DNA of 64,000 bases, taken from positions 5,324,858 to 5,388,857 of the forward strand of contig NC_087075.1 of NCBI RefSeq assembly GCF_026151205.1. Reading direction: 5' to 3'. A program made the translations under genes and the position numbers. The DNA comes from Bolinopsis microptera. Its lineage: Eukaryota; Ctenophora; Tentaculata; Lobata; Bolinopsidae. The notes below the pieces were generated by a model. It did not search any database. It saw only the letters and a program-made list of their open reading frames with translations, and was not told the origin of the DNA. Shown one piece after another: positions 1 to 64,000 of this stretch (the first letter of the stretch is position 1; each line of letters opens with the position of its first letter).

Positions 1-80
1 TGCACTGCGCCATACCTGCGCACTGCACTATACCTGCGCACTGCACTATACCTGCGCACTGCACTATACCTGCGCATAAG
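1..80. repeat. 18-bp tandem repeat
   Basis: About four copies of a unit close to TGCGCACTGCACTATACC run from the left edge. They sit in what appears to be an intron of the first gene, just before its first visible exon. No coding role is apparent. Confidence 0.85.
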
Positions 81-107
81 CGCAATACACGGTTAACCTC
101 TCCTCAG

Positions 108-3100
108 GTATCTCAACACAGAGCCACTACAACATAACCCCAGCAGCTGCTCAAGTCAACCCTGTCAACCAGGCACAGGCGATATACGCTGCTGCATCTC
201 AGATGATGATAGGTACGTTGCTCTAGACTACACTTATTACTAGACATTTCTAGCTTTTAGTGTAATTGTATTGCTATTTCAGTGGACAACTCTTCGCGGA
301 CAACTTATGATGAACTAAGGATAGTGTCATGAATTTAGACTCTCAAAACTGCTCCAATCCATACGTTTTCTAACAACATATTAAATGACAATAAAAACTG
401 GATATATATTGTAACACTCTAACTCAGGTAATATGATGATGGACCACTTGTCTAGCAACAACAACAACAACAACAATAACAAGAGAAGAAAGAAGCGCAG
501 TGGTTCACCAAAGCGCCGCATGCGATCCCGATCTGAGAGCCCTCAGCGCAACAAGAGAGCTAGGGATGGCAAGAGACGTAGAAATAGGTCCGTTATATTC
601 ATTGGTCAGGGTAGAAATTGTTGGTATCTAAACTTTATTAAGGTGAACTTTTCTGAAACAAGTTAGAATGGTGTGTTTATTTTAAATTTAAATGCATAAT
701 TAAATAACCCACTATGTCAGGTCCCCTACTTACAAGCGAAGTTACAATCGTGGCTCGGACTCTCCTCAAAAAGTTCAGAGACGTGAGGAAAGGAAAAGCG
801 AAGAAATGAAAAAAGAAGATATGAAGATTGAGGAGAATGACGAGAACTTGTACCAGCCTCCTACTCCTGAGGAAAACGTCGTAGCGGTGGAAGCTGAAAG
901 TGAGAATTGTAAGTTAGATCGTGTTTGTATATTTGAACGTTATTTTTTACAGTTATTCTTTTTCTTATTTCTACAATTTAGTTATTTATTTAAGAGACTT
1001 TTACAAAATCCAAACTGCTACAAAAATGTCTGATCTCTCTTATTTCAGTAATCATAATTCAAGATTTAATAGAGATGGTCTCCCTAAATAACATGAGTTA
1101 AGAAAGTTGTATAGTGTACAGTACCAATGCAACATGAGCTCTAAATAGAACTATTCAGATGTTCCAGACGGAAACAAGACCCCTGACTACAAAGCTGATG
1201 ATGGGACACCAAAAACACCTGAATACGACGCCGTCACCGTAAGTAACACCTTTTATAGGTGTTAGTCACCCGTAAGCAACACCTTTTATAGGTGTTAGTC
1301 ACCCGGAATATTCTTCATTCCTTCAAAAACTGCATTTTATTTAATCTAATTTCTTTTCGTTATCAATAGACTCCACAACCTGACTTGTACCCACATCACG
1401 CCCATTTACCTAATAAAATGTTCACTTTACAGGGATCAGCAGTCACTCCCCCTAGATCCGCCTCTCATCAAATAACTATGACGTCATCATCACAAGACAA
1501 CAAGACGTCATCAAATAACAATAATCAATCAGACTTTATCACTTCGCCCCCTTCGGTTTGTTATGGAAATATAACTTATCGTTGTCTGACTTAACCAGTT
1601 TATAGCATATAAGCTATTGTCTGCTTCACACATTTGATTTTGGGTTACTTCGATTTTTCATTTTATATTTATCTTAAAGTACACCATAAATTGGATCTTA
1701 TCATGTAATTTAATCTAACTGCATTTCAGAGGAAGACAGTAGCATCAGTGAAGGCCACATTGTCACTCAGCCCTAAGATGATCTCTCTAAAGAAGATAGG
1801 AGATACTCCAGACTTGTCAAGTCCTGTTCCAGATGTTGGAATAAAGTCTTTAGCAGGTAGCTTGTTTCTTTGAAATGAAATGAAATGAAATGAAATGAAA
1901 TGAAATGAAATGAAAAAATGTGCTTGTAAACTGTAAAGGGTGAGGTGAACATATTTAGCAGTAAACCACTAAAATCATATGAATTATTTATTCAATTATT
2001 ATCTATAACGATACGCAAAATGTTTGATCTCCTGTTTATCTCTGGCAATCTGCCAGCAAACTAATTTTTTGTGGACAGTTATTGGTCGTTGGAAGAGTAT
2101 TCGCTCTACAGGTTTTCTAGCAAAATCAACTTTTATAGGAAGAACGTATATAATTTACCACTTTCCCCAGACATCCTGCGTGAACAAGCTCTGAAGTCAA
2201 TGAAACGGAAACCGACACCAGAAAGAGAAATTGAAAGGGAAAGTGAGAGTGGGAGGAACACACGTGATGTCACACCAGATCTGGATAACTTCAGAACCCG
2301 CGCTGAGTCGCCCACTCTTGGTAAAACCCTCTCCTTCTACCATGCAGAATATTTCTTATTTCACGTTTAAAAACTGCTGAAATGATCTGCTAATTATAAG
2401 AATTTGTTTTGGTTCCAGCCAACTAGTAAGTTAAACGAACTTTAATCAGATCGTTCAACTACTGAGACAGCAAAGTTGGTTCGACCATTTGATGACATCG
2501 ACAGAAACATGTTCAAACCTGAGAACAGTCTCAACTCAGATGAAGACGAGTAAGTCAGCATATTTAGAGTAATTTAGAGTAATTATCACTTTCTCTTACA
2601 AATTAGTTAACCGTATTTGAAGTCATTGATAGAGTAATGACTATTTAATTACTTCGTTATTACGAGATGGTGATTTCAAATTTCTTCTTTTGAAATATTT
2701 CTGTTCTAGTTTTTACTCGGACGATGAGTTTGATCCAAAGAAATATGAAAAGAATTCAGAAGACGAATTATTAGATAGTCCAGAAAGAAAACACGACTTT
2801 ACTGGAATTACTATGAACTTTAAAGTTACTCCAAAAGTGGTAAGTTTGTGAATCCTTATTTAAAGAGTTTTTATTGTTCGTGTTTTTATTGGTTCGGTGA
2901 TTTCAAGGAAGTCAGACTCCCATGAATGTGGAATTCCTCGTTATTGGTGGTAGAATTTGTTAGTGGAATTTTCTATGAAGACTTTTTCGTTACATTGAGT
3001 AACGATTGATCAAAACTAAAACACTGTTTTCGATCTGACGGGTGATGGGCTCTCTCTGATGGGACACGGTTCTAAGGGGTACCCGGGGTACGAGTTAACG

Positions 3101-6100
3101 AATAGTGTTCGTGTCCTTCCACAACCCCCTCTCATTGTGTTTTTGACGGAGGAGAAGCCTAGTTCATCCGCCTGCATCGCTTAATCGAGTTGAAAATTTA
3201 GCCAATAACAAACTAAATTACATGTTATACTGATAGCAGGTGTAGAGTTTATAACATACAAATTCTAAATTTTTGACGGCTGACGGTGGTAAGTCGCTAT
3301 GTTTAATTCGGGACTTTTATAGTCTTGGAGCTCAAAATGTCTCGTGCTGTGAGCCGTATAAACGGCGCACACCACCGCCCCGCCTTTCTGCTTACATTAC
3401 TTCATGGTTGCGGGGCGGAGCTGGTGCCGTTTGTCTCGGCCTCGAGTGGCGAGTGCTTGCCCATCGAATACACAATTGAAACACTAATTATTTATTGGAA
3501 TTCTACAGTTTCCAAAACGAAGTACGAGGATATATTAACTTTGAGCTTTGTTTTGGCAACTGCTTCATCGATGGGCGAGTAGGTATTTGTTGTTTAGCAG
3601 TGTTGAATATTGGAGCAATTATATAATGCAATGTATATCTCCATCATAATATAGGCTAGTGTAAACATATATAATTAATAATACAAACAAATGGTATTAG
3701 TAACTCGCTAGATTATAGATGTTATTTAAACACATATGTTTACGTCAATTATTACTAAAATTAATATTCTTTTTGCTTTAATATAATTACATGTCACATA
3801 ATGGATTAGTTGAATGAAACGTGTGCTACAAATGTCTACACCTCACGCAAAACTGCGTACCGCTTAGTACTTCATGCTTGAGCGGTACTGCGGTTGACAG
3901 TGGCGCGCACTCAATTTAATCACAAATAACGAGCGCGCGGTTTTTTGGAATCTCTCCATTATTATATTAATTAGGTCGCAGTGTTCACGGCCTGTACTGC
4001 GTGAACGTCAGAAATATCTTTTAAATTATTTTGCTTCTGAAATTTTGGCTCTAGAAATTAAGAAATGTGACATGTAATTGTAAGATAACAATTAAATAGA
4101 TCATGTGCGCGGCGCCTACAGCTGACCTACGAATTTCTGAACATTTTTAAATTGTGGCTGTGTGCGCGGCGTACTGTATATGTGTTTGAAATTGAAATTT
4201 GAATTTATTTATGAATATAACATTATGTATTGATTGTTTTGTGGTAAATAAAAATTTTTCTTTCCTAAAAAATTTTTCTTTCCTATTTCTCAAATAACCC
4301 CACATTCTTACTATTTCTTATTATCCCAGACTAAAGATGAGAAACGTAAAGCAAAGATTGAAAAGAAGCGAGCTAAAGAGCTGAAGAAGAAAAAGAAAGA
4401 GGAGAAAAAACTGAAGAAACTCATCAAAAAACAAGGCCAAGGTTTGTAATATTATTTTAAAGCGCTTAATTTTTCATCGACTGATACCGATAAATTTGTA
4501 TCATAAAACTGAATTGTGATTGATTAAGGTAATGTATCATATCGAATATCAAATTAATCGAAAACATTTCAGCAGATAATTTGGAGACTGAGACTTCTCC
4601 CAACAACTCAGATAGAGGTTTGTTAACACGTGACATTAGCACGTGACATTAGCACGTGACATTAGCACGTGATACTCTTTGTAAATTGTACCATCGAATT
4701 TCGTTCAAAGATTGCGGCACAAGAACATTTAATTATCTGTGTGCTTGTGGAACTATGATTTGTTAGTTATTAAAAGTATGACGTAAGCCCGCCATTGTTA
4801 TTTTTCTCGAATAATAATCATACCACATTGAACTCGACCATGATATTGAGATAGGTCTACAAATGTTAGCATTCGGAAAGCCCAGACGTGACTAAAGTCT
4901 AATATTTTAGCATTCAAAAAGACGCGCATTTTGACATTACATGCACTAAATCCATTGCGCGCAACAAGTATTGACTGTCGCGCGCGAAAAGTGGCATGCA
5001 ACGTATGTCAAGTTATTTCGGGAAATGCGATACTAAATAATAATCAAACCCAAATCATTTAATTTAATTCGCTGTTAGATTTACACTCAAATATCCTTAG
5101 CGGCTCCAGCCTGGCAACGAAGGTTAATCAGCTCTCACCTTACTGGAGCTGACAGCCCCGCAACTAAGTAAGTTTAAAGAAGCACAAATTCTTACGATAA
5201 GAATAGGCCAGGACTTCTCAAATTTCATTTATTCACTCCTTATTAAGGTTCATGTTTTAAGGAAAATGTTTGCGGTTAAGCAGATGTGTCCTTCTTGTGT
5301 ATCCACAAATTAGTTACAAGTTTAATTTCAGTTCGCCCGATTCTTCCCCTCCGAGTACTCCTGATAATGATGACTCTGAGTTTCTTAAAACGCCTGAGAA
5401 GTGCGATCAGATATTCTTTGAGGTGGGTCTAGAAATTATTATTTTTGGGACAAAATTAGCTGACTTTTTTCGGGTTCAAGTAATTAAATTAAAACTGTGA
5501 TAACGAATGGTTTCCAATACTACCATGAGATTATAATCTCCATCCTACACGGACTGTATAGCTTGTCATGTTTCATTTCTCGATAAAGAGCAGAATCAAT
5601 AATAATAAAACTACGTAACTATTTTAAAATGAAAACTCCACCAGACCTCCCCATCTACTGAAGAACCGAGACCCAAAAGAAAATCCAAGAGAAAAGTAGT
5701 AGTCCTAAACAAAGATCCCACAAACAACACTCCCCAACAACCTGAAGTACCAGAACCTAAACCTGAAGTTAAAACAACTTCGCCCTCTGCTAGGAAACCG
5801 TTAGCAGCAGTGTTTAGTGCTACTATCAGAAGTCTTGTGCCGCCTAAAGCAGAACAGAGCAACACTGTATCAACTACTGCAAACAGACAGGTAATGTTCG
5901 TCATAGAAATGTGCTAACTGCTTATTAGTGCATAAACATTGGTGTAAACCAACTTTATCCAAGCTATAAAACCTTTAAAATTTCTCCTCGAAACAGCTGA
6001 ATTTTTCCTTGTATAAACTTATAATTTCCCGCCAGGTTAAAGGATTTAACCCGTTTGCTCCATCATCCTCCCAACCTATTAGACCCACCCCTGCTCCAGC

Positions 6101-6795
6101 CGTTCCCACCATCACACCTCTAGTTAGACCAACTAGACCAGATACCGTACCTCTAGTTAGACCAACTAGATCGGATACACGTAAAGTTACAGCTGAGGTT
6201 AAACAGACAAGGAGGCTAGGAGGTGTTAAAACTATAAAGATCAGGAAAACGGTTCCAACAACAGTTCCTACAACGGTTCCAACAACAGTTCCTACAACAG
6301 TTCCTACAACAGTTCCTGAACAGAGGTTTACACCAGCAGTTACTAGTGTGAAACCTGTTGTTAAACCCCCTGTTGAACTGTCGCCTCCCCCTATTGAGTA
6401 AGTGTTTATTTAGTGATTGTTGTGGAATTAAAGAACTTGATTCGTCATTTAGATAATTTTCCTGACATTTTCTACCTCAATTTATTTTTATTACGCTTTC
6501 GCATGATTTAAGTTCTGACACCGAATGAATGATTTGTAGTCAAAATAAACATTGGTTCACTCCCATGATACGTCATTCTAATTCTATGTTTTAATAATTT
6601 ACTAACTAATAAGTTTATAACCGTCACAGTGACGATCTTGACGATTTGGACAAGGAACTAGATCTCCTAAATGCAGCCCTGGACATTGAACCAGCTTCCT
6701 TCAAATCCAAGTCTAAACCAGAAACTAAAGATGATGATGACGATCTGTTCGCAGATATTGAAGAGTTCCTGAACGAAGAAAGAAGAAATCTTTGA
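108..6795 (+). CDS. Basic Ser/Lys/Pro-rich disordered protein, 3' part
   Basis: Sixteen exons join in frame: 108-212, 428-587, 721-908, 1159-1238, 1370-1555, 1730-1856, 2171-2320, 2450-2549, 2710-2839, 4330-4441, 4573-4617, 5101-5167, 5332-5422, 5645-5890, 6036-6397 and 6630-6795 (stop TGA). The 5' end lies left of the window. The product has a poly-Asn run, SR-like basic stretches (RSRSESPQR), many TP/SP sites, a Lys/Glu-rich predicted coiled coil at 4330-4441, a TVPT repeat and an acidic C terminus ending FADIEEFLNEERRNL. I see no folded catalytic or RNA-binding domain in the visible part. Composition suggests a nuclear RNA-processing or chromatin-associated protein, perhaps of the CCCH or SR-related kind, but I do not recognise the family. 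The 5101-5167 exon is inferred because it repairs the phase between its neighbours. Confidence 0.75.
1245..1302. repeat. Tandem duplication of a splice donor
   Basis: The stretch around the donor ending exon 1159-1238 is duplicated: a GTAAG(T/C)AACACC segment followed by TTTTATAGGTGTTAGTCACC occurs twice, about 31 bp apart. The second copy also carries a donor-like GTAAGC. Confidence 0.7.
1870..1917. repeat. (GAAAT)n microsatellite
   Basis: Roughly nine pentamer units of TGAAA/GAAAT in the intron after exon 1730-1856. No function is apparent. Confidence 0.9.
2840..4329. other. Long intron with GC-rich islands
   Basis: This intron of the first gene is about 1.5 kb, much longer than its neighbours. 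It contains GC-rich patches near 3060-3180, 3350-3470 and 3890-3960 in otherwise AT-rich DNA. The short ORFs across 3273-3582 have no family likeness. It may hold an old mobile element, but I found no terminal repeats. Confidence 0.4.
4623..4675. repeat. 15-bp repeat with CACGTG boxes
   Basis: Unit CACGTGACATTAGCA occurs about 3.5 times immediately after the donor of exon 4573-4617, giving four palindromic CACGTG E-box cores. Intronic; any regulatory role is speculative. Confidence 0.8.
6249..6320 (+). repeat. Coding TVPT repeat
   Basis: A 12-bp unit close to ACAGTTCCTACA repeats about six times in frame inside exon 6036-6397 and encodes a Thr-Val-Pro-Thr run. It belongs to the coding sequence of the first gene. 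Confidence 0.85.
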
Positions 6796-8640
6796 GAAGA
6801 TTTATTTTTTTAGTGGTTAAATTATTAGCTTTTAAATTTGCGCGGTCGTTGGTTATTGGAGGAACTGTGGAAGAACTATTATTGTTAGCTGAAAGTGTTT
6901 TATAGGTCCAGTAAAATAATTTGTATGTTGGTAAATTATTTACATCAGTTAGTGGTTTGAGAGGTCAAGTTGAATCTCGTATAACCTGCTTAGATTTGGA
7001 CTGGGGGTATGACTGGCATAGAATTGTGTTTAAAATGTGACACGCCACAAACTATGAATAATTCGACACCTAATTCAAATGTAGAAACATGTTGAGATGA
7101 TGATAACAGAAATATTATATAAAGATCCGCTTCATTAATGCTACAAAGTACAAATGCATGTAGTGAAACTTTCAAATAACTTACAGCTGTTTGAAGTGGG
7201 TCCAAATTATTTTTGATGGGTTGAAGTTACGGTGTTTAACATATGCTATTACCTTATTTATCTTCCAAAAATAACGAAAAATGTTGAAGGTCTACTGTGT
7301 ACTGAATTTTCAATTTTTGTCAAATCGTTCATGTTCTTGGGCTTGATTTCCTGGTTATTTGTGCAACTGGACCTTCATTGATCTGTTTCCCCCCTTTTTA
7401 TTAATTTTCCGTTTTTCTGCTTGGTAAATTGGATGATTGTTAGCGATGGTTTTCCTCAGGCAATCCCGATAGTAATTGTGGAAACTATTTTAATGTTATC
7501 TGGTAAAATCAGTTACATTTTATCTACACATGATGTTTTGTCTGGTTAATTACAGTGAAAAATGTGGGTAATCTTATTAATTTCGCTTATTATTTCAATC
7601 AATTCTCAAATCTATTATTTTACTTGTATAAAAGAAGCATCGATACCTTACCTGGGAGTAATATGTAATTCGATGTACGAGTTCAGACTCAGAGTTGAAC
7701 TGGAATGATCGCATATTTATATTGATAAACAATGCAAAGTGATTACAATCGCTTGGTTGTACTTGTAGGTTTATAACCTATCAGGACGCGCGCCGAGTTG
7801 AAACAAATATTTTACGAGTATCACCGGCCGTTAATCGCTTAGTCATAACATTACTAATTTACCTAACTAATTGCTAGTCTATTGCTCACTACTCTCACGT
7901 ATAGAAGCGCCGAGCAGTGGTATTAATTAATTGGGATTTAAATGGCGCGCGTGCCAGGTAAATTGTTATTAAAATAACAAATTGCTCGTCCATATTAATG
8001 AACTCGGTATGTCGCACAATTCGAAAAAATATAGACACATTCTATTTATTATAATATTCGTTTAGGGAATATAATAGTAACTAATCGTTATGGAATACAT
8101 CATAACTATTCTGCAAATTGAACAAAATATTAAAAACAGAAAAGCCGCACGCATGCGCGTTAGATATTTCGCAATAATAAGTGACAGTGCTTACTAAAAT
8201 CGAGCGCTGCGCTGTATATTTTGAAACTGGCGTTTAAACATTAAACGAGTCTTCCAAATTTTAATTTTTTTTTTCTTTGAATGAATCTCTGTGCGGGGAT
8301 ATCATAAAGTCATTTGGAATTATTTTGAACTCCGGTAGAGCTTGGTGAATCTTTAAATTCTCATTCATGGTGTGAGATCACGTGAGATTGGCTAAAATTA
8401 CACATATTGCCACATGCAGATAAGTCAGGTGGTACAAGAATCTTCGATTTGAAATCCTTAGAACAACAGTGATTTCTCTCCGGGGAAACAGAGGGGCAAG
8501 AAAGAACTTTGTTATGTGGATATAGAGAGTCTAGATTTGAACTTGGAGACACAAGGCCAACTAGGGTAAATTTCAAATGTTTCTGCCAATATTTAAGTTG
8601 GGGAATATATTGAATTTTTGAAAGTTTCATTTTATATAGG
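6796..8640. other. 3' flank and intergenic DNA, no gene seen
   Basis: AT-rich DNA after the stop codon of the first gene. GC-rich spots with GCGCGC words lie near 7780-7810, 7940 and 8140-8210. The short ORFs (for example the minus-strand one at 8361-8645) show no recognisable domain. Confidence 0.5.
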
Positions 8641-8673
8641 GTCATTCATCATTGTGAATGAATAAGTTTATAT

Positions 8674-9108
8674 ATGAGTAATTATTCAATGATTGGATGC
8701 AACATATCAGCTTCACCATTTGAAAAACCCTGCAGATCCTGGTGGCAAGTGGCCTTCAGGAAAAATTCACTAAACTTGCTAAATGTTTTAAGAAGGGCTT
8801 CAATAACTGCTCTTACTGACATAATAGCAACAAAACGGCTACGTTGGTTTGGACATGTCAGTAGAATGCCTGAAGATCGGTTACCTAACTATCTACTTGA
8901 ATGGAAACCCAAGCATGGGAAACGATCAAGAGGCAGGCCTAGGAAGAGCTTAAATGATGTATTTATTGAAGATGCTGAGCAGAGATTGGATCGTAATGGA
9001 CTCACGATTGATTGTATGAGAAGATTGGCTGCAGATCGAAAAGGATGGAGAATTATTACCCGTCGAAGTTGTATAATACAAAGTAATGACGCAGATGACG
9101 CAGACTAA
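8674..9108 (+). mobile_element. RTE-like LINE fragment, C-terminal end
   Basis: A 144-aa open frame contains RLRWFGHVSRMPEDRLP and later GKRSRGRPRKSLNDV. This is the characteristic C-terminal end of reverse transcriptases from RTE-like and related non-LTR retrotransposons. The RT catalytic core is absent, so this is a 5'-truncated copy. The following 9109-9330 is probably its 3' UTR. It lies between genes with no sign of domestication. Confidence 0.8.
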
Positions 9109-9330
9109 TCCTTTTGGATGGAGATCTCGCCATGTAACATGTGTATGTTGCTAAATGATAACACTTTCTGCACTGACTGTGAGAAACAGGATAGATCTGT
9201 TTTTTTGTCTAACATTCTTTTTTAAACCTTTTTAAGAGAGGTTGGGCCAAGATGGCCCACGAGAGGATAGCATTGAGATGCTCTGCCTACCTCTGGGGTA
9301 TGGCTACCCAAACAGTATATATACAATAAA

Positions 9331-10041
9331 TTAAATCAAGTGATGCAATTGGCAGAGCACAATCGTAAATCATGAGCAATAAATATCATCTATCCCTCGT
9401 AGCTCTTCTCTTCAGGTATCAGGTTGAAGGAGACACTGGATATAGGGGTGGTTCATACCTTCTTTGCCTTCACACGTACACCTCTAACTGCTACTAGAAC
9501 ACTCCTCTTTATATCCATGCTCAGGCGTGTCCTGATGTTGTACATCAACTGGCTGTAGTCTTCCTTCATCTTGATGGCTATCAACACAGCAAGTCTCTTA
9601 TGAAACGCTTGGCCTCAGGTGCCATTCCTCCTGTTGTGGTAAATACAAGGGGGAAGAATGACCCTTTTTTCCAGTTGTAGCACAAGATAGATTCGTTTAC
9701 ATTTCTTGCTTGGTGGTGTATCAGGCAATAAATCACTTGACAATACATTCATTGTCTTATTTTGCAGTAATGACTTACGATGTTATTACTTATTGGAAAT
9801 ATCTCTCTCCAATATATATGTTCTTTTAGAGTATTGGAAAAGCATCATTTATTTAACGGCAATTTTTTTCTTCTGGGCCTAAGGTCATACTTTTTGATCA
9901 CTTCCTTAAAGAATATATGCTTTAATCTGAAGGCTTAATAAAGACGTATTTTGGTAATTAACTACCTATTGTAAGGCATTTGTGTGTGGCTGTTTTTATT
10001 TATAGTTGATTTAACTATTCAAATATTCTTCCAGCTTTAAA
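9331..10041. other. Intergenic DNA upstream of MRPS22-like gene
   Basis: AT-rich DNA with no convincing ORF. The promoter of the MRPS22-like gene should lie in its last few hundred bases, but I see no clear TATA box. Confidence 0.4.
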
Positions 10042-12081
10042 ATGAACATTGCTCTTCGTCATGTGATAAGAAACTCACTTGGATTAGTCAGAAATTTTTC
10101 CACTGAACCTGCAAATGAAGTAAGTGCATTTGAAATGTGTCAGCAATTTTTGATATAATTTGAGTTGCTCCAGTATGCCATTTTGATAGAGATATTATAA
10201 TGTATTATATTGCATATCAATACGATCATAATTTACATTTTCGCTTTAATTAGGTTGCCCCACCAAAACAACAGGATCCTTATGTGGAGCACCATAAAAA
10301 GCACCATTTTATATATCACATAGGTAGCAAGTAACAAAATTTAATGTGTACTTTATGAGTATATTTTATTAGCATCTAAATTATTGAACATTCGTTATTG
10401 TTGCGAAATTTTATAATTCAATTCAGTACTCATAAAATCAATTCTCTCAGGTTTATCACGTCAAAAGGAAGAATGCTACAGATAAATCATTTGAACAACA
10501 AAATGCTCCGTATTTGTCCCATCCAAAATCTTCAATTCCATCCCAGCAGTATGTAAAAATAGATAAAACATTTCAAAAACGATTAGAAGAATCAAAGGAT
10601 GTCTTCAATCAAGAAATAACAGCAGAAGTTATGAAATCATCTCATCAGTTTCGTCAACCTTATTCATCTCAACCTACCTCCCAAATAGCATTCCTCACTA
10701 AAGAAGAGCTTGAGGTGGCCAATGAGAATGCTCGGAGAAGGGTTGTAGAAATATTAGACAGCAAACCTGTTCCTTCTACTGTCAGACCAGATGTTTCTCA
10801 GGCTGTAGAAAATGATCCGGGTTTGGCATGGCTTTATGACAGTTCAATAACTTTTGTTGATTGCAGTAAAGATGCTTCTGATCAGGTGTGTACACTACAT
10901 CATTTCTTACTTTAACTGTAATCTATTGGATTTCTTAAAAGTCCTGTTCTTTGAAAAAGTATGGTCATAATTATATTTGTATCATAATGAAACTTAATGG
11001 TGCTTTAATTTCAGGATAGATACATCGTAACTCGAAACATTGATGGGTCTCTTACTCATGACCAACACCCAGAAAGAGACATAATCCACGGCAACTTCTT
11101 TAAAAGACCTGATCAAATTTACCCACCATTCGATTTTCTGGAATCGGATGAGCTTTTCTCAGAGATTTTAAGTTCAGATGAGTCAGACAAATTGGGCATG
11201 CTTGATGCGTTGCCACATTGTTACACTTCTGACCACCCTATCTTTCAAAAGCGTTTTAATCAGATCACAGATGCGATGCTTAACAACACTTCATTAATGG
11301 ATTCAATGATTCTTTCCAACCATTTTGTACCTATGATAGAGAGAGCGTTGACCAACAAGCATCATGATGTCTCTCTCCTAATCAATCATCTTCATAATAC
11401 AGGGAGGTTGGTGTTTCTGTAATTATTTCGTAAGAATGTGACCGCATTATAATTAATCTCTAATGATGGCTTAAATTTAATAAGTGGCCCTACTTTTTAT
11501 AACTGGTCCAAACTTTTGACACTTGTAAATTTGTTTCACTTCCAGGACACAGATTGCTGCAGAACTGACAAGTTTAGTCTACTACAAAGATAAACGAGCT
11601 TGTAAAAAGATGGAAACATACCTTGCCGGTCAAGTTCTCATATTTAATGGGGCAGCTATGAAAGTTTCGCTTGATAGAACGCGCCGGCTGAAAAAAGATG
11701 AGAAGACTATCAAGGTAAGGAAAGTATTAATTATAATAATTATAATTATAATAATTATAACGTCACACCCAATATTGCCCCATTATTGCCAACTCTGATA
11801 TGATACATATTACATATTCTGTAAATATCAAAACTTTAGTATCACAGAAATTATACATATCTCTTTTATTTCAGGTCAGCTTGATATGCGATGTGGACGT
11901 ACAAGAAGTCAAATCTGTAAAAAACAGCTCAGACGGAAAAGCCTTCATTGCCACCTTGAAAGATCACGAAGTTGCAGAAAGTCTCCATAACCTCGGGAGA
12001 GGAAATTGCAAATTTGTGAACTCTAATAAATTTGAATTCTTCCCTGTTAAGGGAAAAATTAATAAGAAAAATAAGAACTGA
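10042..12081 (+). CDS. MRPS22: Mitochondrial ribosomal protein mS22-like
   Basis: Six exons read in frame: 10042-10119, 10254-10330, 10468-10885, 11015-11406, 11546-11714 and 11875-12081 (446 aa). The N terminus MNIALRHVIRNSLGLVRNF is basic and hydrophobic with no acidic residues, typical of a mitochondrial presequence. The middle follows animal MRPS22: LTKEELEVANENARRRVVEIL, then RYIVTRNIDGSLTHDQHPERD, then a DHPIFQKRFNQITD segment. mS22 is a metazoan component of the mitochondrial small ribosomal subunit. The exon 2/3 junction (10330 to 10468) was chosen because it is the only GT-AG pair I found that keeps frame; the stronger-looking acceptor at 10450 does not. Similarity is judged from memory of the family, so the name is probable rather than certain. 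Confidence 0.65.
11720..11762. repeat. (TTATAA)-type AT repeat
   Basis: Short ATTATAATAATTATA repeat just after the donor of exon 11546-11714 of the MRPS22-like gene. Confidence 0.7.
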
Positions 12082-12088
12082 TGAGACA

Positions 12089-12094
12089 AATAAA
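12089..12094 (+). terminator. AATAAA polyadenylation signal, MRPS22-like gene
   Basis: A canonical AATAAA begins 8 bp after the TGA stop. If used, the 3' UTR is very short. Confidence 0.55.
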
Positions 12095-12679
12095 AAGTTA
12101 CTTACAAGTTTTTCTATCAATAATGTCTAACATTTGGTTGCCATAGTTCCTCTAATTTATTATGAGTTAATTTATTCTGACTGTACAGTGTACTTAAAGG
12201 CAGGAATTTAGATTAATTGAACTTTTATAAGAATCTATTTTCAACTGTTTTATAACTTATAAATTGCTTGTTCTACAGTTTGGCAGTTAAGTAGACCCGC
12301 TGTCACGCTATATCTTCTTCAGAGCAACTTAAAAACTGGACTGTATAGTTTTAAAATAACTGGCTAGAAATAACAGGCTGTTATATTGATGCCGAGAAAC
12401 AATTTGAAATTGATCTAATCTCAGCTGAATTTCGATATGTCTGTAGTTTAACTGCAATAAACAAAGTTTACAAAGTAGCTTAAAACTTCAGCTACTCCTT
12501 GAGGATAAAATATGTAATATTACCAATTGCGTCATGAATTGTATATTTCATAATAATCCGTCCAGGTAAAACCAATATGGCGGATTAAAAGAAAATAGCA
12601 ACGTCTGTAGTAACCAGTAGTAACCAGTAGTAACTAGTTGTAACGTCTGTCAAGATCTTATCTTGACTGCCAACATTTG
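12095..12679. other. Intergenic DNA, no gene seen
   Basis: About 0.6 kb between the MRPS22-like gene and the KIAA0930 homologue. A small TAACCAGTAG repeat lies at about 12610-12640. It must contain the promoter of the downstream gene, but no clear core element stands out. Confidence 0.4.
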
Positions 12680-15550
<2,871 letters not shown>

Positions 15551-15709
15551 ATTTTACTGAACTTGTAAAGGCATGTTATCAAGTGTGCACTGTGCAGTTA
15601 TCACCCTTAAACTTACTCAGTTTCAATTGAGTTATGGTTAATTTGACATTATATAATATCGTCCAGTTGTTTCTTTTTTGTAATGTGATTTTTAAAAGTC
15701 CAGTGGGTT

Positions 15710-15715
15710 AATAAA
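15710..15715 (+). terminator. AATAAA polyadenylation signal, KIAA0930 homologue
   Basis: AATAAA about 160 bp after the TAG stop in AT-rich DNA with T-rich stretches following. A plausible end for the transcript. Confidence 0.5.
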
Positions 15716-21718
<6,003 letters not shown>

Positions 21719-22411
21719 AGCCTGCTTAGTAGCTTTCAATATTATTATGTTTAGTTTATGAGTTAGTAGTCCAGGCTAGTGTTTTTGGACTGAACAGTTT
21801 AAGCTTTGATTTATTTCATATAGTACTATTAATTATGGTTCTGAATTTTTGAGCAATATTGTTTTCCAAACTTTGAATTTTTCGTTCGCTATGTTTTCCA
21901 CGTTTTAGTGCATACAATTAAATTTTTCTAACTTTCTTTTGGAAGACTATTAAATTATTAATTTCGCACATCTTCATTAAATTATCTAGACGCATGGTTT
22001 AGATCTAAGAGTTTTAATGTTCGTGTGACAAAGAATGTCAAAATTAGAATATATTTATAACTAGCTTGTCATGTTTGATAAGAATTTGTTGTAAAGTCAC
22101 GAGTTTTAATTCTAAGACTAATGGAATTATTTCTAAATTTATTTTTAAACTAAACATCAATAATGAAGATTAAAGATTAAATATAAATGTGTCATGTGGT
22201 TGATTATGCCAATTTCCAAACCTTCGCCGTAAAATTGCAAAAAAACTGACTTTCGGCCCAAAAGTAGACAAAGGAACCATTAATTTTGTTTCACGTCGTA
22301 ACCCCCATTAATTGTTCACTTAATTTTACTTATATATAGTGTATCGGCCATCGGGGCGAAAGCCACGAAATAGGCGCGCACTCGTGCGGCGCGGGCCTAC
22401 AACACGTGTAT
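21719..22411. other. Enolase 3' flank
   Basis: AT-rich 3' UTR and flank. No perfect AATAAA stands out near the stop; ATTAAA-like words lie near 22170-22180. From about 22330 the base composition shifts to GC-rich words at the edge of the next mobile element. Confidence 0.4.
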
Positions 22412-22553
22412 TTGTAGCGCGATGCACTACTGGGTCGCGCGCGCATCAAATAATGCTTCTCGCAACCACAAAAGCCACCGTATGCAGATCGGCGAGATGC
22501 GAAGGATCGACATCGTGAATCAAAAATAGTATCAAAATTTAGCCATTATTTTA

Positions 22554-22595
22554 GGATTTTTCTGCCGAGGAACATGTTCCTCGGCAGAAAAATCC
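22554..22595. repeat. 42-bp perfect palindrome
   Basis: The halves beginning GGATTTTTCTGCCGAGGAAC and ending TTCCTCGGCAGAAAAATCC are exact reverse complements with no spacer. It lies inside the foldback-like element and would extrude as a hairpin or cruciform. Confidence 0.95.
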
Positions 22596-22714
22596 ATCGA
22601 ACTAAAATCAAAATTTGAAACTTTTTGCGCACACTTCATTGCATTTTTGGTACTTTAGTGCTCAATATGCTATATTTTACGCAAATTTTTCCACGTATAT
22701 TACTTTCGCTTTTA

Positions 22715-23091
22715 CTAAATCGCTCGCCCAAATTTTAAGAAAAATCTTGTGAAAAGGCCCTTTGGGCATGAAATTGAAAGTAATCTGAATCGGTGTATTT
22801 TTGGACGCTGATTCCGAATCACCCCCATACCATGACGTAGGGTTAAAATGCTTCCCTGGAGAGTTATGGGAAAAAAACCGTTTTGGTCACGTGACAGGCT
22901 AGTAAAATACTAATTTGATTGTTTAGGGCTCGGGTTAGGGTTAGGGTTGTGGTAAGGGTTATGGTTAGCTTCGGCCCTTTGGGGTTATGGTTAGGGTTAG
23001 GGTTGAGATTAGGGTTTATGTAAAACCGTTTTGTACGGCTGCAAAACCATAAATACCAAAGTCACGTGAAATTTTTGGGCGAGCGAATTAG
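22715..23091. mobile_element. MITE with telomere-like interior
   Basis: Imperfect terminal inverted repeats CTAAATCGCTCGCCCAAATT and AATTTTTGGGCGAGCGAATT are flanked by TA on both sides, suggesting a TA target duplication as in Tc1/mariner-type elements. The interior at 22925-23015 is full of GGGTTAGGGTTAGGGTT-like words, degenerate around TTAGGG. A related copy lies at 57729-58048 and a fragment at 55690-55775. Confidence 0.75.
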
Positions 23092-23213
23092 TAAGAGCCT
23101 TGATTCACGATGTCAATCCTTCGCATCTCTCCGATCTGCATGTGGTTGCGAGAAGCATTATTTGATGCGCGCGCGACCCAGTAGTGCATCGCGCTACAAG
23201 TAAGAGCCATATT

Positions 23214-23243
23214 ACTTTACACGATATATCGTGTAATATAAGG
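23214..23243. repeat. Short palindrome TTACACGATATATCGTGTAA
   Basis: A 20-bp perfect palindrome beside the right arm of the foldback-like element; it may be the tip of another small inverted-repeat element. Confidence 0.7.
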
Positions 23244-23792
23244 ATTGTTCCCGCAAGATCGGCGAGATATACCATTGGGCTGCACGCCGATCTGCGGAGG
23301 TCGAAGGATAGACATCGTGAATCATTATTTAAAATGATATTTGGAAATCGAACAAAAATTTGAGGCGCGCATATTTTCGACAACTTACACTTTAATGTGA
23401 AAATCGAGCGCTAAAGTGAATACAGTTATATTTTTACAAGAATACCTTTTTAGTGATATCATAATTCACTTCAGAACTAACTCTCGTCTTAGCTGTTTGG
23501 TAGTAGTTGCTCGTGCTGCCTGATGCAGTCTCCCAGCCATACAATGCAACATTGGTACCCATTACAAATTAATAATACACGAACTTTATCTTCTGCTTTC
23601 CTTTTCTTACGTACCTCCTCAACAATCTTCTTACTAGCTTTTGTTCTGCAGCACACCAAGTCAGGGCAGATGATCTAAACACTGCTCTAGTGCATAACAG
23701 TTCATATACTTACTCTTTTTCGAAATCAAAGCTCTTCAGGTTAACATGATTATCCACAACCCTCATCTTCAATAGAGGAATCTGGATTCAAC

Positions 23793-25020
23793 GTGCAAGG
23801 ATATGCAGATGACCACCAGGTATACAAAACCTTCAAACCTTGTGATCAGGTTAATGTTTTGGGTGTTCAACTTTTAAATTCCGCCAGGACCATACAGCGC
23901 TGGATGGTTGAATACTGCCTACAACTCAACCCAGGAAAAATACTTGTGATTGCCTCACCTCATGTGTTGAATCAGATATCTTTAGGAGGAGTACAGCTGA
24001 CAAATGACACGTGTATCAGATTTGTCAGCACAACAAAAAATCTTGGTTTGCAAATCGACCATCACCTTACCTTTGAGCCTCAAATCATGTCCCTAAAAAA
24101 ACATTGTTTTAGACTCCTCAGGAATGTTATCAGAAGAAAGTATCTTTTTAGTAAAACTCAGCTTAAGCTCATTGTTAATAGCATTATCGTCTGCAAACTG
24201 GATTACTGCAACGCCCTTTACTTTGGAATCAGTGACTACCTCATCCATCAGCTTCAACTTATTCAAAATGCTGCTGCTATAGCAATAGTAGGACTATATA
24301 AACATGATCATTTAGGAGATACTCTGAATGACCTTCATTGGATGCCTATCAGTTACAGAATTCAGTACAAATTATTACTTCTTGTTTATAAATGTCTAAA
24401 TGGCATGGGACCAGATTATTTAAGTACAATGTTTAAATTTGCAAACTATAATCATCTTATCTATTTGACTGAACCTAGAGTGCATACACAATATGGAGAA
24501 AGATCTTTTCAGAAAGTTGGCCCTAAATTATGGAATGAACTCCCATCTGAGATTAAGAATTGGGGGGGGGGGGGGGGGGGGGGGTAATGACTACTTTTGG
24601 GGACTTGGGGAATTACGTCAACGATTTTACCCCGAGTCCCCATGATTTTTAGTCCCCATTAGTCCCCAAAAGTCTCCATAAGTCCCCATTTAGATGATTT
24701 TTAGTCTCCATTAGTCCCCAAAAGTTTCCATTAGTCCCCATTTAGATTTATCCTACTCTTATCTTGGACAAAACATCTCGATCGTATCGTTATTAAACTA
24801 ACTTGAAAACCATAAATAACTGTCAAAAATTCTGGGGACTTATGGGGACAAATGGTGAATTACGTCAACGAGTTGACCTCTAGTCCCCACGATTTTTAGT
24901 CCCCATTAGTCCCCAAAAGTCTCCATTGGTAGTCATTACCCCCCCCCCCCCAGAATTGTACAACATTGGACTCTTTTAAAGTGTATCTGAAAACATTTCT
25001 TTTCAAACGTGCTCATAATG
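23793..25020 (+). mobile_element. CR1-like LINE reverse transcriptase fragment, interrupted
   Basis: The frame from 23793 begins at the catalytic GYADDHQVYK box (the YADD motif of reverse transcriptase). It continues through NPGKILVIASP, LDYCNALYFGI and LWNELPSEIKN, the thumb and C-terminal region of CR1/L2/jockey-type LINEs. At 24562 a homopolymer-bounded insertion splits the codon after EIKN. The frame resumes at 24952 as CTTLDSFKVYLKTFLFKRAH. The 5' RT domains and endonuclease are missing. Confidence 0.88.
24562..24951. mobile_element. PolyG/polyC-bounded insertion in the LINE
   Basis: A 390-bp insert starts with 23 G and ends with 13 C. Inside the homopolymers, TAATGACTAC and GTAGTCATTA form short terminal inverted repeats. 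The interior repeats AGTCCCCATTAGTCCCCAAA words. The host LINE sequence AGAATTG is duplicated on both sides (target-site duplication of about 7 bp), and removal of the insert restores the LINE reading frame. There is no coding capacity, so it is a non-autonomous element. Confidence 0.88.
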
Positions 25021-25293
25021 CTCATATGCTTACTGATTTTCAAAGCAGTCAATGGTGTTGCTCCTGCATATCTGTGTGATCTAGTAACATTTGTTAGTTC
25101 GAGTAGCAGAAGAACTTCCTCCTTACACCTACCCGTCGGATCTACAAGATCGCACCCAAGAGCGTTTCAGACTGTTGCTCCGAAATTCTGGAACCAACTA
25201 CCAATTGAAATTAAGACTTGTTCCGATGTTGATCTGTTCAAAACATTATTAAAAACGCACCTGTTTAAGAAAAGTTATGGCATGAGCGATTAA
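25009..25293 (+). mobile_element. Second LINE RT C-terminal fragment
   Basis: A 94-aa frame reads LLIFKAVNGVAPAYLCDLV, then TVAPKFWNQLPIEIKT and LFKTLLKTHLFKKSY. It is a second CR1/L2-like reverse transcriptase C terminus, different from the copy directly upstream and joined to it with almost no gap. Probable 3' UTR with TTATTA repeats follows at 25544-25565 and 25790-25807. Confidence 0.85.
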
Positions 25294-26628
25294 TTGACAA
25301 TATAACTTTATGTTATTTGCTTAAACTGTTTAGGATGCAACCTAATGTCATGATCTTTTTGAACTTATTAGCAATTAGACTGTTAGCACGCTTCAAAAGC
25401 ATGTCATCTTCGTTCCAAAACTTTTTATGTCCTATGCATACACTCCTTGATAGTTATCTTGATCTAGTATCTTTGTTTCACGCAATAGAGCATAAGTTTT
25501 GTGGTTTATCCACTGGGCTTAGAGTTTGTGTTTAAGCTACCAAATTTTATTATTATTATTATTATAATATTGTATCTTAATATTTTTCAATCCTAGTTTT
25601 CCCTATTTGTTTCTACTGGAAAATGCATACACATTATCGTTTATTTAGTGAATCAAGTCTAATCACCCTTATCTGGTTTAGAATATAAATGTGGGTTGCT
25701 TTTTCAGGTTTTATTGTATCCTGAACTGTTTTCGCGGCACACCTGTGCATTTTAAGTTGTTGTGCCACTATAATATAAAAGTTTAAATTATTATTATTAT
25801 TATTATTTTTCAACTATAGTACAGTATTACTGATGAAGTATCCTTAAATGATTCTTGATCTTTGGGCAGACCCTCCACATTTAACCTACGATCATGTTTC
25901 CGATCATTCGGCTGAGTCGACTGAGGAGACATTATGAAGATGATTAATTTCGCATCTGGATCTAATAGATCCTTAGCTACTCCCTAGATTAGGTGACAGT
26001 TATCTCTGATACATGCAATGATGGGTGTGGACTGTGGGTCCCCTTTTTTATTTATAGTTATAATATGGTATGGTGGGATATGGCAATTTATAAATTGATT
26101 TGCTGATTTTCTGACAAAAGTTGCATGCTTGATAGCATATATCTTTAAAAGAAAGATATGATTTTTAAGGATATTTCTAATGATTCACATTTTTGGAATG
26201 TTTCAAATGAAGTATTAGGGAGAATTGGAGGACCTAGCTATGTTAGTAATAAAGAGAAGCATAACGATTATCTTTATTTCCACCCTTTTGTGGCAAAAAA
26301 GCGATTTATAAATCTTTATTACACTGGGAAGTATGAATAGGGTTATCTTATGGGGATGCTTTTTGAATTTATTTGAAATATTTTTAATAAAGTTGTAGTT
26401 AATAATTTATTAATTTTGGTGGTAAGATATTTATATTTTTCCATACAGTATAGTGATTTGATACTTTGTAGACATGTGTGATGATGTTATGTCATAATTT
26501 TTACTTTACTTTATACTTTATAACTTTGGTGTGAATGAAAATGTTGATCCCCTAATGTCCCCTAATTTAAATCACTTTTTTAATCGCTTAGCCAATTGAG
26601 TTTAATCTTTTTCTTTAATTTTAAATAA
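25294..26628. other. LINE 3' tail and intergenic DNA
   Basis: TTA-rich runs at about 25545 and 25790 look like LINE 3' ends. The rest is AT-rich, with short ORFs at 25317-25535 and 26158-26340 that have no family resemblance. The upstream promoter of the next gene should lie near its right end. Confidence 0.45.
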
Positions 26629-26685
26629 TTGACTAGTCTTATGTTCCTAAATGATCAATTTTACAGGCGAAGGGACATCAAAAGC

Positions 26686-29600
26686 ATGGCTGAAATAGTG
26701 CTATCAGGAGCACCGATTGATTTGGATATCAACAAAAGTGGTGATCTTGCAGTTCTCACAGAGTCAAAAGTGTTTATTGTCAGTTTATCAAGAAGTAAAG
26801 ACTCTGACCTTTTGAGTAATATCTGCTTGCCAGTCAATGACTTGTTCCCTCTTTACTCCAAGGTGGACTTGCCTTTTATGGTTGGAAAAAGAGTCTGGTG
26901 GCTTCCCTCAACCAATAAGTATGATAGAGTCCTGCTCTTGACGGCAAGTTTGCAATGGTTAATTTACCGCAGGATTATTGGTTCATTGCAGTGGAGTCAA
27001 TCAAATAAATTTTCTCCTGAGCTTGACAAATATTTCAAGCATCTAAAAGGGTTGAAATTCAACAAATTTGTTGACATGCTCATGATTCATTCTACATCTA
27101 AAGCAAAAAGTATTGAGGTTAAAGAATTCCAAAGAAATTCTGCTGTTAAACAGACTTTGGTAAAGGGACAATTTGTGATAGATCATGATACAATGCCCCA
27201 ACAATATCATCTTGGTCTACAAGTTTTACAAAGGAGAAAACAGAAGAAGAAGAAAAAGAATAAAATCAGAGTAAAAAAGGAAGTAATAACTCCAGCACAT
27301 TTTGTTAGTGAAGAAGAACTTGAAAAAGATAAGGAAGAAGATGAAGAAGAAGAAAAACCAGTCATCAAACAGATCGTCAAAACCGCTTCATCTGGTGAGA
27401 AAAGGCTCATAACTTACATAATGGATGGTAAACAAAAAGGAGACCAGGTGGAAAACAATGACTGCGAGGAGAAAGTCCAATGTGTTTGTGGTGCTACTGA
27501 AGAAAACAGTTCCGAGGATGAAGAGTGGGTTGAATGTGAACTTTGTCACACTTGGCTGCATGTTGATTGTGTCGCTTACTTTCCTGAGGTACAAGACTAT
27601 TACCATTGTGATGACTGCTTAAAAGCCGATGCAAAGAAGGCTGCTCAATCTAAAAAGAAGTTGTCTAAAAAGGGAAAGAGAAAAGGGAGGCCACCAAATG
27701 AAAGGATAAACAATTCAACAATCATAACATCCCTGCCAAAACTCAATGGCTCTTTTAATAAACAGCTTTCAGAGCACAGATCAGACGACGTCAATGAAGC
27801 TAGCATAGATAAAACTTCTATCCCTGCATCTGATCTGACAAAATCTTTGAATAAATGCTGGTCTTCAGAGCAGATAACTGAAAAATTGGATAAAGTTAAC
27901 GTTGATAAAAGTCCTATCCTGGCATCAGATCTAAATAAATCTCAGGATAAACAGACTTCAAAACAACGATCTGACAAAGGTAGTAAAGCTGACAAAGATA
28001 AAATTCCTATCTCAGTAACAGATCTTAGTAAATCTCTGAATAAACAGACTTCAGAGCAGAGATCCAACAAAGATACAACTCAAATTGATGCAATAATGGA
28101 AGGGGAGTGTTCATCAAAAGACAATTCCAAACGTGTTGAAGAGGTTGTATCATCTGACTTGGACAGTGACTCCAGTTGTGGAATGATACACCACGGAAAT
28201 CACATCAACTGTCCCTGTGGCGTGGAATCAAGTGAATCAGGAGAGGAATGGGTTCAGTGTGATCAATGTGACAAGTGGCAACACCAAATATGTGTTAATT
28301 ATGCAGATGAAGATAAGACTCATTATCAGTGTCCTTCGTGCAAGCAGATCCTCACTTTCTTTGCTAACAAGAAGTTTGCACCCATAAATGCAGATTCTCT
28401 TGCTGCTAAAAAAGTTGCTCCTTCTGCAGCTAAAGAAAAGTTCAGGATACCTAAAAAATCGAAAGATAAAGATGAGGGGTTCAAAGTTGTCGGCAGCTCA
28501 AGTTGCAATCCATCAACCTTTCTTGCACAGGTTCAACCAGTTTATCTTCCTAAATCTCTAGATGAAGCTGCTCTCATTGGTGTACTGAAGTCAACAATTG
28601 GTCAGACCAAGAATAGATCTCAGTCTTCACAGGGTACAGTTCAATCATCAACTTCTCGCTCTGGCTCTGGAGACCAAAACATGTCGTCTAACAATCTATC
28701 AGGAAAAGACAATAGCAATAATAAGTTAACTGATGGAAACAGTCTTTCAATAACTGAACCCAATTCAGATGAAGTCAAAAACGGCAATCAAATCAATTCT
28801 TTTGCTTTAGTACTTTGCACGGATCGTCTCATAATTTTAAGGGGTTCTCCCAAATCCCCCTTCCAGATTTCCTCCCTTTATACATTCGATGATAGAGAAA
28901 TGTCCATGATGTCAGCTTTCAGCAATGCAGAAAACACACAACATAACATTGCAATGGTCGATTATAACTCTTGTAATGTCTTAATTTGGAAGCTTTGTTA
29001 CTGTAATGATGATGATGCAGACAAATACAGTAATAGTGTAGTGAGTCTACCTTCACTTGTGTTGACTGCAGAGACTGTTTTAACAGTTGGGGACGATAAC
29101 ATTGATAGGATGATGTGGCTAAATCAGTTTCAAATCTTAATCTTCCAGATGGGGAATGTAATCTGTTACGATGTCGGCACATTGCAGTCTATTTGGGTTA
29201 CAGTGGTTAAGTTTGTTTTCGTTACTGAATGGTTCCTCCAATCTGATAAAAAGTTAGTTGTGTTTGATAACAGCGGGTCAAATATAGTAATAGATACTGA
29301 CAATGGTAATGTTTTACACCGGAATGTAACCAATCAGAAAGACGATCTGGTTGTAAATTCACGAATTTCACCATCAAACCTGCTGAAATATGAAATGAGA
29401 ATACCATCTAACCAACTCCTTCAGTACTCCACGCCCTGCAAACTGCTTGTTTCACGCAATGAACATTTCACACAGACTCAAACTAACGATTGTTTGAGCA
29501 GAGAGCAGAACTTTCTAAAGATGAGCTTCCAATCACCTGAGCAGACTGAGAGTCTAGATATCACTAAAATACCGGAGGGGCTGTCGTGCACGATATGTGA

Positions 29601-29784
29601 TTGTGCAAATTTGACTCCATCTGACCATCCGTTCGGAGTTGTGTGCTCCAAAAAGCACACTCTTTTTATGGATCCTAACAGTAAGGTTATACTTGACCCG
29701 TTTACTGCTAAGGAGTGTGTTAATTGCAGTGTTTTCAATCATGAAACAGTGGTTAAGTGCGGGTCTTGCAAACAGACTTGTTGA
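26686..29784 (+). CDS. GTF3C4/TFIIIC90-like protein with two PHD fingers
   Basis: One long exon encodes 1032 aa from ATG 26686. The frame is open upstream, but TTTTACAG at 26659-26666 looks like a splice acceptor, so I take the first ATG after it (MAEIVLSG). The N terminus (about residues 1-200) has a blade-like pattern with KRVWWLP...DRVLLLTA...LQW, as in TFIIIC90. A Lys/Glu-rich stretch follows. PHD finger 1 is at about 265-312 (CVCG, EEWVECELCHTWLHVDC, CDDC) and PHD finger 2 at about 507-552 (CPCG, EEWVQCDQCDKWQHQIC, CPSC), separated by a Ser/Lys repeat region. A second beta-rich region runs from about 700 to 880. The C terminus (about 967-1032) has paired Cys in CTIC, VVCSKKH, ECVNC and VKCGSC, resembling the TFIIIC zinc-binding tail. 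Inferred role: nuclear, RNA polymerase III or chromatin. The TFIIIC assignment is moderate; the PHD fingers are clear. Confidence 0.85.
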   Translation: MAEIVLSGAPIDLDINKSGDLAVLTESKVFIVSLSRSKDSDLLSNICLPVNDLFPLYSKVDLPFMVGKRVWWLPSTNKYDRVLLLTASLQWLIYRRIIGSLQWSQSNKFSPELDKYFKHLKGLKFNKFVDMLMIHSTSKAKSIEVKEFQRNSAVKQTLVKGQFVIDHDTMPQQYHLGLQVLQRRKQKKKKKNKIRVKKEVITPAHFVSEEELEKDKEEDEEEEKPVIKQIVKTASSGEKRLITYIMDGKQKGDQVENNDCEEKVQCVCGATEENSSEDEEWVECELCHTWLHVDCVAYFPEVQDYYHCDDCLKADAKKAAQSKKKLSKKGKRKGRPPNERINNSTIITSLPKLNGSFNKQLSEHRSDDVNEASIDKTSIPASDLTKSLNKCWSSEQITEKLDKVNVDKSPILASDLNKSQDKQTSKQRSDKGSKADKDKIPISVTDLSKSLNKQTSEQRSNKDTTQIDAIMEGECSSKDNSKRVEEVVSSDLDSDSSCGMIHHGNHINCPCGVESSESGEEWVQCDQCDKWQHQICVNYADEDKTHYQCPSCKQILTFFANKKFAPINADSLAAKKVAPSAAKEKFRIPKKSKDKDEGFKVVGSSSCNPSTFLAQVQPVYLPKSLDEAALIGVLKSTIGQTKNRSQSSQGTVQSSTSRSGSGDQNMSSNNLSGKDNSNNKLTDGNSLSITEPNSDEVKNGNQINSFALVLCTDRLIILRGSPKSPFQISSLYTFDDREMSMMSAFSNAENTQHNIAMVDYNSCNVLIWKLCYCNDDDADKYSNSVVSLPSLVLTAETVLTVGDDNIDRMMWLNQFQILIFQMGNVICYDVGTLQSIWVTVVKFVFVTEWFLQSDKKLVVFDNSGSNIVIDTDNGNVLHRNVTNQKDDLVVNSRISPSNLLKYEMRIPSNQLLQYSTPCKLLVSRNEHFTQTQTNDCLSREQNFLKMSFQSPEQTESLDITKIPEGLSCTICDCANLTPSDHPFGVVCSKKHTLFMDPNSKVILDPFTAKECVNCSVFNHETVVKCGSCKQTC

Positions 29785-30328
29785 CCGCACAAAGTATTTT
29801 AATTGCTTTATTTTGTTTTAGAAAGAATGTTGTTTAATTGTTCCAGATTATGATAACCCATTCATGAATAGTGGAATGTTATTTAATGATTGATACCTGA
29901 TAACTGATAAGGCTCAATATATTCACCGATTAAAACTACATTTTAAGTTTATGTTTAGCTCTGATGTATAACTTTGACTTTCAGAAATTTTAAAAGAACT
30001 CACGTTTTATCTTTTAATACGAATTAACTTATTTTACGATTATTTATTAAGCACTGTATACTTTTGCTTGCACTTCTAAGCTAAATCTATTTCAAATCAA
30101 TTGCGAGTTTCATTCTTAACATCTTATCACACGGAAATCTAACATTATTAAAATCAGTTGCAACAAATAATAATTTCAATCAAAGCCACAATTAAAGTGG
30201 CCATAAATGTTTCCACTTTCCATCTTGTAACTGTAAAGAATCAGTTATTATTATTCCAACTTAATGATTAATTTTACAAAATTACCGACATAATCATTCA
30301 TAATCACCCACATAATTATCCACATAAT
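29785..30328. other. Intergenic DNA between TFIIIC-like gene and PI3K
   Basis: AT-rich, no ORF of note. It contains the 3' UTR of the upstream gene and the promoter/5' UTR of PI3K, and ATTAAA-like words near 29930 may signal polyadenylation. Confidence 0.4.
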
Positions 30329-33300
30329 ATGTCCAGGATGGTGTTAGCTCCCCAACTGTCAGTTTACAGTAACGCTAGTGACCACGACAGTCTAGTAGAT
30401 GTTGATGTTTTGCTGCCCATTCCTAAGGGAATCATGATTTCTGTTAAGGTCAATGCTGACTGCACTTTCGCTGATATTAAGGTAAGTTAAGGGTGATTGG
30501 AAGATTAGGGAGGGGGGGGGGGGGGGGGGGGTGCAGCCATTAAAGATTGGGGTATGTTGATTAGCCGGGTTACAATTTTAGAGGTTTTTCTTTATCTTTA
30601 GCTTCCTGCTTTTAAGATATAGCTGACTATTTCAAACGGGAACCATGAATCCTGATTAGTGTTATTGCTATTCATTTTTGGTCATATTCAAAATATTTGT
30701 AAAGTTCATAATATTACCTAGCACAGTAAAATCCTGATTTACTGCAGCTGTTTCCTTTCCCCAAACTCTGTGGCCTGTGGGTCATACTTTCTTTATATTT
30801 CAGGACAAAGTGTGGCAGAAGATAGCCAACATGATGGACCTGGGACCTAAAGAACGGTTCTCGTTTGAAGGTGAGTTTTATTTGCCACAACAATTAGTCA
30901 TTAGTTGTGAAATTGACGAAACAATATTTAAAAAAAGGTATTAACTTCGTGATGTTTCACAGCCCAAAATTTTATCATAAAATTGTGAGTATTTATGCAC
31001 TCACTTATTCTGTCTCACTTATTTGTTTAGTGTGTGAAAGTGAGGAAAAGTGAGGGAAAGTGAGGGAAAGTGAGGGAAAGTGAGAAACTCCGCATCTTGA
31101 AAGCTCAGCTGATCGAGTATTTTGATCTTCTGCCAAACTTTCGTTAAATGTGAGTCATGTATATGGCATGTGACGAGTGAATAATAGAGAAAAAAATAAA
31201 ACAAGATTATTTCAGTGTTTTTAAAACTGTTAAAATCATGTCATGCTTCTTATATCGTGTTTTTATTGATGAATTTCTGTTAAAACCATTATTATCTTAA
31301 CATCTCAAAGACTTTCAGGCATGAGTGGAAATCAAAAATATTTTTAATACTGGTCATCAGTTACAAAAATTATCACATTTTCATCAGCAGGGCCCTGCTA
31401 AAGCTGAAACAGTGTAGCCATCAAGCATCAGATTTAGGTGCTTACTGTTACATAAAGATTAGTTTCCTCTACTAATAATGAAATAAAGAAATAATTTACT
31501 TGAAACATTTTAGTAAGTTCATAAATTGGTCATTGAAGAAAAATTCAGTCAAAACAGTGAAATTTGGGCCGCGGAAAGCTGAAATCTGAAAATGTCATAC
31601 CAGACATTTTCATAAATTTCCTTTCATCAAAGTTTTCTCCAGATATACTGGTTCTCCCTTGATGGCGACTTTTTTCACTCTCACCAACCTCACTGATTGG
31701 TCACTGGTCAAAAATTCAGTCAAAAATAATGCGCAAAATTGTGTGGAAAGTTGTATGTTGATTCTGTCACCCAGCTTTTTAATCGATCAATCAATTGATC
31801 ATCCCATTAATTAACCAATTAATTAACCAATTAAAATACAGGTATTAACGAGAGTGCGATGATCGAGAGATTTGAGGATGACAAAATGACACTTCGTGAC
31901 AGTAAACTATTTACCTACCTCCTAAAGCTGGTGGAGATGAGGATTGTTGATGTGGATAAGGTCAGTTCGTTCATTGTGTAAATCTTTGTGGAAGTTTCAT
32001 CTGCCTTTTATCATGAAAATAGATTTCAAGATGATTTTAAGAGTTTATTTTCTAGAGGCATCCAGTGAGAAGCAGAATATTAGGTCAAATTATTTTTAAA
32101 GAGAAAATCTTTAAATCAGTTACAAAATTCAGCGACTTATAAACCATGATCCGGGACCTCTTCCACGAAACTTGTACTTAACTTTCATGGTACATAACAA
32201 TCATGTTTTGCAGAAGTTCCTAGCCAACCTGTCCATGCTGGCCGGAAGAAATGTCATAATGGAGGTTTCCAAGTTTCCTTCTTTGGAAGTGGAGGAATTT
32301 CATGATCTGATGGAGGAAACAGCCCTCAACTACAACAAGGTATTATTAAATATACTCCTTATATGGGCATCACGTGTAGTATACATATTACCTCCTTATA
32401 TGGGCATCACGTGTAGTTTACAGACACTGTGTTAGCTTCCAAGTGTGAGGTGTGTTATTGTGTGGTAGTCACATAGATTATTTTATCATGATAAGTCAAT
32501 AATTACTGTATGTATACTGTATAAATATAAAGAACTGACGATTGCTTTAGATTAATGAAACTTGAGGTTGAACTTATCATTTGAACTTTCTTTCATTTGT
32601 TCTTTACTTTGCTCCTTGATCTCAAGTAGAGCACTGTAGTGCCGATAAAAGAAATAACACCATTATTGTTAGTATGAATATATATTAACTGAATAATTAT
32701 ATTATAAGTAATAAAATAATCACTTTATTGTTCATCATCAGTTACGTGCCACACACGACTACAGGACGTTACTAAAGATAAAATACCCACTACGACTCAT
32801 GAAGATAGAAGGAACTATTCTAGAACACGAGCAACTGTACAATACCATGCAGTACACGCTGTATATTGACTCTTCTTATCGGCTTATTCCTAATTCTACT
32901 TCCGGGAATTGGGAGAAAGTTGAAAACTTTATGGGTGAGATAATGTTTCACTTTCTGTTTCACTTTTTGTTTCACTTTCTGTTTCACTTTTGTTTTTGTT
33001 TCTATTCCAGTATTCATGTTTCTGCTTGTGAATTTGTCCTTGTAAACGAGCTAAAAGCATGGTTTGAAGTGGATAACGGCGAATACCCTGAACCATTATC
33101 AATTTATATTTCATTTTCACACCAATCAAAATGTTACATATTTAATAGTTAATTACTTAACAAACTTGTTAACAGAACACGATCCCCAGTGCCATTCCGT
33201 GCCTCAGTACAACTTCTACTAGACGTTCTTGTAGAGGTTGAGAAATTGGTTCCCAGTAACAACTACCTGCTCAAGATATCTGGATGTGAGGATTATCTTT

Positions 33301-36300
33301 TTGAGGATAAACTGATTCTACCTGAGTACAAGGTTCGTTATTATTATATTTAGAAGATCAAATTAACTCATCAATGTTCTTTTCAAGAGGATATTGTTTT
33401 TACTTCATAGAAATTGTACAGTCTGCTATATTAGTCGAGAATGCATCTGTGAATTATTTGTGACTGAGCAATACATTCCAGTACATACAAGATTGTATTC
33501 GAGATAACAGAATACCAGATCTTATCCTTACTACCTACGAAGAGTTGATAAAATCAAACCAAATCACCATGAAACCAAGCAACACCTCTAGAGAAACATT
33601 CAAACAACACGAGATATTCCCCATGTCACCTTTACACTTCGAGGGTGAGTAGAATGAGTAAAATTATTAACCTTTATCGAACTGTTTTCCGAACATCTAA
33701 CTTTTGTTTTGGCGCAATGGGGCATTTTTGTTTGTATCGACTTCCTCACCTATTTACGTAGCGCGCTTGGTCAGAGAGTTGACTTAACGGCGCGCACGTG
33801 ATTATCTTTTTTATGGAAGACAGCTAGCTAGTATAAGCTATACTAGTGCGCTGCATGCACGCAATTGTGCATGGAAATTATATTATGGCATATTCCAGTA
33901 GCCGGTAGATGAATCCATAAATTTGGAAACAAATTTAAAATCATGATTTTTGGTGCTTCTTTGATGTCAAAGTTCAAACTTCTATTAAAATTCTCTGGAC
34001 CAATATGGTCTTACCAAATACTGGTTGACAAATACTGGATGAGGGTTTGAACTTTGATAAGGGTGTAACGAGTCTGACAAGCTTGCCGTATATGTACAGA
34101 TCACGTGACATAAAACTAAAAATGAAGAAACTTTTTTCTTAATCGGGGTTTGACTGTAGTCATAAATTAGTCTCAAAATGAAATTATAGAGATGATACAA
34201 AATATAAGAACTCTTCGATTATCAATTCTTATACTGTTATATACCATTTTTACTGTCAGTAATAGGAATTAGGAAATGGGAAGTTTGGATCGCTAAAGTT
34301 ACTATAATCAAGGAACATAAAATCAAACTTATAAATTTCATAAAATTGATCTACTAGTCCTTTATCCAACGTAGAAAATAATTCCCTTGCTTTAACTACA
34401 GATTCCTGTAATCTCGGATCACTTTGTCCGTCATAAGATCCTGGCAAAGTAAAATCTATTCCAACTTCATTAAAAAAATCAGTCGACATTTCTTCTGCAA
34501 ATTCCATTGGTATGATGTAGTCATACCGGACTTTGGTCACCGTCAAAAACATGTGCTGAGGTCTGAAGTGAAGATCATCGATCATCGAATGCTTGTTTTC
34601 TACCGTGTGCCTAACATACTCCTCAAAAGTTGGAGTATATACCCCGATTTGTATCATGTACTTTAGCTTTTCTATAGGAATGTGAGACACATTCCGCTCG
34701 GATTGAATGATCTCAAACCGAAGGTCCGGCAAAGTATACCCATGTTTTATCTGGACACATTGTAAGCCACATAGTTTCTGTCTGTATGCAGAGACAGCTC
34801 TAACCCAAGGGTTCCTCAATGCCACAATACTGGTAGCTGTTTTGATCCTGTCGTCGTATTTCCCGTTCCATGTTTTAGCGAAATTTGGGAGTTTGTAGGG
34901 TGAGATATCGGAATGTACATCGGAAAGATACTTAAGTCTACCTTGCAGCACGCCCTCTGCTTGTAGGAAGAGTTCTTTCCAGTGCGAACATCCTGTTTTA
35001 GGTATTCCCGTAAACACTATGTTCATCTTCGGGAAATAATACGTTGCGTAGGATGAGGCATGCTTTCAGTGCAAATCGGATGGCGACTGGTAATTTTTAA
35101 TCAATTCCCCATATATACTGTCAGTTTGTTCTTTTATCCACTTTTGAGATGGGATCTTGTAATCGACCTTTGATGAAACTGCTCTTAAATTGAGCTTCAA
35201 GTTTGTCTTTACGATGTTTTGGTAAATTTCCAATAAGGAGAAGCAAAGAGCAATCAAAATGAAAACTGATTTGTAGAATTTTAACGATATCATCAATAAA
35301 CGGGGAATTTAACGGCAACAAACGGTTTAACGCGTGCGTTTTCGTACTGGTCCACAATAATATTAATAAAGCCACAGCAACATTTGTAATGATAGTCGTA
35401 CAAACTTCCATTGGTAGGGATCTGGAGATGTAATTATAGTGTCTGTTTATCTTGGTATGTCAGTGTTCATTAGATTATTCAGAAGATTGGTGTATCGGAA
35501 GGCATTCGCCCAATCGCAGTGAGGGGGTATCAATTTCAATTGTGATCAACCCGTTTATGCTTCGATCGACAAGAAGGTAACAATTTGAAACCGGGGAAAG
35601 ACCCTTTTTTAACAGCTTGTGAAAAAGTTGCTGCTATGGGGGGGGGGGGGGGGGGGGGGAATCTGGCAATGTGAAGTGACAATTGTAACAATTTTGGACC
35701 AGTGGGCGAAGTTTTAATGTAAATTTTGCATGATAATCATCTTCTGATTGTCATGTCATCGTTTACTGCAAAACTAAAATTCAAAAGTTTTTCACTGTGA
35801 TGATGATTGATTAATGAGATCTCACGAAATCATGAAAATTTCGTGCGAAAAACTTTTATACCATATATTTCGGTTCTCATATTGAAGCTTATTAAAATTT
35901 GGAATTTACAGTCGACCGCTTGAAGCTGACATATCTCTACAGAGCAAGTAGCAACCTGAAAAAGAGATGTTAACCGCCAAAAAATAAGCTAATCCGAAAC
36001 TGTGGAATAACAATAAATGGGGCCCATTTCTCTTTGGTGTTATTTTCATACTATTTTCGGTTTGAGCGTGTAGTTTGGGGTGAAACAGCTAATAAAAAAG
36101 ACGACAAAATAGTGCCTCTATTATGTTAGTCAAAAATTATTTATTTTAGTCAAAAATTACCAATAATACGATGGGTCCCCTGAATTTTAAAATACAAACT
36201 TGAATAATTATCATGATTAAAAAAATAAAATATGCTCGACCATTAATTAAATCGACCATTAATTAAATAAAAAATATTGGAAAGCAAAATTTAACAATCA

Positions 36301-39300
36301 TCATATCAAATCTAAAATATTGAAACATCACCATTTACTATAAAGACGACGTTTTATCACTATCTGACTGTGGTTCATTCGTTCTTATCACATTACTTAT
36401 TATTAGTGTATCGGAATACACAGCTGTCCTCTTATTTAGCACATCTATCTCTGTATTATTACTATCTCTTTCACTTTCACTATCTCTTTCTCTTTCACTA
36501 TCTCTGTCCCTTTCTGTTTCTGTTTTAACACCTTCACTGTTTATTTCTCCTCCTCTAAAAACTCCAGCCTCCAGTTCTATGACCTCCCCCTCGACCTGGA
36601 CTGGTTCTGGTGTCTTGTTGTTCAGTTTAAAGAGTAACAGTGCTAATAGTGCGAAAATCAGGAGGAGGAGAAGTGCGCCAAATACTTGAGACAGCGCCAG
36701 TATAAGTCCTGAAATAAATTAATTTTATTAGAGATTTAATGCGAAAAAACTGTTTCTCCTGAAAGTTACCAACGTCCTTAATGAAGAATCTCATCAAGTT
36801 ACTTTGAGATTGTATCGATATAGACTGGACTTTATGCGCAGTTCTCTGTTTCTACCGTGATGTTTAAAAAGATTTTCTGTGAAAACACTACCTTTGTTTT
36901 TGTCGTTAGGAATCGCTGTTCTAGGTTCGCCCGTCCCACCACCGTCTCCATCACCTTCTGTATCATCATCATCAACTTCCGTTCTTACATTGCGTAACGT
37001 TGTGGTACTATAAGTAAATACAGTAGTCCCCCTCGTCTCATCACCACTTCTAGAACTATCACGTGACTGTGAACTTGATGCCGTACTCCCGGAGTACCAG
37101 ATAGGTACTGGAGCTGAAGTGGTCGAGGATCCTGGGTCTGTCACGGTATGCTTAGTTTGGGTACCGGACCTTGAGTCTGTGTTCACTGCTGTACCAGTTA
37201 CCCGGGGTTGAGGTGTAGTTATCTCTGGTTGAGGGGTTGTGTTTTCTGGTTGAGTGTTTCCTGGTTGAGTGTGCTCTGGTTGAGAGGTGGAGGATCCACA
37301 GCGTCCTACGCAGGTGGCTTGAGTTGTATCTGTGGAGTGTATCTCTGTTGTTACCTTTTCCGGGGTAACAGCTTCAGGTTCTGTGGTGTTGCGTTTTTTA
37401 GTGTGAGACTTTGTGGTGTTATGCTGTAAAGTGCGAGGTTTGGTTGTATTACCACCGGAGGTTGCTGGTGGATGTTCTGTTGTATTACCACCGGAGGTTG
37501 CTGGTGGATGTTCTGTTGTATTACCACCGGAGGTTGCTGGTGGATGTTCTGTTGTATTACCACCGGAGGTTGCTGGTGGATGTTCTGTTGTATTACCACC
37601 GGAGGTTGCTGGTGGATGTTCTGTTGTATTACCACCGGAGGTTGCTGGTTGATGTTCTGTTGTATTACCACCGGAGGTTGCTGGTGGATGTTCTGTTGTA
37701 TTACCACCGGAGGTTGCTGGTGGATGTTCTGTTGTATTACCACCGGAGGTTGCTGGTGGATGTTCTGTTGTATTACCACCGGAGGTTGCTGGTGGATGTT
37801 CTGTTGTATTACCACCGGAGGTTGCTGGTGGATGTTCTGTTGTATTACCACCGGAGGTTGCTGGTGGATGTTCTGTTGTATTACCACCGGAGGTTGCTGG
37901 TTGATGTTCTGTTGTATTACCACCGGAGGTTGCTGGTGGATGTTCTGTTGTATTACCACCGGAGGTTGCTGGTTGATGTTCTGTTGTATTACCACCGGAG
38001 GTTGCTGGTGGATGTTCTGTTGTATTACCACCGGAGGTTGCTGGTGGATGTTCTGTTGTATTACCACCGGAGGTTGCTGGTGGATGTTCTGTTGTATTAC
38101 CACCGGAGGTTGCTGGTGGATGTTCTGTTGTATTACCACCGGAGGTTGCTGGTGGATGTTCTGTTGTATTACCACCGGAGGTTGCTGGTGGATGTTCTGT
38201 TGTATTACCACCGGAGGTTGCTGGTTGATGTTCTGTTGTATTACCACCGGAGGTTGCTGGTGGATGTTCTGTTGTATTACCACCGGAGGTTGCTGGTTGA
38301 TGTTCTGTTGTATTACCACCGGAGGTTGCTGGTGGATGTTCTGTTGTATTACCACCGGAGGTTGCTGGTGGATGTTCTGGGAGGTTGTCCAACAGTTGGC
38401 GTGGTAGCAAAAGGGTAGCTGTCGGTGATGTTACCCGTACACAACACTACCGCAGAGAACATCAGCAACAAAACGTACATCTTGAGGAGTGGAAATGATT
38501 ATTTTCTGTCTGTGTAAAAATCTACTCAACCTCCTGATTGCTTTAGTTGGAGATGGGTGAAATACGACCCATGGTATGATGCTGTGGTGATGTGATGGGG
38601 ACGTTACGATGTAGTGTTGAGTGATCTCTGTGACGTCATTGTGGTTAGCTGGAGGAAGCTAACACTACCATTTCTGGGCTTAGAACTGTTCATGTTTGCA
38701 ATCTCGTGCATATTTCTTTTTGTCACCCGTCGCGTTGTCATGACTTATTTTTCTACTCAAAGCACTGATTTAAAATTTATTGATAAGATTTATTTGGTAC
38801 ATTACCAAATCACCTTTGGGGCGTCGGAAATGACATATTGTCCTAAGGTGTGATGCAATGAAAATGTAGGAAAACAATAGAGTAATAGATAAAATGAACA
38901 GAAATTTAGCGAAAATATGGATATATTGAGAAACATTCAAACACCGATTTACCTCGGTTTAAAGTAATGTGCAAACATTATTTACTGGAACTTTCTTAAC
39001 TGAGCTTGATATTAAATATTTACTGAGCTAACTGTATATTTAACGTATCGGTATAGATTATAGATACCTGTTATCTTAAAGTATAGAAACCAAAATCCTA
39101 TAATCCGAAAATTTATCCAAATTTGAGATTCCTGAAGAGCCCGGCTACAATAGTATCACACCATAAAATAAACGTTAAAATCAAGCTGCTAGTTTCGTAT
39201 GCACTATTGTCAAGCTAGGCATTGAAATTAAAATGCACGTGCAACCAACGAGTATCAAATAAAACACAATAGAATAATAATTATTGATATTCTGAATATC

Positions 39301-42300
39301 CATCACTTGTCAAACTACCAATCATTAACTCAAACCAACAGTAAAATAACAAAACTCAACACAAACACCCTCCAGTTAGAAAGTTGCTTAATAAATAACC
39401 AAACCACGTGCAAGTTTCGACCAATCTCCACTTTAAAGATAAGAATCGGCTCCCAAAACAAAAACCAATCTAGAGAAACCCTCTCCAATGACCGATGACG
39501 TTATACACCAGATATTTGACGGGCTTATGTTTCAGGAAACCAGGGAGACAAGTACTCGAGCGAGATCAAGGAGAAGTTTAGTGTCTGTGTCCGATCACTG
39601 TCTGATCTAAACCTTGATCGGAGCCATCTGGTAAGTAGACCCGCTAATTAGTTAATTAGTTAATTAATCAAATTGTTTTGTACTCAGATGACGAAGTTGC
39701 TGTAAGGTGGCATTGGATCGAACAAATCGTTGCGTAGCCGTATCTAGGGTTGTTAATTAAACAATTTTATTCCATTAAATGGACGTTTTGGCTTGGTGAG
39801 ACCCGGGAAAAGTCACACACGATTCAACTAGACGCCACCTGATCACCTCACTCGATTGTTCGTAGGGTTTAATCTCATTATATTTTTGTGGTCATATTGA
39901 AATATTCTAAACTCTCGTGTATTTCTAATATTATTGAGTTAATATTATTAAGTTCAGTTGGAACGGTGTGATCAGTGATGTCATGAAAGGATTGTTGAGG
40001 GTATTTTATGAACTATGAAGATACTAGGAAGCCCATGGACACAAAGAGAAAGCTAACCTATGTGACCTATGTTGAGTTTCGTCAAAACTTGACGGGGCCA
40101 TCACATCTTTTGACCACCCCATAGCGAAGTAAAGTCTCGCTCGTTGCGCCAGCATAGCAGAGAATTTGTATTTGGAGCAGTATATTCCTGATCGAAGGCT
40201 TATCAGAGACTAGGGAGAGACAACATGAATTTTGTGAGTCTATCTTTGAAAGTTTGAAGTGCTCCAGATCTTGAATGACATTCAAATAGTAGGGGATTGC
40301 ATTCCACAATTTAGGTCCCTGAACTGCAAATGAGTTGTCAAACAAGGTGAGGTTTGCTGTTGAACTGGTTCTTTTGATGGAATTACTGCAAGGTTTCCAA
40401 ACCTTGGGTGTAAAACAAATAGAACGTTCAGATCATTGCTGGTCTTTCCGTGGAGGATTTTCCACATATGGAGAATGATGAATCGCTCCCGCCTTCGTTG
40501 AAGAGACATCAGAGATAGATAGACCAGGCGATCCCAGAGTGGAGATCGCGCATTCCTGATATTCTGGCGGTGAATGCTTTCTGTACACTCTCCAGTTCTT
40601 GGATATCGCTGATTTTTGAGGGATGCCATAATGGACAGCAATATTCAATCAGACTTCGAACCATTGATTTGTATAGCGTCAGCATGATGGAGTGAGATCG
40701 TGTGTGAAATACACTGAGAACCCATGATGACTGAGAAGTATTCTGTGATTATCAGTTTTTATCGCATCAAAAAATGGGGGGGGGGGGGGGGGGGGGGGGG
40801 GGCAACCATATTAAAGTATATCCCCGGGTCAAAATCGGAAAAAAACCTACATTTAATAATATACTTTAATATACCTACAATTAATAGATTAGAAGATAAG
40901 CCAGTTGCTAGTCCCCTGAACTCATACTTCATATATTTTGGCTCATAAATTGGTCAAGTATCAATATCTTTGAACTAAACTAACTTTACATGAAAGGTAA
41001 ATCTAATCTATACATTAAATAAAACAAAATTGTTCGCATATTTTTTTATAATGTAGGTATATTAAAGTATATTAAAGTATATGCCCCCCCCCCCCCCCCC
41101 CCAAATATCCAAACCTACCGAAGAAACAGCCGCTTATTGATATGTAAAAAACTCCTCACAACGTAATCACAAAAAAAAACATATCATAATGTCGCCCTAA
41201 GGGGTTTTAATAACATATTTTATTATATTACATGTACCTTACTATATCGTATTTTTAATCAAGTTATACCACAACAAGGATTTAAATCTTCCATTTTTGC
41301 GGGGATATTTACTTTTTGATGATATTTTTAGAAGGTAAAGGTAAAGGGAGGTAAATAATGGATCTCTAGAAGTATAATTATTATATATCTTTATATTTTC
41401 AGTTTCTAAGAGAAAAGATCATTACAAATAAGCTAGTTTTATTATTTTTATAAACATATTTTATGGTCAATATTTCAAGGTCCATATTTAATGGTTCACA
41501 CTTTTAAAACTTGGGATGGACACACATTTTTTCAAGTAATTAAACGTTAATTATATCACAATATTTCCACTGTAGGGTGAATCGATCAGGAGGACTGAAA
41601 GAAAAGTGTCAGTGTTTCAGCAAGCATTTCATTGTGTAGTAAGGTGTAGCTGTTAACTCAGTAGAAAATAGTACCTGCATCACTGTGTACTATATATGTA
41701 TAGTGTATTGTGTACTATATATGTATAGTGTAGTATGTACTATATGTATAGTGTACTGTATGATTCCTGTATGAGATACCATGAACACTACAAGATTAGC
41801 ATACTCAATACTCGTATAATTCATTTGACTATGTATTAAATGTTCATTATTTTTGTTCATTGTAGTGTTGAGTTGAATTATGGACAGTTAAAATCCCGAT
41901 TTACGTGCGTAGCGTAGATTCTCCTCAATTTAACGGGAAATTCCGTTTTAACACTCTCAATAAGTCTGGGGTTGACCAGATGTTATTATTATTGTACGTG
42001 TTTTGTTGTATCTGTTCTGAATTTTGGACTCGTTTAACCGATGCAACTTAACGCGAAGAAGCTTGAGAAGACGTTAATTTTTTTTCTGTGTATGTTTATG
42101 CAGTGGTAAAAGCGGGGTTCGAACACGTGACAGCGATTAACCAATGAGATTGTAACATAAGATCATTGCTTTATTGAACAAAACCTTTGTCACAGTTTTA
42201 ATGTGAACTTCATTTACCACTTATCACTAATTCTAATGTGAATTTATTGAAGTCTACGATTAATCAATCTAATAATTCCATTTGTGCAGTTATTATGTTT

Positions 42301-45300
42301 AAACAAATTAAATAATTAATTAATTAATTAAGCTAATCAACTAATTTCCCAGGTGCGAGTGTACGTAGCGCTGTACAGTGGCAAGAACCGTCTTGAACAG
42401 CTCGTTACGTGTGAGAAACCCATAACTTCTGTTATTGAATGGAATGAAACACTTACTTTCAAGATAAATATTTCTGATCTGCCCAGGTAATAGATATTTT
42501 CAGGTAATAGATATAGGCATTCAAAATTTTAGGAAATTAAGATGTTTTAAGACATTGTAAAAAAGTATTCAATGTTCTGACTCATTTAAAAAAAACAAAT
42601 AACAGTGTTGTTGACCCAACCGTATTTAAACTAACAAACCCAACGAACAGGAACGCAAAACTCTGTTTTTCAATACAAAAACGTCGTAAAACGGACGACA
42701 CAAAAAAGAAGAACAAACAAAACGCAGCAGACGAGCAGATTATAGTACCCAGCAAGTCAGCTAACCTGTATTGGATTAACCTGACTGTGTTCGATTTTAA
42801 GGGCACTCTGAGGCAGGGTAAGTTGCTGGACGTAATGACGCGCACTGTTCACTTGTAAAACATGTGTTATTTTGTTACAACGCCGATTATTGTGAAGGAG
42901 TCGTTTACTTTAAGGGGAGATACACCAAAACCGTTTTTGCTCCGAACATCGATTTTATTTTATATTATTTTTAAATAGACAAAAAGAATAAGATTGTACA
43001 CCTTCAAAAATTTTAAAAAATATTCCCTCCTCGAGAAAAAAAATATTTTTCTTTTTCGAAAATTTTTAAAATTTGGAGAAGTCTGTCACTGTAATACCGA
43101 TAGTTCGGCCATTTAAAAAGTTTTTTGGCTGATTTTTTTACTGAACATTACTTACACTCCGTACTAGAAGCCATTGAAAGGATTATATAATTGAACAATA
43201 AATGACCAAGTTACAGACCGAACAAGGTGAAAAAAGAAAAATTGGGATTTTTGCCTATCACCAAAGTTGTACATTTCACCACCCGCCCAGGTCATCAGAT
43301 ATCGCTTCAAAAATTCTTGTGAGTGTAGTTAATGATCATGGCAAGCTTTTTGGAACCGGATTTCTCTCAATTTTGAGTTTTAAGCTATGCAATGTGGCCT
43401 CAAACGACTTAGTAAAATTCATCGTAAAAAAGGGCAAAAAAGGCAGATTTAAGGCTTAAAATGCCTATAACTCAAAAAGTATCAGTTTTTTTGAAATAAT
43501 TTTTACAGGATCGTAATCAGCTTGGTAAGACGAATCTTTTAGTACCAAATAGGTGCTTTTAGAAGACAAATTGTCTTAAATAATTTTCTAGCTCGAACAC
43601 AAGGGTCCCCCCTTGTATAAATTTTGTACAAATTATACACATTTTTTTACAAATTTTGTGGCTTTGAATATTATAAATGTCGTACTAAAAGATTCGTCTT
43701 ACCAAGCTGATTACGATCCTGTAAAAATTATTTCAAAAAAACTGATACTTTTTGAGTTATAGGCATTTTAAGCCTTAAATCTGCCTTTTTTGCCCTTTTT
43801 TACGATGAATTTTGAAGTCGTTTGAGGCCACATTGCATAGCTTAAAACTCAAAATTGAGAGAAATCCGGTTCCAAAAAGCTTGCCATGATCATTAACTAC
43901 ACTCACAAGAATTTTTGAAGCGATATCTGATGACCTGGGCGGGTGGTGAAATGTACAACTTTGGTGATAGGCAAAGATCCCAATTTTTCTTTTTTCACCT
44001 TGTTCGGTCTGTAACTTGGTCATTTATTGTTCAATTATATAATCCTTTCAATGGCTTCTAGTACGGAGTGTAAGTAATGTTCAGTAAAAAAATCAGCCAA
44101 AAAACTTTTTAACTGGCCGAACTATCGGTATTACAGTGACAGACTTCTCCAAATTTTAAAAATTTTCGAAAAAGAAAAATATTTTTTTTCTCGATGAGGG
44201 AATATTTTTTTAAATTTTTGAAGGTGTACAATCTTATTCTTTTTGTCTATTTAAAAATAATATAAAATAAAATCGATGTTCGGAGCAAAAACGGTTTTGG
44301 TGTATCTCCCCTTAAGGGTACTCTAAGGCAATGTACGCTGTCTTGAGATTTAGATTGGTTTTCGATTCTATTTGAACTCGTGTTTATTCATATTTGATGC
44401 TTTTTGATAAATAGTCTGGTTGATTCCCCAACGTATTAATGCTCAGAACTTCGCTGTTTTTTGTAGCGACTTTTTTCCCTTGTGTCATAAGGGCACGTAC
44501 ATCCAATCAATTAGATAACCAATTAATCAACAACATGTTGTCAACCCCCTGCTGGCTGCTTTAGTAACAACGATCAGTTTCACTAGTTGAATATTATGTA
44601 CATAACAATCACTTATATTTGTACTGACAAGACGTCATGAATCATTGTCATGGATTATTAGTTAAATATTACCCAAATTGTATAAAGTCACACAATACTT
44701 CCTTGTTTTAAACTAAGCACAATTCCGTTATTAATACCAAGGTTATAAAAAATTAAAAAATGTTTCCTTGTGTTTAACAAACCACTGACAGGAGCTATAG
44801 AACAACATGTTTGGACGGACCTGAGATCAGAGAGTGGATTCAACTACACCGGACCTAGCTTCCCATACGGGCTTTCTGACACACCCATATTTACAGTATG
44901 AGCCTTGTTTTCTGCTTTTAATTTTTATAAGGACAAATTCATATTCCTTCTCCCATTATTTCCACTTCCCTAGACCGAACATTCACTGTGTATGTTCTAA
45001 CCACCACCCCTCTCCAGGTGGAACTACCAGAAAGCAAGTCCCCAGTAAGGTTCTACCCACTAACCACCACCCATCTCCAGGTGGAGCTACCAGAAAGCAA
45101 GTCCCCAGTAAGGTTCTACCCACTAACCACCACCCCTCTCCAGGTGGAGCTACCAGAAAGCAAGTCCCCAGTAAGGTTCTACCCACTAACCACCACCCCT
45201 CTCCAGGTGGAGCTACCAGAAAGCAAGTCCCCAGTAAGGTTCTACCCACTAACCACCACCCCTCTCCAGGTGGAGCTACCAGAAAGCAAGTCCCCAGTAA

Positions 45301-48300
45301 GGTTCTACCCACTAACCACCACCCCTCTCCAGGTGGAGCTACCAGAAAGCAAGTCCCCAGTAAGGTTCTACCCACTAACCACCACCCCTCTCCAGGTGGA
45401 GCTACCAGAAAGCAAGTCCCCAGTAAGGTTCTACCCACTAACCACCACCCCTCTCCAGGTGGAGCTACCAGAAAGCAAGTCCCCAGTAAGGTTCTACCCA
45501 CTAACCACCACCCCTCTCCAGGTGGAGCTACCAGAAAGCAAGTCCCCAGTAAGGTTCTACCCACTAACCACCACCCCTCTCCAGGTGGAGCTACCAGAAA
45601 GCAAGTCCCCAGTAAGGTTCTACCCACTAACCACCACCCCTCTCCAGGTGGAGCTACCAGAAAGCAAGTCCCCAGTAAGGTTCTACCCACTAACCACCAC
45701 CCCTCTCCAGGTGGAGCTACCAGAAAGCAAGTCCCCAGTAAGGTTCTACCCACTAACCACCACCCCTCTCCAGGTGGAGCTACCAGAAAGCAAGTCCCCA
45801 GTAAGGTTCTACCCACTAACCACCACCCCTCTCCAGGTGGAGCTACCAGAAAGCAAGTCCCCAGTAAGGTTCTACCACTAACCACCACCCCTCTCCAGGT
45901 GGAGCTACCAGAAAGCAAGTCCCCAGTAAGGTTCTACCCACTAACCACCACCCCTCTCCAGGTGGAGCTACCAGAAAGCAAGTCCCCAGTAAGGTTCTAC
46001 CCACTAACCACCACCCCTCTCCAGGTGGAGCTACCAGAAAGCAAGTCCCAGTAAGGTTCTACCCACTAACCACCACCCCTCTCCAGGTGGAGCTACCAGA
46101 AAGCAAGTCCCCAGTAAGGTTCTACCCACTAACCACCACCCCTCTCCAGGTGTAGCTACCAGAAAGCAAGTCCCCAGTAAGGTTCTACCCACTAACCACC
46201 ACCCCTCTCCAGGTGGAGCTACCAGAAAGCAAGTCCCCAGTAAGGTTCTACCCACTAACCACCACCCCTCTCCAGGTGGAACTACCAGAAAGCAAGTCCC
46301 CAGTAAGGTTCTACCCACTAACCACCACCCCTCTCCAGGTGGAACTACCAGAAAGCAAGTCCCCAGTAAGGTTCTACCCACTAACCACCACCCCTCTCCA
46401 GGTGGAGCTACCAGAAAGCAAGTCCCCAGTAAGGTTCTACCCACTAACCACCACCCCTCTCCAGGTGGAACTACCAGAAAGCAAGTCCCCAGTAAGGTTC
46501 TACCCACTAACCACCACCCCTCTCCAGGTGGAGCTACCAGAAAGCAAGTCCCCAGTAAGGTTCTACCCACTAACCACCACCCCTCTCCAGGTGGAGCTAC
46601 CAGAAAGCAAGTCCCCAGTAAGGTTCTACCCACTAACCACCACCCCTCTCCAGGTGGAGCTACCAGAAAGCAAGTCCCCAGTAAGGTTCTACCCACTAAC
46701 CACCACCCCTCTCCAGGTGGAACTACCAGAAAGCAAGTCCCCAGTAAGGTTCTACCCACTAACCACCACCCCTCTCCAGGTGGAGCTACCAGAAAGCAAG
46801 TCCCCAGTAAGGTTCTACCCACTAACCACCACCCCTCTCCAGGTGGAGCTACCAGAAAGCAAGTCCCCAGTAAGGTTCTACCCACTAACCACCACCCCTC
46901 TCCAGGTGGAGCTACCAGAAAGCAAGTCCCCAGTAAGGTTCTACCCACTAACCACCACCCCTCTCCAGGTGGAGCTACCAGAAAGCAAGTCCCCAGTAAG
47001 GTTCTACCCACTAACCACCACCCCTCTCCAGGTGGAGCTACCAGAAAGCAAGTCCCCAGTAAGGTTCTACCCACTAACCACCACCCCTCTCCAGGTGGAG
47101 CTACCAGAAAGCAAGTCCCCAGTAAGGTTCTACCCACTAACCACCACCCCTCTCCAGGTGGAGCTACCAGAAAGCAAGTCCCCAGTAAGGTTCTACCCAC
47201 TAACCACCACCCCTCTCCAGGTGGAGCTACCAGAAAGCAAGTCCCCAGTAAGGTTCTACCCACTAACCACCACCCCTCTCCAGGTGGAACTACCAGAAAG
47301 CAAGTCCCCAGTAAGGTTCTACCCACTAACCACCACCCCTCTCCAGGTGGAGCTACCAGAAAGCAAGTCCCCAGTAAGGTTCTACCCACTAACCACCACC
47401 CCTCTCCAGGTGGAACTACCAGAAAGCAAGTCCCCAGTAAGGTTCTACCCACTAACCACCACCCCTCTCCAGGTGGAGCTACCAGAAAGCAAGTCCCCAG
47501 TAAGGTTCTACCCACTAACCACCACCCCTCTCCAGGTGGAGCTACCAGAAAGCAAGTCCCCAGTAAGGTTCTACCCACTAACCACCACCCCTCTCCAGGT
47601 GGAGCTACCAGAAAGCAAGTCCCCAGTAAGGTTCTACCTACTAACCACCACCCCTCTCCAGGTGGAGCTACCAGAAAGCAAGTCCCCAGTAAGGTTCTAC
47701 CCACTCCTCACTGCCCGGAACTTGGCACTACAAGATACCGGACCTGGGTCACTGAGTCAGGCGGAACAGAGTGAGCTGACAGTCGCGGAGAGAAGGAAGT
47801 TGGAGACTCTACTGAACCACTCATTTGGGACTTATCAGGTTTGTAACTACAAGACATCACATGTTCACAACTACAGACAAGAGCCCGTCTTTTGTGTGCA
47901 AAAGCTTTCATGCTCGCCTATTTCTTGACCCTTTAGTTTTCTGTCTCTATCCAATTAGCAGTCAAGGAAAAAAGTCATGCACCAAATGGGCAATTGTTAT
48001 TAATTTGTTAATTCTGTAAAATGTGCTAAGAATATTAAATTTCTTGTTTCACCGAAATTTTTTATTTCATTGGAATGTTCTATTGTAACCAGTCACTCTT
48101 ATTTATATTAACATGATTAAATGATAGCCAAATATACAATGAAAATGTACAAGAAAAAGTCTTACTATTCAAAAAATCATCATTTGTACATAATTCTACA
48201 TGCATCAGTTGACAAAATCATCGTTTAATCGATTCTTATCTATTCTTTGCAAAAAATAAATAAATAGCCATAATGGATAGCCTGAAAAATGAAATATAAA

Positions 48301-51300
48301 AACTTGAAAATTACAACTTAAATTTTAAAAAGACAACAGATATAAAATCCCAAAAAATAGGGCGGAACAGGTTAAAAAAACAGAAAGTCCATGCAACAAA
48401 ATATACAGCAAGCCACTATGAGCTCTACATCAAGCTGATAAAATCGACGATAAAATATACATTGCAGTTGGTTATTCACTCACTCACACTGCATCATTAT
48501 TAATCATAAACCACACCGTCCACCAATCACCAATCACCAATGGTCATAACCGGTTGGCGACTGATGAGGAGTATGATAAATTATTAACAATTCTGAGGTT
48601 CTCAGCTGTTCAAGTTTTAAGCAGTACAGCCATTTTGAAATAAGAGGAAGGGAAGCTTATTAATGAGGCACTGAGGTTACTACTTAGTACCTCAATAGCT
48701 ACTTCATTAATAACTTAAAGTGCAATTTAAGTACCAACAGCGTTGCTTCAGCTAATATTCTCATTTAAACAAAGCCTACATTAAATTCTCTACTAATGAC
48801 ATAATTTCCTTGGAACCTTTATTCATAATAGTGATGGTTGTTTTAAAATACTGTTTTGCTTAACTTTAAAGAATATTAGCTTTATATATAGAACAGTTTC
48901 CGAATGCCAAAACTTAAAATAAAACTTACAGCATATTTTTTTAAACTACAGCTTCGTCTCGAACATAAACCCTAACTGGGACGTCAAGTTTGCTTGGCTT
49001 TCTTTGCTTTCCTCTTGATCAGCATCACCACCCTTTATATCCTGAACCTCAGCTTTTTTTGGTTCTTGGAGCTGATCGGCATCTTCACTGTTTTTCTCTT
49101 GACCCTCAAGTCCGTTTTCTTCTTGCCCAATGTTTTCTTCTTTGCCAGTGTTTTCATTGTTGCCCTTATCGTACTCATCATAGTCATCAGTATCTTGACT
49201 GTTTTCCTCTTGAACTTCTTCGGTTTTTTCACTGATTTTCTCTTGAGCTTCTTCTTGAATTTTACCATTTCCTTGCACCCTTATCACATCTTCGTTTTCA
49301 TTACCATACTCAGCGTCCTTAAGATCTATTTTTATCTCATTATTTTTCTCTTGAACCTGATCTCCCTCTTCCGTCGATGTTGCCTTTTCAATTATCTTCG
49401 GACCGTTTTCAACATCTTCATAGATGACACCTTCATCTTCTTTTGGGTCAGTTGTGTAATTTTGAGCAGTAGTTGTGTAACAGTTTGACACAGCAGAAGA
49501 AGCCTGAGTAACACTTGCTTTACCTCCCTTCTTTTGCTCCACACCTAACAAAGCAAGGGTGTGACCCCAGACATCTTCTTGCAAAAGTGCCATGCCAATA
49601 AACAACAGAGGTCCCTGGAGGCCAGTCATCACAATAAAGAGATATTGCATGACCACAGCTCCCGGACCAACTGCCAGAGCTATTACAACCCACGGACACC
49701 CAACTGATACAGCTACCAACGCCATAGCCTTTGCAGTCTTCGCCAACTTTGGATCACCACCACCAGAGGTTGATGATTTCCAGATGACCCTGGCTATCAT
49801 TACAAAAGACACGCAGTTAAAGAGAAGGATACTGTATGCTGGCACCATAAACCCCAGAAACCTCCACGGATCTTCAACCCAGCAGTTAGTCCCGTTCTTT
49901 CTAGCTGCTCCGATGTAAGGTACAGAGTAGTCATCCCCGTTCATTGAAAGTGAGGTTAAGAAGGCTGCCAATGGGAATACTAGGGGAAACAACCAACTTA
50001 GTGCTGTGCACTTGTGAATAAAAAACTTGTCTTTCTTTCCGTAGCTCTTCAATGCCATCACTATCTTCCCGAAGAAGGTCCAGGCAGTGCAACCCATCCA
50101 ACAAAGTGCTGACAATAAGAAGTATTGTGTGATGATGACCCCTACAACACATCCCGTGTTCAGTGACAGAAGAGGGTTTCCAGCCTCGTCCACACTGATT
50201 TTAGTGGAAGCAGAGAGACATGTAAATGATACGTTACCTAGAATTAGAGCTAGGATGAGATTCAGCTGGATCAGTACTACTTGTTTGCTTCGGAGCTTCT
50301 TGAACGGGGCTATCAGACAGAAAGTTAGAACCAGGAAGATTATGTTTATCCCAAACATGACATAGCTAATAACATCCTGGGTTGGGTCTGTTACTTTAGT
50401 CGGGCTGAGCAGGACTGCAAAGCTAGTGGTGTGGGTGCAGGTGCAGGTGCAGGTTTTGTCTTGTTGGAGAGTTGTTGTGCAGCCGTCAGTTAGCCACTCG
50501 TTAGTTGAGATGTTCAGGTAGCCACACTCTCTCTTGGTGGTGTATCCGGGGAGATTGGGGACTTCTTTTTCCTGGAAAATCAAAGAGAAGTCCAGGTCGT
50601 TTCTTTCTATTTCGCTGTTCGTGTTCATGAAGTTGAGCGACACTATAGAGGAACCTACGGTTGTGTTAGGAGTCTTGGGTATTGGCAGGATACTTTTGTA
50701 GGATTCGTCCATGACTGCAAGCTTGGTGGTTTTCCCTTTTTGGTTTCCTAACTTGAGTGTGATGGGGGGAGCGGTGTTTGGGACTTTGATGGACAGTTCT
50801 TCTTCTGATGAAGTGAGAGATTGCATAACAATCGAGTTGGTATTGATAGTCATGTCATCTTTTAAAGACTTTGACATTGTCTCCAAAATGTCTATAATCT
50901 CCGATTTCTTTTCATCAGCTAAAAAATCAGGTTCACCTTTTTTCAAGATTTCCATAGATTTTGCCATGCTCAAACTGAGATCCTCTACCTCTTCAGATGA
51001 GTAGTCTTTAATGTAGTTTTTGCACGCTGAAAGAAGGTCGACTATGTTACCAACATCACTGGGAGACGGGATCACTTCATCACCAATTTCAGCTATTGAG
51101 CCCATAGCTTTCCCCAACTCTTTTTTATTTTCTTCAAACGATAGTTCGGCAATTTCTTTTGCATCTTGAGTGTACTTTGATAGAGGGGTACTACAACTTT
51201 CTGTGTTGGTGTACGAGTCCCATTCACCTGAAGCCTCGCACATCTTGTACATTTTCTGACTTTCATTCTCTGTGCCCGAACAGCTTACTATACCAGTGCT

Positions 51301-54300
51301 TCCTGCTGAAGTTTCAGGAAACTCTATTTCTTCTCCTCCATTCAACCATGATATCTTAACTTTGATAGCACCACACTTTGCACCTGCCTGTATATCACAC
51401 TGGGTTCTATCTGGGGTAACTGTTCCTGCACAAGACATGCACCGAGTTTGTTGAAAGTAAGGTTGGTATTCAGATGCATCACAAGGTTTGCAGTTGGGTC
51501 CCAATCCCCCGTTCTGCGAGAACCAGCCTGGATTGCAGGGAGCTGAAATTGTGTGTTTATTTTTATACTCATACTATATTATTTATAATGCTTACTACAC
51601 TCTTTAAAAATTCACAGGCTAACTCGGGACGTCAAGCTTTAACTCTATCCCACAGGGGGATTTCGTAACCGAGAAGAATATAGTATTTTGAATGAGTTCT
51701 CTCAAATAAAGGACCACTTTAAATGCTTGTAATATGATTTGTTATTGAGAGGAACAAATACTGTATAATGCATGATAAAACTTACCTGTGCATTCTGTTC
51801 TTTCCTCGTTAGAAACCGTTCCATCAGCACAGACTTTACAGCTGCTTTCTCCTGACTGTCCTGTCTGATCATTGTACTTCCCTGCAGGACACAGCTCACA
51901 ACTTGTCATACTAACTTCGTACTGACCCTGTAACAGCAGATAAATAACACACACTAATAATAATAATATTTAAACTCAAGAAAAAACACATTGAGTAAGT
52001 GAGCGGTAACAAGATGAACGGAAATTTTAAAAATAAAATAAGAAACTAACCACGGGGCATTCTGTGCAAACAGACGCTCCAGCAGCAGACATCCATCCAG
52101 AATCACATGGAATACAGTCGTTGTCAGATATCCCTCGTCTCTCACCAGCAGGGCAGTCTTCACAAGTATTACCAGTACTATCTCGTATCTTGCCCTGGTA
52201 TTTAGCTTATAATTAGCAAGGCCAAACACAATAACAGTTAATTAGTTTACAGTTGAAATAAGAAAATTACAGTTCGAGATATTATTATTCCACTTACCAC
52301 ATCACACATCAGACATTCTATTTTGTCCGTGGTGTACTCCTTCATATGAGTGCAGCTGTGACAGTAGTCCGAACTCTCTGCTGTGTTACGGGTTCCGTCC
52401 GGGCAATCTCTACATTCAACTTTGGTGCATGTTGAGGGATCAGTTACAGCGACAGCAGTGGCAGACGCTCGTTCAGGGTTAGCAGGATAGTTGCAGTCCG
52501 CATCAACGCCTTCTGCATAATATTCCTGTCCCTGAAAGAAAGAACAGGTTTCAATATACAATAAGATAAGTAAAAAGCTAGGAGTCCTCCATCTCTGAGA
52601 AACCGAAATATTAATTGTCATTATCAGAAACTTCTCTGAACACAATAGCAGTCTTGCAAAAAGGATCTACAGTGAAATAAACAACTAAAACCCAAATTAA
52701 GTATATCATTCGGGGTCGTTCACATAATATTACGCAATCACTTTTTGAACAATTTTTAACCCCCCCCCCCCCCCTCCGTTATCAGTTTTACACATAGTTA
52801 TTGTATCAAAATTACACTAGCGTAATCATTTGGAAACCTCCCCCCTCCCCTCGGCTGATTACGTAATATGTGAGCAACCCCTGAACCCCTTATCACCACT
52901 CTTAAAGTACTCACAGCTGGACACTTAACGCAAGTTCCTTTGTCAGCGAGGATAACTGTCGGAGCAGCACACGACTGACACTCGTTCATCTTCTTGTGGT
53001 ATATTGTCCTCGTGTAGAAGATCTTCTTCTCTTTGTTGTCACACTGGGTGCAAGCTTTAGCTTGTTCTGGGTCTGAAGTGAAGTCTGTTCGTGCGTCGTG
53101 TGAACCTGAGATGAGAGGGACATATTTTCTTTAGTGCTCTTGACATTGAGGTTCAGATCAGATCACAAATCGTTTGAAGATCCCTATTATAACTTAATTA
53201 CACTACAGTGTACTTTCTACTGATTCAATTGAATAAACAATAAATATTTTGCATTAAAGCCAGAGTAGAAATTGTTAATAAAAGAAGATTGTGGGCTGTA
53301 CATACCATCATCACAAACTTTACAGCCATCTCTTGCCGTGTCACTGTGGGTACCAGTGTCTGTGTTGTAGTATCCCAAACCGCAGGGATAGGTTGCTGAA
53401 ATTAATTAATTAATTAATTAATCAATTAATTGATTACTTTGTTAGCATATTATTCTAGAGGTGTTATTCTGGTTTATCTCATGAGTAAAACAGTTGTAAT
53501 ACTAGATATTAGAGATAAGTACTAAGTAGATACAAATGTGTTATTATGTTCTTCATAGTCATTTGAGACCTTGGCTGACCCAACTTACCCCAAGTTTTTC
53601 CGACCACGACAACTTCAGCAAGCCCTCCTGACCCAGATTGGCGATCCCACATGATGATGACTTCTGTTGCAGCAAGTCTTTCCTGGCAGACGAACTCGTA
53701 ACTATCCGTACCTTCACTAGAATTGTTACCGGCTGTACATGGGACCTCTTCAGTCAGGTTATTGTACTGGGCATCTGATTTTTGGGCACTTGTGTCTTTT
53801 ACGTACACCTGAAATATGAGCTTGTCAGCAACATTGTCTACAAAAAGACGATGTTATCATTTTTAAGTTGAATTAAATTTCTCTGGAAATGATATTTGTA
53901 AAAGCATCTTCAAATCTCCTATAGTTTCTGTAATGTGTTACACACAATATGATTACTATTGTTATTACCTTCCACCCTGCAATGGAGATGTCAGTGCTTG
54001 TTGCAGAGAGGATAACTTTGTAGATCCCTTGCCTTTGCCACCATTTAAAAGTGAACGGTGCGTCATCACTGCTCACTGTCCTTTCCAAGTTCATATCTTT
54101 TAATATACCGTCGTTGCCATTAATGATTTCGGCAGTTGTTCCAGAGAGATTCTCGAATCCGTTCAAGTCTGGTTGGGGTTTTTAATACTTCAATAGCGAG
54201 AAAATAATATTAGTTCAGATAAAATCGCAAATGAAGCTTCATAATCAATCAGTCAAACGTGCTGATTCCTCGGGCTATTTAATTAACATTGCTCTTGAGG

Positions 54301-55442
54301 GTAGTTTTTATTTTGCCCCCATTTGTATTGGTGATACCGCTAGAAATTATGAATCCTGTAAGGACTTAATGCATCAAACTGTATATTCAACAACACCCAG
54401 CTAAGGTATTAATAGCCACTGACAGTAGTTCTCCAGTTTCCTCTGAACGTTTCACTTTCAGCTTGTTATATTGTTGAGACTACATCGTCTCAACAATATA
54501 GACAACTCACCACATTCAAACCCCTGTTCATTGTAAAATCTACAACTTCCACGAGCGCAATTGTGTAAAATAAATAGTAGGATTCAAATTAGAGGGCTGG
54601 ATGTTAAAATAGGGAGCTAAGGTTGAAACGGCAAAACGCGGCTACGGCTGTGATGTACCTGACAGTACATGAAAAAGCACATCTTGGCAATGCGCCAATA
54701 AATTATAACAATAACCCCCCTCCCCCCCCCCCCCCCCCACCCAGATGATATCTTGGCAATGCGCCAATAAATCATACAATAACACCCCCCAGATGACGGA
54801 GGAAGATAACAACTTCCTGTGGAAGAACCGAGTCCACTGCAGATCCTACCCTCACTCCCTCCCCAAGCTCGTGTTGTCCACCAGTATGGACTCTTTGGAG
54901 AAGTCCACCCAGCTCTATACTCTGCTATTAGATTGGCCTCCTATCAGTGTGGTTACTGCGCTGCAGTGTTTTCTGCATGAGATAAATGACCCTCATATTA
55001 GGGAGGTAGGTTGTGATTTTAGGAGAAATTTAAATTTTGTTTGTATTAATTAATTGTTTAATTAATTAATAAATATTGACATTCTTTGTATACCCTGTTA
55101 GAAACAGCCGAACCAGACATTTTTTGCCGAACGCGAACAAACCGAACCGAACTTTCAGTTTAAAACAAAAATGTGTTTCCTAATACATTGCTTGGTGTTT
55201 TGGCTCAATCATAAAGACTGGATCCCATATTGCAAAGTACAGCAAAATATCACGACTATAGTAATAGTATTAGAACATAATATTACTATTAACATTTGAA
55301 ATTTTGATGATATTTTATTATCCTTTCAGTTTGCAGTGTACTCACTCGACACACTGCTACCGGACGATATGGTCTGCCTATACCTGTTACAGTTAGTAGA
55401 GTGTATCAAATACGACCTGTACTTGGACTGTGCACTTACACG
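30329..55442 (+). CDS. Class IA PI3-kinase catalytic subunit (p110), 5' two-thirds
   Basis: Fifteen exons give 685 codons and run off the window before the kinase domain: 30329-30481, 30804-30870, 31842-31960, 32214-32339, 32742-32934, 33058-33147 (both ends uncertain), 33190-33332, 33482-33644, 39536-39630, 42353-42486, 42651-42817, 44792-44895, 47662-47838, 54793-55005 and 55330-55442. The order is p85-binding (ADVDVLLPIPKGIMISV-like), Ras-binding (YLLKISGCEDYLFEDKLIL, YIQDCIRDNRIPDLIL), C2 (VRVYVALYSGK, WNETLTFKINISDLPR, LYWINLTVFDFKGTLRQG) and helical/PIK (DNNFLWKNRVHCRSYPHSLP, LLLDWPPISV, QLVECIKYDLYLD). The adaptor-binding domain marks class IA; I cannot separate alpha, beta and delta. 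It phosphorylates PtdIns(4,5)P2 at the membrane downstream of receptor kinases and Ras. Its introns host antisense genes and a 63-bp array straddling the acceptor of exon 47662. Confidence 0.93.
30512..30531. repeat. PolyG tract (20 G) in PI3K intron 1
   Basis: A run of 20 G shortly after the first PI3K exon. No matching polyC tract or inverted repeat was found within the intron. Confidence 0.95.
30871..31841. other. PI3K intron 2
   Basis: About 1 kb of intron apart from the 10-bp repeat. Loosely repeated phrases (ATTCAGTCAAAA near 31543 and 31712) suggest a degenerate local duplication. No exon or gene is seen. Confidence 0.4.
31022..31090. repeat. 10-bp tandem repeat GTGAGGGAAA
   Basis: Six or so units of AAAGTGAGGG in PI3K intron 2, with donor-like GTGAG in each. 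Confidence 0.85.
32342..32418. repeat. 38-bp tandem duplication after PI3K exon 4
   Basis: A unit containing CTCCTTATATGGGCATCACG followed by TGTAGT occurs twice, starting a few bases after the donor at 32340. Confidence 0.85.
34256..35296 (-). pseudogene. Carbohydrate sulfotransferase (CHST8-14-like) with one in-frame TGA
   Basis: A single minus-strand frame of 347 codons is interrupted only by TGA at 35068-35066. The N terminus MMISLKFYKSVFILIALCFS is a type II Golgi signal-anchor. After the TGA come IPKTGCSHWKELF (5'-phosphosulfate-binding loop) and ALRNPWVRAVSAYRQKL (3'-phosphate-binding motif), the two PAPS-binding signatures of the Sulfotransfer_2 family. The frame then continues to a normal-looking C terminus. 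Length agrees with Golgi enzymes that sulfate GalNAc or chondroitin chains. It has no introns and lies antisense in the PI3K 33644-39536 intron, so it may be a retrocopy. Either it is a recently broken gene, a readthrough gene, a sequence error, or translation starts at MNIVFTGIPK (35026) without the anchor. Both halves look well conserved. Confidence 0.75.
35638..35659. repeat. PolyG tract (22 G)
   Basis: A 22-base G run between the sulfotransferase and mucin genes, inside the PI3K intron. No polyC partner was seen. Confidence 0.95.
36338..38480 (-). CDS. Single-pass transmembrane mucin-like protein
   Basis: Three minus-strand exons join in phase: 38480-38435 (signal peptide MYVLLLMFSAVVLCT), 38376-36892 and 36709-36338. 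The 58-bp first intron is inferred: splicing it turns the signal-peptide end directly into the repeat phrase TEHPPATSGG. The ectodomain has about 26 tandem copies of TEHPPATSGGNT (some with Q for P), rich in Thr/Ser/Pro and NTT sequons, then a Thr/Pro-rich region (TTPQPEITTPQP) and an acidic patch. The last exon gives a hydrophobic helix (LILALSQVFGALLLLLIFAL) and a cytoplasmic tail with an RDSERERDSESERD stretch. It would be a heavily O-glycosylated cell-surface protein. I recognise no named orthologue. It sits antisense inside a PI3K intron beside the sulfotransferase. Confidence 0.82.
37448..38376 (-). repeat. 36-bp coding minisatellite of the mucin
   Basis: About 26 units of 36 bp, nearly identical, with a recurrent GGTGG/GGTTG variant giving P or Q in TEHPPATSGGNT. 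The units leave several frames open on both strands; only the Thr/Pro/Ser frame is continuous with the signal peptide and transmembrane exons. Such homogeneous arrays are usually polymorphic in length. Confidence 0.95.
38481..39535. other. Mucin 5' flank within the PI3K intron
   Basis: No gene is seen. The minus-strand promoter of the mucin should lie just right of 38480. The plus-strand ORFs at 38614-38853 and 39307-39498 have no recognisable features. Confidence 0.4.
40082..40700 (-). mobile_element. Degenerate CR1/jockey-like LINE fragment
   Basis: Minus-strand frames, shifted against each other, read RLVYLSLMSLQRRRERFIIL, MWKILHGKTSNDLNV and then FAVQGPKLWNAIPYYLNV. This is the C-terminal region of a CR1/jockey-type reverse transcriptase, broken by frameshifts. 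It lies in the PI3K intron 39631-42352. Confidence 0.82.
40776..41102. mobile_element. PolyG/polyC-bounded element, second copy type
   Basis: Starts with 27 G and ends with 19 C. Just inside, CAACCATATTAAAGTATAT and ATATTAAAGTATATTAAAGTATATG form a loose inverted repeat. AAAT precedes the G run (with a following G) and follows the C run, a possible 4-bp target duplication. It has no ORF with family likeness and is about 330 bp. The body sequence is unrelated to the 24562-24951 insert, but the layout is the same. Confidence 0.75.
41690..41765. repeat. AT-rich tandem repeat (TGTACTATATATGTATAGTG)
   Basis: Three copies of a 24-28-bp unit containing GTACTATATATGTATAGTGT in the PI3K intron before exon 42353. 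Confidence 0.85.
42910..44315. mobile_element. 1.4-kb foldback element bounded by TTAA
   Basis: Two arms, 42910-43545 and 43682-44315 (about 635 bp each), are inverted copies differing at only a handful of positions (for example CTCCTCGAG versus CTCATCGAG, GCCATTTAA versus GCCAGTTAA and a small indel near 43410), separated by a 136-bp loop. Both ends read TTAA followed by GGGGAGATACACCAAAAC, so TTAA is the probable target duplication, as for piggyBac- or Kolobok-type elements. The mirrored ORFs at 43202-43459 (+) and 43775-44023 (-) resemble no known protein. It lies in the PI3K intron between exons 42651-42817 and 44792-44895 and would fold into a long hairpin when transcribed. Confidence 0.93.
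44998..47704 (+). repeat. 63-bp exon-edge minisatellite in the PI3K C2 region
   Basis: About 43 head-to-tail units of 63 bp. Each consists of an intron end (CACCACCCCTCTCCAG) followed by the first about 42 bp of the next PI3K exon (GTGGAGCTACCAGAAAGC...). The last unit runs straight into unique exon sequence at 47704 (LLTARNLALQ). Every unit thus has an acceptor and, 27 nt later, CCCCA-GTAAGG, a strong donor match in phase 0. Sixty-three is divisible by three, so the frame is open over long stretches (46213-47838). Two 1-bp deletions (about 45875 and 46049) and a TAG at about 46153 close the earlier part. Units differ mainly at one position (GGAG/GGAA). Confidence 0.97.
47839..48945. other. 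PI3K intron, 3' flank of the adhesion GPCR
   Basis: AT-rich DNA between PI3K exon 47662-47838 and the stop codon of the antisense GPCR. It should contain the GPCR 3' UTR. No further gene is seen. Confidence 0.45.
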
Positions 55443-57591
55443 GTTAGTTTTATAGTTCTTTCAATCAAATTTCTGATTGTTTCTGAATAGACTCAGTGAA
55501 GACAGATTCTAATGGAAATAAATAGCTGAATAATGTATCGACATTTCTCCGTCATACTCATATTCTCAAATTATTTGTTATATAGTAGTGTTTAAAGTAT
55601 TAAAAAGAAAGAAGTTCTATCAAATTATGCGACTCAATAACACTACACGAATCCACCAGGTTAGTATTTTTCGCTGATAACTCGTCAGGGATGCATTTTA
55701 ACCCTATGTCATCTGGAGTGAATCAGCGTTCAAAAGTATGTTTCAGTGTAGAGTGATTAAGCACGCTCGCCAAAAATAGATGTGACGCATCATGTCGAAG
55801 AATACAATATTTTAGTCATAAGTTTTACGTAGTTACAAGTTTTATACACTATATACTAGTAAACTATATACTATACTAACCGTCTTAACCGTCTTAAAAT
55901 ATTCTCTTAATCTAATGTAGCTTTAAAATATATAGCTAAGTATAACTCATGAAGCTGCGACATGGTATAAATTGATAGGTTTCTGAATAATATCTGGTAA
56001 AACAACATTTAAAGATCTATGAGTTCAATAGATTACCTGATAGTAATTGGTCGATGATCACTATTTCAAGCACTTCGACATATACCTTCCCATTAGCTGT
56101 TATTTTTACAGTGTCTCCAAGTTTACACCCAGAGGGGACATAGTCTCCAGAGACCGTGTTTTCATGGTACACTGTGAGGGGCCACTCATCACAATAGACT
56201 CCCTCACAGGTACACGTGTCACTAGAGCAGGTGTGAATTCTCTTGTGAAATGAGGACCAATAATGCACTACCTGCTTAATGCAGTGTACCTTATCTAGAG
56301 ACGCTCTAAACCAGGCATTACTATACCCTCCTGGTACTGCCCAAGCCCGGGTGTTCAGGTCCCTGTCTATAGCATTATCTACTCCCAAATTAACCACGTC
56401 ATTATCCCGAGTCGCAGACTGAGACACAGACGCAGGTTTTATCTCTCCTGATTCCTCTGGTCTTAGAGCACCTGAAGTAGTGAAAACTTCACATTGTTAT
56501 CATACTGTTTTCAATCGGTCAAATTAGGAAAAAATCTGGATTTTACCTCATGATTATAACCAAACTTGTATAAATCCTGAAATTGGAGAACTTACTCAAA
56601 TCTAATGGAGTAATGGCACTAATAAATATCATTCAAAGTAGAGATATAACCATTAATTCAAGTGTATCATTGATTCACTTTTACCTTTGAGGGGGGACCA
56701 AAGCAATGTCGTAATGATGATCAAGGTTGTCCCGTCATGTTCGGGTTTCATTTGTCTTAATATCCTAATATATGTAACTTATTAGAAATTATTTGCCTTA
56801 TATTTAATATTTTAACAAAAGTTATGTTTTGATGTTTAATGAGTAATGACCTGATGGCATTTTAACACAAACCAATATTTTACTTTTAACCATATGATAT
56901 CATATTTTTAACAAAAGATTGACTCTGGTAGTGCACCTGAAGTAGTGAAAAAAGTAGTGAACATTTTAAGAGATTGTCACATTGTAATTCATACTATTTT
57001 AATCAGTCAAATTAGGGAAATAGCGATTTGACTAAATTACAACCTGAATTATGTTAATAATAGAAGCTAATATATTCTTTCGAAGTACGTTTTTATCACA
57101 TCAAAAAAAATCCATCCCATCGAAAGACTAATACACAAAACATGCAACGTAATATGACAACAAAACCGAACAAAATGTTGCTCTAACATCTTTGCACTGC
57201 ACGTGCGCCTTGTCATATTCTCATATCCATTAGTACCAATAAGAGGAGGTTTAAAATAAAGATTCTCATTCATAATTCTATAACACCTTTACTTAATAGG
57301 CCATAGTTATCGTCAGAATCTTAGGAGGTTGCTTGAAATTCTATAAAATGTATATTTCAGATAATAATAAGTTTACTACTGTTAAAGTCTTGTTGAATCA
57401 TTATATTATAGGGTTACTCATAGGAGACGATAGCTATATAATTTATGTGCGATAGCTAAAAATGATTTGGTGAAAAAACAATAATTTGTCTAAAATATTT
57501 GTCGTTGTTTGACATTAAAGTACAAATTCTTACCGTTCGTATCAGCACTTGCAGTCCCAACAAAGAAGAGGAACAAAAACAATTTCAACAT
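48946..57591 (-). CDS. Adhesion GPCR with lectin-like and GCC2/GCC3-like repeats
   Basis: Ten minus-strand exons, in phase: 57591-57534 (signal peptide MLKLFLFLFFVGTASA), 56471-56037, 54168-53969, 53808-53589, 53395-53306, 53107-52915, 52531-52298, 52194-52051, 51927-51786 and 51542-48946, about 1.4 kb of amino acids in all. The first domain (DNAIDRDLNTRA, AWFRASLDKVHCIKQVVHY) resembles F5/8C or F-type lectin folds; a second galactose-binding-like domain spans 54168-53589 (FTFKWWQRQGIYKVILSATS). Then come Cys-rich modules (CELCPAGKYNDQTGQSGES, CEDCPAGERRG) of the GCC2/GCC3 type. The last exon has a GAIN-like domain, a GPS (CGYLNIS...CTCTCTHTTSFAVLL), seven transmembrane helices (about 49560-50400) and a long Glu/Asp-rich tail. 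A surface receptor with autoproteolytic GAIN is inferred; ligand unknown. Linking the two 5' exons to the rest is an inference from phase and order. Confidence 0.85.
50395..50480 (-). other. GPS cleavage motif of the adhesion GPCR
   Basis: The pattern Cys-x-Tyr...Trp-Leu-Thr-Asp-Gly-Cys...Cys-Thr-Cys-x-Cys-Thr-His-Thr-Thr-Ser-Phe matches the GPCR proteolysis site. Cleavage would fall between His-Thr and Thr. The canonical residue before the cleaved bond is usually Leu, and here it is Thr. The Cys-Thr repeats (CTCTCT) come from a GTGCAG triplet-like repeat at about 50438-50453. Confidence 0.75.
52712..52882. mobile_element. MITE with GGGGTCGTTCACATAATA termini
   Basis: Imperfect inverted ends: GGGGTCGTTCACATAATATT (52712) and TACGTAATATGTGAGCAACC (to 52882). 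The interior includes a 15-base C run at 52760. It is about 170 bp, non-coding, and sits in a GPCR intron between exons 52531-52298 and 53107-52915. Confidence 0.75.
53397..53432. repeat. (TTAA)n repeat at a GPCR splice acceptor
   Basis: ATTAATTAATTAATTAATTAATC lies directly upstream (on the minus strand) of the acceptor of GPCR exon 53395-53306. Confidence 0.85.
54681..54792 (+). repeat. 69-bp tandem duplication of a PI3K splice acceptor
   Basis: ATCTTGGCAATGCGCCAATA through a C-rich tract ending CCCAGATGA occurs twice (from 54681 and from 54750). The second ends at the acceptor of PI3K exon 54793. The first has a 17-base polyC run at 54722-54738 and its own CACCCAG-ATGA, a decoy acceptor with the same first codon. 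Confidence 0.88.
55690..55775. mobile_element. Fragment of the telomere-like MITE family
   Basis: Read on the minus strand this segment matches the conserved block GTATTTTTGAGCGCTGAT...AGGGTTAAAATGC shared by the elements at 22715-23091 and 57729-58048. It ends with TGTAGAGTGATT, the terminal repeat of the 57.7-kb copy. The TTAGGG part is missing. Confidence 0.7.
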
Positions 57592-57728
57592 TCCTAATTT
57601 TAGAAGATTGGGAATTAACTGAGACAGATCAGAGAAACGCATGAGGGACACAGTACAGGCAGGTTGAAGCAATTAGAATAATTATCATCAAATACAAATT
57701 CTAAACAAGGGATAGTTAAAACGAACGT

Positions 57729-58048
57729 GCTAAATCACTCTACACTCGAACTTCGAGATTTTTCTTAAAGGACCCCCAACCGTTGAAACCAACTTAACTC
57801 GATATAGTTTCAACGGTATATCGGTGTATTTTTGAGCGCTGATCCCAAATCAACCCACCTGACACAGGGTTAAAATGCTCCCCTGGCGAGTTATCGAGAG
57901 ATTGTTATTTTGTCTCGTTAGGGTTAAGGTTTTAGCATATGCTTCAGTTAGGGTAAGGGTTAGGGTTTTATGTAGTCCCTCAGGGCCATCTAGAGAGCTT
58001 GTTTACTGTTCAAGTGAGTCACGTGATATTATAATGTAGAGTGATTGG
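57729..58048. mobile_element. Telomere-like MITE, second copy
   Basis: Ends AAATCACTCTACAC and TGTAGAGTGATT are inverted. The interior carries the family block with AGGGTTAAAATGCTCCCCTGG and a run of GTTAGGGTTAAGG / TAAGGGTTAGGGTT words at 57918-57980. It is closely similar in layout to 22715-23091 and sits just upstream of the GPCR signal-peptide exon. Confidence 0.75.
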
Positions 58049-59880
58049 TCATCATCCAGTTAAAAACAATACCCAAGTCTAACTTCACTGTAGTTTCTAC
58101 CAATTTTGAATTTTCTCTTATCTCTTATCAGTGTAGTTTTTACATAGTATGTATTTATAATTTGGTGTAAGTGGTGGCCGTTGTATTCTATAAAACCGTT
58201 TTTAACGAGTTTTTTTACGATGCAGTATTTTGTGAGGAGATTTAAGCAGCATGAACTGTGGCTCATATTTTATTATTTAAGCTGCTCTACGAGCACACAC
58301 GCTAGCTAGCTGGTTTTTAGGTAGTTAAGAGTATTAGTTACTTAGTTAGTTAGTGTAAATTAGTATCAGTCAGGATCTGTTAGCACACAGAACTGTTAGT
58401 TTTCGCGAAGCAGGTCTGACTTTCATATATATTCTTATAGTAGACTTCATCATATAAATTTATTTTGAACTTAGTAGCAATTTCAGGGAATAAATAGAAA
58501 TTTAAGATTTCATTTCTATTCTAATATTCACGTATATTAAATACAATTATATTGTTATGTATCATATGATTTTGTAAACATTGGCCGGTGTACCAAAAAA
58601 CCGGTCCCCAAACAAACATCTTAATAAGCTAAATTACGGTTAAAGCAAACAAAAATAGAAACATTGTTTTTGGGCTGCTTTAAAACGAGAGCACGGTCTC
58701 AGCTGACCTATCCTCAAGTGTGCTGCGCATGTCACGTCATTTGCTCTCACCAGGATTCTCTCTGGATAATTTAGTTGCATTGTTTTTGAAGAGTTATCGA
58801 CGAATAACCCAAGGACATGGGAGAGCTTATTGCTGAATTATTCAATAGCTCGGGGACTCTGGGTCTCTCCGGGGTCCCTTATATTAACTACTACCCTTAT
58901 ATTAACTACTAACCCTTATATTAACTACTATTATAGGTGTAAGAAATACTGTTATAAATGTCAAAGCCTTACCACATTGTATAGAACATTTTGTATTGGA
59001 GTAATAGAGAGATATAGAGAGAGAATGGGAGAAAGAACCCAAGGAATTTTATGATCGTTCAACGATCTCTCCTATTGGGGACTCAAAAATAGCCTACCTA
59101 GAGATAAGATACTTGTTTGAGTGACCATGAAGGTTTATCATACGAGGGTGAAGTGTTAGAAACACACGAATTGTTAGATACCAGCATGGTCGTTTTGGTA
59201 AACAGAGCAAGAGTCTATATATATATCACAACTGAATTTTCATGAAAATATACCGTTTCGTATTAAGAGTTACAAGTTGGTTTGTCCACACTAAATTAAG
59301 TTAAATAATGAACGTTCCTTTCAAGGCAATGGCATTTTACCGTGCCTCTATACAACGGAAACGGGATTCAACTCCCGGAGTTACAAGGATTGTCGATTAA
59401 ACGGGAAATTTGTACTATAAGTTCCCTTCATCCAAGATTCCCTGTAATCGGGGTACGCAGGTAACAGTGCAAGGAACACAAAGAGAATAAGGAATATTAA
59501 TACAAAGTAAATAAACATAAGTGATATATACCTGATCAGTATAGATGTGACGTATAACATGACGTTATGATAATGTCGAGGAATAAAATATTTTAGTCGC
59601 AAGTTTTACGTAGTGTTAAGTAGTTACAAGTTTTATACACTATATGCTAGTAAACTATATACTATACTAACCGTCTTAACATATTCTCTTATTCTAATGT
59701 AGCTTTAAAATATATTATATATTGCAATCTCGAAATTCTCATTTTGCTCTGTGGTTTAGTTACCAAAGTATCTCGCGCTAATTGAAACGAGAAGTTCGCA
59801 GTATCTATTCCTCGTACATGACATATATATTAATTTAAGAGTTTAGATAATAATCTTATGAAGTTGGTATTAAGGTGTTA
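58049..59880. other. Region between the two GPCR 5' modules
   Basis: AT-rich, without a convincing exon. It includes a 22-bp triplication (CCCTTATATTAACTACTA) at 58876-58935. Sequence at about 59570-59715 is homologous to 55790-55935 and marks the duplicated block. Confidence 0.45.
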
Positions 59881-59886
59881 ACATAC

Positions 59887-62625
59887 CTATGATATCACAA
59901 AGTGGTGCATCATAGACAAGACCAACTATCTCTCCGTCCATACACCTCGCATTTCCTCCTCTGTTGATGAACCCTGTTTCACATTGTACCGTCATCAGTG
60001 TTCCATTTGCTACAGGAAGTCCAGGCTCCGTTGATGACACGCTCTTCAGGCTCAGTTCCTCGCAACCTTCGGTAGATATTATAATTTTATAATGTCGTTT
60101 TTTCGCGCAACTAGTAAACTTTCGTGAAATATCGTCTTAACCTAATGTCACTTTAAAATATATAGCTAAGAATAAATCATGAAGCTGCGACATGATATAA
60201 ATTGATAGGTTTCTGAATAATATCTGGAAAAACAACATAAGATCAAATAGTTCAATAGATTACCTGATAGTAATTGTGCGATGATCACTATTTCATACAC
60301 GGAGACATATATCTGCCTATTTATTTCAACAGTGTCCCCAAGTGTACAACCGGAGGGGACATAGCCTCCAGGGACCCTGTTTTCATGGTACACTTTGAGG
60401 GAATACACATCACACCCTCCTCCCTCACAGGTATACGAGTCACTAGAGCAGGTGTAAGTTCTCTTGGACTGTGAGGACCTATAATGCACCACCTGCTTAA
60501 TGCAGTGTTCCTTATCTAGAGATGCTCTAAACCAGGCCTCACTATCTCCTACTGGTTTTGCTAAAGCCCGGGTGTCCAGGTCCCTGTCTATAGCATTATC
60601 TGCTCCATACTTAGCCACGTTATCACTCGCAGTCGTAGACTGAGACACAGAGGCAGGTTTTATCTCACCTGGTACCTCTGCTCTTAGAGCACCTGAAGTA
60701 GTGAAAACGTCACATTGTGATCATACTGTTTTCAATCGGTCAAATGAGAGAAATAGCTGCATTTTACATCATGATTATAACCAAACTTGTATAAATCCTG
60801 AAATTGGAGAACTTACTCAAATCTAATGGAATAATGGCACTAATAAATATCATTCAAATTACAGATATAACCACTAATTCAAGTGTATCATTGGTTCACT
60901 TTTACCTTTGAGGGGGGACCACAGCAATGTCGTTATGGGGGGGGGGGGGGGGGGGGGCAATGGCATAAATGGAGAAAATGGAGAATTACTCATAGGTTTT
61001 TCCATTTTTTCCATAGAAATAGTCTCCATTTTATGCCATTTTATGCCATTTTATGCCATTGAAAACCTGAAAAATTTAGAATTTCGAGAAAAATTATTTA
61101 AAAAAAAGATGTTTTCGGCCAATAATGAACAGGGTAACATGAAGTTATTTTCGATACGTACCTCCCGTATCGAGAGCTCCCGATTCCGAGCTCGTGTTGC
61201 AAAGGGGAGGCCTGCCTTCCGAGATCGCATTACCTCGAGTCCAAAATTGTGTATCGAGGGGAAGGTGTGGACTTCGAAAAACCGAAAAAATAATTTCGGA
61301 AAATAATGAACAGGGTAGCATGAAACGTGGAGAAAAGCGGTTTTCAGAAAAAAATTTGACCGAAAAAATATTTTCGGCTTATAATGAACAAGGTAGCATA
61401 AAACAAGGAGAAAAGTGTTTTTCAGAAAAAGTTTTTTTCAGAAAAAAAGGCAGGCCTCTCCTTTGCAACACGAGCTCGGAATCGGGACCTCTCGATACGA
61501 GAGGTACGTATCGAGAATGACTCGGGCCGAAAATTTTCTAAGTCAACATTTTTCAAAGTTGATAAAGTCCAATGCGTGACGAAAATTTGGTTTTACAGTT
61601 TACTTAGTTCCTTGTTTCACTTTGTTCGCAGTTTTATTTCGGGAGACGTGAAGTCTCAAATGAAAGCTAAAGTCAAAGTTTTTCTAAAAACCGCTTTTCT
61701 CCACGTTTCATGCTACCCTCTTCATTATTAGCCGAAAATATTTGTTTGGTTTTTCGGTTTATCGAAGTCTGCACCTACCCCTCGATACACAAATTTGGAC
61801 TCGAGGCTTCCCCCTGGTAATACGATCTCGGAAGGCAGGCCTCCCCTTTGCAGTGCGAGCTTGTTTCGACTTTCGAGGATGTAGGTTTCACTTCTCAGTG
61901 CCTATTACTCTCCCCTATTACTCACTCGGCACTCCTGCTGTAGCCTGTAAAAATAACTTTACACTAAGCTTGAGTAATTATGAGTTTGCCTGAAGTGTGC
62001 CTCTACTAACCTAGTATAAGCATCTAGTAGCCTACTATGAGCTTTCATAAGCTTGTTACGACCCTAGTAAGCGTAAATGAACATGTTAGGATGTCCAATT
62101 TAGGTGTTAAATGGTGTTAAAGATGAAATTTCGAAGACAAAATTCATGGCATTAAATGGAGAAAATGGAGAATTACTCATGGGTTTTTCCATTTTCTCCA
62201 TAGAAAAAGTCTCCATTTTATGCCATTGCCGCCTCCCCCTTCTCAGATTCTCATATCCATCAGTATCGTAAAGTAGTAGTAAATATTCTCATTTATAATT
62301 CTAAAAATGATTTTACTTAGGCCATAGTTGTCGTCAGAATATTAGGAGGTTGCTTGAAATTCTATAAAATGTATATTGTAAATAATAATTAGTTTACTAC
62401 TGTTAAAGTCTTGTTGAATCATTATATTATAGGGTTACTCATAGGAGACGATAGCTATATATTTAGTATATAATTTATGTGCAAAAGCTAAAAATGATTT
62501 GGTGAAAAACAATAATTTGTCTAAAATATTTGTCGTTGTTCGACATTAAAGTACAAATTCTTACCTTCGTTCGTATCAGCACTTGCAGTCCCAAATAGGA
62601 AGAGAAACGAAAACAATTTCAACAT
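59887..62625 (-). CDS. Duplicated GPCR 5' module: signal peptide, lectin-like, sushi-like exons
   Basis: Three minus-strand exons: 62625-62565 (signal peptide MLKLFSFLFLFGTASADTNE), 60692-60264 (lectin-like domain, DNAIDRDLDTRA...AWFRASLDKEHCIKQVVHY) and 60066-59887 (four-Cys sushi/CCP-like: GCEELSLK, VQCETGFINRGGNARCMDGE, APLCD). The first two are clear paralogues of 57591-57534 and 56471-56037, and the surrounding introns are also alike, so this is a segmental duplication. All exons start and end in phase 1, so the module could splice onto the downstream lectin exon at 56471 or the 54168 exon of the GPCR as an alternative or extended N terminus. Alternatively it is a separate, truncated gene. 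No stop codon or polyadenylation signal ends it locally. Confidence 0.78.
60937..62240. mobile_element. PolyG-headed composite foldback insertion
   Basis: A 21-base G run at 60937 is followed by AATGGCATAAATGGAGAAAATGG; the right end has TCTCCATTTTATGCCATTG, then CCGCCTCCCCC. The same 90-bp palindromic unit occurs at both ends (about 60957-61050 and 62145-62227). Between them, blocks such as GGTAGCATGAAACGTGGAGA and GCAGGCCTCCCCTTTGCA recur inverted (61190-61340 against 61685-61865, and 61165-61215 against 61450-61510). Compared with the paralogous 56.7-57.2-kb region, this is an insertion in the first intron of the duplicated GPCR module. The ORFs inside look non-genuine. Confidence 0.75.
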
Positions 62626-63390
62626 TCCTAATTTTAGAAGATTGGTGATTAACTGAGACAGATTAGAGGGACACACAGTACAGGGAGGTTTAAGCGATTA
62701 ATTTAATCATTATCAAATACAAATTCTAAACAAGGGATAGTTAAAACGAACATGCTAAATCACTCTACACTATGGTGGCCGAGGTGGGTCATTGTAAATT
62801 ATTTCAAAATAAATTTAGAAAACCAAAAAAAACCAAAAAATAACCAAACTTTTAAAAAATAAACCAAAAATAAATTAAAAAAAAACAAAAAAAAAACTAA
62901 ACTAAAAAAAACTTTAAAAAAACCAAAAAAAAAACAATTTAAAACAATAAAAAGCCAAAACAAAAAAAAAACAAAAAAAAATTTAAAAAAAACCAAAAAA
63001 AATTCAAAACAAAAATGAAATCGCTCCATATGGCCGAAATGTGCCATCAGCAGTCCTCACTGCGCGCCACAAAGAACGTACGTTGCGCGCGCGCGCAGAT
63101 GTCTACAATTGTACCAAATGGCGATCGCGCTAACGCGTGCTTATTGTTCCCTCACGTGTAGTCTGATCCAGTTATTATTATCCACCTATTATTGTACTTC
63201 AGGTGAAATATATATGGCATACCGATAAACTCCTGTATTTGACGTGTGATTTAAGCGTGCTTGAAAACGACTGCAGACATTAGGTTATTGAGATTGAGTT
63301 CAGCATCTTGCCCGGCCCCATTGGCCGGACAAATCTCTATATAAATTTGTGTTCAAAGTTGGGAGATTACTTGGGCTTTTTATATTTTGT
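62626..63390. other. 5' flank of the duplicated GPCR module
   Basis: The start (62626-62780) is homologous to 57592-57745, the flank of the first module, so both may share promoter elements. A CpG-rich patch with a GCGCGCGCGCGC run lies at 63060-63095. No gene is seen. Confidence 0.5.
62815..63016. repeat. A-rich low-complexity tract
   Basis: About 200 bp of AAACC/AAAAAC/AAATAA words, with the strong strand bias of a degraded polyA or A-rich minisatellite. The minus-strand F-rich ORF across it is meaningless. Confidence 0.85.
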
Positions 63391-64000
63391 AGGATGATGT
63401 TAGCAGTGAAACAAAAATGTCATCAAAGTCAATAATTTAATAATCAGACCCATATATAAAACAACCAAGTATATGTTATAATTTAACAAAACATTGTAGT
63501 AGGATGATGTTAGCAGTGAAACAAACATTTTATCATAATAACTTACTTCGTATTCTAATCCTTAGAAAAGAATTGTACCAACTTTATAATTTACGGAGTT
63601 TAACATTTAAACTTTTAAGTTAACTTGAAATCCTTATAACATGATTTTATGGGTAATGGCTGGCTGTACCGAAGAAAAAACAGTACAAAAACCAACAGAA
63701 GAATCAAACCCACATATAAAACAACCAAGTAAATGTTATAATTTAACAAAACATTGTAGTTCTGCTAAAAAGAATTCAATGTTAAAATTTAATGTTAAAA
63801 ATTGAATGTTAAAAATCTAAAAATCAATTTCATGCGTTTAATCGAGGTTTAAATGTGTTTAACCAACCAAGTAAATGTTAAAACAACCAGGTAAATGTTA
63901 TAATTTAACAAAACATTGTAGTTCTGCTAAAAAGAATTCAATGTTTTAATGTTAAAATTTAATGTTAAAAATTGAATGTTAAAAATCTAAAAATCAATTT
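63390..64000. repeat. Irregular AT-rich repeat cluster
   Basis: AAATGTTATAATTTAACAAA with ACATTGTAG recurs near 63472, 63731 and 63892. AGGATGATGTTAGCAGTGAAAC occurs near 63393 and 63502. TTAAAAATTGAATGTTAAAA occurs near 63795 and 63965. It runs off the right edge, inside the PI3K intron. Confidence 0.8.

Follow-up and report, generated by a model that had tools for sequence, protein, structure and literature searches.

Studies of acceptor choice by the spliceosome among identical sites usually rely on a few engineered copies. The stretch of Bolinopsis microptera DNA analyzed here (the window; 64,000 nt) contains a natural row of 43 near-identical acceptors, the last of which differs by one base, and the normal product of the host gene is known. 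The locus raises the question of which acceptor is joined to the preceding exon, and what the remaining copies do to the protein.

The host gene

Exons of a phosphoinositide 3-kinase (PI3K) gene flank the acceptor array on the plus strand. A slash marks splice points throughout.

42353..42486, +, PI3K exon A, start of the C2 domain; begins with GT after CAG; PF00792 on 42332-42490 (E 6.1e-8)
42651..42817, +, PI3K exon B, C2 domain; colinear with p110 beta in a PDB alignment
44792..44895, +, PI3K exon C; donor ACA/GTATGA, 5 of 9 consensus positions; colinear with p110 beta
47662..47838, +, PI3K exon D, 177 nt; opens with the 42 exonic nt of unit 43
54793..55005, +, PI3K exon E, PIK/helical domain; PF00613 (E 4.5e-12)
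55330..55442, +, PI3K exon F, PIK/helical domain

The exons at 44792-44895 and 54793-55005 and the exon start at 47662 had been placed by a first-pass annotation of this DNA, and all three coordinates are correct. That annotation also held that the last acceptor yields the normal protein, which agrees with our alignment: exon C joined to 47662 gave an unbroken match across the junction to p110 beta, alpha, and delta (E 5.5e-34 to p110 beta). Both PF00792 and PF00613 scored over cut-off in the product, and of the 60 best among 97 matches, the top 58 were p110 subunits or a p85-p110 fusion and the two at the bottom were class II. Judged by these matches, the host of the array is a class I-like PI3K catalytic-subunit gene. 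A tblastn search of the 162 kb upstream, using a human p110 delta query, gave no convincing match to the Ras- and adaptor-binding domains, which are weakly conserved parts. Exons for the kinase catalytic loop and DFG motif were not found on the plus strand as far as C4:5508857, and a suspect stretch occupies the expected place.

Anatomy of the array

Counted unit by unit, the array comprises 43 head-to-tail copies at 44997-47703 (+), and TRF reported a single array at 44997-47705 with a period of 63, 43.0 copies, and 99% matches. Unit length is 63 bp in 41 of the 43 and 62 bp in units 14 and 17, within the range of about 7-100 bp for head-to-tail minisatellite units. The array is not a chance pattern. 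Of the 43 units, 31 have exactly the consensus sequence, and in a search of the 264.65-Mb assembly the unit occurred at the PI3K locus only. A minisatellite of about 43 copies in a PI3K gene had been proposed before, with end coordinates that proved to be off by at most one base; the accompanying description of the unit as 21 bp of intron plus 42 bp of exon, with phase-0 junctions, also held.

44997..47703, +, minisatellite of 43 units, each CTAACCACCACCCCTCTCCAG (intron end) followed by GTGGAGCTACCAGAAAGCAAGTCCCCAGTAAGGTTCTACCCA (exon start)
45816..45877, +, unit 14, 62 bp; CCC to CC, within the part inside the 36-nt mini-intron
46004..46065, +, unit 17, 62 bp; CCCC to CCC inside the 27-nt coding piece, a frameshift
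46129..46191, +, unit 19; G25T changes GAG to TAG, a stop in the PI3K frame
47578..47640, +, unit 42; C62T gives the last acceptor the branch motif TACTAAC (47639-47645), 1 of 43
46213..47838, +, open stretch in the PI3K frame that runs from acceptor 20 through exon D and includes 24 acceptors
44896..47661, +, intron C-D when the last acceptor is used, 2,766 nt; 122 nt with the first acceptor

A G27A variant, synonymous in the PI3K frame, is shared by seven units (1, 21, 22, 24, 28, 37, and 39), and private changes occur in five (2, 14, 17, 19, and 42), that of unit 2 being C14A. The 1-bp deletions in units 14 and 17 both shorten C runs and may be consensus errors, as residual sequencing error makes such changes.

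Splice signals within the units

Every unit carries CTAAC, a pyrimidine tract, CAG/GT, a coding piece of 27 bases (one fewer in unit 17), and GTAAGG, a cryptic donor. The branch-point-like CTAAC lies 18 nt before the exon, placed much as the CTAAC of exon B, and the pyrimidine share over 20 nt is 75% at the unit acceptor versus 40-75% at the gene's five other acceptors. All 43 acceptors read AG/GT, as CAG/GTGGAG or CAG/GTGTAG. The donor-like GTAAGG had been described as lying 27 nt after each acceptor; this is the case in 42 of 43 units, the distance in unit 17 being 26 nt. The internal donor matches 6 of 9 consensus positions versus 5 of 9 for the true exon C donor, which makes unit-to-unit splicing a live possibility. 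Read as a donor, CAG/GTGGAG itself matches 6 of 9. Joining exon C to an acceptor would create ACA/GTGGAG, which on a consensus count alone matches 4 of 9 positions, short of a recursive-splicing ratchet.

Locally, the last acceptor differs from its rivals by the single C-to-T change in unit 42. Branch motifs were CACTAAC at 41 acceptors, TTCTAAC at one, and TACTAAC at the last acceptor alone. As a candidate local mark of the last acceptor, TACTAAC goes beyond what had been annotated. It is, however, a single base change picked out after the fact, which counts against reading it as a sign of last-acceptor use, and the heptamer occurs 14 times on both strands of the window.

RNA structure was rejected as a cause of site choice, as four units folded at -48 kcal/mol versus a shuffle mean of -54 (z 1.49), and 191 of 200 shuffles folded equally well or better. 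A scan of the masked 304 kb for short introns, pairing strong donors with acceptors 20-300 nt away, revealed no clear peak relative to scrambled donors (totals for 30-79 nt, 32 for strong donors versus 22.2 for scrambled). The array was also considered as a minus-strand gene and rejected, since the reverse frame is open only through the unit length being a multiple of three.

Frame consequences of acceptor choice

Acceptors 20-43 (24 of 43) are open and in frame to 47838, whereas acceptors 1-19 run into a stop. The first-pass annotation had given 46213-47838 as open throughout, as we also found. It had further proposed that two 1-bp deletions and a TAG limit use of the earlier units; the changes themselves, in units 14, 17, and 19, were confirmed, but the limit is weakened by the possibility of consensus errors in the C runs. 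The lengths 63, 36, and 27 are all multiples of three and all junctions are phase 0, so most mis-splices would be in frame: unit retention, unit-to-unit splicing, and array skipping keep the phase, except through damaged units. An intact VELPESKSP is encoded by 41 of the 43 27-nt pieces. The suggested geometry of 9-residue mini-exons formed by unit-to-unit splicing was likewise correct, but the 36-nt intron is not the sole route to such insertions, because a unit's donor may also be joined to an acceptor at least two units further along, giving introns of 99, 162 ... nt.

An inverted partial copy and a suspect stretch

On the minus strand, an inverted partial copy carries the catalytic-loop and neighboring exons that were not found for the plus copy as far as C4:5508857. 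A second copy of exons A-D was not found, either by searching for B-D or, for A, by family search, and the inverted copy lacks A-D. Across exons E-I, the two copies differ by 19 synonymous versus 3 nonsynonymous bases, a count that takes in exon G, whose 3' end is unsettled and in which one changed codon accounts for two bases; without G, the count is 18 to 1. The 19:3 ratio departs from the neutral expectation of 75% nonsynonymous (P 2.5e-9) and from a model with one copy neutral (60%, an assumed value; P 1e-5). From these counts, which cover exons E-I and leave exon D and the array outside, the host gene looks recently constrained by purifying selection. Such constraint on a class I-like PI3K makes a tolerated array plausible. 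This was one of two readings in the first-pass annotation, which had proposed either a tunable source of isoforms or a neutral array tolerated because one site is picked; its interpretation is thus partly supported.

In the plus copy, a stretch of 2,351 bp containing 3.5% G stands where the catalytic exons would be, and what remains of the last kinase exons is out of frame. Over 402 aligned columns of this stretch, gap events that left the plus copy with additional bases numbered 33, of which 25 involved a single base, versus 9 in the opposite direction; the corresponding control counts were 14 to 9 (1,247 columns), 4 to 5 (818), and 3 to 0 (296). The stretch thus looks like poor consensus, although the 304 kb contains three further G- or C-poor stretches, including a true minisatellite, which argue against this, as do matches of part of the stretch to other loci at 64-84%. 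Besides the inverted partial duplication and the suspect stretch, the wider locus contains a palindrome of 15.8 kb that looks perfect. Gene content, with a class I PI3K and an adhesion GPCR, points to an animal; COX1 gave no match in this assembly.

A model for the array and its alternatives

On balance, we favor an origin by duplication across a 3' splice site, with the array mostly removed in one 2,766-nt intron and occasional in-frame insertions, and think this account probable. A tandem duplication of 63 bp spanning the 3' splice site of intron C-D would have copied, in a single piece, the branch-point motif, pyrimidine tract, CAG/GT, and first 42 nt of exon D, and ordinary minisatellite growth could then have amplified the unit to 43 copies. 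In mature mRNA, exon C would most often be joined to 47662, so that the array leaves within the intron and the C2 domain is unaltered. The last acceptor may be favored by position, exon D keeping its normal 177 nt, and perhaps also by TACTAAC. Low-level use of upstream acceptors is probable. In-frame additions would come in multiples of 21 residues from the last 24 acceptors and in multiples of 9 residues where the internal GTAAGG pairs with later acceptors, and the first 19 would lead to a premature stop unless the damaged units were spliced out. Against use of the last acceptor, an intron-definition regime would favor the first (122-nt intron) and a product with a stop.

The plus copy lacks recognizable catalytic-loop exons and may therefore be decaying, in which case acceptor choice need not be maintained. 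On this account, the array would be an accident tolerated by a gene copy whose function is already being lost. The missing exons as far as C4:5508857, the G-poor stretch with its out-of-frame remnant, and the presence of those exons in the minus-strand copy all point this way; however, the excess of synonymous differences in exons E-I and the resemblance of the odd stretch to poor consensus argue against it, and we regard it as unlikely. The array might instead be a working isoform generator, placing a variable number of blocks of 9 or 21 residues (VELPESKSP or VELPESKSPVRFYPLTTTPLQ) ahead of the last C2 strand in a mixture tuned by array length. Each unit offers a full acceptor, a 27-nt piece that is intact in 41 of the 43, and a donor as good, on a consensus count, as the weakest real donor of the gene; any unit joining keeps the frame, the last 24 units are without stop or frameshift, and tandem AG/GT arrays in UBC are described as splicing stochastically to variable repeat number (PMC10809524). 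Yet the insertion would sit inside a folded, conserved domain, identity of about 99% indicates a young or homogenized array with no sign of age or conservation, and units 14, 17, and 19 carry stops or frameshifts; we consider this idea unlikely.

Going further, the unit could be a self-propagating splice module, in which a complete acceptor, 27-nt exon, and donor in phase 0 let the array grow without breaking the gene. Such a module would give copy-number-dependent PI3K isoforms (9n + 21m extra C2 residues), with TACTAAC kept for the standard isoform, and would represent a live, many-copy intermediate of intron birth; we consider this a distinctly doubtful proposal. It is unlikely that the array, or its copy number, is an assembly artifact. 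In favor of one, two of the five private changes are C-run length deletions, and the wider locus has its duplication, palindrome, and suspect stretch, but the 2.7-kb array lies in a 16.3-Mb contig with no N in the 304 kb examined, its private changes are scattered among units in a way not expected of simple stutter, and two neighboring arrays of similar size look true.

Comparison with known systems

Under the favored origin by duplication, the array resembles a known route to new introns taken to an extreme. Our literature search, largely without subscription papers, found no splice-acceptor array at this copy number. A minisatellite in IFI6/G1P3 reportedly (Nucleic Acids Res, 1995) has multiple splice donor sites; it would resemble the PI3K array in giving many splice-site copies, which are donors there and acceptors with a branch point here. 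By our comparison, the closest precedent is the potato RdRp gene, and UBC and ABCA7 are related.

In potato RdRp (PGSC0003DMG402000361), an intron is described as gained by tandem duplication across an intron-exon boundary, the new intron inheriting branch site, pyrimidine tract, and CAG from the duplicate and using a GTAAG that had been cryptic in the exon as its 5' splice site, supported by 106 RNA-Seq reads (PMC4974935). The PI3K units hold such intron-gain signals, GTAAGG and CTAAC...CTCTCCAG, spaced by 26 nt in unit 17. The potato case, however, is one duplication with its intron seen in RNA-Seq, whereas the PI3K array has 43 copies and would have a unit-to-unit intron of 36 nt. The same account tells of 24-bp exonic tandem duplications in fission yeast with introns across copies (PMC4974935); these too are serial short units used as splice sites, but with an exonic AGGT unit and few copies.

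Like the dual-specific sites of UBC and VCX3A, the PI3K array has AG/GT in each tandem unit, a unit that is a multiple of three, and frame-neutral whole-unit removal (PMC10809524). The UBC unit is wholly coding (228 nt) and its splicing was seen by RT-PCR, whereas the PI3K unit is one-third intron (21 of 63 nt in the standard product), is present in far more copies, and has a poor donor in its exon-start GT. The VNTR of ABCA7 intron 18 also lies at an exon edge with a splice signal in each unit; there, splicing at a repeated donor keeps one unit in the transcript, and splicing outcome correlates with the length of the array (PMC5954066). It is donor-side and frame-breaking with a 25-bp unit, in contrast to the acceptor-side, frame-keeping PI3K array. 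Intronic minisatellites of C. elegans are described in terms of regulatory motifs, not repeated acceptors (PMC4039745).

The PI3K array would represent a serial version of the intron-creating step, duplication across a splice site, and the exon C junction in RNA would directly test position against branch-site strength. Minisatellites are common in the region (8 arrays of 20 or more copies within 304 kb), and similar splice-site arrays are accordingly expected elsewhere in the genome.

A 43-unit array across the acceptor of a PI3K exon

Analysis by TRF and by unit-by-unit comparison resolved the minisatellite at 44997-47703 into 43 units of CTAACCACCACCCCTCTCCAG/GTGGAGCTACCAGAAAGCAAGTCCCCA/GTAAGGTTCTACCCA, where the first slash marks an acceptor and the second a cryptic donor. 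Units were 63 bp long in 41 of 43 cases and 62 bp in the other 2; 31 were identical, 7 carried G27A, and 5 had a private change. The window corresponds to C4:5324858-5388857. A search of the assembly (264,652,675 bases, 232 contigs) with the unit as query returned 43 matches, every one inside this array, a result that does not prove the array unique because the search passes over very common words. The array spans the end of intron C-D and the start of exon D of a class I-like PI3K catalytic-subunit gene.

Exons of the PI3K gene (coordinates above 64000 continue past the window end)
42353-42486, plus strand, exon A
42651-42817, plus strand, exon B
44792-44895, plus strand, exon C
47662-47838, plus strand, exon D
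54793-55005, plus strand, exon E
55330-55442, plus strand, exon F
from 99796, plus strand, exon G
from 113809, plus strand, exon H
114172-114231, plus strand, exon I, ends GDDLRQ

When joined, exons A-F gave a single reading frame, and the 304 encoded residues matched p110 beta at an E value of 5.5e-34, with alpha and delta almost equal (best 60 of 97 PDB matches); the C2 (PF00792) and PIK/helical (PF00613) domains were both above cut-off. Exon D by itself, too short or divergent, gave no match. The alignment to p110 continues over the C/D junction with space for 0 units, so a product resembling other PI3Ks would use the last acceptor, that of unit 43.

Intron B-C holds a 1.4-kb hairpin-like inverted repeat (42910-44315, 94%) that is probably a mobile element. 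Nested within intron D-E on the minus strand is an adhesion GPCR gene, with an exon (7tm_2, GPS) at 48946-51573 that has relatives on C4 (NC_087075.1), C5, and C8 at ~70% DNA identity. A piece of ~150 bp just 3' of exon F (55448-55600), present at many genomic places with ~90-97% identity among the matches listed, is a dispersed repeat.

Splice signals and possible products

Every unit acceptor combines CAG/GT with a stretch of 75% pyrimidine and a CTAAC whose second A lies 18 nt upstream of the exon; at exons A, B, C, E, and F the acceptor pyrimidine content is 60, 40, 50, 60, and 75%, respectively. The unit donor, CCA/GTAAGG, agrees with 6 of 9 consensus positions, compared with 5 of 9 for the donor of exon C and 7, 8, 7, and 7 of 9 for those of exons A, B, D, and E. 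When compared from 63 nt upstream to 42 nt downstream of the exon start, the last acceptor matches most of its rivals except at one position, where the C62T change of unit 42 converts CACTAAC to TACTAAC. The 43 branch motifs comprise 41 CACTAAC, one TTCTAAC (first unit), and one TACTAAC (last). TACTAAC is the best-pairing sequence with U2 snRNA. As a local mark of the last acceptor it is no more than a lead, being a single base spotted post hoc in a heptamer that occurs 14 times in the window, counting both strands.

On balance, we lean toward a young minisatellite that grew from a duplication across an acceptor and is most likely removed whole through the last acceptor, with some leak. Alternatively, the array may be a source of isoforms. 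By arithmetic, joining a unit donor to the acceptor m units on would remove 63m - 27 nt (36, 99, 162 ...) and leave VELPESKSP, AG/GT-to-AG/GT joining would remove 63m nt without trace, and each retained unit would add 21 residues. The 27-nt piece encodes an intact VELPESKSP in 41 of 43 units, unit 17 being short by one base and unit 19 containing a stop; the frame stays open through exon D from 24 of the 43 acceptors (20-43) but not from the other 19. Used as a donor, the exon-start GT scores 6/9 in place and 4/9 after joining of exon C; on these scores, ratchet splicing through it looks weak.

Origin of the array and comparison with known systems

The array flanks are TATGTT/CTAACC on the left and CTACCCA/CTCCTC on the right, with an overlap of CT only at the joint; the duplication therefore fused exon position 42 to an intron site 21 nt before the exon. 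Without the array (to the first acceptor), the intron would be 122 nt long. In the 304 kb around the window, TRF found 22 non-overlapping arrays when the period had to be 20 or more and the copy number 5 or more; 8 of these reached 20 copies or more. Only the PI3K unit, 1 of the 22, combined motifs resembling an acceptor, a branch site, and a donor on the same strand. If this one region is representative, the genome would contain thousands of such arrays, so that a few straddling splice sites would be unsurprising. Read by eye on the minus strand, a 36-bp x 26 array at 37443-38379 (98% matches) looks like a recurring Thr/Pro-rich segment.

A 1995 paper reportedly, by its title, concerns a minisatellite supplying many splice donors. 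The PI3K array shares its type of event and kind of cryptic donor with potato RdRp, where one such duplication took place, with GTAAG as the donor (PMC4974935). UBC demonstrates that splicing of AG/GT arrays can yield differing numbers of copies (PMC10809524), and in ABCA7, a mirror on the donor side, array length correlates with splicing (PMC5954066). The PI3K array differs from these systems in its copy number, complete acceptor-exon-donor unit, frame-safe geometry, and base change in the last branch motif.

Constraint on the plus copy

Catalytic exons were not found on the plus strand as far as C4:5508857. An inverted partial copy elsewhere on C4 (the minus copy) contains exons E, F, G, H, and I, then catalytic exons, including YVLGIADRHPSNIM...VDFGHILG at C4:5559157-5559050; searches for a second copy of exon A and of exons B-D found none. 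This partial duplication takes in the GPCR as well as the PI3K gene: 51475-55600 pairs with C4:5593418-5604441 (minus strand), the matched pieces being 87-95% identical.

Between the plus and minus copies, synonymous and nonsynonymous base differences number 6:1 in exon E, 6:0 in F, 1:2 in G, 5:0 in H, and 1:0 in I, a total of 19:3 (P 2.5e-9 against a neutral expectation of 75% nonsynonymous), or 18:1 without exon G (P 2.1e-10). Non-coding columns near the shared exons differ by 3-9%, and longer stretches are 87% identical. Set beside this divergence, the 19:3 ratio argues that the plus copy was under constraint in exons E-I until recently.

A suspect stretch at the position of the catalytic exons

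The site of the plus-copy catalytic exons is occupied by 2,351 bp of 39% A, 39% C, and 3.5% G; the minus copy has 2,098 bp there.

114416-116766 (L016:416-2766, in a stretch beyond the window), G-poor stretch at the place expected for the catalytic PI3K exons

The downstream remnant of the plus copy contains many one-base additions, with 33 extra-base gap events against 9 opposite in 402 columns; control alignments gave 14:9 in 1,247, 4:5 in 818, and 3:0 in 296 columns. We read the G-poor stretch and this remnant as poor consensus. This reading is in some doubt: the 304 kb contain three further G- or C-poor stretches, of which one is a minisatellite, and parts of the G-poor stretch match other loci at 64-84%. 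A 15.8-kb inverted repeat without spacer occupies 62771-64000 and extends past the window end to coordinate 78579, its arms 99.2% alike and its centre at ~70675; it is either a palindrome of recent date or an assembly error of the fold-back type.
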